Part shown: in pieces, positions 1-64,000 of the stretch
Numbering within the stretch: position 1 is the first letter of the stretch
How the letters are laid out: the number at the start of each line of letters is the position of its first letter
Position numbers and translations under genes: made by a program
Notes under the pieces: generated by a model
What the model was told of the DNA's origin: nothing
Databases searched by the model: none
The model's input: only the letters and a program-made list of their open reading frames with translations
Origin: Flexivirga aerilata
GTDB lineage: Bacteria; Actinomycetota; Actinomycetes; Actinomycetales; Dermatophilaceae
Assembly (NCBI RefSeq): GCF_013002715.1
Contig: NZ_JABENB010000001.1
Location: 1,984,001 to 2,048,000 of the forward strand
Direction of reading: 5' to 3'
DNA: 64,000 nt

Positions 1-1346
1 CCGGAGGCGGCACCTCGCTGGTGGGCCGGCACCGCATTCATGATCGCGGTGGTGTTGGGCGCGGAGAACATCCCCGAGCCGACGCCGTTGAGGAAGAGCA
101 GCAGCGCGAAGCTCCAGTAGTCGAAGTCGACCGGGATCAGCAACAGCCCGACGAAGGTCGCGGCGTTGAGCAGCAGCCCACCGCTGGCAAACGCGCGGGC
201 GCCGAACCGGTCGGACAGGTAACCGGACACCGGGCCGGCGATGAGGAAGCCGATCGTGAGCGGTAGTAGGAAGATTCCCGCCCATAGCGGGGTCGACTCG
301 TAGTCGTAGCCGCGCAGCGGTAGCCAGATGCCCTGCAGCCAGATGATCAGCATGAACTGCATGCCACCGCGGCCGATCGAGGCGAGCAGCCCGGCGAAGT
401 TGCCCGCGCTGAACGCCTTGATGCGGAACAACCCCATCGAGAACATCGGGTCCGCCACCCGCGTCTCGATGACGCAGAACGCGACGAGCACGAGCGCCCC
501 ACCGACGAGACCGGCGAGCACCCACGGGTTGGTCCAGCCCATCGTGTGCCCTCCATACGGCTGGATGCCGTAGGTGATCGCGACCAGGATCGCGGTGACG
601 CCGACCGCGAAGGTGAGGTTGCCCGGCAGGTCGAGTCGGCCGCGCCGGGTGCTGCCGAGCTCGTGGAGTGACTTGTAGGACCAGATCGTGCCGAGCAGCC
701 CGATCGGCACGCTCACCCAGAAGACCGCGCGCCAATGCCATTCGGAGAGAACGCCGCCGATGATGAGGCCGAGGAACGACCCGGCGATCGCCGCGACCTG
801 GTTGATGCCGAGCGCCATCCCGCGCTGGGTGGAGGGGAATGCGTCGGTGAGGATCGCGGTCGAGTTGGCCATCAGCATCGCGCCGCCGACCCCTTGCACG
901 ATGCGCCCGACGATGATCCAGAGCGCGCCGGAGCCGCCGCCCCACGGGTCGAGCGAGAGCAGGATCGAGGCGATGGTGAAGACGACGAAGCCGAGGTTGT
1001 AGATCTTCACCCGGCCGAACATGTCGCCGAGCCGCCCGAGCGCCACCACCAGCACCGCCGAGACCACCAGGTAGCCCATCAGGGTCCAGAGCAGGTAGCT
1101 GATGTTGCCGGCACCGAGCGGGTCGAGGTCGATTCCGCGGAAGATCGCCGGCAGCGAGATGATCACGATCGAGGAGTTGATCGTCGCCATCAGCACGCCG
1201 AGCGTGGTGTTGGACAGCGCCACCCACTTGTAGTGCGGGTGGTCGGCCTCGTACCGGCGGCGCGGGCCGCGCCGGCGGGCGTCGACGGCGTGCCGGCCGG
1301 CGGAGGGACGATCGGGTGCGGGGGAGGGGCGGGGAGCTTCGGTCAC
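1..1346 (-). CDS. MFS drug/multidrug exporter (DHA2-like), 3' end outside window
   Basis: Inner-membrane proton-driven exporter of the major facilitator superfamily. 448 codons are visible from the GTG at 1346; the C-terminus lies beyond the left edge. A charged N-terminal tail of about 35 residues precedes the first membrane helix. The loop 2-3 motif A reads GRLGDMFGRVK, and a segment like antiporter motif C (GSFLGLIIGGVL) is followed by WRAVFWVSVPIG, as is usual in the 14-helix DHA2 exporters. Many hydrophobic segments follow. The substrate cannot be told from sequence. The gene is divergent from dapB, and a perfect odd palindrome at 1377-1389 lies about 30 nt before its start, suggesting control by a local repressor that is not encoded here. 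Confidence 0.85.
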   Translation of the reverse strand, partial: MTEAPRPSPAPDRPSAGRHAVDARRRGPRRRYEADHPHYKWVALSNTTLGVLMATINSSIVIISLPAIFRGIDLDPLGAGNISYLLWTLMGYLVVSAVLVVALGRLGDMFGRVKIYNLGFVVFTIASILLSLDPWGGGSGALWIIVGRIVQGVGGAMLMANSTAILTDAFPSTQRGMALGINQVAAIAGSFLGLIIGGVLSEWHWRAVFWVSVPIGLLGTIWSYKSLHELGSTRRGRLDLPGNLTFAVGVTAILVAITYGIQPYGGHTMGWTNPWVLAGLVGGALVLVAFCVIETRVADPMFSMGLFRIKAFSAGNFAGLLASIGRGGMQFMLIIWLQGIWLPLRGYDYESTPLWAGIFLLPLTIGFLIAGPVSGYLSDRFGARAFASGGLLLNAATFVGLLLIPVDFDYWSFALLLFLNGVGSGMFSAPNTTAIMNAVPAHQRGAAS

Positions 1347-1376
1347 AGGCGGGACGGCTTTCGGTCGCTCGATTCG

Positions 1377-1389
1377 TTACCTTAGGTAA
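1377..1389. promoter_or_regulatory. palindromic operator candidate upstream of the MFS gene
   Basis: TTACCTTAGGTAA has 6-bp perfect arms around one central base. It lies in a locally A/T-rich island about 30 nt upstream of the MFS start, in the divergent dapB intergenic region. MarR- and TetR-type repressors commonly bind such sites before exporter genes; the binding protein is unknown. Confidence 0.4.
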
Positions 1390-1473
1390 TGAATATAGCA
1401 ATGGTATGACGAAACGGAAGGCGTCTCCGTCTGATGCGTGAGACGTGTCCGGATCCCGGACGGCGCGCTGTCC

Positions 1474-1479
1474 TAACCT
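1474..1479 (+). promoter_or_regulatory. -10 box of leaderless dapB
   Basis: TAACCT lies 7 nt before the GTG at 1487, so transcription would begin at or next to the start codon. There is no Shine-Dalgarno sequence before that GTG. Confidence 0.45.
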
Positions 1480-1486
1480 GATCGGC

Positions 1487-2233
1487 GTGACTGACACGAT
1501 CGATGTCGCCGTCATCGGCGCCTCCGGACGCATGGGCTCCACCACGTGTGAGGCGGTGGAGGCGGCCGACGGACTACGGCTGGTCGGCCGGTATGACGAG
1601 GGCGACGACCTCGGTGACCTCGGCGGAGCGCAGGTCGCGATCGACTTCACCGTGCCGAGCGCGTCCCCGGCCAACGTCGCCTACTGCGTCGACCGCGACG
1701 TCAGCGTCGTCGTCGGCACCACCGGCTGGGACGACGCCAAGCTCGACACGCTGAAAAAGCAACTGGCGCAGCATGATTCGGTCGGCGTGCTGATCGCCCC
1801 CAACTTCGCGATCGGCGCGTTGCTGATGATGTCGTTCGCCCAGCAGGCGGCCCGGTTCTACGAGTCCGTCGAGGTCGTCGAGACCCACCACTCCGGCAAG
1901 GTCGACGCTCCGTCGGGCACCGCCGCGCGGACCGCCCGGCTGATCGCGCAGGCCCGCGACGAGGCGGGCCTCGGGCCGGTCCCGGACGCGACGCAGACCG
2001 ACCCGGACGGCGCCCGCGGGGCGGACGTCGACGGCATACCGGTGCACGCGCTGCGGCTGCGCGGCCGCGTCGCCCACCAGGAGGTCGACTTCGGCGCCGA
2101 GGGCGAGGCGCTCACGATCCGGCACGACTCGTTCGACCGGGTCAGCTTCATGCCCGGCGTGATCGAGGGGGTCCGTCAGGTCGGGCAGCACCCGGGCCTC
2201 ACCGTCGGCCTGGAGCACTACCTCGGTCTGTAG
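1487..2233 (+). CDS. dapB: 4-hydroxy-tetrahydrodipicolinate reductase DapB
   Basis: Cytosolic NAD(P)H-dependent reductase of the diaminopimelate/lysine pathway, acting after DapA (encoded at 21.5 kb). The Rossmann motif GASGRMG is at residues 11-17. The DapB signature E-x-H-H-x2-G-K-x-D-x-P-S-G-T-A is at about 132-145, with the catalytic His pair and Lys138. The product is 248 aa, normal for actinobacterial DapB. The GTG at 1487 is preferred over the in-frame upstream start at 1445 because the protein then begins at the usual distance from the Rossmann fold and a -10-like TAACCT lies 7 nt upstream. The gene stands alone and divergent from the MFS gene. Confidence 0.95.
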   Translation: MTDTIDVAVIGASGRMGSTTCEAVEAADGLRLVGRYDEGDDLGDLGGAQVAIDFTVPSASPANVAYCVDRDVSVVVGTTGWDDAKLDTLKKQLAQHDSVGVLIAPNFAIGALLMMSFAQQAARFYESVEVVETHHSGKVDAPSGTAARTARLIAQARDEAGLGPVPDATQTDPDGARGADVDGIPVHALRLRGRVAHQEVDFGAEGEALTIRHDSFDRVSFMPGVIEGVRQVGQHPGLTVGLEHYLGL

Positions 2234-2403
2234 GTGCATCGCGGGGACGTGCCTGGCGCGCCGTGGTCGCGCGCACGTCGACCGCACGCCGCCTGCCGTT
2301 CACCGATGTGTCGGCCTCCCCGCCTAGCGTGACCTGACCGGCCGGCCTCCTCGGGCCCGCGCCGCGCCCGAACACCGTTGGAGGAGCCATCGTTTCCGAC
2401 GTC

Positions 2404-3096
2404 ATGTCGTTCATCGAAGGTCTGATGGACTCCGTCACCGTCTACCCGATGCTGACGGCGATCTCGTTCGTGGACGCGCTGATTCCCGTCATACCGAGCG
2501 AGGCGCCGATCATCATGGCGGGCGTCTACGCGGCGTCGACCGGTCAGCCGTTCGTGCCGCTGGTGGTGGTCGCGGCGTTCCTCGGCGCGTTCGCCGGCGA
2601 CCACGTCACCTACTTCGTCGGCCGGCGCTTCAGCGGCCTGATCGACCGCACCCGTCCGGACAGCCGCCGCGGCAAGGTGCTGGCCTCCACCCGGGAGCTG
2701 CTCGACCGGCGCGGCCCGACCGCCCTCATCGTCGCGCGGTTCATCCCCTGGGGACGCATCGGCGTCAACCTGCTGATGGGCGCGACCGGCACGCCGCTGC
2801 GCAAGTATTCGCCGTACGACGCGATCGGCGTGCTGGTCTGGGCGGTCTACGGCGTCGGCGTCGGGTATGTCGGCGGCTCCGCCTTCGAGAACAACCCGCT
2901 CGCCGGGCTGGTGCTCGGGCTGGGCGTCGCGCTGGTCTTCACGCTGATCGTCGAGTGGGTGCGTGCGCGGCTGGCCAGGCGGCGCGAACGCCGGCAGCCC
3001 GAGCGCAGCCCGGTGCCGGCCGGACAGCCGCTGCGCTCAACCGAGTCCGGCGACAGCCCCGCCGGATCCCGTGGTGGTGCGCGCGGGCGCGTGTAG
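2404..3096 (+). CDS. DedA family membrane protein
   Basis: Polytopic inner-membrane protein of the DedA (SNARE-associated/VTT) family, 230 aa. Characterised members act in undecaprenyl-phosphate or phospholipid flipping and envelope homeostasis. An acidic residue in VIPSEAP near residue 34 and the motif ARFIPWGR in the second half match the conserved membrane-embedded acidic and basic positions. A long basic, Ser/Gly-rich cytosolic tail of about 45 residues follows the last helix. The start is uncertain: a strong GGAGGAG at 2380-2386 lies 17 nt before the ATG used here, with no standard start codon closer in frame. The stop is followed closely by a glutamine amidotransferase gene. Confidence 0.85.
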   Translation: MSFIEGLMDSVTVYPMLTAISFVDALIPVIPSEAPIIMAGVYAASTGQPFVPLVVVAAFLGAFAGDHVTYFVGRRFSGLIDRTRPDSRRGKVLASTRELLDRRGPTALIVARFIPWGRIGVNLLMGATGTPLRKYSPYDAIGVLVWAVYGVGVGYVGGSAFENNPLAGLVLGLGVALVFTLIVEWVRARLARRRERRQPERSPVPAGQPLRSTESGDSPAGSRGGARGRV

Positions 3097-3121
3097 CGAG
3101 GGGTCGTGGTTGGCTGAGCGT

Positions 3122-3844
3122 ATGGCGCAACCCACGCTCACCCTGATCCGTAACGACGCCGACAGCGGCCCCGGCCGCCTGCTCACGTGGGCTGCCGCGG
3201 CCGGTGTCGCGGTGCGGCAGGTGCGGGCCGATCAGGGCGAGCCGGTGCCCGCGGACGCCGACGGCATCGACGGGCTGGTGCTGCTCGGCGGCGGCCTGCT
3301 GCCGGACGACGACGCGAAGGCGCCCTGGCTCGCCGACGAGCGGGCGCTGGTCGCGTCCGCCCTGCGGCATGACGTGCCGGTGCTCGGCATCTGTCTCGGC
3401 GGCCAACTGCTCGCCCACGTCGGCGGCGGCCGGGTCGAGGGCGACCACGGCCTGCCCGAACGCGGTGTCACCGAGCTGACCCTGCGTCCCGAGGCGGCGG
3501 GCGACGCGCTGCTGGGCGAGCTCGCGATGTCCCGGGCGACGAGCGGAGCACCCGTCATCGCGGTCGAGAGCCACCGGGACCAGATGACCGTCCTGCCCGA
3601 GGGCGCGGTCTGGCTGGCCAGCAGCGCACGCACCCCGCACCAGGCGTTCCGCCTCGGCGAACGCGCCTGGGGGCTGCAGTGGCATCCCGAATCGTCGGCG
3701 GAGCGGGTCGCCCAGTGGGACCGGAAAACGTTGCGGGAGCAAGGTTTCGACCCCGACGAGGTGGTGCGGGTCGCGCAGGAGCGGGACGAGGAACTGGCGC
3801 AGACGTGGGGGCCGGTGTTCGGCCGGTTCCTGAGCCTGCTCTGA
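3122..3844 (+). CDS. type 1 glutamine amidotransferase domain protein
   Basis: Class I glutamine amidotransferase (GMP-synthase-like GATase1), 240 aa, probably hydrolysing glutamine or a related amide for an unidentified partner. The nucleophile elbow is GICLGGQ with Cys91; the catalytic His and Glu lie in WHPE at 188-190. The length fits stand-alone GATases, and no synthetase domain is present. An in-frame TTG at 3110 has a GAGGGG 6 nt upstream and would add four residues, so it is a credible alternative start. The gene follows dedA by a short gap and converges on lutC. The 158-bp gap downstream holds only a weak inverted repeat (3891-3897 with 3926-3932). Confidence 0.8.
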   Translation: MAQPTLTLIRNDADSGPGRLLTWAAAAGVAVRQVRADQGEPVPADADGIDGLVLLGGGLLPDDDAKAPWLADERALVASALRHDVPVLGICLGGQLLAHVGGGRVEGDHGLPERGVTELTLRPEAAGDALLGELAMSRATSGAPVIAVESHRDQMTVLPEGAVWLASSARTPHQAFRLGERAWGLQWHPESSAERVAQWDRKTLREQGFDPDEVVRVAQERDEELAQTWGPVFGRFLSLL

Positions 3845-4002
3845 CCGCGACGGGAGGGGTAATCGGAGGGGCAACGCGGGCTCTCGGCCGTGCGTGAGTT
3901 CCCCGCACCGGGAGGGCGCCCCGCGTCACGCAACCGGCTCGCGGGCGCAGGACGGTCGCCGGGGGCGGAACAGCGGCGCAGGACGAGGACGCGGATACCG
4001 GG

Positions 4003-4917
4003 TCACCCGCGCAGGACGATGACCCGCAGCGTGCGCGGCCCGTGTACACCTTCGACCCGGTCGAGCTCGATGTCGCTGGTCGCGCTCGGCCCGCTGATCC
4101 AGGTGAGGGGTCGCCCGGCGCACACGGCTGCCGCGAGCGCGGCCGTCGCGTCCGGCACGTCGTGCACGATTTGGTCCTCGCGCACCACGCAGACGTGCAG
4201 ATCCGGCACGAGGGACAGCGCCCGGCGGCCTTGCGCCGCGCCGTGGTCCAGCACGATCGTGCCGGTCACGGCGACGCCCAGCGCGGCGCCGGTGACGACC
4301 GCGTCGATCCCGTCGAGGTCGTCGGGTGACAGCGCGGCGTCGGTCACCTGCCGGGCCGTGACCCGCGAAAGCCACTGTGCCGGCACGCCATCCGGCACCA
4401 CCACGGTGGCCGCGTCGCCGAGGGCGGCAGCGATCGCGTCGGCAATCGCGCCGGGAGCCGGGTCGGTCACCAGATCCGGGTCGTTGGGAGCGTCGGTGCC
4501 GGTGCCGGTGCCGGTGCCGGTGTCGGGGTTGATGCCGGTGTCGGCGCTGACGACCGTCACTTCGGCCCGGTAGTCGGCCATGCGTTCGGCGAACAGGCCG
4601 ACCAGGCCGGCCGCGTCGGCGCTCTTGGGCCGCCGCCCGGCCGGGTCGGTCGCGTCCGTGTCGGCACGTCGAGCGTCCGCGGATTCGGTTGGCACATCTG
4701 CGGATTCGGCGGATTCGGCGAACCCAGAGAGTCCAGAGAACTCAGCGGATTCAGGAGACTCAGGGGACGCTGCGGACCCAGGAGATACAGGGGACTCAGG
4801 GGATGCTGCGGACCCAGGGGAGACAGGGGACTCAGGGGCAGTGGCAGCAGCCGCCGCGTTCGCGCTCCGGATGCGGCGCAGGATCTCCTCGCGCGCCCCG
4901 CCCGCACCGCCGGTCAT
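4003..4917 (-). CDS. lutC: lactate utilization protein LutC (LUD domain)
   Basis: Third subunit of the LutABC L-lactate oxidase complex. The C-terminal half has the LUD-domain hallmark SGPSATSDIE and ends shortly after it, as usual. The start overlaps the lutB stop by ATGA (4914-4917), so it is translationally coupled. At 304 aa it is longer than typical LutC (about 200-240) because of a Pro/Ser/Glu/Ala-rich low-complexity stretch at about residues 25-95 and a short Gly-Thr repeat near residue 140. Both come from short DNA repeats at 4700-4850 and 4496-4520. The conserved core appears intact, so the insert is likely a surface linker. Confidence 0.88.
   Translation of the reverse strand: MTGGAGGAREEILRRIRSANAAAAATAPESPVSPGSAASPESPVSPGSAASPESPESAEFSGLSGFAESAESADVPTESADARRADTDATDPAGRRPKSADAAGLVGLFAERMADYRAEVTVVSADTGINPDTGTGTGTGTDAPNDPDLVTDPAPGAIADAIAAALGDAATVVVPDGVPAQWLSRVTARQVTDAALSPDDLDGIDAVVTGAALGVAVTGTIVLDHGAAQGRRALSLVPDLHVCVVREDQIVHDVPDATAALAAAVCAGRPLTWISGPSATSDIELDRVEGVHGPRTLRVIVLRG
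4700..4850. repeat. short degenerate repeats within lutC
   Basis: Repeated GGGGACTCAGGGG-like units of about 9-15 bp encode the Pro/Ser/Glu/Ala-rich insert of LutC. A separate run of about five GTGCCG/GTGTCG hexamers lies at 4496-4525. Both are inside the coding frame and look like replication-slippage products. Confidence 0.6.
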
Positions 4918-6509
4918 GCCTGGCCTCGGTGGGTGCGGGCCCACCACTGACGGAACGACTCCCGCGGCGGGGCGGGCACGTCGCGGGCCGCGGTCCACGC
5001 CCCGGCCGGTCCGGGGAGCCAGCCGGGCAGCCGGTAGCTCGCCCGCGCCTGACCAATCGTGCCGTCACCGATCCTGCCATCACCGATCCTGCCGTCATCA
5101 GTCACGCCGTCACCGGTCGCGTCGTCACCAGGCGCCCCGTCACCGGCCGCCCGGCTTCCGGTCCGCAGCACGCGCGCTGCCGCGGTGACACCCTGCTGCG
5201 CGACCTTGAGCCGGCCCGGTCTGCCGAGCAGCCACTGGGTGCCCCGCATCGCGATCGCCTGAGCGTCCGGCAGCCCGCCGCGGTGTTCGTCGACCACCTG
5301 GCCACGCAGCCGCACCAGCAGTCTCGGGATGTCGATGCGCACCGGGCAGGCGTCGAAACACGCGCCGCACAGGCTGGAGGCGTAGGGGAGCGACTGGTCG
5401 AGTTTGCTTGCGGTTCCTCGCAGTTGAGGCGTCAGCACCGCACCGATCGGCCCGGGGTAGACCGACCCGTAGGCGTGGCCGCCGGTGCGTTCGTAGACCG
5501 GACAGACGTTGAGGCAGGCCGAGCAGCGGATGCACCGCAGCGCCTCGCGGCCGACCGCGTCCTCCAGCACATGGGTGCGGCCGTTGTCGACCAGCACGAC
5601 GTGCACGTCCTGCGGCCCGTCGCCCTCGCTCACCCCGGTCCACATCGAGGTGTAGGGGTTCATCCGCTCGGCGGTGCTCGACCGGGGGAGCAGTTGCAGG
5701 AAGACGTCGAGGTCGTCCCAGGACGGCAGCACCTTCTCGATGCCGACCACCGAGATCAGCGTCTCCGGCAGGGTCAGGCACATCCGGCCGTTGCCCTCCG
5801 ACTCGAGCACCACCAGGGTGCCGGTGTCCGCGACCGCGAAGTTGGCGCCCGACACGGCCACCCGCGCCCGCAGGAACTTCTCCCGCAGGTGCAGCCGCGC
5901 GGCCTCGGCGAGCGCGGCGGGGTCGTCGGTCAGCTCGGCGGGCGCGGGGCGGCCGGTCTGCGCCATACGGGCAGTGAAGATGTCGCGAATCTCGCTGCGG
6001 CCCTTGTGAATTGCCGGCACCAGGATGTGCGACGGCCAGTCGTCACCGAGCTGCACGATCAGCTCGGCGAGGTCGGTCTCCCAAGCGTGTATGCCGGCCG
6101 CCTCGAGCGCCTCGTTGAGACCGATCTCCTGGGTGGCCATCGACTTGACCTTCACGACCTCGTCCGAGCCGGTCGCCTGCACCAGGCGGGTGACGATCGC
6201 GTTGGCCTCGTCGGCGTCCCGGGCCCAGTGCACGGTCGCGCCGGCCGCGGTCAGCCGCTCCTCCAGGCGCAGCAGGTGGTCGTCGAGCCGGGCCAGTGTG
6301 GAGTCCTTGATGTCCGCAGCGCGCCGCCGCAGCTCCTCCCACTCGGGCACCTCGGCGACCGCGGCCGCCCGCTTCGCGCGGATCGTGCGGGTGGCGTGCC
6401 GCAGGTTGCGCCGCTGCCGATCGAGGCCGAGCTCGTGCCGTGCCGCCTGCGGGAACGCCGGCATCCCGAGGAAGAACTCGGTCGTCGTACCCACCGGGTT
6501 GGTGCTCAT
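4914..6509 (-). CDS. lutB: lactate utilization iron-sulfur protein LutB
   Basis: Iron-sulfur subunit of LutABC, which oxidises L-lactate to pyruvate; 531 aa. The N-terminal LUD-like domain (about 1-320) precedes two ferredoxin-type clusters: CxxCxxCxxxC at Cys326-336 (CIRCSACLNVCP) and CGACFDACP around 381-389. Between them lies the family segment GHAYGSVYPGPIGAVLTPQL. The C-terminus holds a short Gly/Asp/Ile repeat (DGRIGDG, about 485-500) before a conserved-looking tail. The ATG at 6509 is chosen because GGAGGAGG lies 5-12 nt upstream and because it overlaps the lutA stop by 4 bp. It is the third gene of a four-gene chain: phosphatase-lutA-lutB-lutC. Confidence 0.93.
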   Translation of the reverse strand: MSTNPVGTTTEFFLGMPAFPQAARHELGLDRQRRNLRHATRTIRAKRAAAVAEVPEWEELRRRAADIKDSTLARLDDHLLRLEERLTAAGATVHWARDADEANAIVTRLVQATGSDEVVKVKSMATQEIGLNEALEAAGIHAWETDLAELIVQLGDDWPSHILVPAIHKGRSEIRDIFTARMAQTGRPAPAELTDDPAALAEAARLHLREKFLRARVAVSGANFAVADTGTLVVLESEGNGRMCLTLPETLISVVGIEKVLPSWDDLDVFLQLLPRSSTAERMNPYTSMWTGVSEGDGPQDVHVVLVDNGRTHVLEDAVGREALRCIRCSACLNVCPVYERTGGHAYGSVYPGPIGAVLTPQLRGTASKLDQSLPYASSLCGACFDACPVRIDIPRLLVRLRGQVVDEHRGGLPDAQAIAMRGTQWLLGRPGRLKVAQQGVTAAARVLRTGSRAAGDGAPGDDATGDGVTDDGRIGDGRIGDGTIGQARASYRLPGWLPGPAGAWTAARDVPAPPRESFRQWWARTHRGQA

Positions 6510-7294
6510 CGGGCCTCCTCCTGCCGCGCCTCCTGCTCCTCCCGGGTGCTGGCCAGCACCTCGGCGAGGTGGATCGGCCGGACGGTGCGACCCTGGTGAC
6601 CGAGCAGGCCGCCGATCTGGGCGAGGCACGAATTGTCCCCGGACACAACGTATTCGGCGCCCGTGTCGGTGATGTTGCGGACCTTCTCCTCACCCATTGC
6701 GACAGACACGTCCGGGTTCTTGACTGCGAACGTCCCACCGAAACCACAACACTCGTCCGCGCCGGGCAGCGGCACCAGCTCCAGGCCCTCCACTGCCGCC
6801 AGCAGCCGCGTCGGCCGGTCGCCGACCCGCAGCATGCGCAGCGAGTGGCACGTGGGGTGGTAGGTCACCCGGTGCGGGAACCACGCGCCGACGTCGGTCA
6901 CCCCGAGCACGTCGACGAGGAACTCGCTGAGTTCGTGGACGCGCGGGCCGACCTCGGCGACCGCTCGCGCCAGACCGGGGTCGCCGGCGCGACGTGCGAG
7001 AGCCGCATATTGCTCGCGCACCGAACCGACGCAGGAGCCGGACGGTGCGACGACGGCGTCATACCCGCCGAACACCTCGACGAAGCGGCGCACGAGCGGG
7101 ACGGCCTCGTCGGCATACCCGGTGTTGGTGAGCATCTGCCCGCAGCAGGTCTGCTGCGCCGGGAAGTCGAGCGCGACGCCGAGGCGTTCGAGGAGGCGCA
7201 CGGTGGCCTTCGGAGTCTCCGGCCACATCGTGTCGTTGAAGCAGGTCGCGAAGAGCGCGACCCGCCCGGGGCTGGTCGGCGCCGGGTTATTCAT
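6506..7294 (-). CDS. lutA: lactate utilization protein LutA (CCG-domain)
   Basis: 262-aa subunit of the L-lactate oxidation complex, related to the CCG-domain subunits of glycolate oxidase and heterodisulfide reductase. It has the two expected cysteine motifs: CCGQ at 50-53 and CCGFGG at 182-187. Conserved ATCFND and TYHPTCHS segments also support the family. The start overlaps the stop of the upstream phosphatase gene by ATGA (7291-7294), and its own stop overlaps lutB by ATGA. Expression is therefore expected to follow the phosphatase promoter at 8079-8084. Confidence 0.93.
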   Translation of the reverse strand: MNNPAPTSPGRVALFATCFNDTMWPETPKATVRLLERLGVALDFPAQQTCCGQMLTNTGYADEAVPLVRRFVEVFGGYDAVVAPSGSCVGSVREQYAALARRAGDPGLARAVAEVGPRVHELSEFLVDVLGVTDVGAWFPHRVTYHPTCHSLRMLRVGDRPTRLLAAVEGLELVPLPGADECCGFGGTFAVKNPDVSVAMGEEKVRNITDTGAEYVVSGDNSCLAQIGGLLGHQGRTVRPIHLAEVLASTREEQEARQEEAR

Positions 7295-8070
7295 CCGATG
7301 AGTTTGGCACGGAGGGCGGCCACCTGGTCCGCACTCCAGCCGTTCGCCTCCAGCCAGCCGGCGACCGAGCCGTAGTCGGTGTCGATCGCGTCGAGCACCC
7401 GGGTGATCGTCTCGGCGCGGGAGTGGTGCGCCTCCAGCGGGACGCCCTCGAGGTTCTCGGCATACCCGGGCACCGCGCTGAGTCGCTGCACGATGCGCTC
7501 GGAACGCTCGGTGCTCGCCACGTAGTCGGCGACGATCTCCTCGCGCGGCACGCCGGCGACGGACAACGCCATCGCCACGACCGTGCCGGTGCGGTCCTTG
7601 CCGGCGGCGCAATGCACCAGGGTCGCGCCGTCGCTGGTGGCGATCACGTCGAGTGCGGCGCTCACCGAGTCGGGGCGTTCGGCGAGATAACTCAGGTAGT
7701 GGCTCGCGGTCGGGTTGTCGTCGCGCGGCTCGTCCTTGCGCCCGTGCCACGGCAGCACCAGCGCGTCCTTGGTGCTGATCGGCTGCTCCGCGGGGAAGAG
7801 CGAATGATGGTGGTGGGTGATCGTGCTGACCTGCTGCAACGGGCCCGGGCCGGTGATGTGCAACTCCATGTCGGTGCGCAGGTCGACGATGTCGGTCACG
7901 CCGTGGTCCTCGACGAGCAGGCGGATGTCCTCGTCGGTGAGGTCCTGCAGGTTGTCCGAGCGCAACAGCCGCGACGGGCGCACCGCGCCACCGTCACCGG
8001 TCGGCAGGCCACCGAGGTCGCGCATGTTCGCGACGCCGTCGAGATCGATCCAGGAGGGTGTCGTCGTCAC
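7291..8070 (-). CDS. tyrosine/dual-specificity protein phosphatase (Y_phosphatase3 type)
   Basis: 259-aa cytosolic phosphatase of the actinobacterial MptpB-like family. The family N-terminal signature NMRDLGG is at 15-21. The P-loop HCAAGKDRTG at 153-162 supplies nucleophile Cys154, Arg160 and the Lys/Asp pair typical of the group, some members of which act on phosphoinositides as well as phosphotyrosine. The GTG at 8070 is chosen because TAGCCT lies 8 nt upstream; the in-frame TTG at 8079 would lie inside that box. It is the first gene of a chain with lutA, lutB and lutC joined by three successive 4-bp overlaps, which ties it to lactate use. Its substrate is unknown. Confidence 0.85.
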   Translation of the reverse strand: MTTTPSWIDLDGVANMRDLGGLPTGDGGAVRPSRLLRSDNLQDLTDEDIRLLVEDHGVTDIVDLRTDMELHITGPGPLQQVSTITHHHHSLFPAEQPISTKDALVLPWHGRKDEPRDDNPTASHYLSYLAERPDSVSAALDVIATSDGATLVHCAAGKDRTGTVVAMALSVAGVPREEIVADYVASTERSERIVQRLSAVPGYAENLEGVPLEAHHSRAETITRVLDAIDTDYGSVAGWLEANGWSADQVAALRAKLIG

Positions 8071-8078
8071 AATCCTCA

Positions 8079-8084
8079 AGGCTA
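8079..8084 (-). promoter_or_regulatory. -10 box of the phosphatase-lutABC operon
   Basis: TAGCCT on the minus strand, 8 nt before the GTG at 8070, fits a leaderless actinobacterial start. It would drive all four genes. No clear operator palindrome was seen in the gap 8071-8189. Confidence 0.45.
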
Positions 8085-8189
8085 GACGGCCGATCCGGCG
8101 CGCGGGCGTCGGCCGGGTGATCGCCGATGCCCGGGCTGGCGTGGCTGCTCGGCGTCGGGCGATCAGCCGGCCCCCACGGCGTCGGCCGG

Positions 8190-8504
8190 TCAGCCGACTC
8201 CGAAGGCGCGCAGCACCGCGGCGGTGGCCGCCGCCGCGATCACCACGACCAGGAACGGCGCCCGCGCGAACAGGCAGCAGATCGCCACGCCCAGGCCCGC
8301 GGCACGTGCGTCGATGGTGACGTCGCCCGAGCCGGTCGTGAGTGCCTGCACCGCGATCAGGGCCGAGAGCAGCGCGACCGGCAGATAGCGCATCACCCGG
8401 TCGGTGAGCGGGTGGTCGAGCGCGGACTGCGGCACGACATACCCGAGGAACTTGGTGGCGAAGCTGATCGCGCTCGCGATCAGCACGGTGAGCCAGAGGT
8501 CCAT
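8190..8504 (-). CDS. azlD: branched-chain amino acid exporter small subunit AzlD
   Basis: 104-aa membrane protein with three to four hydrophobic segments, the expected size for AzlD (BrnE), the small partner of AzlC (BrnF) in export of branched-chain amino acids. The central RVMRYLPVALLSAL segment resembles the conserved region of the family. Its ATG overlaps the azlC stop by one base (TGATG at 8502-8506). Longer upstream extensions of this frame run antisense through azlC reading frames and are not real. Confidence 0.85.
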   Translation of the reverse strand: MDLWLTVLIASAISFATKFLGYVVPQSALDHPLTDRVMRYLPVALLSALIAVQALTTGSGDVTIDARAAGLGVAICCLFARAPFLVVVIAAAATAAVLRAFGVG

Positions 8505-9214
8505 CAGATGTCCTCCGCGCTCGCGATCGTGCGGTCCGGCAGCAGGCCGGCGACGACCGCGGCGAGTGCCGCGACGAGCACCGGTATGCCGGAGGCCGCG
8601 TGCGGCGCCACGAGCAGCGCGATGACGCCGGCCGCGATCGCGACGACGCGGGCGCGCGTCGTGGTCAGCCGCGGCCAGACGAGCGCGCAGAACGCTGCCG
8701 GGGCGGCGGCGTCCAGGCCGAACGTCTTCGGGTCGCCGATCGCGTTGCCGAGGATGGCACCGACCGCCGACATCGCGCCCCACAGCACGTAGACCGACAG
8801 TCCGGTCCACCAGAACCCGGTGCGGGCGAGTGCACGGTCGGGCTGGGTGACCGACACCGCAGTCGACTCATCGATGGTCAACTGCGCGGCCACCACCTTG
8901 CGCCAGCCGGTCTCCTGCAGCAGGCGGCTCACCTGCAACCCGTAGAAGCCGTTGCGCAGCCCGAGCAGCGCCGAGGTGCCGATCGCGCTCGCGCCGGAAC
9001 CGCCCGCGCCGATCACCCCGATCAGCGCAAACTGCGACCCGCCGCTGAAGAGCAGCAGCGACAGCGCGACCGCCTGCCAGACGTTCAGCCCGGCGGTGAC
9101 GGCCAGCGCGCCGTAGCTGATGCCGTAGGCACCGGTCGCGACCCCGACCCAGAACCCTTTGCGGGCAACGCTTTTCGCTGTCGGAGCGTCCGGGGTGGTC
9201 GCGGCGTCACTCAC
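8504..9214 (-). CDS. azlC: branched-chain amino acid permease AzlC
   Basis: 236-aa inner-membrane protein of the AzlC/BrnF family, exporting branched-chain amino acids or related compounds together with AzlD. After about 20 hydrophilic residues the conserved opening (GFWVGVATGAYGISYGALAV) and the GGSQFALIG and LGLRNGFYG segments are present. The GTG at 9214 is chosen because it gives the usual family length and leaves 10 nt after the stop of the upstream acetyltransferase gene. It probably forms an operon with that gene and azlD. Confidence 0.88.
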   Translation of the reverse strand: MSDAATTPDAPTAKSVARKGFWVGVATGAYGISYGALAVTAGLNVWQAVALSLLLFSGGSQFALIGVIGAGGSGASAIGTSALLGLRNGFYGLQVSRLLQETGWRKVVAAQLTIDESTAVSVTQPDRALARTGFWWTGLSVYVLWGAMSAVGAILGNAIGDPKTFGLDAAAPAAFCALVWPRLTTTRARVVAIAAGVIALLVAPHAASGIPVLVAALAAVVAGLLPDRTIASAEDI

Positions 9215-9224
9215 GCGCGAGTGC

Positions 9225-10139
9225 TCACGTGTCGTGTCCGGCGGTGTCGTTCGTGGGGGGCGCGTGCGGGTCTGCGGGCGCGTCGTCGTGGGCGCGCGCG
9301 TGCGGGTCTGCGGGTGCGTCGTCGTGGGTGGGGGTGTGCGGGTCTGCGGGTGCGTCGTCGTGGGCGGGCGCGTGCGGGTCTGCGGGTGTGTCGTCGTGGG
9401 CGGGCGCGTGCGGGTTATCGCCGGCGCCTTCGCCGGCGGGCGCGTGCCGGTCCGAGGGCTGTGGGCGATCGGGCGCCACCGCGGCCGCGTGCTCCGACGA
9501 GTTGTCGTGCTCGTGCGACGACGTGTTTCCGGCTGCCGGCGGGCCCTCGATGCCTGCGACGAGCCGGACCTCACGCGCGGTGCGCCCGTCCGCCGAGACC
9601 ACCCGGTCGCGGTAGGCACCGTCGGGTCGCAGCCCGGCCGCCTCGGCGAACGCGCGCGTCGCCTCGTCATCGGCGAGCAGCCACGCGGTTACGCTGGTGA
9701 AGTCACCCGCCCGCAGGGTGTCGACAGCCGCATTGAGCAAGCGCGACCCGTGCCCGCTGCCGCGGTGCGCCGGGTCGACGGCCAGCGCAAAAATTTCGCC
9801 ATCGGTCGTCCCCTGCCCGCGCGTCGTCCCGTCGACAGTGCCCGAGGTCGGTCCCGCACTGTCGGGGTCGGAGTTCGGTCCGATCGCGACGAACCCCACG
9901 ATCGCCTCGCCCTTGCCGTCGAGGTCGCCACCCTCGGTTGCGACCAACAGCCGATGTTGCGGCGTCGGCGCCTGCTGCAGCGAACTCCGCCACCCCTCCT
10001 CGAACGCCTCCGGCCGGAACGTCTCCAGCACCTCGGCGTCCAGCAACGGCGCGTAGGCCTGCCGCCATACCGCCGCCTGGACCTGGCCGACGTCCCGCAG
10101 GTCATCCGGGCGGGCCGTGCGCACGCTGGCATCACTCAT
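9225..10139 (-). CDS. GNAT N-acetyltransferase with His/Asp-rich tandem-repeat tail
   Basis: 304-aa protein. Residues 1-190 form a GNAT fold; the acetyl-CoA-binding motif A is visible as VDPAHRGSGHGSRLL. The acceptor is unknown. After about residue 215 the protein turns into a disordered tail whose last 70 residues hold four and a half copies of a 12-residue unit of the type HAPAHDDAPADP, encoded by a 36-bp tandem repeat. The His and Asp content could bind divalent metals (inference). The ATG at 10139 is used because the longer frame overlaps the divergent reductase gene. The gene is directly upstream of azlCD in the same direction. Confidence 0.8.
   Translation of the reverse strand: MSDASVRTARPDDLRDVGQVQAAVWRQAYAPLLDAEVLETFRPEAFEEGWRSSLQQAPTPQHRLLVATEGGDLDGKGEAIVGFVAIGPNSDPDSAGPTSGTVDGTTRGQGTTDGEIFALAVDPAHRGSGHGSRLLNAAVDTLRAGDFTSVTAWLLADDEATRAFAEAAGLRPDGAYRDRVVSADGRTAREVRLVAGIEGPPAAGNTSSHEHDNSSEHAAAVAPDRPQPSDRHAPAGEGAGDNPHAPAHDDTPADPHAPAHDDAPADPHTPTHDDAPADPHARAHDDAPADPHAPPTNDTAGHDT
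9250..9420. repeat. 36-bp tandem repeat encoding the GNAT tail
   Basis: About 4.5 copies of a 36-bp GC-rich unit containing GCGGGTCTGCGGGTGCGTCG on the plus strand. Copies differ by a few bases. The array is in frame and explains the long spurious open frames on the opposite strand here. Confidence 0.85.
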
Positions 10140-10203
10140 TTGGCCAGTGTTCCAGCCCAGAGTGGCCGGGAATGCCGTGGGGCGGCGTGAGAGTTTTGAC
10201 GGC

Positions 10204-11013
10204 GTGAGCATGTTGCAGACCAGGCCGCGGCGCGCCCGCCCGCGCTTCCACCCGCTGACGGTTTCGCGAGTGGAACGGCTGACCGACCGCGCGGTGGCGG
10301 TGAGCTTCGCCATACCCGACGAACTGCGGGAGACCTTCGCCTTCCGGCCCGGTCAGCACCTCACGCTTCGCACCGAGATCGGCGGCGACGAGGTACGCCG
10401 GTCCTACTCGATCTGCCTGTCGCGGGCCGAAGCTGAGCGGCGGCGCGAGCTGCGGATCGGTTCGGCCGTCGTCGACGGAGGGCTCATGTCGACCTGGCTC
10501 AACGAGGACGTGCGCGCCGGCGACGTCATCGACGTGCTGCCCGCCCTCGGCGATTTCACCGTGCCGACCGACGCCGCCCGCGCGCGGCATCACGTCGCGA
10601 TCGCCGCCGGTTCGGGCATCACCCCGGTGCTGTCGTTGCTCACCACGGTGCTCGAGGACGAGCCGACGTCGCGCGCGACGTTGATCTTCGGCAACCGCGA
10701 ACCGGCGAGCGCGATGTTCCTGCCCGAGCTGGAGCAGTTGGCCGAGCGCTACCCGGAGCGGTTCACCCTGCGCAACGTCTTCTCTCGGGTGCCCCAGGCG
10801 GACGGCTCACCGGCCGGACGCATCGACGCCGCGCGGCTCGAGGCACTTCTCGGCTCGACCACCCCGCCGGCCGAGGTCGACGAGTGGTACCTCTGCGGCC
10901 CGTTCGAGTTGGTAGAGACCGCTCGAAAACTGTTGGAACACAAGGGGGTCGAGCAGCATCACGTGCACCACGAGGTGTTCCACGTCGACCGGCCCGGCAT
11001 GACAGCCGGGTGA
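10204..11013 (+). CDS. PaaE-like FAD/NAD(P)H oxidoreductase lacking the ferredoxin domain
   Basis: 269-aa flavoprotein of the ferredoxin-NADP reductase fold. The FAD-binding motif is RRSYSIC and the NAD(P)-binding start is AAGSGITP; the C-terminal YLCGPFELV is typical. The N-terminal segment (FHPLTVSRVERLTDRAVAV) and the end (HHEVFHVD) closely resemble PaaE, the reductase of phenylacetyl-CoA epoxidase. PaaE continues after that point with a 2Fe-2S domain, and here the frame stops within ten residues. No Cys-rich remnant exists in the 90 nt before the next gene. GTG 10204 or ATG 10210 is the start. It is divergent from the GNAT gene, and no other paa genes are in view. Confidence 0.75.
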   Translation: MSMLQTRPRRARPRFHPLTVSRVERLTDRAVAVSFAIPDELRETFAFRPGQHLTLRTEIGGDEVRRSYSICLSRAEAERRRELRIGSAVVDGGLMSTWLNEDVRAGDVIDVLPALGDFTVPTDAARARHHVAIAAGSGITPVLSLLTTVLEDEPTSRATLIFGNREPASAMFLPELEQLAERYPERFTLRNVFSRVPQADGSPAGRIDAARLEALLGSTTPPAEVDEWYLCGPFELVETARKLLEHKGVEQHHVHHEVFHVDRPGMTAG

Positions 11014-11088
11014 GGCACGCGGCCGGGGCGGCCGTTCCCGTTCGCCCGCCCGTGCCGCGTCGAAGCCGCGCGGAACCGACGCAGCCCT

Positions 11089-11094
11089 TACCGT
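11089..11094 (+). promoter_or_regulatory. -10 box of leaderless GH13 gene
   Basis: TACCGT ends 8 nt before the ATG at 11103; no Shine-Dalgarno sequence lies between them. Confidence 0.4.
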
Positions 11095-11102
11095 GGGGCG
11101 CC

Positions 11103-12656
11103 ATGAGCGAACCGAGCTGGGTGCAGCACAGCCTCTGGTGGCACGTCTATCCGCTGGGCTTCCTCGGTGCGGATACCACCGGGGCCGACCGCAGGCCCGG
11201 TCCCGAGGTCGCCTCTATGGGTGGCTCGGGGGTGGAGGATTCCGGCGCCGGCGACGCAACCGACGGCGGGCACCGCCGTACCCTGCGCGATCTCATCCCG
11301 TGGCTGGACTACCTGACCGACCTCGGTCTCAACGGTCTCGTGCTCGGGCCGATCTTCGCCAGCGAGACTCACGGATACGACACCGTCGCCTACTTCCGCA
11401 TCGACGAACGCCTCGGCGATGACTCCGACTTCGACGCGTTGGTCGCCGCCTGCCGTGAGCGTGGGGTGCGCCTGATGCTGGACGGCGTCTTCAACCACGT
11501 CGGCCGTTCGTACCCGGATCGCGAGCATTTGCAGGCGGATTCGGTGTTCGAAGGTCACGACGCGCTCGTCGAGCTCGACCACGGTCGACCGGAGGTCGCT
11601 CGGCTTGTCACGAGCGTGATGGACCACTGGTTGGCGCGCGGGGCCGACGCGTGGCGGCTCGACGCGGCATACGCCGTACCGCCCGAGTTCTGGCAGCAGG
11701 TGCTGCCCGCCGTGCGCGACCGGCATCCCGAGGCGTATGTCGTCGGCGAGATCCTGCACGGCGATTATGCGGAGCTCGTGCGCGCGAGCGGGATGGACGC
11801 GTGCACCCAGTATGAGCTGTGGAAGGCGACCTGGAGCGCGCTCAACGACCGCAACTTCTTCGAGCTGGAGTGGGCGCTTCGTCGCGACGACGAGATGTTG
11901 TCGGTGATGGTGCCGTGGACGTTTCTCGGCAACCACGACGTCACCCGGATCGCCTCCCAGCTGACCGACGAACGGCTGCTCCCGCTCGCGCTCGTGTTGC
12001 TGCTGACCCTGCCGGGCACGCCCGCGATCTACTACGGCGACGAACAGGCGTTCCGGGGGATCAAGGAAGAACGCGTGGGCGGGGACGACGAGATCCGCCC
12101 GGCGTTCCCGGCGTCGCCCGCGCAACTGTCGCCGCTCGGGTGGCCGACCTACCGGCTGATCCAGGAGCTGATCGCGCTGCGGCGTCGACACCCGTGGCTG
12201 CATCGCGCACGGGTCGAGAAGGTGCATCTGACGAACGAGCAGTTCGTGTATGTCCTTGCCGCACAGGCTGATTCGGGCGATAAGTCCGGCGCTGATTCGG
12301 GCGCTGGCTCCGGCGCTGATCCAGGCTCAGGCTCGGGCTCTGGCTCGGGCAACGTCGAGAGCCGTCTCGTGGTCGCGCTCAATGCCGCGGACGACCCGGT
12401 GGCCGTGCCGCTGGCGCTGCCCGGGGACCGCGATGCCGAGGTCGACGGTGGTGTGGAGGGTGCCGGTGATGCGGAGGGTGCCGGCAGTGTGGGGATCGCC
12501 AGTGGCCCGGAGGGTGTGGCGGGCAGCAGGCGAGGTGGTTGGCAGCGGCTCGCGGGAACTGCGGAACTGCTCGACCCGACAAACGCGCCGGGCGAGGTGC
12601 CCCACGCGAGCGTGCCCGGGCACGGCTGGGGCGTTTTCCAGATCATCGCGCGATGA
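11103..12656 (+). CDS. GH13 alpha-amylase family enzyme
   Basis: 517-aa glycoside hydrolase family 13 enzyme acting on alpha-glucosidic bonds, without a signal peptide and therefore probably cytosolic. The four conserved regions are present: DGVFNHVG (I), DAWRLDAAY with the nucleophile Asp (II), VVGEILH with the acid/base Glu (III) and FLGNHDVTRI (IV). TPAIYYGDE follows as usual. The pattern suits maltogenic or cyclomaltodextrinase-like members, but exact specificity is not readable. A Gly/Ser/Ala/Asp-rich insert at about 390-420 and a second Gly/Val/Glu-rich one at about 445-485 interrupt the C-terminal beta domain. The start is set by the leaderless -10 box; the longer frame begins inside the preceding gene. 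Confidence 0.88.
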   Translation: MSEPSWVQHSLWWHVYPLGFLGADTTGADRRPGPEVASMGGSGVEDSGAGDATDGGHRRTLRDLIPWLDYLTDLGLNGLVLGPIFASETHGYDTVAYFRIDERLGDDSDFDALVAACRERGVRLMLDGVFNHVGRSYPDREHLQADSVFEGHDALVELDHGRPEVARLVTSVMDHWLARGADAWRLDAAYAVPPEFWQQVLPAVRDRHPEAYVVGEILHGDYAELVRASGMDACTQYELWKATWSALNDRNFFELEWALRRDDEMLSVMVPWTFLGNHDVTRIASQLTDERLLPLALVLLLTLPGTPAIYYGDEQAFRGIKEERVGGDDEIRPAFPASPAQLSPLGWPTYRLIQELIALRRRHPWLHRARVEKVHLTNEQFVYVLAAQADSGDKSGADSGAGSGADPGSGSGSGSGNVESRLVVALNAADDPVAVPLALPGDRDAEVDGGVEGAGDAEGAGSVGIASGPEGVAGSRRGGWQRLAGTAELLDPTNAPGEVPHASVPGHGWGVFQIIAR

Positions 12657-12859
12657 TCCGAGAGAACGAGGTGGCTCGGCATTTGCGGGATCCAGGCGCT
12701 CGGGCAGCGGTGGGCTTGGGCGCGCCCAGGCACGGTTGGCGCGCTTTCCGGGGCTCCGCGCGATGAGCGGGCAGCTGGGATAACGAGGGACTCGCGGCGA
12801 ACCGCGCAACCGATGGAGAGGTCTAGGACGGCGCACCCGGGCCGGTCAACCAACTCGGG

Positions 12860-13470
12860 TAGCCTGCCGAACGGTGCCGTTCTGGCCGCCGAAATCACTG
12901 CGATGCATGATGATTCGTGGCAGCCGCATGTCGGGATCACTGGCAGATCGGAGCGGCCGTGTTACGGGTCGCCTGGCAGCTCTGGCGACTCGGGTGGCTG
13001 GGCGCGGCCAAGGCCGGCTAGGTATTCGGGCCAGTGCGGCAGCCGAGCGCATCGGGGCGAGCGGGGGAGCTTCCGTCGCCGCCCACCAGACATCTGGTGG
13101 CTCCCCGACGGACGACAGTTGTGGGGCCGAGTCGGGCCGAGCCGTGCGGCCGCCGGCGCCACTTCGACGCTGTCGGGCCGGGGCCAGCTCGCCCCCTGCC
13201 GGGCCGCCGATGTCACCGCGGCCCCCGTCGCGCCGGCGCCACTTCGACGCTGTCGGGCCGGGGCCACCTCGACCCCTGTCGGGCCGCCCTCGCCACCTCG
13301 ACCCTCATCGGGCCGGGCGACCTCGCCCCCCCCGTCGGGCCGTTCACGCCACTTCGACGCTGTCGGGCCGGGGCCAGCTCGCCCCCTGCCGGGCCGACGT
13401 CACCTCGACGTCCCATCGGCCGGCACCAGCTCAACGCCGGCCGGACGCCGCTCGCCGGAGATCAGGATGA
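12860..13470 (+). other. gene-poor region with a leaderless-like start and odd reading frame
   Basis: Between the GH13 gene and the convergent HNH gene lie about 830 bp without a recognisable gene. At 12657-12790 a degraded second copy of the end of the GH13 gene is seen (HGWRAFRGSAR then stop, against HGWGVFQIIAR then stop). At 12860 TAGCCT stands 8 nt before a GTG (12874) that opens a 198-codon frame. Its first 65 codons have unusually low third-position GC and its remainder is the repeat array at 13151-13430. No family was recognised. It may be a decayed gene, a fast-evolving orphan or no gene. Confidence 0.2.
13151..13430. repeat. 26-28-bp degenerate minisatellite
   Basis: Eight units, each ending in (T/C)CGGGCCG or GCCGGGCCG, are spaced mostly 26-28 bp apart. 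Three near-identical longer blocks containing CACTTCGACGCTGTCGGGCC start near 13160, 13240 and 13350. There are no spacers of unrelated sequence, so it is not a CRISPR array. It lies between two convergent genes. Confidence 0.7.
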
Positions 13471-13487
13471 TCGACCTACGCGTCACC

Positions 13488-15320
13488 TCAAGACGCTGCG
13501 GGCGGGTCGGCGTCGTCATCGCCGGGTGGCCGCTCGGTCGAGCTGGGGTGCGCGCGGCGATTGGGGTCGAAGCGCACCATCGCCAGGTGCAGAGTGTCGT
13601 TGGTCGGCCCGGCGTAGCTGACGAATTCCTTTGCACGGAAGGGAGTTTCGCCATACGCAGGACGCATCGGGCCGATCGTGGCGCCGTCACGTGCGGTGAA
13701 GATGACGCCGTTGGGTCTGCTGGGATCGCCGACCATCGTGAACGTGCCGCAGTGATGTTCGTGATGGTGGAACTGGCAGAGCATCAGCAGCCGGTCGTCG
13801 TCGGTCGGGCCGCCGTCGATCCAGTGGTCGAGATGGTGACACTCGAGATGGTGCAGGGTCAGGCAGCCGGGAAAACGGCAGCCGCGGTCGCGGTCCTCGA
13901 TGATGCGCCGGGTCCGCTCGGGAACGATGCGCTGGGCGCGGCCGACGCTCACGGGGCGACCGTCGCTCTCCCAGATGGGCTGCACGACACCGTCGCAGGT
14001 CATCCGGTTGCGCAGGGCGGGCGGGATCGCTGCGCCCTTGTTGAGCCACGCGTTGCCGTCGATGTCGAGATGCAGGTAGACGCGATAGCGGCGAGAGCGG
14101 GAGCTGCCGGGTGGCGCGCCGCTGTCGAGCGATCGCTGGGCGAGCAACGTCATCGCCTCGCCGAGACTCGCCCTCTGCCCGCGCGGCCGGCCCGATCGGT
14201 GGTTGACCCGGGCTGAGTCGGGCGTGGCTGGGCCGCCGGTGCCGGCGGTGCCAGGGGCGGTAGGGATGCCAGCGTCGGCAGGCTCGGCAGCGATCTGGTC
14301 GCCGCGGCCGGCAGTCTCGGACGCCGCCTCCGGCCGCGGGTCGCGTACCCGGAAAAGTGCGTCCTTGGCCTCGAGGACGGCCTGCTCGACGAGGGCACCG
14401 ATGTCGGCGGGAGCGTGGTAGGTGAGGTGGAAACGGCCTGCGGCGTAACGCATTTCGAGCTGGGGAGGCGCGGTGGCCGGGTCGAAGAGGCCGGGTGCCC
14501 GGGCGAGCGCCGCGTTGACGACCGAGTCGACGAGGTCGGCGGCGGCCGGGTCGTCGATCGTGTCGGACGGCAGATGGGCAGACGTGGTGGCGGTCGCGTC
14601 ATCGGGACGGTGAGCCTCGCCGGGCTCGCCGTTGTGGAGGCAGCCATCGGCGGCAGGTGACTCGGCGGTGGACGTCTCGGCGGCCGGAGATGCGGGACCT
14701 GCTGCCTCGTGGGCCGGGTCATCGGCGACCGGCGACTCGGTGGCGGCTGCGGACTTCTCGACGTTGAACTCATAACGGGTCAGCGTGCGGCGCAGCTGCG
14801 TCACCGTGGCGTAGCTCGCGAACTCGGCAACGTCGTCGTCATGCCCGGTCGGGGTGTATTTGGCGACGACGGCTGCCTGGCCGAGGGTCAACCTGCCGTC
14901 ATCGATCAGCGAGGTCATCGCCGGCAGGTCGTCGGCGCGGGAGGCGATGCGGACGACGTCGTGGGCGCTGGACCAGGTGAGCCCCGCGAACGCGGTGAGC
15001 CAGTGCTCCGGGGACTTGATGCCGGCGCCGGCCCACAGGTCGTCGGCGAGGACGTGGCGCATCAGGCCGATCAGCCGTCGGTGGCCGTCGTTGATCTGGC
15101 CGCAGATGGTCGACAGCTCGTCGCGCGCGGCCTGCAACGGGTCGGAGTGCGTGGCCGTGTCGTCACCCGGGGCCAACAGATCGGCGGCCGTGTCGTCTCC
15201 TGCGCCGAAGACTGCGGTGCCGGGACTCGCGTCGTACGACGAATCGGCAGCGACAGCAACGCTTTTCGCGTTACTCTCCGGCTGCCGTGCCGGCTGGCCG
15301 GCGGCTCCTCGTCGCGTCAT
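13488..15320 (-). CDS. DUF222 / HNH endonuclease (13E12 repeat family)
   Basis: 610-aa protein of the multi-copy actinobacterial DUF222-HNH family. DUF222 covers about residues 65-430 and contains a low-complexity Ala/Pro/Thr/Glu insert in the middle. The C-terminal HNH nuclease has the zinc-type layout CRFPGC, then CHHLDHW, DGGPTDDDRLLMLC and HHHEHH (about 495-545). Members are scattered in many copies through actinobacterial genomes and are suspected selfish or recombination-related genes, with no settled function. ATG 15320 is preferred over a TTG four codons upstream. A run of Ala/Asp/Thr-rich sequence at the N-terminus is not conserved. Confidence 0.85.
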   Translation of the reverse strand: MTRRGAAGQPARQPESNAKSVAVAADSSYDASPGTAVFGAGDDTAADLLAPGDDTATHSDPLQAARDELSTICGQINDGHRRLIGLMRHVLADDLWAGAGIKSPEHWLTAFAGLTWSSAHDVVRIASRADDLPAMTSLIDDGRLTLGQAAVVAKYTPTGHDDDVAEFASYATVTQLRRTLTRYEFNVEKSAAATESPVADDPAHEAAGPASPAAETSTAESPAADGCLHNGEPGEAHRPDDATATTSAHLPSDTIDDPAAADLVDSVVNAALARAPGLFDPATAPPQLEMRYAAGRFHLTYHAPADIGALVEQAVLEAKDALFRVRDPRPEAASETAGRGDQIAAEPADAGIPTAPGTAGTGGPATPDSARVNHRSGRPRGQRASLGEAMTLLAQRSLDSGAPPGSSRSRRYRVYLHLDIDGNAWLNKGAAIPPALRNRMTCDGVVQPIWESDGRPVSVGRAQRIVPERTRRIIEDRDRGCRFPGCLTLHHLECHHLDHWIDGGPTDDDRLLMLCQFHHHEHHCGTFTMVGDPSRPNGVIFTARDGATIGPMRPAYGETPFRAKEFVSYAGPTNDTLHLAMVRFDPNRRAHPSSTERPPGDDDADPPAAS

Positions 15321-15371
15321 GCAGGCAGTCAAACACCGACCACCGACAACCCCGGGGCGAGAGGCGGTGGG

Positions 15372-16448
15372 TCAGTCGAAGTAGGCGGTGCCGGCGGGCA
15401 GTTCGAAGGCTGCGCGCACGAGCGGCCGGTGGGCGGGGACGATCGGCAGGCGCTCGGTCTCCGCCTTGGTGAGCCAGGCGACCTGTGTCACTTCGTCGGA
15501 CAGGCCGGCGCTGCCCTGGACGACGTGGGCGCGGAAGCAGACGCCGAAGATCGCGTTGCGGCGCCCGTCGGCATAGACCACCACGACATCCGGATTGCTG
15601 TATGCCGCAAGGACGTCGTCCGCGGACACGACCAGCCCGGTTTCCTCGCGGACCTCCCGGACCGCGGCCTCCGACCACGTCTCGCCGGGCTCGACACCGC
15701 CGCCGGGCAGGCACCACAGGCCGTTGTCCTCGCGGCGGGTCAGCAGCAGCCGGTCGCCGTCGCGCACCGCGCAGCTCGCGCCGACCTTGACGCGGGTCGT
15801 CGGCTCTCCGGTGCCGGCAGCGCTCGCAGCGTCGGACGCGCCGGCAGCGTTGGACCCGCTGGCAGGGTTGGGCGTGCTGACAGTGTCGGACCCGCCGGCA
15901 GCGCCCGAAGCGCCCGCAGTGCCGGCACCGCCCGCAGGGCCGGCTGCGATACGTCGGCCCACCTCGACCTGGGTGCGTGGTGTGCGGCGTTCGTAGGTGA
16001 CCACCGTCCAGCCGTCGTGCGGCTCACGGGAGACCTCACGCCAGGTGGGGGAGTCGGTGAACGGCCAACCGGGGAAGTAGGTGTCGCCCTCGGGTTCGAG
16101 CGGGATCTCCGACAGGATCATCCGGTCGGCGAGCTGCGCGAACTCGGCCCACACCTGTGCTCCGCCGGTCACGAAGAAGTCGTCGTCGCCGGCGAGGAAG
16201 AGGGCCTCGTCCACCGAGTGGGCGACCTCGACCCCGTCGGGCGCGAACGACTCGTCGCGGGTGAGCACGATGTGCCGGCGGCCGGGCAGCAGCCCGTGCG
16301 ACTCGAACGTGCGCCGTCCCATCACCATCGGGTGGCCCATGGTGGCGGCCTTGAAGCCCTTCTGTTCGCCGGGCACCCGCCACGGCATCGCACCGTCGCG
16401 GCCGACCACGCCGTTGCGGGCCACCGCCGCGATGAAGCTGATCGTCAT
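15372..16448 (-). CDS. folA: dihydrofolate reductase - Nudix hydrolase fusion
   Basis: 358-aa bifunctional protein. Residues 1-165 are dihydrofolate reductase, which regenerates tetrahydrofolate for ThyA encoded just upstream; AMPWRVPGE (substrate region, with Glu where many enzymes have Asp), MGRRTFES and VTGGAQVW are visible. After an Ala/Gly/Ser-rich linker (about 172-225) comes a complete Nudix domain with the box GGGVEPGETWSEAAVREVREETG (GX5EX7REUXEEXGU). A Nudix enzyme could act in folate synthesis (dihydroneopterin triphosphate) or nucleotide cleaning; the choice is inference. The frame is open throughout and no internal start with a good ribosome site was seen at the domain border. 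ATG 16448 overlaps the stop of the small ORF at 16445. Confidence 0.88.
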   Translation of the reverse strand: MTISFIAAVARNGVVGRDGAMPWRVPGEQKGFKAATMGHPMVMGRRTFESHGLLPGRRHIVLTRDESFAPDGVEVAHSVDEALFLAGDDDFFVTGGAQVWAEFAQLADRMILSEIPLEPEGDTYFPGWPFTDSPTWREVSREPHDGWTVVTYERRTPRTQVEVGRRIAAGPAGGAGTAGASGAAGGSDTVSTPNPASGSNAAGASDAASAAGTGEPTTRVKVGASCAVRDGDRLLLTRREDNGLWCLPGGGVEPGETWSEAAVREVREETGLVVSADDVLAAYSNPDVVVVYADGRRNAIFGVCFRAHVVQGSAGLSDEVTQVAWLTKAETERLPIVPAHRPLVRAAFELPAGTAYFD

Positions 16449-16534
16449 GCGGGGTCCTCGCGAAGTATCCGGAGGAGCGGAGCGGGGGAGGAACTTCGTG
16501 GGGTGCTCATGCGAAAGTGGTGGGCGTCCGTCAT
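16445..16534 (-). CDS. 29-aa ORF bridging thyA and the DHFR gene
   Basis: The ATG at 16534 overlaps the thyA stop (ATGA) and the TGA at 16445-16447 overlaps the DHFR start (ATGA). Ribosomes could therefore pass from thyA through this ORF to DHFR without releasing the mRNA. The peptide is Pro/Ser/Arg-rich and not recognised. Its DNA contains an inverted repeat CGAAGT...ACTTCG (16461-16466 and 16493-16498) around a purine-rich GGAGGAGCGGAGCGGGGGAGG on the plus strand. It resembles a second kind of junction insert, beside the one before kdpB. Confidence 0.35.
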
Positions 16535-17343
16535 ACCGCGATCGGGGCCTTGATCGAGGGCGCCGCGACATAGCCGTCGAGGGTGATGTCGGGCAGGTCG
16601 AAGGCGTCGATCTCGCGGATCTGCGGGTTGAGGCGCAGGGTCGGCAGCGGGCCGGGCTCGCGGGTCAGCTGCAGCCGCGCCTGGTCGAGATGGTTGGTGT
16701 AGAGGTGTGCGTCGCCGAGGGTGTGCACGAACTCGCCGGGCACCAGGTCGGTCACCTGCGCGACCATCGCGGTGAGCAGGGCGTATGACGCAATGTTGAA
16801 CGGCACCCCCAGGAAGACGTCGGCCGACCGCTGGTAGAGCTGGCAGGACAGGCTGCGGCGTCCGTCGGGGCCGGGTGCGCCGACATAGAACTGGAACATC
16901 GTGTGGCAGGGCGGCAGCGCCATGTCGTCGACGTCGGCGACGTTCCAGGCCGAGACGATGTGCCGGCGGGAGTCGGGGTTGGTGCGCAGACCGTCGATGA
17001 GGCGGGCGATCTGGTCGATCGTGCCGCCGTCCGGAGCCGGCCAGGAACGCCACTGGTGTCCGTAGACCGGGCCGAGGTCACCGTGCTCGTCGGCCCACTC
17101 GTCCCAGATCGTGATGCCGCGCTCGTGCAGCCAGGCGACGTTGGTGTCGCCACGCAGGAACCACAGCAGCTCGCCGAAGATCGACTTCAGGTGCAGCTTC
17201 TTGGTGGTCAGCACCGGGAAACCGGCGGTCAGGTCGAACCGCATCTGATGCCCGAAGACCGACAGCGTGCCGGTGCCGGTGCGGTCGTCCTTGCGGGTGC
17301 CGTCGGTGATGACCCGGTCGAGCAGGTCGAGATACTGCTTCAC
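16531..17343 (-). CDS. thyA: thymidylate synthase ThyA
   Basis: 270-aa folate-dependent thymidylate synthase converting dUMP to dTMP and methylene-THF to dihydrofolate, which the downstream DHFR reduces back. The catalytic Cys is in [13 protein letters not shown]. The dUMP phosphate-binding Arg region ([13 protein letters not shown]), the [10 protein letters not shown] segment and the C-terminal APIAV needed for closure are all intact. The GTG start gives the normal N-terminus ([10 protein letters not shown]) and has TAGCGT 8 nt upstream. The operon order is thyA, small ORF, DHFR-Nudix. Confidence 0.96.
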
Positions 17344-17351
17344 GAGGTATG

Positions 17352-17357
17352 ACGCTA
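17352..17357 (-). promoter_or_regulatory. -10 box of leaderless thyA
   Basis: TAGCGT on the minus strand, 8 nt before the GTG at 17343, with no Shine-Dalgarno between. Confidence 0.45.
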
Positions 17358-17495
17358 GCAGCGGACCCCGACAGCCCCTCGCCGTTGTCCGGCTCGTCCG
17401 GCTCGTCGGGCTCGTCCGCTCGCGCTGGTCGCCCGGCTCGCCCCCCGTACGGCTCGGCGGGCGCGCTCAACAGGCGCGTCACGAAAAGCTTGCCA

Positions 17496-17511
17496 TGTGA
17501 CCTATATCACA
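17496..17511. promoter_or_regulatory. CRP/GlxR-type cAMP receptor protein site
   Basis: TGTGACCTATATCACA fits TGTGA-N6-TCACA exactly and also the corynebacterial GlxR form TGTGANNTANNTCACA. It lies about 150 bp upstream of the thyA start and about 320 bp upstream of the sugar-binding lipoprotein gene, whose promoter it most likely controls. It is followed by an A/T-rich stretch (to 17530) that could hold the promoter. Confidence 0.7.
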
Positions 17512-17556
17512 CAAACTAGTTGTAACGTCCACGATGTGCGGAGCGATGTACCCGGT

Positions 17557-17600
17557 GATCGCGTCGCCACCCGGACCCCCGAGCGGGTGGCGACGCGATC
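17557..17600 (+). terminator. perfect 17-bp hairpin in the leader of the sugar ABC operon
   Basis: Arms at 17557-17573 and 17584-17600 pair without mismatch around a 10-nt loop, followed by TTCATGTTTC. If transcription starts near the CRP-type site, this hairpin lies in the 5' leader, 145 nt before the upstream ORF. It could terminate (giving an RNA of under 100 nt), attenuate, or stabilise the mRNA. The following U-tract is weak, so strict Rho-independent termination is uncertain. Confidence 0.5.
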
Positions 17601-17745
17601 TTCATGTTTCGGCTTCCTCCGGTCTGCGGGCCACATCTTCCGGTCACTCCTCACGCCCCGCGGCCGCGGCGGATCGACGGCTTTCTGCCCGCCCCTCGGC
17701 CGGGCCGACCCCGATCGGCGGCCGCCGGGCGGCATACTCGTCGCG

Positions 17746-17817
17746 ATGACCACCGACCTGCCGATCGTTCCGATCATTGCGCGACGCGGCGGCCTCCCAC
17801 CGAGGACCGCCCGATGA
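17746..17817 (+). CDS. 23-aa upstream ORF coupled to the sugar-binding lipoprotein
   Basis: ATG 17746 to TGA 17817; the stop overlaps the lipoprotein ATG (17814) as ATGA. A CATACT box (17733-17738) 7 nt before the ATG resembles a -10 element, so the ORF may be leaderless and may bring ribosomes to the lipoprotein start. The peptide is unremarkable, with one hydrophobic Ile/Val/Pro stretch and an Arg-rich end. The rest of the interval 17344-17745 holds the CRP-type site and the hairpin, with nothing else recognised. Confidence 0.35.
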   Translation: MTTDLPIVPIIARRGGLPPRTAR

Positions 17818-18791
17818 AGCGCTGCATCCTCGCCCTTCTCGCCTTCGCGGCCGCGCTCGTCGTTGTTGCCGGCTGCTCGTTGCCGCAGAGCCAGGAGAAC
17901 GTCAAGGCCAGTTCGAAGTTGCTCACGCCCGATCAGGTGAAGATCGCCGTGGTGACGCACGCGGCACCGGGCGACCAGTTCTGGGACTTCGTGCGGTCCG
18001 GCGTCGACCAGGCCGCCAAGGACGACGGCGTCCAGGTCGACTACAACTCCAGCCCCGAGCCGGCGCAGCAGTCGACGCTGATCGACAACGCGGTCGCCTC
18101 CGGCGCCAACGGCATCATCGTCTCGATGGCCAACCCGGATGCACTGCGGGCCGCGATCCGCCGGGCCGTCTCCAAGGGCATCCCGGTCGTCACGATCAAC
18201 TCCGGCATCGACGACTGGAAGGCGTTCGGCGCGTTCACCCACATCGGGCAGTCGGAGTCGATCGCCGGCACGGCCGCGGGGGAGCAGCTGTCCAAGAACG
18301 GCGCGAAGAAGGCGATCTGCGTCATCCACGAGGCCGGCAACATCGGCCTGGAGCAGCGGTGCGCCGCTGCGAAGAAGGCCTTCAAGGGGACGATGACCAA
18401 CCTGCAGGTCAACGGCACCGACACCAACGGCACCGCGGCATCGATCACCTCCAAGCTGCGCGCCGACAAGAGCATCGACGCGGTGCTCGCGCTGCAGGGC
18501 CAGGTCGCGACCCTGGCCGTGGGCGCGAAGGGTTCGGCCGGCAGCAAGGCGCAGATCGCGACGTTCGACGTCGACCAGAACGTCCTGTCGGCGATCCTCG
18601 GCGGCCGGCTCGCCTTCGCGATCGACCAGCAGCCCTACGCCCAGGGTTACGAAGGCGTCGCCGCGATGGTGCTCAAGCTGACCCGCGGCATCACGCTCGG
18701 CGGCGGTCAGCCGATCTACACCGGCCCGACGATCGTGGACAAGTCCAACGCCCAGGTGACCCTGGACGCGCTGAAGGGAGAAGTGGGATGA
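17814..18791 (+). CDS. sugar ABC transporter substrate-binding lipoprotein
   Basis: 325-aa periplasmic-binding-protein-1 type receptor, ribose/xylose-binding class. A signal peptide (KR then a hydrophobic core) ends in the lipobox VVAGC, so it is anchored outside the membrane at Cys22. The fold shows the typical opening [20 protein letters not shown] and [13 protein letters not shown], and ends with [15 protein letters not shown]. The ligand is probably a sugar or polyol, not identified. GAGGA at 17802-17806 is a fair ribosome site and the start also overlaps the upstream ORF. It is the first structural gene of a three-gene transporter operon joined by 4-bp overlaps. Confidence 0.88.
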
Positions 18792-19867
18792 CCCAGGTGC
18801 CCGCCACCCCGGGCCAGGCCCCAGACCGTATGCCGGAGCACCCGCCCCAGGCCGACGAACGCGTGAGCAGCACCGGCACGCTGGCCCGCCTGCTCAAGCG
18901 CCCCGAGATGGGCGCCGTGCTCGCGGCGGTCGTCGTACTCGTCTTCTTCTCCGTCACCACCGACGCGTTCTTCACCGCCAGCGGTGCGAGCACCTGGATC
19001 GAGCAGTCCTCGACGATCGGCATCATGGCGGTCGCGGTCGCGCTGCTGATGATCGGCGGCGAGTTCGACCTGTCCGCCGGTGTCATGACCGGCTTCTCCG
19101 CGCTCACCGTCGGCGTGCTCACCACCCACTGGGGCTGGAACGCGTGGCCGGCGATCGTCGTGTCGCTGCTGCTGTGCGCGGGGATCGGCGCGCTCAACGG
19201 ATTCCTGGTGCTGAAGACCGGCCTGCCGAGCTTCATCGTCACCCTCGCCACCTTCTTCGTGCTGCAGGGCATCGACCTGGCGTTGGTGAAGCTGGTGATC
19301 GGGCAGGTCTCGATCCAGGGCTTCAACGGTCTGCCCGGGCAGCGCAGCGCGAGCTGGTTGTTCACGTCCTACGTGTCGATCGGCAACCTCACCCTCTGGT
19401 CGAGCTTCTGGTGGTGGCTGGCGGTGACGGCGGCCGCGACGTTCGTGCTGCTGCGCACCTCGGTCGGCAACTGGATCTTCGCGGTCGGGGGCGCGGTCAC
19501 CTCCGCGCGGCAGGTCGGGGTGCCGGTCTTCCGCACCAAGATCGCGCTCTTCATGGGCACCGCGATCTGCGGCTGGCTGGTCGGCATGCTCAATCTGTTC
19601 CGCTACAACACCGCGCAGAGCTCGGACGGCGTGGGCCTGGAGTTCATCTTCATCATTTGCGCGGTCGTCGGCGGGTGCGTGATGACCGGCGGTTACGGGT
19701 CTGCGGTCGGCGCGGCATTCGGTGCGCTGATCTACGGCATGGTCAACCAGGGCATCCCCTACGAGGGCTGGGACAGCAACTGGCTCTACGCGTTCCTCGG
19801 GGTGATGCTGCTCGCGGCGGTGCTGCTGAACAACTGGGTGAAGACGCGAGCGGAGAATGCGACATGA
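18788..19867 (+). CDS. sugar ABC transporter permease (RbsC-like)
   Basis: 359-aa inner-membrane permease of the BPD_transp_2 family. A 45-residue hydrophilic N-terminus is followed by about nine to ten hydrophobic segments. GGEFDLSAG and the late [22 protein letters not shown] match conserved loops of ribose/xylose permeases. The start overlaps the lipoprotein stop (ATGA at 18788-18791) and its own stop overlaps the ATPase frame. It forms the membrane channel with the ATPase encoded next. Confidence 0.9.
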
Positions 19868-19941
19868 GCGCCGACCGAGCCGAGGACACGAGCGAGGGAC
19901 GAGCGAGGCCCGCAGGCGAGGGCAGAGGCGCGACAGAAAAC
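19864..19941 (+). repeat. 78-bp start-codon junction cassette, dispersed copy
   Basis: Runs from the ATG overlapping the permease stop to just before the second in-frame ATG (19942). It encodes 26 residues of the type [20 protein letters not shown] and is roughly 84 % identical to the copies before kdpB (39920-40162), including the stretch CGAGCGAGGCCCGCAG. It adds a charged N-terminus to the ATPase that homologues would not need. Confidence 0.8.
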
Positions 19942-20802
19942 ATGAGCGGTGCTTTTAAAGACGTGGCCGGAGAGCCGCTGGTCGAGGTGCGGGGCATCGG
20001 CAAGCGCTACGGCAACATCATCGCGCTGCACGACGTGTCGACCACGGTGGGGGCCGGTGAGGTCACCTGCGTGCTCGGCGACAACGGCGCCGGCAAGTCG
20101 ACCTTCATCAAGATCCTCGCCGGTGCGCATGACTACACCGAGGGCGAACTCCTCGTCGACGGCAAGCCGACCCACTTCGCCAGCCCTCGGCAGGCGCTGG
20201 ACGCCGGCATCGCGACCGTCTACCAGGACCTCGCGGTGGTGCCGCTCATGCCGGTATGGCGCAACTTCTTCCTCGGCAGCGAGGCGACCAAGGACGTCGG
20301 CCCGGTCAAGCGGCTGGACGTGAAGTTCATGAAGGAGACCACCAAGGCCGAGCTGGCCGCGATGGGCATCGACCTGCGTGACGTCGACCAGGCGATCGGC
20401 ACGCTGTCCGGCGGTGAGCGGCAGTGCGTCGCGATCGCGCGGGCGGTCTACTTCGGGGCCAGGGTGCTGATCCTGGACGAGCCGACCGCGGCGCTCGGGG
20501 TGAAGCAGTCGGGCGTGGTGCTCCGTTACATCGCCAAGGCGCGCGAGCGGGGCCTCGGCGTCGTCTTCATCACCCACAACCCGCACCACGCGCACCCGGT
20601 CGGCGACCGGTTCGTGTTGCTGCGGCGGGGCCGCAGCATGGGCGACTTCACCAAGGACGAGGTCAGTCTCGCCGAGCTCACCGACATGATGGCGGGCGGC
20701 GCGGAGCTCGAGTCGCTCGCGCACGAACTCGGTCAGACGATGGGTGACGACTCGCAGGTGGCGACTTCGCTGCGGGCGTCCGCGGGCAAGCCGCACCGCT
20801 GA
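19864..20802 (+). CDS. sugar ABC transporter ATP-binding protein, single nucleotide-binding domain
   Basis: 312-aa ATPase energising the preceding permease. Walker A is GDNGAGKST, the signature is LSGGERQ, Walker B is [12 protein letters not shown], and the H-loop is VFITHNPHH. RbsA/XylG proteins usually carry two ATPase domains (about 500 aa); here there is one, as in FrcA-type systems. Residues 1-26 are the repeated junction cassette; the native start is probably the ATG at 19942, giving 286 aa. Either start is possible: the first overlaps the permease stop (ATGA), and the second follows a purine-rich AGAGG stretch inside the cassette. Confidence 0.88.
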
Positions 20803-20957
20803 GCCGCAGTCCGCGCCGCCCCGCGCATCCCTTCGCAGAACCCGCATGCGCGCATCACCCGCACGTGCGTAACCCGCACACGCGCGCATACCCGCGTACC
20901 CACATCCCGGTCGCACGATCGGCTGACGCGGCGCCGCGGTGGTGGCAGGCTGCAGGT

Positions 20958-21461
20958 ATGGCGCAGCACACCGGGATCCGGGTCAAGTCGATGGCGATCC
21001 TGCTGAGCCTGGACGGCGGCCGGCAGGCGGTCTCCCGGCTCGGCCCGACGGCCGAGCACCCGCGCGGCTTCCACCGCCTGCTCGGCGGCTCGGTCGAGCA
21101 CGGCGAGCGGGCCGCGGACGCGCTCGCCCGCGAGCTGCGCAAGGAGCTCGGCGCGGATGTCGTCGAGGCCCACCTGGTCGAGGTGGTCGAGAACATCTTC
21201 ACGATGGACGGCGAGCCCGGGCACGAGGTCGTCTTCGTCTACGCGACCCGGCTGGCCGACGCCGGCGTCATACCGCAGGACGGTGGGACGTTCACCGACG
21301 GCGACGCCCCGCTGCAGGTCGTATGGCGGCAGCTGTCCGACACCGGCGAGGTCCCGCTCTTCCCGGTCGACGCCGTCGAACTCGCGCGGGTCTGCGCGGC
21401 CAACGCGGCGCAACTGTTCGCAGCGTCTGCCCCCGGCCCCGGCGAAACACCCCGCCGATAG
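20958..21461 (+). CDS. Nudix hydrolase-like protein
   Basis: 167-aa protein with a Nudix-type layout: a G-rich turn (LLGGSVEHGERAADALAREL) followed by RKELGAD. The box departs from the consensus REUXEEXGU at the last acidic positions, so catalytic competence is not certain. The ATG at 20958 is used; the longer frame starts in a repetitive intergenic stretch (CCCGCA/CGCGCA runs, 20840-20905) with no coding signal. It sits between the transporter operon and dapA, whose -10 box overlaps its last codons. Substrate unknown. Confidence 0.65.
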   Translation: MAQHTGIRVKSMAILLSLDGGRQAVSRLGPTAEHPRGFHRLLGGSVEHGERAADALARELRKELGADVVEAHLVEVVENIFTMDGEPGHEVVFVYATRLADAGVIPQDGGTFTDGDAPLQVVWRQLSDTGEVPLFPVDAVELARVCAANAAQLFAASAPGPGETPRR

Positions 21462-21464
21462 CCT
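21459..21464 (+). promoter_or_regulatory. -10 box of leaderless dapA
   Basis: TAGCCT overlaps the stop of the Nudix-like gene and stands 7 nt before the dapA ATG at 21472. No Shine-Dalgarno is present. Confidence 0.5.
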
Positions 21465-21471
21465 TGGCCCC

Positions 21472-22359
21472 ATGACGACGACGCCCTTCGGCCGGATGGT
21501 CACCGCGATGGTGACGCCCATGCACGACGACGGAACACTCGACCTGGACGGTGCGCAGAAGCTGGCGTCATACCTGGTCGACCGGGGCAACGACGGGTTG
21601 GTCGTCAACGGCACGACCGGTGAGTCCGCGACGACCACCGACGAGGAGAACGTCGACCTGGTCCGCGCCGTCGTCGAGGCGGTCGGAGACCGGGCCCGCA
21701 TCACCGCGGGCGTCGGCACCAACGACACCGCCCACTCGGTCGCGGCGGCCCGCAACCTTGCCGCCGCCGGCGCGCACGCGGCGCTGATCGTCACGCCCTA
21801 CTACAACAAGCCGCCGCAGGCGGGCATCGTCGAGCACTTCAGGGCGGTCGCCGGCGCGACCGACCTGCCGGCGATGGCCTACGACATCCCCGGCCGCACC
21901 GGTATGGCGCTGACGTCCGACACCATCCGCGCGCTCGCCGACGTGCCCAACATCGCGGCGCTCAAGGACGCCAAGGGCGACCTGGCCGCGGGCGTCCAGT
22001 TGATGGCGGAGACCGGGCTCGCCTGGTATTCCGGCGACGACGCGCTCAACCTGCCGTGGCTCGCGCTCGGTGCGACCGGCATGGTCAGCACCGTCGGCAA
22101 CGTCGACGCCGCCCGGCTCGCGGCGCTGATCGCCGCCGTCGACGCGGGCGACCTGGCGAAGGCACGCACCCTCAACGACGAGCTCGCGCCGCTCATCGCC
22201 GCCGTCATGAACGTCACGCAGGGCTGCATCCAGGCCAAGGCCGCGCTGCACCTGCTCGGCGTCATCGACTCCGACTTCTGCCGGCTGCCACTGCTGCCGG
22301 CCCCCGAAGACCACCGCGCACTGCTGCGCGACACCCTCACCAACCTAGGACTGCTGTGA
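21472..22359 (+). CDS. dapA: 4-hydroxy-tetrahydrodipicolinate synthase DapA
   Basis: 295-aa aldolase-type enzyme condensing pyruvate with aspartate semialdehyde, the step before DapB in lysine and diaminopimelate synthesis. GTTGES binds pyruvate, the catalytic Tyr is in TPYYNKPPQ, and the Schiff-base Lys is in IAALKDAKGD. The length is normal. The start follows a leaderless -10 box. The rnj gene overlaps its stop as GTGA, so the two are co-translated; dapA-rnj pairing is widespread in actinobacteria. Confidence 0.96.
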   Translation: MTTTPFGRMVTAMVTPMHDDGTLDLDGAQKLASYLVDRGNDGLVVNGTTGESATTTDEENVDLVRAVVEAVGDRARITAGVGTNDTAHSVAAARNLAAAGAHAALIVTPYYNKPPQAGIVEHFRAVAGATDLPAMAYDIPGRTGMALTSDTIRALADVPNIAALKDAKGDLAAGVQLMAETGLAWYSGDDALNLPWLALGATGMVSTVGNVDAARLAALIAAVDAGDLAKARTLNDELAPLIAAVMNVTQGCIQAKAALHLLGVIDSDFCRLPLLPAPEDHRALLRDTLTNLGLL

Positions 22360-24041
22360 GTCATCCCCACCCCGAGCTCGAACTGCCGCCCCCACTGACG
22401 AAGGGCGGCGTTCGCGTCGTGCCGCTCGGCGGGCTGGGCGAGGTCGGCCGCAACATGACCGTCGTGGAGTACGACGGCAAGCTGCTCATCGTCGACTGCG
22501 GGGTGCTGTTCCCCGAGGACCACCCGGGCGTCGACCTGATCCTGCCGGACTTCGAGTACATCCGGGACCGGCTCGACGACATCGTCGCGATCGTGCTCAC
22601 CCACGGCCACGAGGACCACATCGGCGCCGTGCCCTACCTGCTGCGGCTGAAGCCCGACATCCCGCTCGTCGGGTCGACGCTCACGCTGGCGCTGGTCGAG
22701 GCCAAGCTGAAGGAGCACCGGATCACGCCATACACGATGGCGGTGAAGGAGGGGCAGAGCGAGCAGCTCGGCCCGTTCGATGCCGAGTTCATCGCGGTCA
22801 ACCACTCCATCCCGGACGCGCTCGCGGTCTTCGTGCGCACCCCCGGCGGCAACCTGCTGATCACCGGCGACTTCAAGATGGACCAGTTGCCGCTGGACGG
22901 CCGCATCACCGACCTGCGGGCGTTCGCCAAGGCGGGGGAGGAGGGTGTCGATCTCTTCCTGACCGACTCCACCAACGCCGAGGTGCCCGGTTTCACCACT
23001 CCGGAGCGCGACATCACGCCGGCGATCGAGCGGGTCTTCGACACCGCCGAGCGGCGCATCATCGTGGCCTGCTTCTCCTCCCACGTGCACCGCGTGCAGC
23101 AGGTGCTGGACGCCGCGCAGGCGCACGGCCGCAAGGTCGCGTTCGTCGGCCGGTCGATGGTGCGCAACATGGGGATCGCGTCCGACCTCGGCTACCTGCA
23201 CGTGCCCGACGGCGTGCTGGTCGACCTCAAGAAGATCGACCAACTGCCGGACGACAAGGTCGTGCTGATCTCGACCGGCTCGCAGGGCGAGCCGATGGCT
23301 GCGCTCTCCCGGATGGCCAACGGCGACCACAACCTGATCGACATCGGGCCGGGGGACACCGTGCTGATGGCCTCGTCGCTCATCCCCGGCAACGAGAACG
23401 CCGTCTACCGGGTGATCAACGGCCTGATGCGGCGCGGCGCGAAGGTGGTGCACAAGGGCAACGCGCTGGTGCACGTCTCCGGTCACGCCAGCGCCGGCGA
23501 GCTGCTCTACTGCTACAACATCGTCAAACCGAAGAACGTCATGCCGATCCACGGCGAGTGGCGTCACCTGGTCGCCAACGGCGACCTCGCCAAGGCCACC
23601 GGCGTGCGGGACGACCAGGTGCTGCTCGCCGAGGACGGCGTCGTGGTCGACCTGGTCGACGGCAAGGCGTCGATCGTCGGCGCGGTGCCCTGCGGCTACG
23701 TGTATGTCGACGGCTCCCTCGTCGGCACCACCGACGAGACGATGCTGAAGGACCGGCGCATCCTGCGCGACGAGGGTTTCGTCACGATCATCGTGGTGCG
23801 CGACGCCGCCACCGGCAAGATCGCCGCCGGGCCGGAGATCCAGACCCGCGGCTTCGCCGAGGACGCGGCCGTCTTCGACAAGGTGCTGCCCAAGGTCGAG
23901 GAGGCCCTCGAGGAGGCGCGCGCCAAGGGCGTCACCGACACCTACCAGCTGCAGCAGGTGATCCGCCGCGCGGTCGGCGGGTTCGTCGGCGGCAAGCTGC
24001 GGCGCCGGCCGATGATCATCCCCATCGTCATCGATGCCTGA
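22356..24041 (+). CDS. rnj: ribonuclease J
   Basis: 561-aa metallo-beta-lactamase/beta-CASP ribonuclease, an RNA-degrading exo/endonuclease. The zinc motif is HGHEDHIG; further ligand motifs include TGDFKMDQ, and the beta-CASP region and the late HVSGHAS/PIHGEWRHL motifs are present. The size matches actinobacterial RNase J. The GTG at 22356 overlaps the dapA stop; the first residues (SHPHPELELPPPL) match family N-termini. A strong terminator follows the stop at 24075-24108. Confidence 0.96.
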   Translation: MSHPHPELELPPPLTKGGVRVVPLGGLGEVGRNMTVVEYDGKLLIVDCGVLFPEDHPGVDLILPDFEYIRDRLDDIVAIVLTHGHEDHIGAVPYLLRLKPDIPLVGSTLTLALVEAKLKEHRITPYTMAVKEGQSEQLGPFDAEFIAVNHSIPDALAVFVRTPGGNLLITGDFKMDQLPLDGRITDLRAFAKAGEEGVDLFLTDSTNAEVPGFTTPERDITPAIERVFDTAERRIIVACFSSHVHRVQQVLDAAQAHGRKVAFVGRSMVRNMGIASDLGYLHVPDGVLVDLKKIDQLPDDKVVLISTGSQGEPMAALSRMANGDHNLIDIGPGDTVLMASSLIPGNENAVYRVINGLMRRGAKVVHKGNALVHVSGHASAGELLYCYNIVKPKNVMPIHGEWRHLVANGDLAKATGVRDDQVLLAEDGVVVDLVDGKASIVGAVPCGYVYVDGSLVGTTDETMLKDRRILRDEGFVTIIVVRDAATGKIAAGPEIQTRGFAEDAAVFDKVLPKVEEALEEARAKGVTDTYQLQQVIRRAVGGFVGGKLRRRPMIIPIVIDA

Positions 24042-24074
24042 CAAATAATCGCGGCTGCCGTCATACGGCATGCG

Positions 24075-24108
24075 AAAGGGCCCCGAGCGAATCCGCTCGG
24101 GGCCCTTT
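24075..24108. terminator. bidirectional intrinsic terminator between rnj and rpf
   Basis: A perfect 15-bp stem (AAAGGGCCCCGAGCG and its complement) around a 4-nt loop. It has A and T runs on the two sides, so it can end transcription from both convergent genes. Confidence 0.9.
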
Positions 24109-24133
24109 CACGCATTTAGCGTGAGCCTGAAGT

Positions 24134-24919
24134 TCAGGCCGGCAGCTGCAGGTGCTGGCCGACGAAGATCAGGTTCGGGTCGTTCACGATGCCCTTGTTG
24201 GCCGCGAACAGAGCCTGCCAACCACCCTTGATCTGGTAGGTCTCGGCGAGCTGGCTCAGCGAGTCGCCGGCCTTCACGGTCAGGGTCTTGCCCGAGAGCG
24301 CAACCTTGGGGGTGGCGGCCTTCGGCGCGACGTAGGTCTTGCGCTCGGTGGAGCGCGAGGTCTGCGGCGCGGTGTAGTTGGACTTCGGCGCAGCCTTCGG
24401 CGCGACGTAAGCCTTCTTCGGCGTGACCTTCGGCGCGACGTAGTTCTTCTTCGGCGTGACCTTCGGCGCGACGTAGGTCTTGCGCTCGGTGGAGCGCGAG
24501 GTCTGCTTCGGAGCCTGGGTCTGGGTCGGCTGCGGCGCGACGACCGGGCTGCCGCCACCACGGGTCAGGCCCGCGCGGACCGAGCACACCGGCCAGGCGC
24601 CGGGACCCTGCGAAGCGAGCACCTTCTCGGCGATCGTGATCTGAGCCGACTTGCTGGCCAGGTTCGCGTTCGGCGCGTAGGCGCCGCCGCCGTAACCGAT
24701 CCAGGTGGAGTGCGTGAACTGCAGACCACCGTAGAAGCCGTTGCCGGTGTTGATCGACCAGTTGCCACCGCTCTCGCAGGCAGCGACGCGGTCCCAGGTC
24801 GAGACCGACGCAGCCTTGGCGGTGCCGGCGTTCGCGAAGCCTGCACCGACGACCGCTGCGCCGGCAACCCCGATGCCGACGATGCGGGTCTTGGTCGAGA
24901 TGTTCGAGCTGAGGTTCAT
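24134..24919 (-). CDS. rpf: resuscitation-promoting factor-like muralytic protein with LysM domain
   Basis: 261-aa secreted cell-wall enzyme. A signal peptide (residues 1-about 38, ending AKA) leads into an Rpf/transglycosylase-like domain (about 40-115): TWDRVAACESGGNW contains the catalytic Glu, and YGGLQFTHSTW and ITIAEKVLASQG follow. A Pro/Lys repeat linker of YVAPKVTPKK units (about 140-205) connects to a C-terminal LysM (LTVKAGDSLSQLAE to FVGQHLQLPA) that binds peptidoglycan. Such proteins cleave peptidoglycan during growth and resuscitation. ATG 24919 has AGGAGAGG 6 nt upstream; an in-frame ATG eight codons earlier lies in the riboswitch. The long leader holds a c-di-AMP riboswitch. 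Confidence 0.93.
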   Translation of the reverse strand: MNLSSNISTKTRIVGIGVAGAAVVGAGFANAGTAKAASVSTWDRVAACESGGNWSINTGNGFYGGLQFTHSTWIGYGGGAYAPNANLASKSAQITIAEKVLASQGPGAWPVCSVRAGLTRGGGSPVVAPQPTQTQAPKQTSRSTERKTYVAPKVTPKKNYVAPKVTPKKAYVAPKAAPKSNYTAPQTSRSTERKTYVAPKAATPKVALSGKTLTVKAGDSLSQLAETYQIKGGWQALFAANKGIVNDPNLIFVGQHLQLPA

Positions 24920-24934
24920 TGATTCCTCTCCTGA

Positions 24935-25065
24935 CGTGCGCATACGGGGTTAGCTGTCGGGTCGGGCTGTCAGGTGCCCGGCAGGTATAAGGCCTGCTTT
25001 CACCCCAGGACCGGCATTCGGCCGAAATTGGGTCCCCCATCCTCGTCGTGCCTCCGGGACCATCC
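24935..25065 (-). ncRNA. c-di-AMP riboswitch (ydaO-yuaA class) upstream of rpf
   Basis: On the minus strand the leader carries, in order, GGATGGGGGACCCAA (near 25030-25045), GGGGTGAAA (near 25000), CCGGGCACCTG (24971-24981) and GACAGCTAACCCCGTATGCG (24939-24958). These match the conserved blocks of the ydaO-yuaA element that controls rpf and other cell-wall hydrolase genes in actinobacteria. Ligand binding is expected to reduce expression. The element ends a few bases before the rpf Shine-Dalgarno. Its 5' boundary is approximate. Confidence 0.88.
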
Positions 25066-25205
25066 CGGATCTTCGGTGACCGCTCGACGAGGCTGTGCGC
25101 AGCGAGTCACAGGCATTAGGGACGGAGTCGCGCCGGGTTGCGCTGCTCCGCTCGGTGGTCCAGGGGATTCCGCCAGGGGGACGGAAGTTGCACCACCGAC
25201 CGACG

Positions 25206-25234
25206 AAGGTACGGGGTTTCGATGCCAAATCCAA
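25206..25234 (-). promoter_or_regulatory. sigma-70-type promoter of rpf
   Basis: -35 TTGGAT (25229-25234) and -10 TACCTT (25206-25211) are separated by 17 bp on the minus strand, upstream of the riboswitch. This gives a leader of about 280 nt. Confidence 0.5.
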
Positions 25235-25374
25235 GTTGAACCGTGACCGTTTCGTGACTTTTGTGTGATTTGTCGGCCATCTCACAGTTTCGGTGCCACT
25301 CCGATCACGCCAGTCACAGGGGTCTCAGGAGTACGGCGGGGCGTCCAGTGTCGGGGGCGTTTCGCCGCATCAGG

Positions 25375-25495
25375 TTGCCCGTGCGGCGTGTCGCGGCGTG
25401 TCGCGACGTGCCCGTGCGACGTGCCCGTGCGACGTGCTCGTGCGAGGCGACGGGCGACACGCCGGGCGAGCTGAACGGGCGAGCTGAACGGCCGC
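25375..25495. repeat. short direct repeats upstream of the phosphatase-superfamily gene
   Basis: GCGACGTGCCCGT-like 12-13-bp units are repeated at least three times (25404-25445), followed by two copies of GGGCGAGCTGAAC (near 25463-25492). The interval 25262-25546 holds nothing else recognised. Confidence 0.6.
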
Positions 25496-25546
25496 CGGCC
25501 GGCACCCGGCTCGGAGGGGCGGTGCCCGGTGGTCTTGGATGACCTC

Positions 25547-26503
25547 ATGCGTGCGCCTCGACCCCGGCGGGCGCCCGCGATCCTCCGGTGGGCGCCCGTC
25601 ATCGCTCTCGGCGTGGTGGCGCTCGGCGTGGGCGCACGGTGGGTCGATCTCACCTGGCGGCTGCCGCAGGTGCAGTCGGTCTTCCCGGTCTTCGGCGGTA
25701 TGGCGGTGCTGCTCCTCCTCGCCATGCTCGCGGCCCGGCGCTGGCGGCTGGCCGCCGCAGCCGCACTCGTCGCGGCCGCGCCGGTCGTCATCGGCGTGCA
25801 GTCGATGACCGGCGACACCGTGCCGCCCGGACCGCGCGACGAGGTGGTGATGACCAGCAACCTCGAGCTGGGCTCGGCCGATCCGCGCGAGGTCGTCGCC
25901 GCCGTGCGGGCGCAGCGCGTCACCACGCTGGTGCTCACCGAATGCACGCCGCCGCAGCTCGCGCGGCTTCGAGCGGCGGGCCTCGACACGCTGCTGCCCG
26001 AGCAGGCGGGGCAGACCGCGGACGGGCCGCGGGGCACCGTCATACGCAGCAGGCATCCGTTGCGGCTGATCGCGCTGCACCCGGGCGGGCGTTTCCCGTT
26101 CAGCCCCGAGGTGCAGGTGGGCACCGGCCGGGGCAGCTACCGGCTGCGGGCGGTGCACACCGCGGCGCCGCTGCCGGACATCGTCGGCGACTGGCGGGCC
26201 GGTCTGCGGTCGATCGGCGCGTGGCAGAAGAATCTGCCGCAGCGCGAAAACGTCGTGATGGCAGGCGATTTCAACGCCTCGGCCGCCATGCCCGCCTTCC
26301 GCAAGGCGATCGACGGGATGACCGACTCCAGCCGCGCCGCCGGAGCCGGCTGGCGGCGCACCTGGCCGCACGGCCGCGCCTACCCGCCCTTCGTGCAGCT
26401 GGACCACGTGGTGTCCCGCGGCTTCGGGGTGGTGCGCGACGGCACCGTCGCGATCGCCGGCACCGATCACCTGACCTACTGGGCGCGGCTGCGGCCGCAG
26501 TGA
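25547..26503 (+). CDS. membrane-anchored endonuclease/exonuclease/phosphatase family protein
   Basis: 318-aa protein. Three N-terminal hydrophobic segments (about 15-90) anchor a C-terminal EEP domain on the outer face (inferred). Motifs of the fold are visible: TSNLELG, VLTECTPPQ, MAGDFNAS, VQLDHVV and AGTDHLTY, covering the metal-binding Glu, the GDFN loop and the catalytic His. Homologues hydrolyse nucleic acid or phospholipid phosphodiesters; the substrate is not readable. GTG 25529 in the same frame is an alternative start. Confidence 0.8.
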   Translation: MRAPRPRRAPAILRWAPVIALGVVALGVGARWVDLTWRLPQVQSVFPVFGGMAVLLLLAMLAARRWRLAAAAALVAAAPVVIGVQSMTGDTVPPGPRDEVVMTSNLELGSADPREVVAAVRAQRVTTLVLTECTPPQLARLRAAGLDTLLPEQAGQTADGPRGTVIRSRHPLRLIALHPGGRFPFSPEVQVGTGRGSYRLRAVHTAAPLPDIVGDWRAGLRSIGAWQKNLPQRENVVMAGDFNASAAMPAFRKAIDGMTDSSRAAGAGWRRTWPHGRAYPPFVQLDHVVSRGFGVVRDGTVAIAGTDHLTYWARLRPQ

Positions 26504-26597
26504 TGCCGGCTCAGTAGATGCCGGCGCAGACGGGGCGGGCTCAGACAGGGCCGGCTCAGACAGAGGCGGCTCAGACAGGACCGGCTCAGCAGGTCAC
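26504..26597. repeat. 15-16-bp repeats between convergent genes
   Basis: At least five copies of GCCGGCTCAGACAG or close variants are tandemly arranged between the EEP gene and the desulfurase-like gene, running into the latter's last codons. Confidence 0.7.
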
Positions 26598-28051
26598 CAG
26601 GGGAGGGGCTCACTGAGGTCGCGCGGGTCGGCGGGGGCCGACCAGCCGGTCTCGGTGTGCACGTAGGACAGCTGTGGCCCGTCCTCGACGAGGCGCCGCA
26701 CGGCGGTGATCAGCCGGTCGACGTGCTCGCCGGTGGTGGCCAGGCCGAGGCTCGCGCGGACGGCGGTCTGCCCGGGGCCGACGATCGCGTCGCACAGCAG
26801 GTGGGCACAGAAGCGCCCGTCGCGCACCGCGATCGCCTGCTCGTCGGCCAGCACCTGCGACACCAGCGACGGTTCGTAGCCCTCGACGGTGAACGTCACC
26901 ACCCCCACATTGGGCCGGTCCCCGAGCGCCTCGATCACCCGCACGCCGTCGATCGCGGCCAGCCCGGCGCGCAGCCGGCCGTGCAACTGCTCCTCGTGCG
27001 CCTCGATGGTGGCGCGATGGGCGCCGAGTGTCGCGCAGGCCGCGGCGATCGCGATCGCGCCCACGGCGTTGGGCGTGCCGCCCTCGTGCCGGGCCGGCCC
27101 CGTCTGCCACTGGGTATGACGGGGAGTCACTGCCGCGGTCGCCCCGCCCGCGGGCAGGTAGGGGCTCGCCGCGTCGAGCCAGTCGCTGCGGCCGGCGAGG
27201 ACGCCTGCGCCATACGGGGCATAGAGCTTGTGGCCGGAAAACGCGACCCAGTCGACGCCCAACTGCTCGAGGTCCAGCTCGCGGTGTGGCGCGTACTGCG
27301 CCGCGTCGAGCACCGTGCGAGCGCCGAATTCCTTTGCGACCGCGACGAGTTCGGCGACCGGCCACACCTCGCCGGTGACGTTGCAGGCTCCGGTGATGAC
27401 AACCAGCTGATGGCGGGCGGGGGAGTCCTGCAGGGCCCCCCGCAGCAGTGCGACCGCGTCGTCGGCGCTGTCGGGCACCGGCAGCCGGGTGGTGGTGCGC
27501 GCCGGCCACGGCAGCAGCGCGGCGTGGTGGGCCGACTCCCAAGCGATCACCCGGGTGCGGCGCGGCAGGCAGTGTGCGAGCAGCCGCAGCGCGTCGGTGG
27601 TGTTGCGGGTGAAGACGACCTGGTCGCCGTCGCGCGCGCCGACGAACTGCCCGACCTGCGCCCGGGCCGCCTCGAACCAGCCGGTCGTCACCCGGCTGGC
27701 GTAGCCGGCGCCGCGGTGCACCGAGCCGTAGCGGCGCTGCACCCGCTCCGCGGCCTCGGCGACCGCGACCAGGGCGGGCGTGGTCGCGCCGTGGTCGAAG
27801 TTGGCGTAGTCGGTGACCGTGCGGTGCACGGTCGGCACCCCGAGGTCGTCGGAGACGGTGCGGGGCAGCCCGGCGACGACCGGCCGGATCGATGGGCCGT
27901 GCGTGCCGCCCTGCGTGCCGGCCAGGCCGAGCCGGCGCGGCGTCCCGGCGGATGCGGTGGACGTGGGGGACGTGGTGGTCGAAGCGGTGCGGGAGGCGGT
28001 CTGCCTCGCGGTGGCCTCTGAGGTGGTGTGCTGGACGCTGGCGGTGCTCAT
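26594..28051 (-). CDS. cysteine desulfurase / class V aminotransferase-like protein
   Basis: 485-aa PLP enzyme of the SufS/CsdA-like class V family. The PLP Lys is in FSGHKLYAPYGAGVL; NFDHGATTP opens the catalytic domain; a Cys lies in the late loop RDGRFCAHLLCD, and TRNTTDALR and LDAAQYAPH bind the cofactor. It could release sulfur from cysteine, consistent with the SAM-IV riboswitch in its leader, but a role in another PLP reaction is possible. The first 50 residues are a Ser/Thr/Ala-rich extension of no known fold. GAGGAG lies 7 nt before the ATG. Confidence 0.85.
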   Translation of the reverse strand: MSTASVQHTTSEATARQTASRTASTTTSPTSTASAGTPRRLGLAGTQGGTHGPSIRPVVAGLPRTVSDDLGVPTVHRTVTDYANFDHGATTPALVAVAEAAERVQRRYGSVHRGAGYASRVTTGWFEAARAQVGQFVGARDGDQVVFTRNTTDALRLLAHCLPRRTRVIAWESAHHAALLPWPARTTTRLPVPDSADDAVALLRGALQDSPARHQLVVITGACNVTGEVWPVAELVAVAKEFGARTVLDAAQYAPHRELDLEQLGVDWVAFSGHKLYAPYGAGVLAGRSDWLDAASPYLPAGGATAAVTPRHTQWQTGPARHEGGTPNAVGAIAIAAACATLGAHRATIEAHEEQLHGRLRAGLAAIDGVRVIEALGDRPNVGVVTFTVEGYEPSLVSQVLADEQAIAVRDGRFCAHLLCDAIVGPGQTAVRASLGLATTGEHVDRLITAVRRLVEDGPQLSYVHTETGWSAPADPRDLSEPLPW

Positions 28052-28063
28052 GGGCTTGCTCCT

Positions 28064-28082
28064 CGTCGGTCAGGGACCGACG
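28064..28082 (-). promoter_or_regulatory. hairpin abutting the ribosome binding site after the SAM-IV aptamer
   Basis: A perfect 8-bp stem (CGTCGGTC / GACCGACG) with a 3-nt loop ends at the first base of the Shine-Dalgarno GAGGAG (28059-28064). It is a candidate expression platform that changes ribosome access. Confidence 0.5.
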
Positions 28083-28109
28083 GGCGTTCGCGAGCGTCGA
28101 TCCGCGCTT

Positions 28110-28222
28110 GCCGGCGTGGGTGTCACGCCGACCCGGTCGTCACCCGGAGCACCCCACCGCGGAAGGAGGGTTGCCGCTCAGCAAGCCGGGGCTTGACGCT
28201 GAGACTCATGACCTGGGTCCGA
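28110..28222 (-). ncRNA. SAM-IV riboswitch
   Basis: The minus strand reads GGTCATGAG, CAGCGTCAAGCCCCGGCTTG, GCGGCAACCCTCC, CCGCGGTGGGGTGCTCCGGG and TGACGACC in order. This is the conserved core of the actinobacterial SAM-IV aptamer, which binds S-adenosylmethionine. It lies 60-170 nt upstream of the desulfurase-like ATG. A further stem (GGCGTGACACCCACGCC) follows the core. Repression when SAM is abundant is expected. Confidence 0.9.
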
Positions 28223-28227
28223 CCATA
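28222..28227 (-). promoter_or_regulatory. -10 box upstream of the SAM-IV riboswitch
   Basis: TATGGT on the minus strand just upstream of the aptamer, with a TTGCCC 19 bp further up as a possible -35. Confidence 0.35.
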
Positions 28228-28409
28228 GAGGATCGGCCGCCGGCGAGGGCAACCGCCGTCCGTATGCCGGGCGCTCGCGCGCCGGCGGCTGCGCTCTCGG
28301 GCCGGGCAGCTGCCCGTCTGCCCCTCGAGCCAACGGTTGCCGTCTGTGTGACGACGGTCGCGCGCACCCCGACCGGCGTGTAACTGCTGTGACTGGTGGG
28401 GTCGTCGCG

Positions 28410-28415
28410 TACGGT
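28410..28415 (+). promoter_or_regulatory. -10 box of leaderless ftsK
   Basis: TACGGT stands 6 nt before the GTG at 28422, which is therefore taken as the ftsK start rather than the upstream in-frame GTG at 28389. Confidence 0.5.
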
Positions 28416-28421
28416 GTTTTC

Positions 28422-31256
28422 GTGCCTACCCGTCCGTCCACCACGACGTCCACCGCCCGCGCCACGCGCAGCACCACGTCCGGCTCCGGGTCGCGGTCGA
28501 GCAGCGGCGGCGCGAAGTCGCGACCGGCGTCCGGTCGCACCTCGAGCCGACCGCCGGCCAAGCGTGCGTCCGGTGCCAGTGCCCGCGCCGGCGGCAAGGC
28601 GCAGGGCGGCGGCCTGCCGCTGCCGTTGCGCGCCGCCCGCGGCACCTGGATGGGTGTCGCCCACGTCGCCGGCGGCGCCGCCCGCCGGGTCGGCCACTCC
28701 GCGCGCGAGCTCGAGCCGGAGCTGCGCCGCGACGGGCTCGGTTTCGCCCTGGTCGCCGCGGCGGTCGTCATCGCGGCCCGCGAGTGGTGGGGCCTCGCCG
28801 GAGCAGCGGGCGACGTCATCCATGCGATCGTCGCCGGCACGTTCGGCCTGGGCGCCCTCGTGCTGCCGCTCGTGCTCGTGCTGATCGGCGTGCACCTGAT
28901 GCGCTCGCCGCGCGGCCATCACGCCACCAACCGGGTGCTGATCGGGCTGGCGCTGTTCGCAGTCTCGGTCTGCGGCGTCACGAGCATCGCCAAGGGCGTG
29001 CCGCAGCCGGGCAGTGGCGAAGCGCTGCGCGACGCCGGCGGCATCATCGGCTTCCTCGCCTCCAGCCCGGTCGTCGCCGCGGTCCACACCGCGGGCGCCC
29101 TCGTGCTGCTGTTGCTGCTCGGCATCTTCAGCGTGCTGGTGATGACGGCGACGCCGGTGAGCATGATCCCCGAGCGTATCCAGCAGGTGCGGACGCGGCT
29201 GTTCGACCACCACCCCGACGACGGGTATGACGAGGGTCCCGTCGACGCGGTCGCCGGCGACCTGCACGGCGACCAGATCGACGGCCCGAAGAAGCGCCAC
29301 CGCAAGAGCTCCAAGAAGGCCGACGGGCAGGGCGACGGCCTCGACGGCGACGAGGCGTTCGAGCAGGCCGCGACCGTCGCGCCGCGCCGCACCAAGGGCG
29401 GCCGCGTGCTGCGGCCGGGCGAGAAGGCTCCCGCCGCCGATGTCTACGACGTCGACGCCGCCGGCACCGACGCCGCCGATGCGGACGCACCGGCGTCGCG
29501 GCCCGTCCCCGACGGTGCGTCCGACCGGCCCGCCGCCGGCGAGACCCGCGCCGTGCCCCTGCCGGGCACGACCGGGGCGCCGCCCGCTGCCGCCGCGGCT
29601 CCCGGTCCGAAGCCGGGCCTGGAGGCCCCGCCGACCACGCCGCTGCCGCAGCGGGTCGAGCAGCTCCAGCTGGCCGGCGACGTCACCTACACGCTGCCGT
29701 CCGCCGAGGTGCTGCAGCCGGGCACCCCGCACAAGGCGCGCTCGGCCGCCAACGACCGGGTCGTCGAGGCGCTCACCGAGACGCTCGAATCCTTCGGCGT
29801 CGACGCCCAGGTCACCGGCTTCACCCGCGGCCCGACCGTCACCCGCTACGAGGTCGAACTCGGCTCGGGCACCAAGGTCGAGCGGGTCACCGCGCTCTCC
29901 AAGAACATCGCCTACGCGGTGGCGTCCGCCGACGTGCGCATCCTCAGCCCGATCCCCGGCAAGAAGGCGATCGGCATCGAGATCCCCAACACCGACCGCG
30001 AGAAGGTCAGCCTCGGCGACGTGCTGCGCAGCGGCGCCGCCCGGGGTAACGACCACCCGATGGTGATGGGCGTCGGCAAGGACGTCGAGGGCGGCTACGT
30101 GATCGCCAACCTGGCGAAGATGCCGCACATGCTGGTGGCCGGTGCGACCGGTGCCGGTAAGTCGTCGTTCGTCAACTCGATGATCACCTCGGTGATGATG
30201 CGCGCCACGCCGGACGAGGTGCGGATGGTGCTGGTCGACCCCAAGCGGGTGGAACTGACGGCATACGAAGGCATCCCGCACCTGATCACGCCGATCATCA
30301 CCAACCCCAAGAAGGCCGCCGAGGCGCTGCAGTGGGTCGTGCGCGAGATGGACACCAGGTATGACGACCTGGCGGCGTTCGGCTACAAGCACATCGACGA
30401 CTTCAACAAGGCGGTCCGGGCCGGCAAGGTCACGCCGCCGCCGGGGTCGGAGCGGGTCATGCAGCCCTACCCCTACCTGCTGGTGATCGTCGACGAGCTC
30501 GCCGACCTGATGATGGTCGCGCCGCGCGACGTCGAGGAGTCGATCGTCCGCATCACCCAGCTGGCCCGCGCGGCCGGCATCCACCTGGTGCTGGCGACGC
30601 AGCGCCCCTCGGTCGACGTCGTCACCGGTCTGATCAAGGCCAACGTGCCGAGCCGGATGGCGTTCGCGACCTCCTCGCTCGCCGACTCGCGGGTCGTGCT
30701 CGACCAGCCCGGTGCGGAGAAGCTGATCGGCCAGGGTGACGCTCTCTTCCTGCCGATGGGTGCCTCCAAACCGATGCGCGTGCAGGGCGCCTGGGTCACC
30801 GAAACCGAAGTGCAGGAAGTGGTTTCGCACGTCAAGGGTCAGCTCACCGTCGCCTACCGCGACGACGTGCAGGTGTCCGCGCCCAAGAAGGAGATCGACG
30901 AGGACATCGGGGACGACCTCGACCTGCTGCTGCAGGCCGCGGAGCTGGTGATCACCAGCCAGTTCGGGTCGACGTCGATGCTGCAGCGCAAGCTGCGCGT
31001 CGGTTTCGCCAAGGCCGGACGGCTGATGGACCTGATGGAGAGCCGCGGCATCGTCGGCCCGTCCGAGGGGTCCAAGGCGCGCGACGTGCTGGTCAAGCCG
31101 GACGACCTGCCGACCACGCTCGCGCTGTTGCGCGGGGAGGACGTGCCCACCGAGCAGCCGTATGACGGGGCCTCCGACCAGGGCGCCGCGGCCGACTACG
31201 GCGACGACGACGGCGGTGGCGAGGACGCGTGGCAGCTGACGGATCGTCGCGACTGA
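28422..31256 (+). CDS. ftsK: DNA translocase FtsK
   Basis: 944-aa septal DNA pump that moves chromosome ends and links division to dimer resolution. A basic Ser/Thr/Arg tail (1-80) precedes four hydrophobic segments (about 105-250), then an acidic Ala/Pro linker (about 255-410). The RecA-like motor follows: Walker A GATGAGKSSF, VDPKRVELTAYEGIPHL, Walker B-like LLVIVDELADLMM and LVLATQRPSVDVVTG. The C-terminal gamma domain for KOPS-type sequence reading is complete (LVITSQFGSTSMLQRKLRVG). The size is normal for actinobacteria. The next gene starts 28 bp before its stop. Confidence 0.95.
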   Translation: MPTRPSTTTSTARATRSTTSGSGSRSSSGGAKSRPASGRTSSRPPAKRASGASARAGGKAQGGGLPLPLRAARGTWMGVAHVAGGAARRVGHSARELEPELRRDGLGFALVAAAVVIAAREWWGLAGAAGDVIHAIVAGTFGLGALVLPLVLVLIGVHLMRSPRGHHATNRVLIGLALFAVSVCGVTSIAKGVPQPGSGEALRDAGGIIGFLASSPVVAAVHTAGALVLLLLLGIFSVLVMTATPVSMIPERIQQVRTRLFDHHPDDGYDEGPVDAVAGDLHGDQIDGPKKRHRKSSKKADGQGDGLDGDEAFEQAATVAPRRTKGGRVLRPGEKAPAADVYDVDAAGTDAADADAPASRPVPDGASDRPAAGETRAVPLPGTTGAPPAAAAAPGPKPGLEAPPTTPLPQRVEQLQLAGDVTYTLPSAEVLQPGTPHKARSAANDRVVEALTETLESFGVDAQVTGFTRGPTVTRYEVELGSGTKVERVTALSKNIAYAVASADVRILSPIPGKKAIGIEIPNTDREKVSLGDVLRSGAARGNDHPMVMGVGKDVEGGYVIANLAKMPHMLVAGATGAGKSSFVNSMITSVMMRATPDEVRMVLVDPKRVELTAYEGIPHLITPIITNPKKAAEALQWVVREMDTRYDDLAAFGYKHIDDFNKAVRAGKVTPPPGSERVMQPYPYLLVIVDELADLMMVAPRDVEESIVRITQLARAAGIHLVLATQRPSVDVVTGLIKANVPSRMAFATSSLADSRVVLDQPGAEKLIGQGDALFLPMGASKPMRVQGAWVTETEVQEVVSHVKGQLTVAYRDDVQVSAPKKEIDEDIGDDLDLLLQAAELVITSQFGSTSMLQRKLRVGFAKAGRLMDLMESRGIVGPSEGSKARDVLVKPDDLPTTLALLRGEDVPTEQPYDGASDQGAAADYGDDDGGGEDAWQLTDRRD

Positions 31257-31993
31257 GCGGCGCGCCCGGCGGCGGTCTCGCCGGTCCGGTCGGCCCGCGG
31301 CAGCTGCTCGCCCAGTTGCGCGAGGTGCCGTGCGGCGTGCTGCTCGCGGTGCAGCTGCTCGGCATCCTGGTCTACCCGTTCACCGAGGGCAGCACCGCGG
31401 GCCGGACGGTGTTCTCGCTGTTCCAGCTGCTGGTGCTCGGGCTGGCCGTCGGCGCGGTGCGGCACACGCCGGCGCTGACCTGGATCTCGGTGTGCATCGG
31501 CGCCCCGGCCGCCGTGCTCACGGTGCTGACCGCGATCTGGACCGACCCGGAGGGCCTGGAGCTGGCCTCCGACGCCACGCATGCGGTCTTCTACTTCTAC
31601 ACGGCCTACGCGCTGATCCGTTACATGTTCTCCGACGACCACGTGTCGCGCGACGAAATGCTCGCCACCGGAGCGTGTTTCACCGTCGTCGCGTGGGGCT
31701 TCGCCTACCTCTACGGTGCGGTGCAGATCCTCTGGGGCGCCGGGCAGTTCAGCTCACCGGGCGGCGGTCAGCTCAGCTGGATGGAGCTGCTCTTCCTGTC
31801 GTTCACCACGATGACCGGCACTGGCCTCTCCGACATCTCACCGGCCGGCTCCTACGCGAGATCGGTCATCATGCTGGAGCAGCTGGCCGGGGTGAACTAT
31901 CTTGCGTTGGTGGTGGCGCGGCTGCTCGGCATGACGCTTGCCCGGTTCCAGCGCACGACGCGGCGCAACAAGGGAGGGGATGGTCAGCAATGA
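31229..31993 (+). CDS. two-pore-helix ion channel-like membrane protein with atypical filter
   Basis: 254-aa membrane protein with about five hydrophobic segments, a pore-like loop, and a final helix. The loop SFTTMTGTGLSDISP aligns with the K+ channel pore (SxTTxTTVGYGDxxP), but the selectivity filter TVGYG is replaced by TGTGLS. The following LGMTLARF resembles the inner helix end. A channel function is inferred, and K+ selectivity is doubtful. The start GTG 31229 overlaps ftsK by 28 bp; the true start could be further in. Its stop overlaps the next gene as ATGA. Confidence 0.6.
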   Translation: MAADGSSRLSGAPGGGLAGPVGPRQLLAQLREVPCGVLLAVQLLGILVYPFTEGSTAGRTVFSLFQLLVLGLAVGAVRHTPALTWISVCIGAPAAVLTVLTAIWTDPEGLELASDATHAVFYFYTAYALIRYMFSDDHVSRDEMLATGACFTVVAWGFAYLYGAVQILWGAGQFSSPGGGQLSWMELLFLSFTTMTGTGLSDISPAGSYARSVIMLEQLAGVNYLALVVARLLGMTLARFQRTTRRNKGGDGQQ

Positions 31994-32709
31994 CAGACGA
32001 TTTCGACCGCACCCAGGAGATCCGGCGCGATCGCGACTGGGAGGGTGGCGGCGAGCGGCAGCCCGACCAGGCTCAGCAGCCCTACCCGCAGCAACCGGCC
32101 ACCCAGCCGACGGCGCCGCCGGACTACCGCGCGCCGGACTATCGGGCGCCCGGCAGCTACGCGCCGGGCGGAGCGCGGCCGTCCTACGAGCCGGGCGTGC
32201 GCACCGACAACGGCGACAGCGGCTTCCCCGCCGCGACCGTCGGTGCGGTCGTCGCCGCGGTGCTGATGGCGGTCAGCAGCTTCCTCGGTCACCAGCTGGC
32301 CCGGGACGGCAACGTCTCGATGCGCAGCTGGAACGGCTGGCTGGCCCAGACCATGCCGGTCGCGTTCTGGCCCTTCGACGGTGGCGGGCAGACAAGGGCC
32401 ACAACGGCTTTCGTCGTCGCCCTGGCGATCGTGCTCTTCCTCGTCCTGCTCCTGCTGATGCTCGCCACCATGTCGACCAGGTCCGGCAACGGCGGCTTCG
32501 CGCTGCTGCTGTCCGGCTGGATGAGTTGCGTGCTCGCCGGCGCCGTCGCCCGCGTCGTCGCCGGGCTCATCGGCCGCGACACGCAGTTTGCCGAGGCGAT
32601 CCGGGCGGACGTCATGGCGGGCGCCACGTGGGGCCTCGCGGCCGGCTGGATCGTCGGCTGCGCGACCGTCGCCGTCCACCTCCTGCGGCGCAAGCCGCAC
32701 ACCTTCTAA
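31990..32709 (+). CDS. hypothetical membrane protein with Gln/Pro-rich N-terminus
   Basis: 239 aa, not recognised. Residues 1-75 are hydrophilic and rich in Gln, Pro and Tyr (YRAPDYRAPGSYAPGG), probably cytosolic and disordered. Four hydrophobic segments follow (about 80-100, 135-160, 170-195 and 210-230) and the protein ends in a short basic tail. The ATG overlaps the channel-like gene stop by 4 bp, so the two proteins are probably made together. The tail-plus-helices layout suggests an envelope or division-associated protein, which is inference only. Confidence 0.6.
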   Translation: MTDDFDRTQEIRRDRDWEGGGERQPDQAQQPYPQQPATQPTAPPDYRAPDYRAPGSYAPGGARPSYEPGVRTDNGDSGFPAATVGAVVAAVLMAVSSFLGHQLARDGNVSMRSWNGWLAQTMPVAFWPFDGGGQTRATTAFVVALAIVLFLVLLLLMLATMSTRSGNGGFALLLSGWMSCVLAGAVARVVAGLIGRDTQFAEAIRADVMAGATWGLAAGWIVGCATVAVHLLRRKPHTF

Positions 32710-32717
32710 GCGGCGTC

Positions 32718-33239
32718 ATGCTGATCCGGCTGCCGGACCGGGTGCCCGAGGTGGCGTCGTCGTCCTGGATCGCCCCCAACGCCACCGTCGTCGGTGCGGT
32801 GACCGTCGGCGAGCGCTGTGGTGTCTGGTATGGCGCGGTGCTGCGCGCGGACCTCGAGACCGTCACCCTCGGGGACGAGACCAACATCCAGGACAACAGC
32901 GTGCTGCACGCCGACCCCGGTGCCCCGCTCACGGTCGGTGCGCGAGTTTCGGTGGGGCACAACGCAACTCTGCACGGCTGCACGATCGAGGACGACGTGC
33001 TGGTCGGCATGGGCGCGCGCGTGCTCAATCGCGCGACGATCGGCGCGGGCTCGCTGATCGCGGCCGGCGCCGTCATACCCGAGGGAATGCAGGTGCCGCC
33101 GAGGTCCCTGGTCGCCGGTGTGCCGGCAAAGGTCCGCCGCGACCTCACCGACGAGGAGGTCGAGATCATCGGCCTCAACGCCCAGGTGTACGTCGACCTC
33201 GCCGCCACCCATCGCGACGGCGAGGTCGACGCAGGCTGA
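32718..33239 (+). CDS. gamma-carbonic anhydrase family hexapeptide-repeat protein
   Basis: 173-aa left-handed beta-helix protein of the gamma-CA/YrdA/PaaY family, expected to be a trimer. Hexapeptide repeats run from about residue 15 to 140. The metal-site histidines are in SVLHADPG and SVGHNATLHGC, as in YrdA-type proteins. The enzymatic role of many members is unproved; carbonic anhydrase or CoA-thioesterase-like functions are possible. It follows the membrane protein by 8 nt and probably shares its transcript. Confidence 0.85.
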   Translation: MLIRLPDRVPEVASSSWIAPNATVVGAVTVGERCGVWYGAVLRADLETVTLGDETNIQDNSVLHADPGAPLTVGARVSVGHNATLHGCTIEDDVLVGMGARVLNRATIGAGSLIAAGAVIPEGMQVPPRSLVAGVPAKVRRDLTDEEVEIIGLNAQVYVDLAATHRDGEVDAG

Positions 33240-33257
33240 GCAGGTCGGCGCCGCCGG

Positions 33258-33857
33258 TCAGACGTGCAGCTTGGCCTTGATCTTGTCCAGGCGCTCCTTG
33301 CGGTCGGCCTTGCGCTCGGCCTTCTTCTCCTCGTGCAGCTTGCGATCGGCGGCGTCGGCCGCAGCGATCGCGGCGTCCTCGGCCTCGGCGACCTCGTCCA
33401 TCACCTCGTCGAGCGGCCGGCGTTCCAGCGTGGCGCCGCTCTGCTGGGCGAGCTGGTCGACGGCCGCGGGCGAGCCCTCCTTCACCTCGCCGATCAGGCC
33501 GGTGACCCCGGGCGGGATCGCCCGGCTCAGGTCGGCCACGACGCTGGAGGTGTCGGCGGCCCGGCCGGCGTCGACCGTGCCACCGACGAGCGCACCCCCG
33601 GCCCAGCCGAGCAGCATGCCGAGCGGTCCGCCGAGCACGCCGACCAGCATGCCGATGACACTGCCGCCGAGGGTGCCGGAGCCGATCTCGTTGTCGTCGC
33701 CGTCCTTCACGGTGAACGTGCCGTCCGGATTGCGCTGCACGACGGCCGCGCTGACCAGGTCGATCGCGCCGTCGTTGGAGAGTGCGTTCAGATCGCTGTA
33801 TGCCTGATAGGCCTTGCTCTGGTCCGGCCAGGTCATCAGGATCACGTTGTCTGCCAT
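33258..33857 (-). CDS. DUF1269-type glycine-zipper stress protein
   Basis: 199-aa protein. A soluble opening (MADNVILMTWPDQSKAYQAY) is followed by a glycine-rich membrane-inserting stretch (GTLGGSVIGMLVGVLGGPLG and onward, about 60-95) and a long charged coiled-coil C-terminus (about 150-199, Lys/Asp/Glu-rich). This is the layout of DUF1269 proteins, found near stress and envelope genes. GGGAGAAG lies just before the ATG at 33857. It converges on the gamma-CA gene and lies downstream of kdpE in the same direction, separated by 180 bp holding its own promoter. Confidence 0.8.
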   Translation of the reverse strand: MADNVILMTWPDQSKAYQAYSDLNALSNDGAIDLVSAAVVQRNPDGTFTVKDGDDNEIGSGTLGGSVIGMLVGVLGGPLGMLLGWAGGALVGGTVDAGRAADTSSVVADLSRAIPPGVTGLIGEVKEGSPAAVDQLAQQSGATLERRPLDEVMDEVAEAEDAAIAAADAADRKLHEEKKAERKADRKERLDKIKAKLHV

Positions 33858-33931
33858 GAGCTTCTCCCTTGAGCTGTCGCAGGCCGCGGCGGTTGCCGCC
33901 GCCATCTCCACCGTCGCAAACACTGGACGAC

Positions 33932-33937
33932 TGTATA
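33932..33937 (-). promoter_or_regulatory. -10 box of the DUF1269 gene
   Basis: TATACA on the minus strand, about 75 nt before the ATG. No convincing -35 at the right distance (a TGCCAA is 19 bp upstream). Confidence 0.35.
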
Positions 33938-34039
33938 GTGCGAACGCCCAAAGACGTTGGCAGCAAAGGAAATTCGTGCCTCGGGCGAAGGCATCGCCAC
34001 TCGTCGATGCATTCGCTGGATATATCGACCGGTGCCGGC

Positions 34040-34717
34040 CTACAGCTGCAGGCGGTAGCCGATGCCCGGGTCGGTGATCAGGTAGCGCGGCTTGGCGGGG
34101 TCGGGCTCGAGCTTGCGGCGCAGGCCACCGGCATACACCCGCAGGTAGTGGGTCTCCTTCTCGTAGCCCGGGCCCCACACCTCGCGCAGCAGGTCGGCCT
34201 GGCTCACCAGGTGCCCCGGCCGCGCCGCGAGCGTCTCCAGGAAGTGCCACTCGGTCGGGGTGAGCCGCACCGGCACACCGTCGCGCAGCGCGATGCGCTC
34301 TGCGAAGTCGAGCGCAAAGTCCTTGGTGCGCACCGGAAGTGCGTGCGGCGAGGCGGTGGAGCGACGGCGGATCGCGGCGCGCACCCGGGCGAGCAGCTCG
34401 TCCATGCCGAAGGGTTTGGTGACGTAGTCGTCGGCACCCTCGTCGAGCGCCTCCACCTTGTCGTCGGAGTCGTGCCGTGCCGACAGCACGATGATCGGCA
34501 CGTCGCTGCTGCGGCGGATCCGGCGGATCACCTCGACGCCGTCGATGTCGGGCAACCCGAGGTCGAGCACCAGCACGTCGGGGGCCGACTCGTCCACGCT
34601 CTGCAGTGCACTGCGCCCGTCGAAGGCGTGCTCCACCTGGTAGTCCCGGGCGCGCAGGTTGATGCTGAGCGTGCGCACGAGGCTGGGTTCGTCGTCGACG
34701 ACGAGGACCCTGGTCAC
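34040..34717 (-). CDS. kdpE: response regulator KdpE
   Basis: 225-aa OmpR-type response regulator activating kdpFABC under low potassium. The receiver has the acidic pair DDE, the phosphorylated Asp in VLDLGLPDIDG, Thr/Ser in VLSARH and Lys in TKPFGMDELL. The winged helix ends with YLITDPGIGYRL. The GTG at 34717 overlaps the kdpD stop as GTGA, so kinase and regulator are co-translated. It is the last gene of the kdp cluster. Confidence 0.95.
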   Translation of the reverse strand: MTRVLVVDDEPSLVRTLSINLRARDYQVEHAFDGRSALQSVDESAPDVLVLDLGLPDIDGVEVIRRIRRSSDVPIIVLSARHDSDDKVEALDEGADDYVTKPFGMDELLARVRAAIRRRSTASPHALPVRTKDFALDFAERIALRDGVPVRLTPTEWHFLETLAARPGHLVSQADLLREVWGPGYEKETHYLRVYAGGLRRKLEPDPAKPRYLITDPGIGYRLQL

Positions 34718-37314
34718 GATGAAGCTCCTTCTCGCTGTGCGGATTCGGCGGGGTGGGCGACCCCGGGCTTGTGGTCGACGACCGGCAACCGCACGCACAT
34801 CGTGAGGCCGCCGCCCGGAGTGTCCTCGGCGTCGAGGGTGCCGTCCATCGCCTCGGTCAGCCCCTTGGCGACCGCGAGGCCGAGGCCCACGCCGTTGCCG
34901 CGGGGGCTGTCGCCATAGCGCTGGAAGGGGGCGAAGATGCCGGTGCGTTCGGACGCCGGCACGCCCGGCCCGCGATCGATGACCCGCACTTCGACTGCCT
35001 TGCCGAGGCGTTCGGCGCTGAGCACGACCTCCTGGCGCCCGGGGGAGTAGCGCAGAGCGTTCTCCAGCAGGTTGGCGAGCACCCGCTCGGCCAGGCCCGC
35101 GTCGGCGAGGCAGGTCAGGTGCGGGTCGGGCAGCCAGCTGCGCACCCGGTGCGGCTCGCTGACCGTGTGGAGCGTCGCCGAGACCAGGTCGCCGACCTGC
35201 AGCTCGTCGGTGCGGGCGGTGATGCTGCCGGACTGGATGCGCGACATGTCGAGCAGGTTCTCGATCAGCCCGTCGAGCCGATCCGTCGACTCCTCAACGG
35301 TTTCCAGCAGCTCCCGCTGATCGGCAGCCGTCAGTTGTATGTCGGTGCTGCGCAGGCTCGACACGCCTGCCTTGATCGCCGCGAGCGGAGTCCGCAGGTC
35401 GTGCGACACGGCGGCCAGCAGCGCCGCGCGGGACCGGTTGTCCTTCGCCAGACCGGCCGCGGCCGCCGCCTGCTTGGCGAGCTCGTTGCGGTGCAGGATC
35501 GCCGCGGCGACGCTCGCGTAGGCCTCGACGAGCCGGCGCTGCCCGGCGTCCGCGACGTCCCCGGCGATCACCAGCTGGTGCTCGTCGTCCACTGGCGCAC
35601 GGGTCAGGCGCGCGTCGAGCTCCTGCAGCGGCACCTCGCCGCTGATCATCACCGGCTGCCCCGGGACCCCGGTCGTGGTGGTGCGCACCAGGGCGGCGCC
35701 GTCGGCGTCGAAGATGTCGCGGGCCTGGTCGAGCAGCACCGGCAGCTGGTCCTTGACCGCGAGCAGGGAGTGGGTCAGCTCGGCGAGCAGGCGCGAATCT
35801 CGTTCGGCCGCAATGGCTCTCGCAGTGCGCCGCGCGGTCAGGTGGACCACGGACGCAACGGCCACGGCGACGACGACGAAGACCAGCAGCGCGAAGGCGT
35901 TCTGCGGCTGGCTGATGGTGAGCGTGCCCTCGGGTGGGGTGAAATACCAGTTGAGCGCGAGGCTCGCCAGCACCGCGGAGGTAAGCGCCGGCCAGAGACC
36001 ACCGACGATCGCGGTGATCACCGTGAACGCGAGGTAGATCAGCACGTCGAGCGGGAGCGCCTGCCCCTGCGACGTCACGTCGATGATCCAGGTGAGCAGT
36101 GCGACGCCGACGGTGGCGAGCAGCCAGCCGGCCACCTCACGGCGCAGCCCGAGACCGTCCCAGTCGACCGCGGGAGATCGGCCGGCGTGCGCGAGTTCGT
36201 GGCTGACCATCAGCACGTCGATGTCACCGGACCCGTCGACGACCGTGTCGCCCACGCCCCGGCCGAGCAGCCGCTGCCACCGGCTGCGGCGGCTGGCGCC
36301 GACGATGATCTGCGAGGCATTGACCCCGCGGGCGAACTCCAGGATCGCCTCGCCGACGTCGGAGCCCGTGACCGTGTGCATCGTGCCGCCGAGCTCGGCG
36401 ACCAGCTGCCGCGCTGCCGTCGCGGATTCCGGTGGTACGTCACGCAATCCGGTGTCGGGGACGACCTGCACGGCATACAGCTCGCCGCCGGCGCCGCGGC
36501 TCGCGATGCGCGCGCCACGACGCAGCAGCGTCTCCTGCTCGGGGCCGCCGGTGAGCGCGACGACGACACGTTCGCGCACCGGCCAGGTGGAGTCGATGTC
36601 GTGGTCGTCGCGGTAGCGGGCGAGCGCCTCGTCGACACGGTCGGCGGTCCACAGCAGCGCGAGCTCGCGCAACGCCGACAGGTTGCCGGCGCGGAAGTAG
36701 TTGGCGAGCGCCGCGTCGACGCGGTCGGCGGCATAGACATTGCCGTGCGCGAGCCGGCGACGCAGCGCCTCCGGCGTCATGTCGACCAGCTCGATCTGGT
36801 CGGCGGCCCGCACCACGGCGTCCGGCACGGTCTCCTGCTGACGGATGCCGGTGATCTGGAAGACCGCGTCGTTGAGCGACTCCAGGTGCTGCACGTTGAC
36901 CGTGGAGATCACGTCGATGCCGGCGTCGAGCAACTGCTCGATGTCCTCGAAACGACGCTCGTGGCCCGCTCCGCCGGCGTTGCTGTGGGCGAGCTCGTCG
37001 ACCAGCACGACCTCGGGCCGGCGGCGCAGCACCGCGTCGACGTCGAGCTCGTGGAGCGTGGCGCCGTCCCGCACCACCTCGCGGCGGGGCAGCACCTCGA
37101 GCCCGTCCAGCTGCGCGGCGGTGTAGGCCCGGTCGTGGGTCTCGACGAGCCCGACGACCACGTCGGTGCCACGGGCCCGGCGGCGCTGCGCCTCCTGCAG
37201 CATCTTGACGGTCTTGCCGACTCCGGGAGCGGAGCCGAGGAAGATGCGCAGACGGCCACGGGACATGCGTCGATTGTCCCGCTCCCGCGGCTGCTCGCCG
37301 ACCGTGCCCGTCAT
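34714..37314 (-). CDS. kdpD: sensor histidine kinase KdpD
   Basis: 866-aa membrane sensor of potassium stress. The KdpD N-domain (about 15-225) begins with the Walker A GSAPGVGKT; a Usp-like domain follows (about 250-370). Four transmembrane segments lie at about 395-500, then a GAF-like part, the HisKA box AVSHDLRTPLAAI and the HATPase motifs (NLLENALRY, DRGPGVP, GVGLGLAV). ATG 37314 lies 8 nt after kdpC; ATG 37266 with GGGAGC upstream is an alternative that removes 16 residues. Usp and KdpD domains can bind c-di-AMP in other species; the same nucleotide is sensed by the riboswitch at 25 kb. Confidence 0.94.
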   Translation of the reverse strand: MTGTVGEQPRERDNRRMSRGRLRIFLGSAPGVGKTVKMLQEAQRRRARGTDVVVGLVETHDRAYTAAQLDGLEVLPRREVVRDGATLHELDVDAVLRRRPEVVLVDELAHSNAGGAGHERRFEDIEQLLDAGIDVISTVNVQHLESLNDAVFQITGIRQQETVPDAVVRAADQIELVDMTPEALRRRLAHGNVYAADRVDAALANYFRAGNLSALRELALLWTADRVDEALARYRDDHDIDSTWPVRERVVVALTGGPEQETLLRRGARIASRGAGGELYAVQVVPDTGLRDVPPESATAARQLVAELGGTMHTVTGSDVGEAILEFARGVNASQIIVGASRRSRWQRLLGRGVGDTVVDGSGDIDVLMVSHELAHAGRSPAVDWDGLGLRREVAGWLLATVGVALLTWIIDVTSQGQALPLDVLIYLAFTVITAIVGGLWPALTSAVLASLALNWYFTPPEGTLTISQPQNAFALLVFVVVAVAVASVVHLTARRTARAIAAERDSRLLAELTHSLLAVKDQLPVLLDQARDIFDADGAALVRTTTTGVPGQPVMISGEVPLQELDARLTRAPVDDEHQLVIAGDVADAGQRRLVEAYASVAAAILHRNELAKQAAAAAGLAKDNRSRAALLAAVSHDLRTPLAAIKAGVSSLRSTDIQLTAADQRELLETVEESTDRLDGLIENLLDMSRIQSGSITARTDELQVGDLVSATLHTVSEPHRVRSWLPDPHLTCLADAGLAERVLANLLENALRYSPGRQEVVLSAERLGKAVEVRVIDRGPGVPASERTGIFAPFQRYGDSPRGNGVGLGLAVAKGLTEAMDGTLDAEDTPGGGLTMCVRLPVVDHKPGVAHPAESAQREGASS

Positions 37315-37321
37315 GGGCGCG

Positions 37322-37903
37322 TCACTTCGTCCCGGACAGCTGCTGGAGGGCCAGGTTGAGCCGCAGCACGTTGACCCGCTCGTCGCCGAGGAAGCCCGCG
37401 ACCCGTCCCTCAGTGGCCTCGTCGACCAGCCGCAGCGCCTGCGCCGGTTGCAGGCCGCGCGCCCTCGCGACGGCCGGTGCCTGGAGCCGGGCGTAGGCGG
37501 GCGAAATGTGCGGGTCGAGACCGCTCGCGCTCATCGTGAGCGCGTCGGGCGGCGGGGTGCCGCCGAGCGGTGCGAGCGCCTTCTCGCGGGCGGCGACCGC
37601 CTCCTGCTGCCGCGTGTCGGTCGCCGGGAGGTTGGAGCCGCCGCTGGCGTCCCCGGCATACGCCGACGCCGAGTCGCGGCCGTGGAACCACTCGGGGCCC
37701 TTCCACTGCTGGCCGAGCAGCGACGAGCCGACGACCCTGCCGTCGACCGACACCGGCGAGCCGGTGGCCTGGTCGTGGAAGGCGACCCGTCCGACGGCCC
37801 AGACCGCGGCCGGGTAGAGCACGCCGACCAGCACGGTCAGCACGAGGAAGATGCGCAGGGCCGCGAGGGTCTGGCGGCCGATGGTGAGCGATGAGGTGGT
37901 CAT
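37322..37903 (-). CDS. kdpC: potassium-transporting ATPase subunit KdpC
   Basis: 193-aa single-span subunit that stabilises the KdpAB complex. One N-terminal helix (about 15-35) is followed by the conserved GSSLLGQQWKGPEWFHGRDSAS and SGLDPHISP and the end NVLRLNLAL. The length is normal. It lies 3 nt after kdpB. Confidence 0.95.
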   Translation of the reverse strand: MTTSSLTIGRQTLAALRIFLVLTVLVGVLYPAAVWAVGRVAFHDQATGSPVSVDGRVVGSSLLGQQWKGPEWFHGRDSASAYAGDASGGSNLPATDTRQQEAVAAREKALAPLGGTPPPDALTMSASGLDPHISPAYARLQAPAVARARGLQPAQALRLVDEATEGRVAGFLGDERVNVLRLNLALQQLSGTK

Positions 37904-37906
37904 GGG

Positions 37907-39919
37907 TCACATCCCGGGGAGGAACTGGATAACGAGGTCGATGAGCTTGATCCCGACGAACGGCACGATCACGCCGCCCAGTCCGTAGATCAGCAGGTTG
38001 CGCGTGAGCAGCTGGTCTGCCCGCAACGGGCGGTAGCGAACTCCCTTGAGCGACAACGGGATCAACGCCACGATGATCAGCGCGTTGAAGATGACCGCCG
38101 ACAGGATCGCCGAGTTGGACGAGTGCAGCCGCATGATGTTGAGCCCGTCGAGGCCCGGGTAGATCGCCACGAACATCGCGGGAATGATCGCGAAGTACTT
38201 CGCCAGGTCGTTGGCGATCGAGAAGGTCGTGAGCGCGCCACGGGTGATCAGCAGCTGCTTGCCGATGCCGACGATGTCGATCAGCTTGGTCGGGTTGGAG
38301 TCGAGGTCGACCATGTTGCCGGCCTCCTTCGCCGCCGAGGTGCCGGTGTTCATCGCCACGCCGACGTCGGCCTGCGCGAGCGCGGGTGCGTCGTTGGTGC
38401 CGTCGCCGGTCATCGCGACCAGCCGGCCGCCCTCCTGCTCGGTCCGGATGAGGCGCATCTTGTCCTCGGGCGTCGCCTCCGCGAGGAAGTCGTCGACTCC
38501 CGCCTCGTCGGCAATCGCCTTGGCGGTCAACGGATTGTCGCCGGTGATCATCACCGTGCGGATGCCCATCTGCCGCAGCTGCGCGAAGCGTTCGACCATG
38601 CCGGGCTTGATCACGTCCTTCAGATGTATGACGCCGACCGCGTCCGTCACGCCGCCCTCGCGGCCGATGGACACCACCAGCGGCGTGCCGCCGTCGGCGG
38701 ACACCCGGTCGGCGATCGCCATCGCCTCGTCCGCGCCGGCGCCGCCGGACTCGCGCACCAGACGGCACACCGAACCGGCTGCGCCCTTGCGCAACTGCGT
38801 CCCGTCGGCGAGGTCCACGCCGCTCATCCGGGTCTGCGCGGTGAACGGCACGACCGTCGCGCCGGCAGGCGAATCGTGATCTTTGCCAAGGTGGTTCGCG
38901 GTCCAGTCGACGATCGACCGCCCCTCCGGGGTCTCGTCGGCCAGCGACGACAGGTGTGCCAGGCGGTGCACCTCGCTCGCCTCGCCGTCCCCGACCACGA
39001 TGATGTCGGCGGCCTGCCGGTTGCCGAGCGTGATCGTGCCGGTCTTGTCCAGCAGCAGCGTGGACACGTCACCGGCGGCCTCGACCGCGCGGCCGGACAT
39101 CGCGAGCACGTTGCGCTGCACGAGCCGGTCCATCCCGGCGATGCCGATCGCCGACAGCAGGGCACCGATGGTGGTCGGGATGAGGCAGACCAGCAGCGCG
39201 ACGAGCACCAGCACGCTGGGCTTCGGGCCGTTCCAGCCGGCGAGCGACGGGATGGTCGCGACCGCCAGCAGGAAGATGATCGTGAGCACCGTCAGCAGGA
39301 TGCCGAGCGCGATCTCGTTGGGGGTCTTCTGCCGTTCGGCGCCCTCGACGAGGGAGATCATCCGGTCGATGAAGGTCTCGCCGGGCTTGGCGGTGATGCG
39401 CACCACGATCCGGTCCGACAGCACGGTCGTGCCGCCGGTGACGGCGCACCGGTCACCGCCGGCCTCCCGGACCACCGGGGCGGATTCGCCGGTGATCGCG
39501 GACTCGTCGACGGTCGCGATGCCCTCGACGACGTCACCGTCGCCCGGGATCACCTGGCCGGCCTCGATGACCACCCGGTCGTCCAGCTTCAGCTCCGCGG
39601 CCGGCACCTGCTCCTCGCCCCCGCCATACGTGATGCGACGGGCGGTGGTGGTCGAGCGGGTCTTGCGCAACGTGTCCGCCTGCGCCTTGCCGCGGCCCTC
39701 GGCGACGGACTCGGCGAGGTTGGCGAACAGGACCGTCGCCCACAGCCAGATCGCGACCAGGACCGAGAACCACGACGGGTGGATGCAGGCCAGGACGGTG
39801 GTCAGGACGGCGCTGATCCAGACCACGAAGAGCACCGGCTGGCGCACGAGGTGCCGCGGATCGGCCTTGCGCAGCGCGCCGGGCAACGACTCGACGGCCT
39901 GGTGGGTGAGAGTCGACAT
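37907..39919 (-). CDS. kdpB: potassium-transporting P-type ATPase catalytic subunit KdpB
   Basis: 670-aa ATPase driving K+ uptake through KdpA. The phosphorylated Asp is in DKTGTITLG; the actuator loop is ITGESAPV; the hinge motif [16 protein letters not shown] is complete. The membrane segments and the C-terminal [16 protein letters not shown] are intact. The native start is taken as ATG 39919 ([20 protein letters not shown]), where family members begin. The frame stays open upstream through three more ATG codons at 40006, 40084 and 40162, because repeated junction cassettes lie between kdpA and kdpB. Starting at 40162 would give a 751-aa protein with a highly charged N-terminus. Confidence 0.93.
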
Positions 39920-40162
39920 GGTGTTGCTGCTCGTTTCTTCGTCCAAGATGGCGGGCCTGGTTCGTTCTGCCTCGACTGCGGGCCTCGCTCGTTCCTCCGA
40001 TTTCATGAGGTTGCTCGTGCCTCTTTCCTCGACTGCGGGCCTCGCTCGTTCCTCGCTCGTGTCCTCGTCTCGGTCGGCACTCATGGTGTTGTTCGTGCCT
40101 CTTTCCTCGACTGCGGGCCTCGCTCGTTCCTCGCTCGTGTCCTCGTCTCGGTCGGCACTCAT
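39920..40162 (-). repeat. tandem start-codon junction cassettes between kdpA and kdpB
   Basis: Two nearly identical 78-bp units (40162-40085 and 40084-40007), each of 26 codons beginning [20 protein letters not shown]. An 87-bp shorter relative follows (40006-39920) that keeps the core GAGGAACGAGCGAGGCCCGC. Each unit begins with ATG, has no stop in frame and ends at the next ATG. The first ATG overlaps the kdpA stop (ATGA). The units are purine-rich on the coding strand, with GAGGAAAGAGG 13 nt before the following ATG. A diverged copy is at 19864-19941. Confidence 0.9.
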
Positions 40163-41805
40163 GAGAGCGCCTCCGCGAGCGGGCCGAGCGCCAGCGGGGG
40201 CAGGAAGGTCAATCCGGTGACCAGCAACGCCACGCCGACCATCAGGCCGGAGAAGAGCGGGGTGTGGGTGGGCATGGTGCCCTCGGTGGTGGGTCGCCGG
40301 CGCTGCGTCGCGAACGCCCCGGCCAGGGCGAGCACCAGAAACATCGGCAGGAACCGGCCGATCAGCATGCACGCGCCAAGGGTCAGGTTGAGGTAGGGCT
40401 GATCGGCGGTGAGGCCGGCGAACGCCGAGCCGTTGTTGTTCGAGGCCGACGCGTAGGCGTAGAACATCTCGGACAACCCGTGCGGGCCGGTCGCGAGCAG
40501 ACCCGCCTTGGCCGTGCCCACCGTCAGCGCGGCGGCGGTGCCGACGAGCACCAGCGCCGGAGTCACGATCGTGTAGAGCGCGGCATACGTGATTTCCTTG
40601 CGCCCCACCTGTTTTCCGAGGATCTCCGGGGTGCGCCCGACCATCAGGCCGGCGATGAACACCGCGAGGATCGCGACGACGAGTGCGCCATAGAGGCCGG
40701 AGCCGACGCCACCGGGGGTGATCTCACCGAGCAGCATGTTGGTGAGCGCGCCGCCCCCGCCGATGGGGCTGTAGGACTCGTGCATCGAGTTGACGGCGCC
40801 GGTCGAGGTCGCGGTCGTGGAGTTGGCGAAGAGCGCCGACGCCCAGACCCCGAACCGCACCTCCTTGCCCTCCATCGCGCCGGTCGGCGCCGTCGACGCC
40901 GCCTGCTCGGCCCAGGTGATGACCACGAGCATCGCGGCCCAGAGGAAGGCCATGAACCCGGCGACGGCGTAGCCCTGCCGCGTGTCGCCGACCATTCGGC
41001 CGTAGGTGCGCGGCAGCGAGAACGGGATGACGAGGATCAGGAGGATCTCGACCAGGTTGGTGAACGCGTTGGGGTTTTCGAAGGGGTGCGCGGAGTTGGC
41101 GTTGAAGTAACCGCCGCCGTTGGTGCCGAGCTCCTTGATCGCCTCCTGGCTCGCGACCAGCCCGCTCTCGATCGTCTGGTGACCGCCGCCGAGCGTGCTG
41201 ATCGTCTGCGGTGCCGACAGGTCCTGTATGACGCCGCCCGCGAGCAGCACCACGGCGCCGGCGAACGCGATCGGCAGCAGCACCCGCACGACGGCCCGCG
41301 TCAGGTCGACCCAGAAGTTGCCGACCGTGCCGGTGTGCCGGGCGGCCAGGCCGCGGATCAGCGCGACGGCGACGGCGAGGCCGACCGCGGCGGAGACGAA
41401 GTTCTGCACCGCGAGGCCGAGCGTCTGCACGAGCGCGCTCGCCCCGGACTCCCCGGCGTAGCTCTGCCAGTTGGTGTTGGTGACGAACGAGATCGAGGTG
41501 TTCACCGCGGTGTGCCAGTCCATCGATGCCCCGCGCGCGAGCGGCAGGTGCTGCTGCAGCATGAGCAGCGCCCCGAGGAAGACCAGGCTGACCACCGAGA
41601 ACGCGCCGACCGACACGGCATACCGGCTCCACCGTTGCCCCGACCGCGGGTCGATCCCGCAGAGCCGGTAGAACGCCCGCTCGACGGCGAGGTCCCGATC
41701 GGTGGTGAAGACCCGCGCCAGGTAGTCGCCGAGCGGCACGTGCACCGCGGCGAGCGCGATGACGAGGACTGCGATGGTCAGCAACCCGCTGACGTCCTCG
41801 CTCAT
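40159..41805 (-). CDS. kdpA: potassium-transporting ATPase subunit KdpA
   Basis: 548-aa K+-channel-like subunit of KdpFABC, about ten membrane helices. Conserved pore regions are visible: [37 protein letters not shown], and the late [13 protein letters not shown]. The stop overlaps the first junction cassette (ATGA at 40159-40162) and the start overlaps the kdpF stop by one base (TGATG). Confidence 0.96.
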
Positions 41806-41891
41806 CAGAACTTGTCCGGGCGGATCAGGGCGTAGACGAGATACGCCAGGAGGGCGAGCGCGATGACGCCCGCGACGAGATATTCGGCCAT
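41805..41891 (-). CDS. kdpF: KdpF small subunit
   Basis: 28-aa single-helix peptide (MAEYLVAGVIALALLAYLVY then ALIRPDKF) that stabilises KdpABC. The sequence and the position immediately before kdpA identify it; it is too short for ordinary gene finders. Its stop shares one base with the kdpA start. Confidence 0.93.
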   Translation of the reverse strand: MAEYLVAGVIALALLAYLVYALIRPDKF

Positions 41892-41929
41892 GCCCTCAGC
41901 CAACGCCGAGGTATGGCGGCAGAACCCTT

Positions 41930-41984
41930 CGTTGACGCGGCTTTTGCGGGCGTTGACGCCTTCTTTACGGGCTTCTCTTTACGG
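41930..41984 (-). promoter_or_regulatory. direct repeats upstream of kdpFABCDE, possible KdpE operator
   Basis: Two copies of CGTTGACGC (41930-41938 and 41951-41959) lie 21 bp apart, and two copies of TCTTTACGG (41962-41970 and 41976-41984) lie 14 bp apart. Direct repeats on one DNA face are how OmpR-type regulators such as KdpE bind. The position 40-95 bp before kdpF fits. The promoter itself is not clear; CATACC at 41920-41925 region (minus strand) may be a -10. Confidence 0.35.
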
Positions 41985-42013
41985 CGTCCGGTACGGCGCC
42001 AGGTGCGCGCCGC

Positions 42014-43210
42014 TCAGCCGTCGAGCTGCTCGATCGTCGCCACGCTCGGCCCACGGGTGGTCTGCAGGTCGCGCGCGACCGCCTCGGCGTCGCGCAGCAC
42101 GCGCAGCACGTTGCCGCCCGCCACCTTGACCAGGTCGGCGTCGGACCAGCCGAGGTCGGCGAGCGCGGCGAACACCTTCGGGTAGCCGGTGACGTCCTCC
42201 AGACCGGCCGGCAGCCCCGGCACCCCGTCGTAGTCTCCGCCGACCCCGAGGTGGTCGATGCCGGCGACCTCGCGGATGTGCACGAAGTGCGCGACCACGT
42301 CGTCGATCGTCGCGACCGGCTCCGGGTGGTCGGCCGCCCACTGCTTGGCAAACGGCTGGAACGCGGCCAGGTCGGTCGGGGTGATGCCGGCCTCCCGCGC
42401 GGCATCCTGCGCGTCGGCCCGCCACCTGGCCGCGGCCGGCGAGACGAAGCCCGGCACGAACGTCGACATGATCACGCCGTTCCTGTCGCGCAGCGTCTCC
42501 AGCACGTCGTCGGGCGCGTTGCGCGGGGTGTCGCAGACCGCGCGCGCCGAGGAGTGGCTGAAGATCACCGGTGCCTCCGACGTGGCGAGCGCCGCGCGCA
42601 TCGTGTCGGCGGACACGTGGGACAGGTCGACCAGCATGCCGAGCCGGTTCATCTCGCGCACCACCTCGACCCCGAAGCGGGTGAGCCCGCCGTGCACCGG
42701 CTCGTCGGTCGCCGAGTCGGCCCACGGGTTGTTGTCGTTATGGGTGAGCGTCATGTAGCGCACGCCCAGCACGTAGAGCATCCGCAGCGCCGCGAGCGAG
42801 CTGTCGATCGACTGACCGCCCTCGGCGCCGAGCAGCGAGGCGATCCGCCCGGATCGGAAGACCGACTCCACCTCGTCGGCGGTGCGGGCCAGGCCGAACG
42901 CCTCCGGCCAGCGGCCGATCATCTGGTGCACCGCGTCGATCTGCTCCAGCGTCTGGGTGACCGCCTGGCTGCCCGGCAGGTTCGACGGCACGTAGACCGA
43001 CCAGAACTGCCCGCCGACGCAGCCCGCCCGCAACCGCTCGATGTCGGTGTGGGTGCGCCCCGCCGTGCCCGCCGCCAGGTCCAGCTCGTCGAAGTCGTAG
43101 CCGACGAGGTCGCGCGCGGCATACGGCAGGTCGTTGTGTCCGTCGATGAGCGGGTGCTCGTGCAGGAGTGCGATGACCCGGTCGAGGCTGGTGGTGTCGG
43201 TGGTCGCCAT
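42014..43210 (-). CDS. membrane dipeptidase (peptidase family M19)
   Basis: 398-aa zinc dipeptidase of the renal dipeptidase family, cleaving dipeptides including some with D-residues. Metal-site motifs are in order: IDGHNDLP (His and Asp), LLGAEGGQ (bridging Glu), VDLSHVS and [15 protein letters not shown] (His ligands) and [12 protein letters not shown] (Asp). No signal peptide is seen, so it is probably cytosolic. It is divergent from rimO with about 55 bp between the starts. Confidence 0.92.
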
Positions 43211-43252
43211 ACCGTCATCTCATCACGATTCGATGGTGCCCCTGCCGTCCCA

Positions 43253-43258
43253 TAGAGT
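43253..43258 (+). promoter_or_regulatory. -10 box of leaderless rimO
   Basis: TAGAGT stands 7 nt before the ATG at 43266, with no Shine-Dalgarno. Confidence 0.5.
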
Positions 43259-43265
43259 TGACGAC

Positions 43266-44723
43266 ATGGATTCCCGCAGCGTCGCCCTGGTCACTCTGGG
43301 ATGCGCTCGCAACGAGGTCGACTCCGAGGAGCTCGCCGGCCGGCTCGCCGGGGAGGGCTGGGCCCTCGTCGACGACGCGGCCGACGCCGACGTCGCGGTG
43401 ATCAACACCTGCGGGTTCGTCGAGCAGGCCAAGAAGGACTCGATCGACGCGCTGCTCGAGGCGCGCGACCTGAAGGACCACGGGCGCACCCAGGCGGTCG
43501 TCGCCGTGGGCTGCCTCGCCGAGCGCTACGGCGAGCAGCTGGCCGCGCAACTGCCCGAGGCCGACGCGGTGCTCGGCTTCGACTCCTACGCCGACATGTC
43601 CTCCCACCTGAGCGCGGTCCTCGCCGGGCACGCGCCCGCCTCGCACACCCCCGGTGACCGGCGCAAGCTGCTGCCGATCAGCCCGGTCGCGCGCCAGGAC
43701 GCCGGCGTTGCCGCGCCCGGGCACGGTGACGTGCGCCGGCCCGACGACGTCGAGGTCGCCTCTCCGGTGTCGTCGCCGCGGGTGATCCGCGCCCGGCTCG
43801 ACGGCCGGCCGTGGGCGCCGCTGAAGATCGCGTCCGGCTGCGACCGACGGTGCGCGTTCTGCGCGATCCCGTCCTTCCGCGGGGCGTTCGTCTCCCGCCG
43901 TCCGTCCGACGTGCTCGCCGAGGCCCGCTGGCTGGGACAGCGCGGGGTGCGCGAGGTCTTCCTGGTCTCGGAGAACTCCACGTCATACGGCAAGGACCTC
44001 GGTGACCTGCGGCTGCTCGACACGATGCTGCCGGAACTCGCTGCCGTAGAAGGCATTTCGCGGGTGCGGGTGTCCTACCTGCAGCCGGCCGAGATCCGCC
44101 CGGAGCTGCTCGACGTGATGGCGCAGACGCCCGGCGTCGTGCCCTACTACGACATCTCGTTCCAGCACGCGAGCGGACCGCTGCTGCGTCGCATGCGCCG
44201 CTTCGGCGACCGCGAGTCGTTCCTGCAACTGCTCGACGAGGTGCGCCGGCGCACGCCGGAGGCCGGCATCCGCAGCAACGTGATCGTCGGCTTCCCGGGC
44301 GAGACCGACGACGACCTGCAGGAGCTGGAGGACTTCCTCACCGCGGCCCGCCTCGACGTGGTCGGCGTCTTCGGCTACTCCGACGAGGACGGCACCGAGG
44401 CCGAGACCTATGACGGCAAGCTGCCCGAGACCGAGGTCGCGGCCCGGCTGGAGCACTTCCGCACGCTCGCCGAGCAGCTCAACGAGCAGCGCGCCGCCGA
44501 GCGCATCGGGCAGACCGTCGAGGTGCTGGTCGAGGCCGACGGCACCGGACCCGACGACGACGGAGAAGTGCGCGGTCGGGCCGCGCAGCAGGGCCCGGAC
44601 GTCGACGGCGAGACGATCCTGCAGGTGCCGGCCGGTGCGGTGCAGGTCGGGCAGGTGGTGACCGCCCGCGTGACGGACACCCTGGGTGTCGACCTGATCG
44701 CGGCACCCGAGCAGACCGCATGA
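43266..44723 (+). CDS. rimO: ribosomal protein S12 methylthiotransferase RimO
   Basis: 485-aa radical-SAM enzyme adding a methylthio group to the conserved Asp of ribosomal protein S12. The N-terminal UPF0004 domain has the three cluster cysteines ([31 protein letters not shown]). The radical-SAM triad is [11 protein letters not shown] (CxxxCxxC), followed by a C-terminal TRAM-like domain (about 415-480). An insert of about 30 residues separates the two cluster domains (around 145-170). Actinobacterial RimO is often of this length. The pgsA start overlaps its stop (ATGA). Confidence 0.95.
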
Positions 44724-45514
44724 GCGCGGCCGAGCGCCGGACCGGGCGCGCGGGGCGGGAGGACGGCGCCAGCAGGACGGCGAGGGACAGCATCGAGCGG
44801 AGGCGCGCCGAGGCGACCCGCGAGCTGGAGCGGCGCCGGGCGGAGTTCGAGCGGCGGCGCGCGGCGGGGGAGCCGATCATCGCGCCGCCGATGCCGGATC
44901 CGGCGTCGGTGCAGAGCACCGGGGTCAGCAACTGGAACATCGCCAACGCGTTGACGATGTTCCGGGTGTTGCTGGTGCCGGTTTTCGGCTGGCTGCTGCT
45001 GGCGCGCGGCGGCGACGACACCGGTTACCGGCTCGCCGCGGTCGCGGTCTTCGCGATCGCCTCCATCACCGACCGCATCGACGGCGACCTGGCCCGGTCC
45101 CGCGACCTGGTCACCGATTTCGGCAAGATGATGGATCCGATCGCGGACAAGGCACTGATGGGTATGGCGCTCATCGGCCTCTCGGTGATCGGGCGCCTGC
45201 CGTGGTGGGTGACCGTCGTGATCCTGGTGCGCGAGGTCGGCATCACCCTGCTGCGGCTGTCGGTCATCCGGCACGGCGTGCTGCCGGCCAGCCGCGGCGG
45301 CAAACTCAAGACCTTCCTGCAGGCGGTGGCCATCGGGCTGTTCCTGCTGCCGATCACCGGCTGGTTCGACGTGGTCGCGTGGGTGGTGATGCTGGCCGCG
45401 CTCGCGGTCACCGTCGTGACCGGTGTCGACTACGTCTTCCGGGCGCTGCGCCTGCGGCGCGACAGCGAACGGTCGCGGGCCCGCCGGGAGCGCCGGGCTG
45501 CCCGCCGTCGCTGA
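44720..45514 (+). CDS. pgsA: CDP-diacylglycerol-glycerol-3-phosphate 3-phosphatidyltransferase PgsA with extended N-terminus
   Basis: 264-aa membrane enzyme making phosphatidylglycerol phosphate. The CDP-alcohol signature D-G-x2-A-R-x8-G-x3-D-x3-D is seen as [20 protein letters not shown] and onward. The enzyme proper begins at about residue 70 ([19 protein letters not shown]), normal for PgsA. The preceding 68 residues form a highly charged Arg/Glu-rich tail ([20 protein letters not shown]), probably a helix, not found in standard PgsA. The ATG overlaps the rimO stop. Confidence 0.92.
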
Positions 45515-45543
45515 GACCTGCTGAGAGACAAAGGAACCCGCCC

Positions 45544-46029
45544 GTGGACGACATCGCCCTGATCGCCGAACTCACCCGTCGTGGCGACACGGTGGCCGTC
45601 GCGGAGTCGCTCACCGGAGGGCTGGTGACGGCGGCGCTGACCGCGGTGCCGGGCGCGAGCGCCGTCGTACGCGGGGGAGTCACGTCATACGCCACGCAGG
45701 TGAAGGCGAGCGTGCTCGGGGTCGACGACTTCCTGCTGCGCGCGGGCGGAGCGGTGCAGGCCGACGTCGCCCGGCAGATGGCGCACGGGGTGCGGCGTCT
45801 GATGGGTGCCACCCACGGCCTCGCCACCACCGGCGTGGCGGGCCCGGAGCCGCAGGACGGCGCGCCGGTCGGTCGGGTCTTCGTGGCCGTGGCCTGGGAG
45901 GACGCGCCCGGGGTGCCCGTCGACGAGGTGCGCATGCTCGACCTGCGCGGCGACCGCGAGCAGATCCGCGCGGCCGCGGTGCGCGCGGTGCTGGACCTGC
46001 TGGCCGGCTGCGCGACCGGCCGAAACTGA
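45544..46029 (+). CDS. pncC: nicotinamide-nucleotide amidase (CinA C-terminal domain, PncC)
   Basis: 161-aa stand-alone CinA C-terminal domain protein that deamidates nicotinamide mononucleotide for NAD recycling. The active-site region AESLTGGLV, the [18 protein letters not shown] segment and [17 protein letters not shown] are conserved. The N-terminal molybdopterin-like domain of full CinA is absent, as in most actinobacteria. AAAGGAA lies 9 nt before the GTG. Confidence 0.93.
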
Positions 46030-46141
46030 CCGGGCACCAACGGGAACCAACGCGCACGAGCGGGAATGAATCGGCCGAGCGCGAAGGTTGTCGCCAGGGT
46101 GCGGCGGCCACGTCGCTCGACGGACTGTCGGGTCCGGGGTT

Positions 46142-46147
46142 TAGAGT
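46142..46147 (+). promoter_or_regulatory. -10 box of clgR
   Basis: TAGAGT about 44 nt before the clgR ATG; unlike many neighbours this gene has a leader with AGGAGG at 46181-46186. Confidence 0.4.
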
Positions 46148-46190
46148 GGTCGCATCGGCAGGAAACAGCGGGCAACGTGAAGGAGGCGCC

Positions 46191-46487
46191 ATGATTCTGC
46201 TTCGTCGAGAGCTCGGTGACGTCCTGCGTCAGGCGCGTCAGGCCCAGGGCCGCACGCTGCGCGACGTCGCCGCGAGCGCCCAGGTTTCGCTGGGTTACCT
46301 CTCCGAGCTGGAGCGCGGTGAGAAGGAAGCCTCCTCCGAGTTGCTCGCCTCGGTCTGCGAGGCGCTCGGGGTGCGCCTCTCCGAGGCGATGCACCAGGTG
46401 TCCGAGCGGCTCGTGCTCGCAGAGGCGATGACCGCGCCGGTGCAGCTGCCGGTGCCGGCGCCCGAGCCGGTCGTCTCCGCGGCCTGA
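46191..46487 (+). CDS. clgR: Clp protease regulator ClgR (helix-turn-helix, XRE type)
   Basis: 98-aa DNA-binding regulator. The HTH region ([20 protein letters not shown] then [18 protein letters not shown]) matches the ClgR family, which activates clp protease and other proteostasis genes and is itself degraded by Clp. A short Pro/Val tail ends the protein. AGGAGG lies 4 nt before ATG 46191; an ATG 15 codons upstream lacks a ribosome site. The order rimO-pgsA-pncC-clgR is conserved in actinobacteria. Confidence 0.92.
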
Positions 46488-46508
46488 CCGCCCTCAACGT
46501 CCCGCCGG

Positions 46509-47282
46509 TCAGCGCACGCCCTGACAAGTGGGGCAGTGAAACATCACCCGGTCCTGCGGCGGCACGCCGATCGGTGCCACCCGCACCGTCCCGCCACACC
46601 GCCGGCATCCCCGGCCGGCGCGCCCGTGCACGGCCGGCTCCTCGTCGAAGCGGTCCCGGTGCGCCGCGTAGGTCAGCATGTCGCGGGCGGTGTCCAGCAA
46701 CTCCTCGAGCGTCTCGACCGGCAGCTCGCCCACCGGCGTCCACGGGTTGAGCCGGCGGACGAAGAGCGGCTCGGCGGTCCAGATGGTGCCGAGCCCGGCG
46801 AGGTTGCGCTGGTCGAGCAGCGCGGCGCCGAGCGCGCGGTCCGGCTGCGCCCGCAGATTGCGTATGACGCGCTGCGCGTCCCAGTCGTCGCCGAGCAGGT
46901 CGGGCCCGAGGTGCCCGACCAGGAGCCGCTCGTCGCGAGTCGACACCAGGTCGAGCATGCCGAGGCTGGTGCCGATCGCGGTCCATTCGGTGGTCGCGAG
47001 CAGCGCCCGGATGCTGCGCGGCCCGGCCGCGGCGGGCGTCATCGTGCTGGTGCGGCGCAAGCGCCAGCTGCCCTCCATCCGCAGATGGCTGTGCAGGGTG
47101 AGGCCGCCGGAGAGCCGGTGCAGCAGGTGCTTGCCGCGGCTCGCGACCTCCAGGGTGGTGTGCCCGTGCAGGCTGCGGTCGCCGAGGCTCGGCCAGCGCA
47201 GCTCGGCGCCGACCAGCGGCTCGCCGCGCAACGCCTGGTCGAGGCGGCGCGCGGTGCGCCATACGACATCTCCCTCGGGCAT
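46509..47282 (-). CDS. nei2: endonuclease VIII-like DNA glycosylase Nei2
   Basis: 257-aa Fpg/Nei base-excision repair glycosylase/AP lyase. MPEGDVVWRTARRL carries the catalytic Pro2 and Glu3. The helix-two-turn-helix region lies around RNLAGLGTIWTAEPLF, and the C-terminal zinc finger is C-R-R-C, then FHCPTC. The opening PEGD is typical of Nei rather than Fpg. It is convergent with clgR and divergent from the histidine kinase gene. Confidence 0.93.
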   Translation of the reverse strand: MPEGDVVWRTARRLDQALRGEPLVGAELRWPSLGDRSLHGHTTLEVASRGKHLLHRLSGGLTLHSHLRMEGSWRLRRTSTMTPAAAGPRSIRALLATTEWTAIGTSLGMLDLVSTRDERLLVGHLGPDLLGDDWDAQRVIRNLRAQPDRALGAALLDQRNLAGLGTIWTAEPLFVRRLNPWTPVGELPVETLEELLDTARDMLTYAAHRDRFDEEPAVHGRAGRGCRRCGGTVRVAPIGVPPQDRVMFHCPTCQGVR

Positions 47283-47332
47283 GGGCCGATCATCTCAACA
47301 CTCGTATGACGCGCCGGGCACCGACCGCTTCG

Positions 47333-47338
47333 TAGTCT
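47333..47338 (+). promoter_or_regulatory. -10 box of the leaderless histidine kinase gene
   Basis: TAGTCT stands 7 nt before the ATG at 47346. Confidence 0.45.
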
Positions 47339-47345
47339 GGCCGGC

Positions 47346-48482
47346 ATGACTTCCGTGCCGGCCGACTCGATGCGGCGTCCGTGGTGGCAGCGGCACGCCG
47401 TCGACGCCGTCGCGCTCTTCGTCGGGGTCGCCGTCGTCGGGTCCGCCTGGCACCTGTCCACGCGGCCCGGTGAGCGGCCGCTCGACGCGTTCGGGGTGGC
47501 GCTCGGGAGCGTCGCGGTGGCAGGCGTGCTCGCGCATCACTGGCGGCCGATCGCGGCGCTGCTGGTGCCGAGCGGCGCGATCTTCGTCTATCTGCTGATG
47601 CACTATCCCAATGGCCCGATCTACGTGCTGGGTCCGCTCGGACTGTTCGTCTTCGGGCTGAGTGCGCAGCGCCGTCCCCGTCCCTGGCTGAGCCCCGCGG
47701 TGATGCTGGTCGTGGCCCTGTGCGCGTTGCTGACCGATGACGGCGAGTGGTTCCGGGCGGCGATGGTGGTCGGCTGGAGCGTGGTGGCGATCCTGCTCGC
47801 CGACCTGATCCGGACCCGGCTGGAGCAAGCTGCCGAACGTCGAATTGCGTTGCAACAACAGCGAAAGCGGGCCGAGGTCGAGCAGCAGCTGGAGCTTGCG
47901 CGGGACCTGCACGACAGCGTCGCGCACGCCCTCACGGCGATCAACGTGCAGGCCGCGCTCGCCGAGCGGGTGGCGGTGACCGCACCGGACGACGCCGCCG
48001 AAGCGGCCCGCGCGATCCGCATGAGCAGCCGTGACGCCTTGGCCGAGCTCAACGCGATCGTGCGGTCGCTGCGCGAGCCGGGCGCCGTCCCCACCCGTCC
48101 GCAACACTGCCTGTCGGACATCGACGCGCTCGTCGACCGGGCGCGGGAGGCCGGGCTGACCGTCGACGTCGAGTCGTCGATCGGTGCCGAGCTGCCCGAC
48201 GACGTGCAGGCTGCGTCATACCGGGTGGTGCAGGAGAGCCTGACCAATGCGGTGCGCTACGCCCCCGGCTCGCGGGTGCGGCTGCGCGTGCAGGGCGTCG
48301 GTGGCGGGTTGCAGGTCAGCGCCCTCGACGACGGCCCGGCGCCGGGGGAGTCGGTGCACCCGCCCGGTGGCGGTCACGGTCTGATCGGTATGGCGGAGCG
48401 GGTCCGCGCGACCGGTGGCACACTGCGGCATGGGCCGTCCGGCCCGGGCTTCGTCGTCGAAGCACGTTGGGAGCGCGTGTGA
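47346..48482 (+). CDS. sensor histidine kinase (NarL-system, HisKA_3)
   Basis: 378-aa membrane kinase. About five hydrophobic segments (20-150) precede a coiled coil and the HisKA_3 box LELARDLHDSVAHALTAI with the phosphorylated His. The HATPase part shows NAVRYAPGS and GGGHGLIGMAERV. The signal is unknown. The response-regulator start overlaps its stop (GTGA). The downstream ABC exporter genes suggest envelope-stress or drug sensing of the LiaS/DesK type (inference). Confidence 0.9.
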   Translation: MTSVPADSMRRPWWQRHAVDAVALFVGVAVVGSAWHLSTRPGERPLDAFGVALGSVAVAGVLAHHWRPIAALLVPSGAIFVYLLMHYPNGPIYVLGPLGLFVFGLSAQRRPRPWLSPAVMLVVALCALLTDDGEWFRAAMVVGWSVVAILLADLIRTRLEQAAERRIALQQQRKRAEVEQQLELARDLHDSVAHALTAINVQAALAERVAVTAPDDAAEAARAIRMSSRDALAELNAIVRSLREPGAVPTRPQHCLSDIDALVDRAREAGLTVDVESSIGAELPDDVQAASYRVVQESLTNAVRYAPGSRVRLRVQGVGGGLQVSALDDGPAPGESVHPPGGGHGLIGMAERVRATGGTLRHGPSGPGFVVEARWERV

Positions 48483-49159
48483 TCCGGGTTGTGGTCGCCG
48501 ATGACCAGGCGCTGGTGCGTCGCGGTTTCGCGGCGCTGCTGGCGCTCGAATCGGACATCGAGGTGGTCGCGGAGGCGACGACGGGCGACGAGGCGGTCGT
48601 CGCGGCCCGTCAGCATCACCCAGATGTGCTGTTGATGGACATCCGGATGCCCGGCAGCGACGGACTCGAGGCGACGCGGCAGATCACCGGCGACCCTGCG
48701 CTGGAGGGGGTGCGGGTCGTCATACTCACCACCTTCGACCTGGACGAATATGTCTTCCAGGCCTTGCGATTCGGCGCCAGCGGCTTCCTCGTCAAGCACA
48801 CCGAACCGGACGAGCTGATCCGGGCGGTGCGGGTCATCGCCGACGGCGAGGCGCTGCTGTCCCCGAACGTCACCCGCCGCCTGATCCACCGATTTGCAAG
48901 CAGCACAGCGCATTCGGTGCAGCCGACCGTGCAGGAGTCGCAGCTGGCGCAGCACCTGACCGAGCGTGAGCGCGACGTGGTGGCGCTGGTCGGCCAGGGG
49001 CTGTCCAACGACGAGATCGCCGCCCAGTGGTTCGTCAGTCAGGCCACGGTGCGCACCCACGTCAGCCGGGCGATGACCAAACTGCACGCGCGCGACCGTG
49101 CGCAGCTCGTGGTGATCGCCTACCAGCACGGCCTCGCCGAGCCGCCCGCGATCGACTGA
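48479..49159 (+). CDS. NarL/LuxR-family response regulator
   Basis: 226-aa regulator paired with the preceding kinase. The receiver has DDQALVRRG, phosphorylation Asp in VLLMDIRMPG, Thr in VILTTFD and Lys in FLVKHTEPD. A C-terminal LuxR HTH follows (LTERERDVVALVGQGLSNDE, about 160-215). GTG 48479 overlaps the kinase stop. It most likely controls the ABC transporter genes that begin 80 bp downstream. Confidence 0.92.
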   Translation: MIRVVVADDQALVRRGFAALLALESDIEVVAEATTGDEAVVAARQHHPDVLLMDIRMPGSDGLEATRQITGDPALEGVRVVILTTFDLDEYVFQALRFGASGFLVKHTEPDELIRAVRVIADGEALLSPNVTRRLIHRFASSTAHSVQPTVQESQLAQHLTERERDVVALVGQGLSNDEIAAQWFVSQATVRTHVSRAMTKLHARDRAQLVVIAYQHGLAEPPAID

Positions 49160-49238
49160 CCCGCTCAACATCTGACGTACGCCGATCTCCGCGCCCGGGC
49201 GACGTGCGCGACCCGTTCGCGAAGCGATCGTTGCGGTC

Positions 49239-50177
49239 ATGGATACGCAAGAGCAGCTGGACGCGGTCGCGGTGACCGGGCTGACCAAGAGGTATGGCCG
49301 GCGGACCGTGGTCGATCACGTGGACCTGCACATTCCGGCAGGTTCGGTAACCGGGCTGATCGGGCCCAACGGCGCAGGGAAGACCACGGTGATGTCGATG
49401 CTCCTCGGGCTGGTGCGCCCGACCGAGGGGCGCGGCTCGGTGCTCGCCCACGATCTGCGGGAGCCCACCGCCTACATGTCCCAGGTCGGGGCGCTGATCG
49501 AGTCGCCCGCGTTCTACCCCAACCTGTCCGGCCGGGAGAACCTGGTGCACCTGTGCCGGCTCGGCGGGCACGACCCGTCCGAGATCGACGGCATCCTCGA
49601 CCTGGTGGGTCTGCTCGGGCGAGAAAGCGATGCCTACGGCTCCTACTCGCTCGGCATGAAGCAGCGGCTCGGCATCGGCGCGGCGTTGCTCGGCGATCCG
49701 CGGCTGGTGATCCTGGACGAACCCACCAACGGCGTCGACCCGACCGGCATGCGCGACATCCGCGCGATGGTGCGGCGCATCGCCGACAGCGGTCGCACCG
49801 TGCTCGTCTCCTCACACCTGCTGGCCGAGCTGGAACACGTCTGCGACCACCTGATCGTGCTGGACCAGGGTGGCCTGCGCTACCAGGGCACGCTCGCCGG
49901 GCTGCCCGCCACCCGCGACGAGGTCATCGTGCTGCGCGGCCGGATGGCGGCCGACGAGGAACGCCTCGTGCAGTTGCTGCGCAGCGGCGGCCACGTCGTC
50001 GAACACACCGCCACCGGACTCGCCGTCGCCGTCGGCGCCTCCGACCCGGCGGCGCTCGCCGGCGACCTCAACCGCACCGCGGCCGACGGAGGGGTCAACC
50101 TCGTCGAGCTGCACCACCGCACCGAATCACTCGAGGACCGGGTGCTCGGCCTGGTCGGAACAGGAAGTCGATCATGA
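49239..50177 (+). CDS. ABC exporter ATP-binding protein
   Basis: 312-aa ATPase of the antibiotic/bacteriocin-resistance type. Walker A is GPNGAGKTT, the signature is YSLGMKQRL (a G-M-K-Q variant common in this class), Walker B is LVILDEPTNGVDP and the switch His is in SSHLLAE. A C-terminal 100-residue domain follows the ATPase core, as in DrrA/BcrA-like proteins. It is coupled to the permease by ATGA at 50174-50177. Confidence 0.92.
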   Translation: MDTQEQLDAVAVTGLTKRYGRRTVVDHVDLHIPAGSVTGLIGPNGAGKTTVMSMLLGLVRPTEGRGSVLAHDLREPTAYMSQVGALIESPAFYPNLSGRENLVHLCRLGGHDPSEIDGILDLVGLLGRESDAYGSYSLGMKQRLGIGAALLGDPRLVILDEPTNGVDPTGMRDIRAMVRRIADSGRTVLVSSHLLAELEHVCDHLIVLDQGGLRYQGTLAGLPATRDEVIVLRGRMAADEERLVQLLRSGGHVVEHTATGLAVAVGASDPAALAGDLNRTAADGGVNLVELHHRTESLEDRVLGLVGTGSRS

Positions 50178-50953
50178 AACGCGCCTTCGTCGCCGAATGG
50201 ACCCGGCTTGCCCGGCCCCGAACCTGGCTGATTGCAATACCTTTCACGATTCTCTACTCCGCCGTGCTCACGGTGGTGATGATCACGACCGCCCCGCAGC
50301 GGTCATTCAGCGGCGGTGTCAGCATCGACGCGCTGTCGCAATCGGGTGGCGGCACGCTGGCGGTGACCGCTGCCGTGGCCTTCACCTCGGTGTTGTTGCT
50401 CGCGGTCTTCGTCGGGATGAGCGCGGGTGCCTTCTCGCGCGGCACCTGGCGGGCATCGCTGCTGCACCATCCCGGGCGCATGTCGCTCGCGACCGGGACG
50501 TTCGTCGCGCGCATCGCGATCAGCGCGGTCATCATCGTGGTGCTGTTCGCGGCGGGGCTCGGCACGGCATACATCGTGGGGCCGGGGCAGGGCGTCGACA
50601 CGAGCAGCTGGCTGGACGCGCAGTCGCTGCGCACCGCCGGCGAGGACATGCTGCGGGTCCTGGTCTTCGTCACCGGGTGGGGCCTGCTCGGCACGCTCGT
50701 CGGCATCGCGACCCGCTCGGTGCCGATCGGCCTCGGCGCCGCGATCCTGTGGGCCGGCCCGATCGAGCACGTGCTCGGCGAGAACCTCTCGATCGGCCGG
50801 GACTTCTTCCCCGGACTGCTGCTGCAGTATGTCGTCGCCGGCGACAACGCCGCGGTGAGTGGCGGCGCGCTCGCCCTGCGGCTGGCGGTGTACGGCGTGG
50901 TCGCGGCCGGTGCGTGTGCGTTGCTGGTGAGCCGGCGCGACGTGTCGAGCTGA
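50174..50953 (+). CDS. ABC-2-type exporter permease
   Basis: 259-aa membrane subunit with about six hydrophobic segments (25-45, 70-95, 118-140, 170-190, 195-215, 235-255). The N-terminus (KRAFVAEWTRLARPRTWLI) is typical of permeases paired with BcrA-like ATPases. The substrate is unknown; the linked kinase-regulator pair suggests inducible export of an antimicrobial or envelope-damaging compound. Confidence 0.85.
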   Translation: MKRAFVAEWTRLARPRTWLIAIPFTILYSAVLTVVMITTAPQRSFSGGVSIDALSQSGGGTLAVTAAVAFTSVLLLAVFVGMSAGAFSRGTWRASLLHHPGRMSLATGTFVARIAISAVIIVVLFAAGLGTAYIVGPGQGVDTSSWLDAQSLRTAGEDMLRVLVFVTGWGLLGTLVGIATRSVPIGLGAAILWAGPIEHVLGENLSIGRDFFPGLLLQYVVAGDNAAVSGGALALRLAVYGVVAAGACALLVSRRDVSS

Positions 50954-50988
50954 CCGGACCGCCTCCTCGATCTTGCAATCCGGACAGG

Positions 50989-51017
50989 GGTTACATCGCG
51001 TTATGTGATTGATAACC
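50989..51017. promoter_or_regulatory. inverted-repeat operator candidate before the flavin reductase-sfnG pair
   Basis: TTACATCGCGTTATGTGA (50991-51008) is a near-palindrome with 6-bp arms (one mismatch) and lies inside a wider GGTTA...TAACC pair. It is 45-65 nt before the flavin reductase start and contains the TTACAT half-site also seen before the decarboxylase-like gene at 62.1 kb. Confidence 0.35.
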
Positions 51018-51052
51018 TCACGGCATTCTGTTCGGTATCGAGGAGGTGTCCG

Positions 51053-51562
51053 GTGAGCCTGGTGCAGGAAGTCCCCGACCTGCGTGACACGTTCCGTGAC
51101 GCGGTCTCCAGCACCTGGGTGGTGACCAGTGCCGCGGACGAGGTGCCGGCCGGTTTCACCGCGATCTCGGTGGTGTCGGTGTCGGTCGCGCCGCCGCTGG
51201 TGTCGTTCAACCTGAGCAAGGCGTCGTCGAGCCGGCCGATCGTCGAACGGGCCGGCCGGGTGGCCCTGCACCTGCTGGGCGAGGAGCAGGAGCATCTCGC
51301 CCGCCGGTTCGCCGGCGACCGAGCGCAGCGTTTTGCCCCGGACCGCGAATGGCATTGGCATGCGGACGGATTGCCCGCGCTCAGTGCTTCGGTATGCCGG
51401 CTCGGCGCGCGCGTCGTGTCGCTCGTCGACGCCGGCGACAGTCTCGTGGTGCTGGCCGAGGTGGAGTCGCAGGTCGCCTCGGGCGGCCGGCCGCTCCTGC
51501 ACCACCGCGGTGCCTACCACTTCGTCCCGACCGCCCTACCGGCCGAGGAGGCCAGCAGATGA
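51053..51562 (+). CDS. flavin reductase family protein
   Basis: 169-aa FMN-binding split-barrel reductase. Family features are the opening TWVVTSAADEVPAGFTAISVVSVS, the PLVSFNLSKASSS segment and the late GGRPLLHHRGAYHF. It should supply reduced flavin to the monooxygenase encoded next. AGGAGG at 51041-51046 lies 6 nt before GTG 51053, which is therefore preferred to the GTG at 51005. Its stop overlaps the sfnG start (ATGA). Confidence 0.9.
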   Translation: MSLVQEVPDLRDTFRDAVSSTWVVTSAADEVPAGFTAISVVSVSVAPPLVSFNLSKASSSRPIVERAGRVALHLLGEEQEHLARRFAGDRAQRFAPDREWHWHADGLPALSASVCRLGARVVSLVDAGDSLVVLAEVESQVASGGRPLLHHRGAYHFVPTALPAEEASR

Positions 51563-52647
51563 GTGACCTGAAGTTCGCCTACTGGGTGCCCAACGTCTCC
51601 GGCGGCCTGGTGATCAGCAAACTGCCGCAACGCACCAGCCACAGCCCGGCATACAACATCGACCTGGCGAAGGCTGCCGAGGAGCACGGCTTCGAATACG
51701 CCCTGACGCAGGTGCGTTACCTCGCGTCGTACGGCGCCGACGCGCAGCACGAATCGACGTCGTTCTCCCAGCTCCTGCTGGCGCACACCGAGCGCCTCAA
51801 GGTCATCGCGGCGGTCCACCCCGGTTTCTGGCAGCCGGCCGTGCTGGCCAAGCTCGCCGCCACCGCTCAGGAGTGGAGTGGCAATCGCTTTGCGCTCAAC
51901 GTCGTATCCGGTTGGTTCAAAAAGGAATTCACCAATCTCGGCGAGCCGTGGCTGGACCACGAGGAGCGCTACCGCCGGTCGGAGGAGTTCATCGAGGTGC
52001 TCAAGGGCGCCTGGACCACCGACGACCTCACCTTCCGCGGCGACTTCTACCGCACCCGGGATCTGACCTTCCGCCCGCAGCCGCCGGTGCCTCCGGAGGT
52101 CTTCCAGGGTGGCAACTCCACCTCGGCCCGGCGCATGGGCGGCCGGCTGTCGGACTGGTACTTCATGAACGGTGGCACGGTCGACGCGATCGCCGAGCAG
52201 GTCCGCGAAGTCGAGAGCTACGGGCGCGAATTCGGCCGTCGGCCTCGTTTCGGGCTCAACGGTTTCGCCGTGGTGCGCGACACCGAGGAGGAGGCGCGCC
52301 AGGTGGTGCAGGACATCATCGACCACGCCGACGCGGACAAGGTGCGCGACTTCGGCGAGGCGGTGAAGGCTGCCGGCAGGGCCACTGCGGACGGCAAGGG
52401 CATGTGGGCGGGCTCGGACTTCTCGGACCTGGTGCAGTACAACGACGGATTCAAGACCGGTCTCGTGGGCACGGCCGAACAGGTCGCCCAGCGCATCGTG
52501 GACTACAAGCGGGTCGGCGTCGACCTGCTGCTGCTCGGTTTCCTGCACGTGCGCGAGGAGGTCGAGCGCTTCGGCACGCAGGTGATCCCGTTGGTGCGCG
52601 AACTGGAGGCCTCGGACCGCGCGGTGCGGGACGCGACACCGGCCTGA
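51559..52647 (+). CDS. sfnG: dimethylsulfone monooxygenase-like enzyme SfnG
   Basis: 362-aa FMNH2-dependent luciferase-like monooxygenase. The start FAYWVPNVSGGLVISKLPQR, the segment VRYLASYGADAQHES and NVVSGWFKKEF closely match SfnG, which converts dimethylsulfone to methanesulfinate in sulfur scavenging. The neighbouring flavin reductase supports the two-component system. The general LLM family is certain; the exact substrate is inferred by resemblance. Confidence 0.88.
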   Translation: MSDLKFAYWVPNVSGGLVISKLPQRTSHSPAYNIDLAKAAEEHGFEYALTQVRYLASYGADAQHESTSFSQLLLAHTERLKVIAAVHPGFWQPAVLAKLAATAQEWSGNRFALNVVSGWFKKEFTNLGEPWLDHEERYRRSEEFIEVLKGAWTTDDLTFRGDFYRTRDLTFRPQPPVPPEVFQGGNSTSARRMGGRLSDWYFMNGGTVDAIAEQVREVESYGREFGRRPRFGLNGFAVVRDTEEEARQVVQDIIDHADADKVRDFGEAVKAAGRATADGKGMWAGSDFSDLVQYNDGFKTGLVGTAEQVAQRIVDYKRVGVDLLLLGFLHVREEVERFGTQVIPLVRELEASDRAVRDATPA

Positions 52648-52675
52648 TCGGCCAGGGCGGCCTGGAGGCTGACAG

Positions 52676-52698
52676 CCGAGCGTTCAGGGAACGTTCGG
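52676..52698. terminator. hairpin between convergent sfnG and lhr
   Basis: A 10-bp stem with one mismatch (CCGAGCGTTC / GAACGTTCGG) and a 3-nt loop, with a T-rich GTTTA a few bases downstream on the plus strand. Confidence 0.5.
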
Positions 52699-52707
52699 CG
52701 GGGACGT

Positions 52708-55700
52708 TTAGCGACGGAGGCGCAGGCCTCGGGTGGTCGGGTGAAAACCGTTGTCGGACAACGACTTCAGCAGTGGATGGTCCGACCGAAGCGCCGGGGA
52801 ACCGTTCACGGTCTCCACGGTGAGACCGCGCAGCGCCGGTGCACCCCGCGCAGCGGACGTGCCGGTCACCGCCGCAGCCAGTGCGCGGGCGGCGGCGTCG
52901 AGCGTCACCGGATCGTCGTCGAAGGTCAGCACGGTCTTGCCGCCTCGCTCGACGTAGAGGACGAGCGCGCCGTCGACGAGCACGACCATCGCGCCCGCGC
53001 GGCGGCCGGGGCGGTGTTGCTGGTCGTCCGGGCGGACCGGCCAGGGCAGTGCCGCGCCGAACGGGTTTGCCGGGTCGGCCGCGGCGAGCACCACCGCGTC
53101 GAGCGTCTCGGGCGGCGGCACGTCCCACGGATTGCGCGGTGTGGCAATGGCTTTGCCGCTGGCGCGCAGCCGGTCGACGGCGCCCGCGCCGCCGAACTGT
53201 GCCGCGCCGAGACCCTCCACGAAGTAGCCGCGCCGCACGCGGCCGGACTCCTCCGCAGCGGCGAGCACTCGGTAGACGCCGGCGAAGCCGCCGGGCACAC
53301 CCTCGGCCTGCACGGCGCCGCGCGTGACGATGCCGTGCCGGTCGAGCAGCACCTCCGCCTGGGCGAAAGCCCTTGCGGTGACGTCACTTTCGACCACCGG
53401 CAGCAGCGCCCAGCGCCCCGTCGCAGTGGGTGGCCCGTTGCGGGAGGGCATCGCCGGGCGGGCGGATCGACCCAGGCCACCGATCCCGGGGCGCCCGTGT
53501 CGAGACTGCCGCGGACCGGCTGATCGGGTCTTGTGGGCGGTGCGGCCACCGGCGAGCAGGGCGCGCACCGGCCCGAAGGTGTCGCCGCTGACCCGGCCCG
53601 ACCAGACGAGATCCCAGAGCGCAGAGAGCATTTCGTCGTCGGCGACGCGTTCGCCACCGGCGTGCACCGCGTCGCTGAGGGCACGGAAGAAGTAGGCGCC
53701 ACCGCCGTCGAGAGCGGTCAGCAGGTCGCGGTGCAGCGGGGTGAGGTCGACGGTCTCGTCCGGAGGGGCGAGTGTCAGCGGCGCGGTGTCGGCGACGTGC
53801 AGCGACACCCAACCGTCGTCGCCGGGCAGGGCGGCGTGCCCCTGCCAGACGACCTCACCGCTCGCCATGAGTTCGTCCAGCATCCCGGGGCTGTATGACG
53901 CGACCCGCGTCGGCAGCACCAGCGACTCCAGGGCGCTGGCCGGCACCCGCGCCCCGGCCAGTTGCTCGACGGCGCGCAGCAATCCGTCGATCCCGCGCAG
54001 TTTGCCGCCGACGCCCTGCCACTGGGGGAGGAATGCCACCAGATCGCGCGGTGGCACCGGCTCGACCTCGGCGCGCAGCGACGCCAGGGAGCGGCGCTTG
54101 ATCGTGCGCAGCACCTCGGGGTCGCAGTAGTCGATGCCGTGGACGCCGCCGCCGAGTTCGGCGGGCAGGAACTCGCCCTCCACCAGGCGGCCGGCCGCGA
54201 CCAGACGGCGGAGCGTGTCGTGCGCGACCGCGCGACCGACCCCGAGGGCGCGGGCGGCGGCGACGTCGGGGAACGGGCCGTGGGTGCGCGCATGGCGCGC
54301 GACCAGGTCGCCGAGCGGGTCGTCGGCGGGCTCGAGGAAGGCTGCCGGCACACCGGGCGGCACCGCGACTCCGAGGGCGTCGCGCAGGCGGGCGGCGTCC
54401 TCGACCGCGGCGTAGCGGATGGCGTCGTCCCAGCGCAGCTCGATCAGCCGCCGGGCCTCCACGAGTTGACCGAGCCAGCCGGACACCTGGCTCCGCACCT
54501 CCTCCCGCGTGCGGTCGGTGACCTGCTCGAGGGTGAGTGGGCCGAGCACCCGCACCAGGTCGGCGACGTCCTCGGCGTCGCGCGCCTGCCGTTCTTCGGT
54601 GAGCCGCTGCAGCCCGGCTTCGGTCTGCGAAATCACTTGGGCGTCAAGGAGTTCGCGCAGGGAGGCGCCTTCCCCAGTGCCGAGGAGGTCGGCCAGGAGA
54701 GAGGGGTCGAGGGACAGCGCGGCAGCGCGACGCTCGGCGAGCGGGGAGTCGCCCTCGTAGAGGAACTGTGCGACATACCCGAAGAGCAGGCTGGTCGCGA
54801 AGGGCGACGGTGAGTCGGTGTCGACCTGCACCACCCGGATGCGACGCGCCGCGACGTCCCGCATGAGCTGGGTCAGCCCGGGCACGTCGAAGACGTCCTG
54901 CAGACACTCGCGCACCGCTTCGAGCACGATCGGGAACGACGGGTAGCGCGAGGCGACCTCGAGCAGTTGCGCCGACCTCTGGCGCTGCTGCCAGAGCGCC
55001 TGCCGGCGACCCGGGTTGCGGCGTGGCAGCAGCAGCGCGCGGGCCGCGCATTCGCGGAATCGCGATGCGAACAAAGCAGATCCGCCGATCTCGGCGGTGA
55101 CGATCTCGGTGACCTCGTCGGCGTCGACCAGCACCTGGTCCAGCAGGTCCGGCGACTGCGCGAGGTCTCCGTCGCCGAGATCGGGTAGCCGAAGCACGAT
55201 GCCGTCGTCACCGTGCATCGCCTGCACGTCGACGCCGAACTTCTCGCGCATGCGGGCCGCGATGGCGAGCGCCCAGGGTGCGTGCACCGGCGCGCCGTAC
55301 GACGAATGGACGACGACCCGCCAGTCGCCGAGTTCGTCGCGGAAGCGTTCGACCACGATCGCCTTGTCGTGCGGCACCTGACCGGTCGCCTCGCGCTGCT
55401 CGCGCAGATAGGCGAGCAGGTTGTCCGCCGCCCACTCGTCGAGGCCGGTCGCGCGCACGCGGGCGTGGGCGGCGTCTTCCTCGGCGGCGACCAGCTCGCG
55501 CACGAAAGCGCCTACGGCAGAGCCCAATTCGACCGGGCGGCCGGGGGAGTCGCCGCGCCAGAACGGCAGCCGGCCGGGTTGCCCGGGCGCCGGGGAGACC
55601 AGCACCTGGTCGTGGGTGATGTCCTCGATGCGCCAGCTGCTCGTGCCCAGTGTGAAGATGTCGCCGACGCGCGACTCGTAGACCATCTCCTCGTCGAGTT

Positions 55701-57390
55701 CGCCGACGCGGCGGCCGGGCCCTTCACCGGATGCGAGGAACACGCCATACAGCCCACGGTCGGGGATGGTGCCACCGCTGGTCACCGCGAGTCGTTGCGC
55801 GCCGCGGCGGCCGGTGAGCGTGTCGGTGATGCGGTCCCACACGATGCGCGGCCGCAGCTCGGCGAACTCGTCGGACGGGTAGCGGCCGGCGAGCATGTCG
55901 AGCACCGACTCCAGCACGGTGCGGGGCAGGCTGGCGAACGACGCCGTGCGCTGCACGAGTTGCTGCAGGTCGTCGACCGTCCAGTCGTCCATGGCGCACA
56001 TCGCGACGACGTGCTGCGCCAGCACGTCGACCGGATTGCTCGGCACCGCAAGGGATTCGATCAAACCCGAGCGCATGCGGTCGACCACGACGGAGGTCTG
56101 CACCAGGTCCCCGCGGAACTTCGGGAAGAGCACACCGTGCGACACCGCACCGACCTGGTGACCGGCGCGGCCGACGCGCTGCAGTCCGCTCGCGACACTC
56201 GGCGGCGACTCGACCTGGATGACGAGGTCGACCGCTCCCATGTCGATGCCGAGCTCGAGTGAGCTGGTGGCCACGACCGCCGGAAGGCGGCCCGACTTCA
56301 GTGCATCCTCGATGTCGGCGCGCTGGTCCTTGCTGACCGAGCCGTGGTGCGCTCGGGCCAATACCGCTGGTGCGCCACCGGATTGGCCGGCCTGTCCCAT
56401 GAGTTGGGCGGGTGGCGCGGTGCTGGTTGCTGCGTCGGTGGGAGGCGCGTCGAGCTGCTGCCGGTCGGCCCAGATCTCGTTGAGCCGGGCGGTGAGTCGC
56501 TCGGCGAGCCGGCGCGAGTTGGCGAAGACGATCGTCGAGCGGTGCTCGGCGATGAGGTCGACGATGCGTTCCTCGACGTGCGGCCAGATCGACGACCGCT
56601 CGACCGGGCCGGCCGCCGGTCCGGTGAGATCGTCGGTGACCCGGCCGAGCTCGGTCAGGTCCGGCACTGGGACCACGACGTCGAGCTGCCACGACTTGTC
56701 GGCCCGTGGCTGCACGGTGGTGACCGGGCGGCCACCGGCGAGGAACCGGGCGACCTCCTCGACCGGGCGGACGGTGGCCGACAGCCCGATGCGCTGCGCA
56801 GGCTTGGGCAGGATCGCGTCGAGCCGCTCGAGGGAGAGCGCCAGGTGCGCGCCGCGTTTGGTGCCGGCGACCGCGTGTACCTCGTCGACGATGACCGTCT
56901 CGACGCCGGCGAGCGCCTCGCGGCCTGCGGAGGTGAGGAGCAGGAAGAGCGACTCCGGGGTGGTGATCAGCACGTTGCTCGGCCGGCGGGCGAAGCTCCG
57001 GCGGTCGGCGGCCGGGGTGTCGCCGGACCGCACCGCGACACTCACGTCGGGCGCGGGCAGGTCGAGTCGCTGCGCCGCGTGCCCGATGCCGACGAGCGGC
57101 GAGCGCAGGTTGCGTTCGACGTCGACGGCGAGCGCCTTCATCGGTGAGATGTAGAGCACCCGGCAGCGCTTCATCGGGTCGTCGGGCACCGGCTCGCGGG
57201 CCATGGAGTCGATCGCCCAGAGGAACGCCGACAGCGTCTTGCCCGAACCGGTGGGCGCCACCACCAGCGTGTGCTCGCCGCTGCTGATCGCGCGCCAGGC
57301 GCCGTCCTGGGCGGCCGTGGGCGCGCTGAAGGACCCCTCGAACCACGCGCGGGTGGCAGGGGAGAAGCGCTGCAGGACGTCATCGGGCAT
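52708..57390 (-). CDS. lhr: ATP-dependent helicase Lhr
   Basis: 1560-aa superfamily 2 helicase (Large helicase-related), a 3'-5' DNA translocase active on RNA:DNA hybrids and tied to DNA repair in mycobacteria. Motif I is APTGSGKT (about 45-52), motif II is DEVH, motif III is SATVRP, and the motif VI region is QRVGRAGH (about 410). The Lhr winged-helix and DEAD/H-associated domains follow, and a long C-terminal part completes the full-length type. No truncation or frameshift is seen. ATG 57390 is the start. It is divergent from the DUF3046 gene over a 217-bp region with tandem repeats. Confidence 0.95.
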   Translation of the reverse strand: MPDDVLQRFSPATRAWFEGSFSAPTAAQDGAWRAISSGEHTLVVAPTGSGKTLSAFLWAIDSMAREPVPDDPMKRCRVLYISPMKALAVDVERNLRSPLVGIGHAAQRLDLPAPDVSVAVRSGDTPAADRRSFARRPSNVLITTPESLFLLLTSAGREALAGVETVIVDEVHAVAGTKRGAHLALSLERLDAILPKPAQRIGLSATVRPVEEVARFLAGGRPVTTVQPRADKSWQLDVVVPVPDLTELGRVTDDLTGPAAGPVERSSIWPHVEERIVDLIAEHRSTIVFANSRRLAERLTARLNEIWADRQQLDAPPTDAATSTAPPAQLMGQAGQSGGAPAVLARAHHGSVSKDQRADIEDALKSGRLPAVVATSSLELGIDMGAVDLVIQVESPPSVASGLQRVGRAGHQVGAVSHGVLFPKFRGDLVQTSVVVDRMRSGLIESLAVPSNPVDVLAQHVVAMCAMDDWTVDDLQQLVQRTASFASLPRTVLESVLDMLAGRYPSDEFAELRPRIVWDRITDTLTGRRGAQRLAVTSGGTIPDRGLYGVFLASGEGPGRRVGELDEEMVYESRVGDIFTLGTSSWRIEDITHDQVLVSPAPGQPGRLPFWRGDSPGRPVELGSAVGAFVRELVAAEEDAAHARVRATGLDEWAADNLLAYLREQREATGQVPHDKAIVVERFRDELGDWRVVVHSSYGAPVHAPWALAIAARMREKFGVDVQAMHGDDGIVLRLPDLGDGDLAQSPDLLDQVLVDADEVTEIVTAEIGGSALFASRFRECAARALLLPRRNPGRRQALWQQRQRSAQLLEVASRYPSFPIVLEAVRECLQDVFDVPGLTQLMRDVAARRIRVVQVDTDSPSPFATSLLFGYVAQFLYEGDSPLAERRAAALSLDPSLLADLLGTGEGASLRELLDAQVISQTEAGLQRLTEERQARDAEDVADLVRVLGPLTLEQVTDRTREEVRSQVSGWLGQLVEARRLIELRWDDAIRYAAVEDAARLRDALGVAVPPGVPAAFLEPADDPLGDLVARHARTHGPFPDVAAARALGVGRAVAHDTLRRLVAAGRLVEGEFLPAELGGGVHGIDYCDPEVLRTIKRRSLASLRAEVEPVPPRDLVAFLPQWQGVGGKLRGIDGLLRAVEQLAGARVPASALESLVLPTRVASYSPGMLDELMASGEVVWQGHAALPGDDGWVSLHVADTAPLTLAPPDETVDLTPLHRDLLTALDGGGAYFFRALSDAVHAGGERVADDEMLSALWDLVWSGRVSGDTFGPVRALLAGGRTAHKTRSAGPRQSRHGRPGIGGLGRSARPAMPSRNGPPTATGRWALLPVVESDVTARAFAQAEVLLDRHGIVTRGAVQAEGVPGGFAGVYRVLAAAEESGRVRRGYFVEGLGAAQFGGAGAVDRLRASGKAIATPRNPWDVPPPETLDAVVLAAADPANPFGAALPWPVRPDDQQHRPGRRAGAMVVLVDGALVLYVERGGKTVLTFDDDPVTLDAAARALAAAVTGTSAARGAPALRGLTVETVNGSPALRSDHPLLKSLSDNGFHPTTRGLRLRR

Positions 57391-57446
57391 GTAGCACTAG
57401 CTTCGCACCGAGCACCGACAGCCGCTCCATCCCGTATGACGGCCGG

Positions 57447-57575
57447 GGCTGGGGCGTGCAGAAGTCGCGACGGTCGCGGGGTATGCACGCGGAACCGGGC
57501 TGGGGCGTGCACAAGTCGCGACGGTTGCGGGCTGTGCACGCGGATGGTTGCGGGTTGTGCGCGGGCGCGATGCGA
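57447..57575. repeat. 51-bp tandem repeat in the lhr/DUF3046 divergent region
   Basis: Two copies start at 57447 and 57498 with GGCTGGGGCGTGCA; each includes AAGTCGCGACGGT and TGCACGCGGA. A partial third copy (GGTTGCGGGTTGTGC) follows. The self-complementary GTCGCGAC core could be a protein site; no known operator was recognised. Confidence 0.7.
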
Positions 57576-57595
57576 GCGCCCCAGCCCACGCCGCC

Positions 57596-57601
57596 TACGC
57601 T
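57596..57601 (+). promoter_or_regulatory. -10 box of the leaderless DUF3046 gene
   Basis: TACGCT stands 6 nt before the GTG at 57608. Confidence 0.45.
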
Positions 57602-57607
57602 GGCGAG

Positions 57608-57841
57608 GTGAAGCTTTCCGAATACCGGCGCCTGATGGCCGACGAGTTCGGCTCGGCATACGCCGGCGTGCTCGGCAGCACCCACGTGCTGCAGGCGCTC
57701 GGCGACCGCACCCCGGACGAGGCGCTGGCCGACGGGGTCAAGCCGCGCCAGGTGTGGGAGGCGATCTGCGACGACCTGCAGGTCCCGCCCGAACGCCGCC
57801 TCGGCAAGGACCTGCCGATCCGCGAGCGCCGGGACGGCTGA
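57608..57841 (+). CDS. DUF3046 family protein
   Basis: 77-aa cytosolic protein of the actinobacterial DUF3046 family, function unknown. The sequence KLSEYRRLMADEFGSAYAGV and the later KPRQVWEAICDDLQVPPERR are typical of the family. It usually sits immediately before recA; here the next gene is a TetR regulator instead. The GTG start fits both the family length and the leaderless -10 box. Confidence 0.88.
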   Translation: MKLSEYRRLMADEFGSAYAGVLGSTHVLQALGDRTPDEALADGVKPRQVWEAICDDLQVPPERRLGKDLPIRERRDG

Positions 57842-57942
57842 GCGCCTTCACCGCGGCGGTGCATCGAGGCTGGGCGACAGGCCGATCACTTCCTCGGGCG
57901 CGACCCGGGGCGCACCGCTGAGGGGGCGTCAGTGACACGTGT

Positions 57943-57963
57943 TATGTAAGCATCGCATACATA
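57943..57963. promoter_or_regulatory. operator candidate of the TetR gene
   Basis: TATGTAAGC and GCATACATA (one mismatch) flank a 3-nt centre, 18-38 nt before the TetR ATG and overlapping its probable promoter (TAGGCT at 57962). Autoregulation is likely. TCAGTG (57929-57934) upstream and the ATGTAA half recur in the operator at 62139-62176. Confidence 0.5.
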
Positions 57964-57980
57964 GGCTGTATGCTGGAGAA

Positions 57981-58565
57981 ATGGTGGACAAGCAGCAGGC
58001 GAGCTACCACCACGGCGACCTGCCCGCGACGCTGGTGCGGACGGCCGTGGAGATGCTCGACGAGGACGGCGAGGTCGAACTCTCGTTGCGTGCCGTGGCG
58101 CGCAAGGCGGGGGTGTCGAGCGCCGCGCCATACCGGCATTTCCCCGACCGCATCTCGCTGCTGTCGGCGGTGGCGGCCGTGGGCTACCAGGAGCTGATGG
58201 CCGGGCTCGCCGCCCGGCACCCGCAGCCCGCGTCGACCGCCGACCTGGCCGATCTCGCCGTGGCGTATGTCGAGTTCGCGCTCGACCGGCCGGGGCTGTT
58301 CCGGGTGATGTTCGCCGAGGGCTGCGATCGCACCAGCCCCGATCGGGTGGCCGCGGTCGACGCGATCCACGCCTACCTGCGGGAGGCGGTCGGCCGGGTG
58401 GTCGAGACCGACGACCCGTCCGCCACCGCCACCGGCATGTGGGCCCTCGTGCACGGGCTGGCCTTCCTCTACCTCGACGGCAAGCTCGACGCGTCGTCGC
58501 GCAAGGAGGTCGCCGCGCGCATCCGGCAGACCGTGGTCGCCATGCAGGAGGCCCGGTCGAGGTGA
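57981..58565 (+). CDS. TetR family transcriptional regulator
   Basis: 194-aa repressor. The N-terminal HTH is complete (LSLRAVARKAGVSSAAPYRH then FPDRISLLSAVAAVGY, about 35-65), and the C-terminal ligand domain (TetR_C_33-like) follows. ATG 57981 is chosen; the longer frame starts inside the operator-like palindrome. It converges on a three-gene metabolic operon (62113 to 58615) whose upstream palindrome shares sequence blocks with its own, so it is the likely regulator. Confidence 0.88.
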   Translation: MVDKQQASYHHGDLPATLVRTAVEMLDEDGEVELSLRAVARKAGVSSAAPYRHFPDRISLLSAVAAVGYQELMAGLAARHPQPASTADLADLAVAYVEFALDRPGLFRVMFAEGCDRTSPDRVAAVDAIHAYLREAVGRVVETDDPSATATGMWALVHGLAFLYLDGKLDASSRKEVAARIRQTVVAMQEARSR

Positions 58566-58570
58566 CCGGC

Positions 58571-58601
58571 CCGGCCGGCCAGTCCGGCCAGTCCGGCCAG
58601 C
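58571..58601. repeat. 9-bp tandem repeat between convergent genes
   Basis: Three copies of CCGGCCAGT (last one partial), lying between the TetR and quinone oxidoreductase stops. Confidence 0.6.
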
Positions 58602-58614
58602 CTTGTCGGCGTTG

Positions 58615-59589
58615 TCAGTTGTCGTCCGGCAGGAGGAGCACCTTGCCGACCGAACCCGCCGAGTCGAGCAGCGCCTGACCCTCGGCGGCGTCGCGCAGCG
58701 GCAACTTCGCCGAGATGACCGGACGCACGGATCCGTCTGCGATCAAAGGCCATTCGCCCTCGCAGACCGCCTCGACGATCTCCGCCTTCGAGCCGGGACC
58801 AGTGGTCGGCCGGTTGCGCACGTTGGTGCCGATGACACGGGCGCGCTTGCCGATGAGTTCGGCGATGTTGAGCTCGCCGACCAGACCGCCCTGCATGCCG
58901 ATGATCACCAGCCGGCCGCCCGGCGCGAGAGCCTTCACGTTGGGGCCGAGGTAGCTCGCCGCCATGATGTCCAGGATGACGTCGACCTGCCCGGCCAGCT
59001 CCTCGGCGAAGTCCTGCTCGCGGTAGTTGATCACGATGTCCGCGCCCAGCTCGCGACAGCGCTGCGCCTTGTCCTCCGAGCCCACGGTCACCGCGACCTT
59101 CGCGCCCAACGCCTTCGCCACCTGTATGGCGTGGGTCCCGATCCCGCCGCCACCGCCGTGCACGAGCAACGTCTCACCCGCGCGCAGGCCGGCCTCGACC
59201 ACGAGGTTGGACCAGACGGTGCTCGCGACCTCGGGCAGCGCGGCCGCGTCGACGACCGAGACGCCGTCGGGGATCGGGAGGAGCTGACCGACGGGCACGA
59301 CTGCGAACTGGGCATATCCGCCACCGGCGAGGAGTGCGCAGACCGGGTCGCCGACCGACCAGCCGGTCACGTCGGCACCGACCTTCGCGATGGTGCCGGC
59401 GATCTCCAGGCCCATGATGTCGGTGATGCCCGCAGGCGGCGGGTAGAGCCCCAGCCGTTGCATCAGGTCGGCCCGGTTGATGCCGGCGGCCTGCACCTTG
59501 ACCAGCACCTCGTCCGGGCCGGGCTCGGGAGTCGGCACCTCGGTCAGGCGCAGGTCCTGGGTCTTGTCGTCGACAGTTATCGCTTGCAT
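58615..59589 (-). CDS. NAD(P)H-quinone oxidoreductase (zinc-free MDR family, QOR/PIG3-like)
   Basis: 324-aa medium-chain reductase. The opening QAITVDDKTQDLRLTEVPTP and GINRADLMQRLGLYPPPAG match the QOR/PIG3-like group, which lacks catalytic zinc. The cofactor motif is HGGGGGIGTHAIQVAKALGA, and Tyr/Arg-type NADPH contacts are plausible. It may reduce quinones or enoyl compounds. GAAGGAAAC lies just before ATG 59589. It is the last gene of the operon starting at 62113, 44 nt after the SSADH gene. Confidence 0.9.
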   Translation of the reverse strand: MQAITVDDKTQDLRLTEVPTPEPGPDEVLVKVQAAGINRADLMQRLGLYPPPAGITDIMGLEIAGTIAKVGADVTGWSVGDPVCALLAGGGYAQFAVVPVGQLLPIPDGVSVVDAAALPEVASTVWSNLVVEAGLRAGETLLVHGGGGGIGTHAIQVAKALGAKVAVTVGSEDKAQRCRELGADIVINYREQDFAEELAGQVDVILDIMAASYLGPNVKALAPGGRLVIIGMQGGLVGELNIAELIGKRARVIGTNVRNRPTTGPGSKAEIVEAVCEGEWPLIADGSVRPVISAKLPLRDAAEGQALLDSAGSVGKVLLLPDDN

Positions 59590-59633
59590 GAGTTTCCTTC
59601 GTGGTCGTGAGGTGTGGTGGATCGGGCCGGCGC

Positions 59634-61214
59634 TCATTTGACGCCGGGCACGCGTCGCAGCAGGCGGAAGGCCGCCGTGACGACCCGCGCGTAGAGCGCC
59701 GGACTGACTCCGTCGGGTGCGCCGACGGGCAGGACGCGTTCGACCGCGATCGTCTGGGCGTCGGTGTACTTGGTGATGCCGTGCTCGCCGTGGCGACTGC
59801 CGATGCCGGAGGCCTTCATCCCGCCCATCGGCGCGTCGATCGAGCCCCACGTCGCGGCATACGCGTCGTTGACGTTGACCGTGCCGGCCTGCAGCCGGGC
59901 GGCCACCGACCGTCCGCGCTCCGGATCCGACGTCCACACACTGAAATTCAGGCCGTACTCGCTGTCGTTGGCCCGGGCGATCGCTTCCTCCTCGGTCGCG
60001 ACCCGGTAGAGCGAGACGACCGGCCCGAAGGTCTCGTGCGCGAACACCGTCATCTCTTCGGTGACGTCGGTGAGGATGGTCGGCTCGTAGAAGTGCGGGC
60101 CGAGGTCGGGCCGTGGGCGGCCACCGGCGAGCACGGTCGCGCCCTTGTCCTTGGCGTCCTGGACATGGTCGGTCACCGTGCCGAACTGCTTGGCGGAGAT
60201 CAGCGAGCCGATGTCGCCCGAGTAGTCGAGCGCCGGGGAAAGCGTCAGCGCGCGGGCCGCCTGCGCGAACTTCGCGGTGAACTCCTCCCACAGCGTCGCC
60301 GGCAGATAGATGCGCTCGATCGAGATGCACAGCTGGCCGGTGTTGGAGAAGCATGCGCGCACGGCGCCGGCCACGGCGTTGTCGACATCGGCGTCGTCCA
60401 GCACGAGCAGGGCGTTCTTGCCGCCCAGCTCCATGGAGCAGTCGATGAGCCGCTCGCCCGCCTGGCCGGCGACGGTGCGGCCGACGGCGGTCGAGCCGGT
60501 GAACATCAAGAAGTCCGACTGCTCGATGATCGCGCTGCCGAGCTCGGCCCCGGAGCCGGTGACCACCTGCACCAGACCGGCGGGAAGCCCTGCCTCCTCG
60601 AGCAATTCGACCGCCCAGAGTGCGGCAAAGGGCGTTTGCTGGTCGGGCTTGGTGAGCACGGCGTTGCCGGCCATGATCGCCGGGAGAGCGTCGCTGATGC
60701 CGAGGGTGAGCGGGTAGTTCCAGGGCGAGATCACCCCGACCAGACCCTTCGGGTGGCGCAGCTCGGTGACCTTGGTCAGCGCGAGCTGCACGCCCTGACG
60801 GCGCTTCGGCTGCAGGTAGTCGGCGGCGGTATGCGCGTAGTAGCGCGCGTTGAGGGAGACGTCCATGATCTCCTCGAACGCGTGCCGGCGAGCCTTGCCG
60901 TTCTCCAGCTGGATCAGGTCGAGCACCTCGTTCTGCCGCTTCAGCACCAGGTCGTGGAAGCGCAGCATGATGGCGGCGCGATGCTCGAACGACATTGCGG
61001 CCCAGGCGGGTTGGACGGCGCGCGCTCGCGAGGCCGCCGCTGCGACGTCATCGGGGGTGCACCGCGGCACCTGCCCGAGATCATCGCCGGTCATGGCGTT
61101 GCTGACGACGAGAGCGGGCCGTTCGCCGACGGTCTCCACTCGTGCCACCAGGGAGTCCAGACGCGTCGGATTCACTGATCCAAGAGCTGTTTTCGTCGTG
61201 ATGGTCGCACTCAT
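59634..61214 (-). CDS. succinate-semialdehyde dehydrogenase (NADP+), aldehyde dehydrogenase family
   Basis: 526-aa ALDH of the actinobacterial GabD2/SSADH type. Motifs are SPWNYPLTL, FTGSTAVGR (cofactor), ELGGKNALLV with the general-base Glu, and NTGQLCISIERIY with the catalytic Cys; PMGGMKASGIGSRHGEHG is near the end. It is assigned to oxidation of succinic semialdehyde or a similar aldehyde. The ATG overlaps the stop of the decarboxylase-like gene (ATGA at 61211-61214). A basic C-terminal tail is slightly longer than usual. Confidence 0.9.
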   Translation of the reverse strand: MSATITTKTALGSVNPTRLDSLVARVETVGERPALVVSNAMTGDDLGQVPRCTPDDVAAAASRARAVQPAWAAMSFEHRAAIMLRFHDLVLKRQNEVLDLIQLENGKARRHAFEEIMDVSLNARYYAHTAADYLQPKRRQGVQLALTKVTELRHPKGLVGVISPWNYPLTLGISDALPAIMAGNAVLTKPDQQTPFAALWAVELLEEAGLPAGLVQVVTGSGAELGSAIIEQSDFLMFTGSTAVGRTVAGQAGERLIDCSMELGGKNALLVLDDADVDNAVAGAVRACFSNTGQLCISIERIYLPATLWEEFTAKFAQAARALTLSPALDYSGDIGSLISAKQFGTVTDHVQDAKDKGATVLAGGRPRPDLGPHFYEPTILTDVTEEMTVFAHETFGPVVSLYRVATEEEAIARANDSEYGLNFSVWTSDPERGRSVAARLQAGTVNVNDAYAATWGSIDAPMGGMKASGIGSRHGEHGITKYTDAQTIAVERVLPVGAPDGVSPALYARVVTAAFRLLRRVPGVK

Positions 61215-62113
61215 GAGCGCGTCGCCACCGAGATCGGTGCGGGCAGGTGCAGCGCGATCTGCACCTCGGTCGCCACCTCGAACTGCAACGGCCGGATGGT
61301 CTCCAGCGACCGCAGGTCGTCCGACACGCGGCCGTTGCCGAGCTCGACGTCGACCTTCCGCGGAAGGAGTTGCACGCCGGAGGCGAGCACGTTGGTCTGG
61401 CTCAGCGTCGAGAACCAGTCGTCGCCGATCTGGGTGTAGGACGTGAGCGATCCGACCTTGCTCCCGCTGGGGTAGTGCTTCTGCTTCGGGGTGCGCGCCG
61501 TCAGCGCGATGTCGGTGCCGCCGGTGTCGTTCGCCACCCGCGCGGAGGTGCGTGCGGCGTCGATGTCGACGTCGAGCTCGGTGACCCACTTGGGGAAGCC
61601 GTATCCGTCGTGGCCGCGCACCTGCGCGATCTGGGTGTTCACCGGTAGTGACATCACATACGCGTAGAGGTGGTTGTTGCCCAAAGCCGTTGCCAGGTCG
61701 GCAAATCCGACGTGACCGTGCCGCGCCGGACGCACCGCGGCACCGACGGCCGCCTCGGTGTAGAAGTCGATGTCGGCGACGTCGTAACGGAAGAACATCA
61801 CGAAGGCGAGGCCGATGCCGGGCGCCACCTCGAGCGGGTCCAGCTCGCGGGGGAGGCGCGAGCGGATCGCGCCGGTCTTGGCCAGGTAGGTGAGGCGCGC
61901 GGTGGAGTTGCGGTAGTAGAAGTTGGGCGTGAGCGTGGTGCCGATCGGCGACTCCACCACGGTCTTGGGGATGCTCCGGAAGAAGCTCACGTCACTGACA
62001 CGCGGATCACGCGCGACCTCGTCGAGGTCGGAATTCATCCGGAAACGGTCGTAGTACCCGCCCTTCGGCACCGGAACGGTGTGGGTGCCAAGGGTGACGT
62101 CGACGGTGTCCAT
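61211..62113 (-). CDS. acetoacetate decarboxylase-like protein
   Basis: 300-aa member of the acetoacetate decarboxylase superfamily. The Schiff-base Lys lies in GYGFPKWVTELDV; the middle portion (MSLPVNTQIAQVRGHDGYGF) matches the ADC fold. Many members are not decarboxylases but aldolase-dehydratases or hydratases, so the reaction is open. AAGGAG lies 7-9 nt before the ATG. It leads the operon with SSADH and quinone oxidoreductase, and a large palindrome at 62139-62176 precedes it. Confidence 0.85.
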   Translation of the reverse strand: MDTVDVTLGTHTVPVPKGGYYDRFRMNSDLDEVARDPRVSDVSFFRSIPKTVVESPIGTTLTPNFYYRNSTARLTYLAKTGAIRSRLPRELDPLEVAPGIGLAFVMFFRYDVADIDFYTEAAVGAAVRPARHGHVGFADLATALGNNHLYAYVMSLPVNTQIAQVRGHDGYGFPKWVTELDVDIDAARTSARVANDTGGTDIALTARTPKQKHYPSGSKVGSLTSYTQIGDDWFSTLSQTNVLASGVQLLPRKVDVELGNGRVSDDLRSLETIRPLQFEVATEVQIALHLPAPISVATRS

Positions 62114-62138
62114 CGCTGCTCAACTCCTTACATGTTTT

Positions 62139-62176
62139 CACTGATTACATCGAGCATACTCGCAATGTAATCAGTG
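62139..62176. promoter_or_regulatory. large palindromic operator before the decarboxylase-SSADH-QOR operon
   Basis: Perfect 12-bp arms CACTGATTACAT (62139-62150) and ATGTAATCAGTG (62165-62176) flank 14 nt that themselves contain CGAG-CATA-CTCG. A third TTACAT half lies at 62128-62133. The site is 26-63 bp before the start codon and probably overlaps the promoter. TetR-type binding is likely. Confidence 0.7.
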
Positions 62177-62184
62177 TCAACATT

Positions 62185-62262
62185 GGTGCGTCGTCGCACC
62201 CTGACGGTCCGATTCACGTCTGACGGTCGAATGCGACCGTCAGACGTGAATGCGGCCGTCAG
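62185..62262. terminator. nested hairpins downstream of the DJ-1/esterase gene
   Basis: An 18-bp perfect stem (62212-62229 with 62234-62251, 4-nt loop) is extended outward by an imperfect CTGACGG pairing (62201-62262). Next to it is a 6-bp hairpin GGTGCG-TCGT-CGCACC (62185-62200). It lies 40-120 bp after the minus-strand gene stop and upstream of the next operon's operator, so it should insulate the two. No strong U-tract follows. Confidence 0.6.
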
Positions 62263-62302
62263 ACTCGGTGGGAGGCAGTCATCCCGTCGGTCATCCCGGC
62301 GG

Positions 62303-64000
62303 TCAGTTGCCGTTGAGCGCGTCGTGCAGGAAGTCGATCGCGACCTGACGGGCCAGGTTGGCGGCCTTGGTGTCGCGCAGGCTGTCCAGCAGCAGGAAGT
62401 CGTGCACCATGCCGGCGACGCGCATCGAGGTGACGTCGACGCCCGCTTCGCGCAGCTTGTTGGCATACTGCTCGCCCTCGTCGCGCAGCACGTCGGCCTC
62501 GTCAGTGATCACGAGAGTCCTTGGCAGACCACGCAATTCGTCGAGCGAAGCCTGCAGGGGAGCGGCGTACTTCTCCTTCCGCTTCTCCGGGTCGGTGGTG
62601 TAGGCGTCCCAGAACCACTTCATGCCGTCGCGGGTGAGGTAGTAGCCCTCCGCGAACTGCAGGTATGACGGGGTGTCGAAGTCGGCGTTGGTCACCGGGT
62701 AGAGCAGCGCCTCCGCCTTGAGGTCGAGGCCGCCGCGGTCCTTGTTCATCAGGGCGAAGACTGCCGACATACATCCGCCGACCGACTCACCGGTGACCGC
62801 GAGGCGCGAGGTGTCGATGCCGTACTCCGCACCGTGCTCCGCGACCCACTGACCGACCGCGTAGTTCTGCTCGACCTGGGTTGGGTAGCCCTTCTCCGGG
62901 GCGCGGTCGTAGACCGGGAAGATGCCGACCGCGCCGGCGCCGACGGTGAGCTCGCGGAAGAGGCGGTCGTGGGTGTGCTCGTCGCCGAACACCCAGCCCG
63001 CGCCGTGGATGTAGAACAGGCCGGGCAGGTCCCCGGTGACGCCCTTGGCCCGGACGATGCGGGTGCGGACGGTGCCCCACTCGCCGGCGTCGACGTCGAC
63101 CCACTGCTCGTCGACGTCGGGGCGCTCGACGCCCTCACCGCTCTGCAGGTCGGAGAGGATCTTGCGGCCCTCCTCCGGCGGCACCTCGTAGATGCGGGGG
63201 TGCGGATCGGTCGCGTCGGCCAGTTCCTTGGCCTCGGGCTCGAGGTAGGGGGTGATCGGAGGGGGAAGCTCGGACATTGTCACTCCTTGTAGGGTCGGAC
63301 TGCTCTGACGGGATGGGTGCTGCGTCTCGGTCAGTCCGGCGATGATTTGCTTCGCCAGCTGCTCCGAGGATTGGGGGTTCTGGCCGGTGTAGAGGTTGCG
63401 GTCGACCACGATGTGCGGTCGCAGGGGGAAGCCCTTGGAGTAGTCCGCACCGGACTCCTTCAGCCGGTCCTCAAGGAGCCACTTCGCTTTCCAGGCAAAG
63501 GGATTCAGCCGTTCTTCGCGGTTGGACAGCCCGGTCATCCGGTAGCCCGCGAACGGCCAGGAGCCGTCGGGGTTGCGGGCGGCGAGCGATGCCGCGGGCG
63601 CGTGACAGAGCAGTGCGAGCGGGCGACCCGAGGCGAGCCGCGCCGTGAGCAGCGCGCCGGACGTCTCGTCGACCGCGAGGTCCTCCATCGGACCGTGGCC
63701 ACCGGAGTAGAAGACTAGGTCGTAGTCGGCCTGGTCGACGTCGGAGAGGTTGGCCGGGTGCTCCAGCACCGGCGCCAGGCGCTTGGCCTCGGCACCGATC
63801 CTCTTGGTCTTGGCGGGCAGCCCGCCGGAGATGCCGAGGCTGAGCTTGTCGATCACCGGCTGGCGGCCGCCCGGCGTCGCGACCGTGACGTCGAAGCCGG
63901 ACTCGGTGAAGAGCTCGTAGGGCACCACGAACTCCTCGGCCCACACCCCGGTCGGGTGCAGCGTGCCGTCCCGCAGCGTCCACACGTGTGCAGCGGACAG
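62303..64000 (-). CDS. DJ-1/PfpI (Hsp31-like) - alpha/beta hydrolase fusion, 5' end outside window
   Basis: One open frame carries two enzymes. The first (64000 to about 63300) is an Hsp31-like DJ-1/PfpI domain: HPTGVWAEEFVVP, FYSGGHGPMEDL and the nucleophile Cys in ALLCHAPAASLAAR; such proteins act as glyoxalases or deglycase/chaperones. The second begins at an internal ATG (63277) and is a hormone-sensitive-lipase-type esterase: FYIHGAGWVFGD (oxyanion hole), VTGESVGGCMSA with the catalytic Ser, ITDEADVLRDEG with Asp and GMVHDF with His. AAGGAG lies 7 nt before the internal ATG, so the esterase may also be made alone. The frame is open to the right edge. Confidence 0.85.
   Translation of the reverse strand: MSAAHVWTLRDGTLHPTGVWAEEFVVPYELFTESGFDVTVATPGGRQPVIDKLSLGISGGLPAKTKRIGAEAKRLAPVLEHPANLSDVDQADYDLVFYSGGHGPMEDLAVDETSGALLTARLASGRPLALLCHAPAASLAARNPDGSWPFAGYRMTGLSNREERLNPFAWKAKWLLEDRLKESGADYSKGFPLRPHIVVDRNLYTGQNPQSSEQLAKQIIAGLTETQHPSRQSSPTLQGVTMSELPPPITPYLEPEAKELADATDPHPRIYEVPPEEGRKILSDLQSGEGVERPDVDEQWVDVDAGEWGTVRTRIVRAKGVTGDLPGLFYIHGAGWVFGDEHTHDRLFRELTVGAGAVGIFPVYDRAPEKGYPTQVEQNYAVGQWVAEHGAEYGIDTSRLAVTGESVGGCMSAVFALMNKDRGGLDLKAEALLYPVTNADFDTPSYLQFAEGYYLTRDGMKWFWDAYTTDPEKRKEKYAAPLQASLDELRGLPRTLVITDEADVLRDEGEQYANKLREAGVDVTSMRVAGMVHDFLLLDSLRDTKAANLARQVAIDFLHDALNGN

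Follow-up and report, generated by a model that had tools for sequence, protein, structure and literature searches.

Short hairpin repeats at stop/start overlaps of actinobacterial gene pairs, mostly fused in frame to the downstream gene

The kdpA and kdpB genes of Flexivirga aerilata are separated by a tandem array of short cassettes. Related cassettes are dispersed over this genome and its relatives, where most lie in the DTGA overlap between the stop of one gene and the start of the next and keep the downstream gene in frame, and in a sister species several of the same junctions are empty. We consider it probable that the cassettes are short, non-autonomous, hairpin-bearing interspersed repeats similar to the MIRUs of mycobacteria, which copy into DTGA overlaps and are tolerated because coupling and frame are left intact. 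MIRUs have been used in strain typing for decades. With a second family that has many empty sites in sister species, two frame solutions and a covarying hairpin, the DTGA rule, the fold and the model of translation can be tested in harmless bacteria. The family also carries a warning for annotation, as the starts and N-termini given for KdpB, NuoD, HemQ, ArgD and further proteins of these bacteria can hold 22–28 element-derived residues per unit.

In the window (the whole stretch of 64,000 nucleotides that was analysed), the array runs from 40162 to 39920 on the minus strand and consists of units of 78, 78 and 87 bp (Table 1). Coordinates, open reading frames and TRF (period 78, 2.1 copies, 94% matches, score 305) all agree with the preliminary description of these in-frame ATG units. 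Every unit can be read without a stop from its initial ATG up to the ATG that follows it, and the kdpA stop overlaps the first of these starts as ATGA. Unit 2 differs from unit 1 at three positions, all within the final 8 bases. Translation from the first cassette ATG would add 81 residues to KdpB. Pfam supports KdpA (PF03814) and, in KdpB, the P-type ATPase domains; the nearest named relatives of KdpB are from Intrasporangiaceae (Tetrasphaera MAG, 74%; Phycicoccus jejuensis, 73%). A riboswitch or other known RNA family at the junction was discarded, as Rfam gave no match up to E 1 across 39700–40400. The same genome has two more KdpB-like matches (C3:188922–189887, 57%; C3:194126–195094, 73%), and the window has further tandem repeats at 9246–9415 (36 bp), 13151–13316 (80 bp), 24383–24481 (33 bp) and 57446–57544 (51 bp).

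Table 1. Cassettes and neighbouring genes with their coordinates (window positions unless a locus is given).
Feature	Position	Strand	Evidence and remarks
kdpA	40159..41805	-	ORF; Pfam KdpA 2.1e-218; TGA 40161-40159 forms ATGA with first cassette ATG
Cassette unit 1, 78 bp, ATG entry start	40085..40162	-	Hairpin core 40162-40093; covariance model R1, 76 bits
Cassette unit 2, 78 bp	40007..40084	-	Hairpin core 40084-40015; R1, 76 bits
Unit 3, 87 bp, diverged composite, in frame	39920..40006	-	No R1 match
kdpB from the ATG following the cassettes (39919)	37907..39919	-	ORF, Pfam
kdpB read from first cassette ATG, 751 aa (candidate start)	37907..40162	-	Translation
Second window copy, one 78-bp unit	19864..19941	+	Hairpin core 19864-19933; R1, 69.9 bits
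Copy in valine-tRNA ligase gene (ValS), genome G027	L185:2051-2114	-	In frame within the gene, no DTGA

The cassette is dispersed, as had been proposed: this genome (G000) has 15 sites, of which 12 show a clear 5′ end and the other three are relics (L156, L157 and L162; L157 is weak, with an R1 score of 17.7 bits). The second copy in the window separates an ABC permease gene (TGA 19865–19867) from an ABC ATPase gene (ATG 19942), both named from their sequence. The remaining sites are an ABC exporter pair (2 units), nuoC-nuoD, hemG-hemQ, argB-argD, a cysH-like-cysC pair, a pseudouridine-synthase-like gene paired with a prephenate dehydrogenase gene, a DUF881 gene, a livH-livM-like pair, a MarR gene (2 units) and an efeO-efeB-like pair whose copy is rearranged; the downstream genes that were tested were named through Pfam and the others read from sequence. 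Across the whole genome, a 20-bp core with up to 3 mismatches gave 9 matches against 1 for the reversed-pattern control, and the 5′ module gave 16 against 0. The preliminary description had staked its idea on the number and position of further copies, and what we found was the opposite of no more copies or of copies equally frequent away from junctions: further copies exist, and they are mostly junctional.

One 84-base unit served as a BLAST-type query, with up to 15 candidates scored in each genome. At E ≤ 0.01, at least 22 of the 58 genomes gave a match. At E ≤ 1e-8 matches occurred in at least 13 of 36 host-family genomes, and among the 22 genomes of other families no listed match was below E 0.006. 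The 5′-module pattern with up to 3 mismatches was found in 73 of 149 host-family genomes, many by a single weak match, and the reversed control gave 3 matches in total. The richest genomes by this measure were G106 (26), G000 (16), G058 (15), G027 and G075 (11 each) and G008 (10). When the whole class was scanned and up to 2 mismatches were allowed, 5 of 296 genomes matched; the three outside the host family had 4 scattered matches versus 1 in the control. Taken together, these searches show the cassette to be essentially confined to its host actinobacterial family. Three contigs (G106:C9, G058:C27 and G058:C331) stop inside or just past cassette arrays, so copies may be undercounted in draft assemblies.

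We searched 95 loci of G000 and its relatives with nhmmer and recovered 125 units in 90 loci. They form 93 arrays of 1–5 units; 78 of these kept their 5′ end and were retained, and the 15 that lacked it were dropped. Units are 72–81 bp long, and intact neighbouring units have periods of 72, 78 or 81 bp, to which more distant copies add 71, 80 and 83. The first TGA coincides exactly with the stop codon of a long, high-GC3 ORF upstream in 55 of the 78 arrays and falls within 6 nt of such a stop in 8 more, which agrees with the ATGA-type placement noted from the kdp array. The first base is A in 43 arrays, G in 25, C in 6 and T in 4, and A, G or T precedes the TGA in 53 of the 55 exact cases. The other 15 arrays are away from any upstream stop by this criterion: L189 is counted here because of the GC3 cut-off alone, L149 precedes a MarR gene and has no codirectional gene upstream, the copies in L170 and L175 are read through at the end of the upstream gene, and the ValS copy of G027 has no DTGA. 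All cassettes at examined junctions are on the coding strand.

The downstream proteins of the arrays fall into 66 distinct clusters, 56 of them with a clear downstream frame. The cassette is in phase 0, that is, fused to the downstream gene, in 46 of the 56 (P 8e-14 against an expectation of one third), so that the N-terminus can be extended, as the preliminary description had suggested for KdpB. Phase 2 was found in 8 clusters and phase 1 in 2. In 6 of the 8 phase-2 clusters a mini-ORF closes on an ATGA shared with the downstream start, and no such closure was found in the other two (L193 and L200). One unit (L249) has an in-frame TGA. Three units of G106 (L243, L248 and L250) have 94-nt cores with a nested palindromic insert, GGGTCCCACGCTC.GCGTGGGC, and similar inserts occur in L239, L242 and L244; the 94-nt core corresponds to the 73-nt type plus 21 nt and thus keeps the frame. 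The best sign from sequence that the cassette frame is translated is the ValS copy of G027. The gene that holds it is the sole full-length valine-tRNA ligase match in that genome (NCBIfam NF000540, 1406 bits), and the gene is without a cassette in 7 of 7 relatives read.

Comparison with relatives, above all with the sister species G004, revealed empty sites of the kind that had been predicted. Three junctions that are filled in G000 are empty in G004, namely nuoC-nuoD (tacaaGTGACC), hemG-hemQ (ggcATGAGCGACGACCAGCG) and argB-argD (a plain ATGAGCGCG start). Covariance model R1 detected the cassette in L304, L334 and L364 and detected none in the matching L305, L335 and L365. The nuoC-nuoD site is filled in G000, G001 and G007 and empty in G002, G003, G004 and G008; the hemQ site is filled in G000 and G008, and the argD site in G000 and G106 among 20 genomes. 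Among 97 loci searched (80 named and 17 from relatives), the kdp cassette is present in G000 (2 R1 matches) and G004 (1) only. Its array is 78+78+87 bp long in G000 versus 78+39 bp in G004, as anticipated for tandem amplification. No target duplication was seen, which we counted against the mobile-element explanation. At nuoC-nuoD of G011 (L344) and argB-argD of G021 (L375), in two other genera, a similar junction holds an unlike insert, CCCCAC.AAGTTCTTC...ACTTCGCGGGGACCCC, perhaps from a second junction-seeking repeat family.

The cassettes share a hairpin whose stems covary, a feature that the preliminary description had missed, as it had the mini-ORF alternative and the ValS copy. A GCGCC/GGCGC terminal stem begins directly after the DTGA and is followed by G.A-rich internal loops and inner stems, and the 3′ foot, AGAGG, leads into ATGAGC. 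For pair counts we set aside 16 of the 78 units, in which no 3′ stem could be recognised, and took, from the other 62, those of lengths 64, 70 and 73, that is, 52 units with 50 distinct arm pairs; these rows are related and their kinship is uncorrected. In them 95.5% of cells are paired, compared with 87.6% after shuffling of the 3′ letters and no more than 45% after sliding. Changes on both sides of a pair account for 38 cells versus 13.5 in shuffles, and none of 500 shuffles of these related arm pairs matches the observed pairing and double changes. Pair 17–29 illustrates the pattern (GC 29, CG 10, UA 6, AU 2, unpaired 3); pair 16–30 is unpaired in 14 of 50. The short units (n = 24) have an apex stem of GC/GC or AU/GC, a GNA triloop in all 24 (GCA in 16, GAA in 8) and GA/GA internal loops in 14 and 21 of the 24. 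RNAalifold, unaided, predicted the same fold. In single-sequence folding, the two 78-bp units adopt one shape (z −2.6 and −2.4) and one 72-bp unit has ordinary stability (z −0.15); DNA folding parameters gave no clear preference for the hairpin strand.

The GAGG stretches had been read as Shine-Dalgarno-like. These repeats (GAGG/GCGAGG) are largely accounted for by the G.A-loop hairpin, but the last one, AGAGG, can in addition pair with the anti-Shine-Dalgarno; it is half buried in the stem, which holds its GG. Median anti-Shine-Dalgarno pairing is −7.2 kcal/mol at the entry start, −5.8 at the exit start and −3.0 in the background, and the entry site is the stronger of the two in 32 of 51 cases and the weaker in 18 (P 0.05).

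From placement, frame and fold we infer the following course of events. The element would be copied by an enzyme, probably as a folded single strand, into the DTGA overlaps of translationally coupled genes, and the new unit would start with the upstream gene's TGA inside the overlap. The native Shine-Dalgarno would remain within the upstream gene, and a ribosome ending at the TGA could for this reason restart at the DTG. It would then read the cassette into the next gene and add 22–28 residues per unit. Where the length is 2 mod 3, it would instead terminate at a second ATGA and start once more, as at MIRUs. Because the GG of AGAGG is held in the stem, the exit start would open only on ribosome passage. 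Units would multiply in tandem after insertion.

A different explanation is that the cassette is a domesticated regulatory device: selection would maintain the hairpin, operon by operon, as a means of tying the second gene strictly to translation of the first, and mobility would belong only to its history. The operons concerned fit this, as they encode subunits or pathway partners (kdpA-kdpB, nuoC-nuoD, argB-argD, cysH-like-cysC); so do the burial of half of the AGAGG foot in the stem and the presence of the nuoC-nuoD cassette in three genomes (G000, G001 and G007). However, most sites vary between close relatives, the sister species being empty at nuoC-nuoD, hemG-hemQ and argB-argD, and 5′-module matches number 16 in G000 versus 3 in G004. 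A needed device is not expected to come and go in this way, and we regard this explanation as unlikely.

Still less likely is a mobile protein module, in which a useful N-terminal peptide is shuffled among genes. Frame preservation in 46 of 56 clusters and the likeness of the cassette peptides (MSADR.EDTSE...) speak for it, but the mini-ORF copies yield no fusion, and the double changes are explained by base pairing rather than by the peptide. Nor did pN/pS give clear evidence of purifying selection on the peptide: it is 0.86 for the 72-bp type and 0.97 for the 78-bp type, close to 1 and without advantage over the other frames. The value of 0.51 for the 81-bp type comes from 6 pairs only, and the calculation omitted 13 of 49 units because their lengths differed. 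A useful peptide is thus unsupported, and the cassette peptide is not visibly under selection and may be neutral. A purely local origin, by slippage or duplication at the kdpB start and without a mobile element, is very improbable. Given the near identity of kdp units 1 and 2, slippage or unequal exchange can explain copy number at a single site and possibly the tandem step, but near-identical units at unrelated junctions in G000 and in other genera rule it out as the origin of the unit.

The mobile, hairpin-bearing repeat that we favour has a close counterpart. The preliminary description knew of no described element of this kind, and here it has to be revised: according to a review, MIRUs are seemingly mobile, start codons are where they insert, and their ORF is coupled at −4 nt (PMC12548453). 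Two further sources give a MIRU unit size of about 40–100 bp (PMC2734929) and units of 53 and 77 bp at senX3-regX3 (PMC4213456). The MIRU kind itself is thus known; what the cassettes add is a family found outside mycobacteria, the predominance of fusion and a hairpin with covarying stems. In the literature covered, from which most subscription journals were missing and where absence is therefore unproven, we found no description of such elements outside mycobacteria and none of MIRU hairpins.

We searched 10 mycobacterial genomes with a MIRU core and obtained 62 matches in 6 of them (control, 0), of which 30 loci were studied. A DTGA-to-DTGA mini-ORF of the DDAERSDEEERR type is present in 11, another 11 have no DTGA within 26 nt upstream, and 8 are otherwise arranged. 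MIRUs and cassettes are alike in being short, dispersed, tandem units at stop/start overlaps, with an ORF entered at the upstream stop; for the cassettes this is borne out by the exact DTGA placement in 55 of 78 arrays and the variable copy number at kdp in G000 versus G004. They differ in frame. MIRU units are 2 mod 3, with a mini-ORF that closes on the next DTGA, whereas cassettes are mostly 0 mod 3 and fused (46 of 56), and the −4 coupled mini-ORF is seen in 6 of 56 clusters, which close on ATGA. The cassette stem also begins immediately after the DTGA, unlike that of MIRUs.

In hairpin plan, MIRUs resemble the short cassette type: they have a GCGCC/GGCGC-type terminal stem, GA/GA loops in 28 and 25 of 29 rows and a GNA triloop in 27 of 29. 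Pairing is 94.0% in all 32 MIRU copies, which are not independent, and 96.0% in 29 rows after 3 copies that fit the register badly were left out; in these 29 rows three pairs have double changes, a result reached by none of 500 shuffles. Direct sequence homology was not established. A sequence-only model of the cassette found no MIRU, local alignments were no better than shuffles (P 0.08–0.78), and the 17 of 30 MIRUs that scored in nhmmer were each beaten by 1–15% of their own shuffles. With R1, which was built on short cassettes only, the top 5 matches in 90 kb were MIRUs, with weak scores of 12.2–17.4 bits (E 0.15–2.1) against up to 16.3 bits in 481 kb of unrelated actinobacterial DNA, and 25 of the 30 MIRUs were missed. 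The shared hairpin plan suggests that cassettes and MIRUs are of one class and may be of common descent. More tentatively, they might be two branches of one actinobacterial class of mobile hairpins in which the fold is conserved and the sequence is not. Both branches would have a GCGCC/GGCGC stem placed on the overlap, G.A mismatches in tandem and, at the apex, a GNA cap resembling that of d(GCGAAGC); they would move as folded single-stranded DNA and be rendered harmless by fusion in the cassettes and by a coupled mini-ORF in MIRUs. The d(GCGAAGC) sequence is described as an extraordinarily stable DNA hairpin (PMC6582339).

REPINs and REP sequences are likewise short hairpin repeats, for which movement in the form of a folded single strand has been suggested (PMC3116915). 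REPINs, which are associated with RAYT transposases, are extragenic inverted doublets, whereas the cassettes are single hairpins that lie in frame at coding junctions and, at the junctions examined, on the coding strand. The palindromic elements of Rickettsia are small repeats inserted in frame within genes. The ValS copy of G027 is like them in its in-frame insertion, but the Rickettsia elements lie within ORFs and the cassettes at stop/start overlaps.
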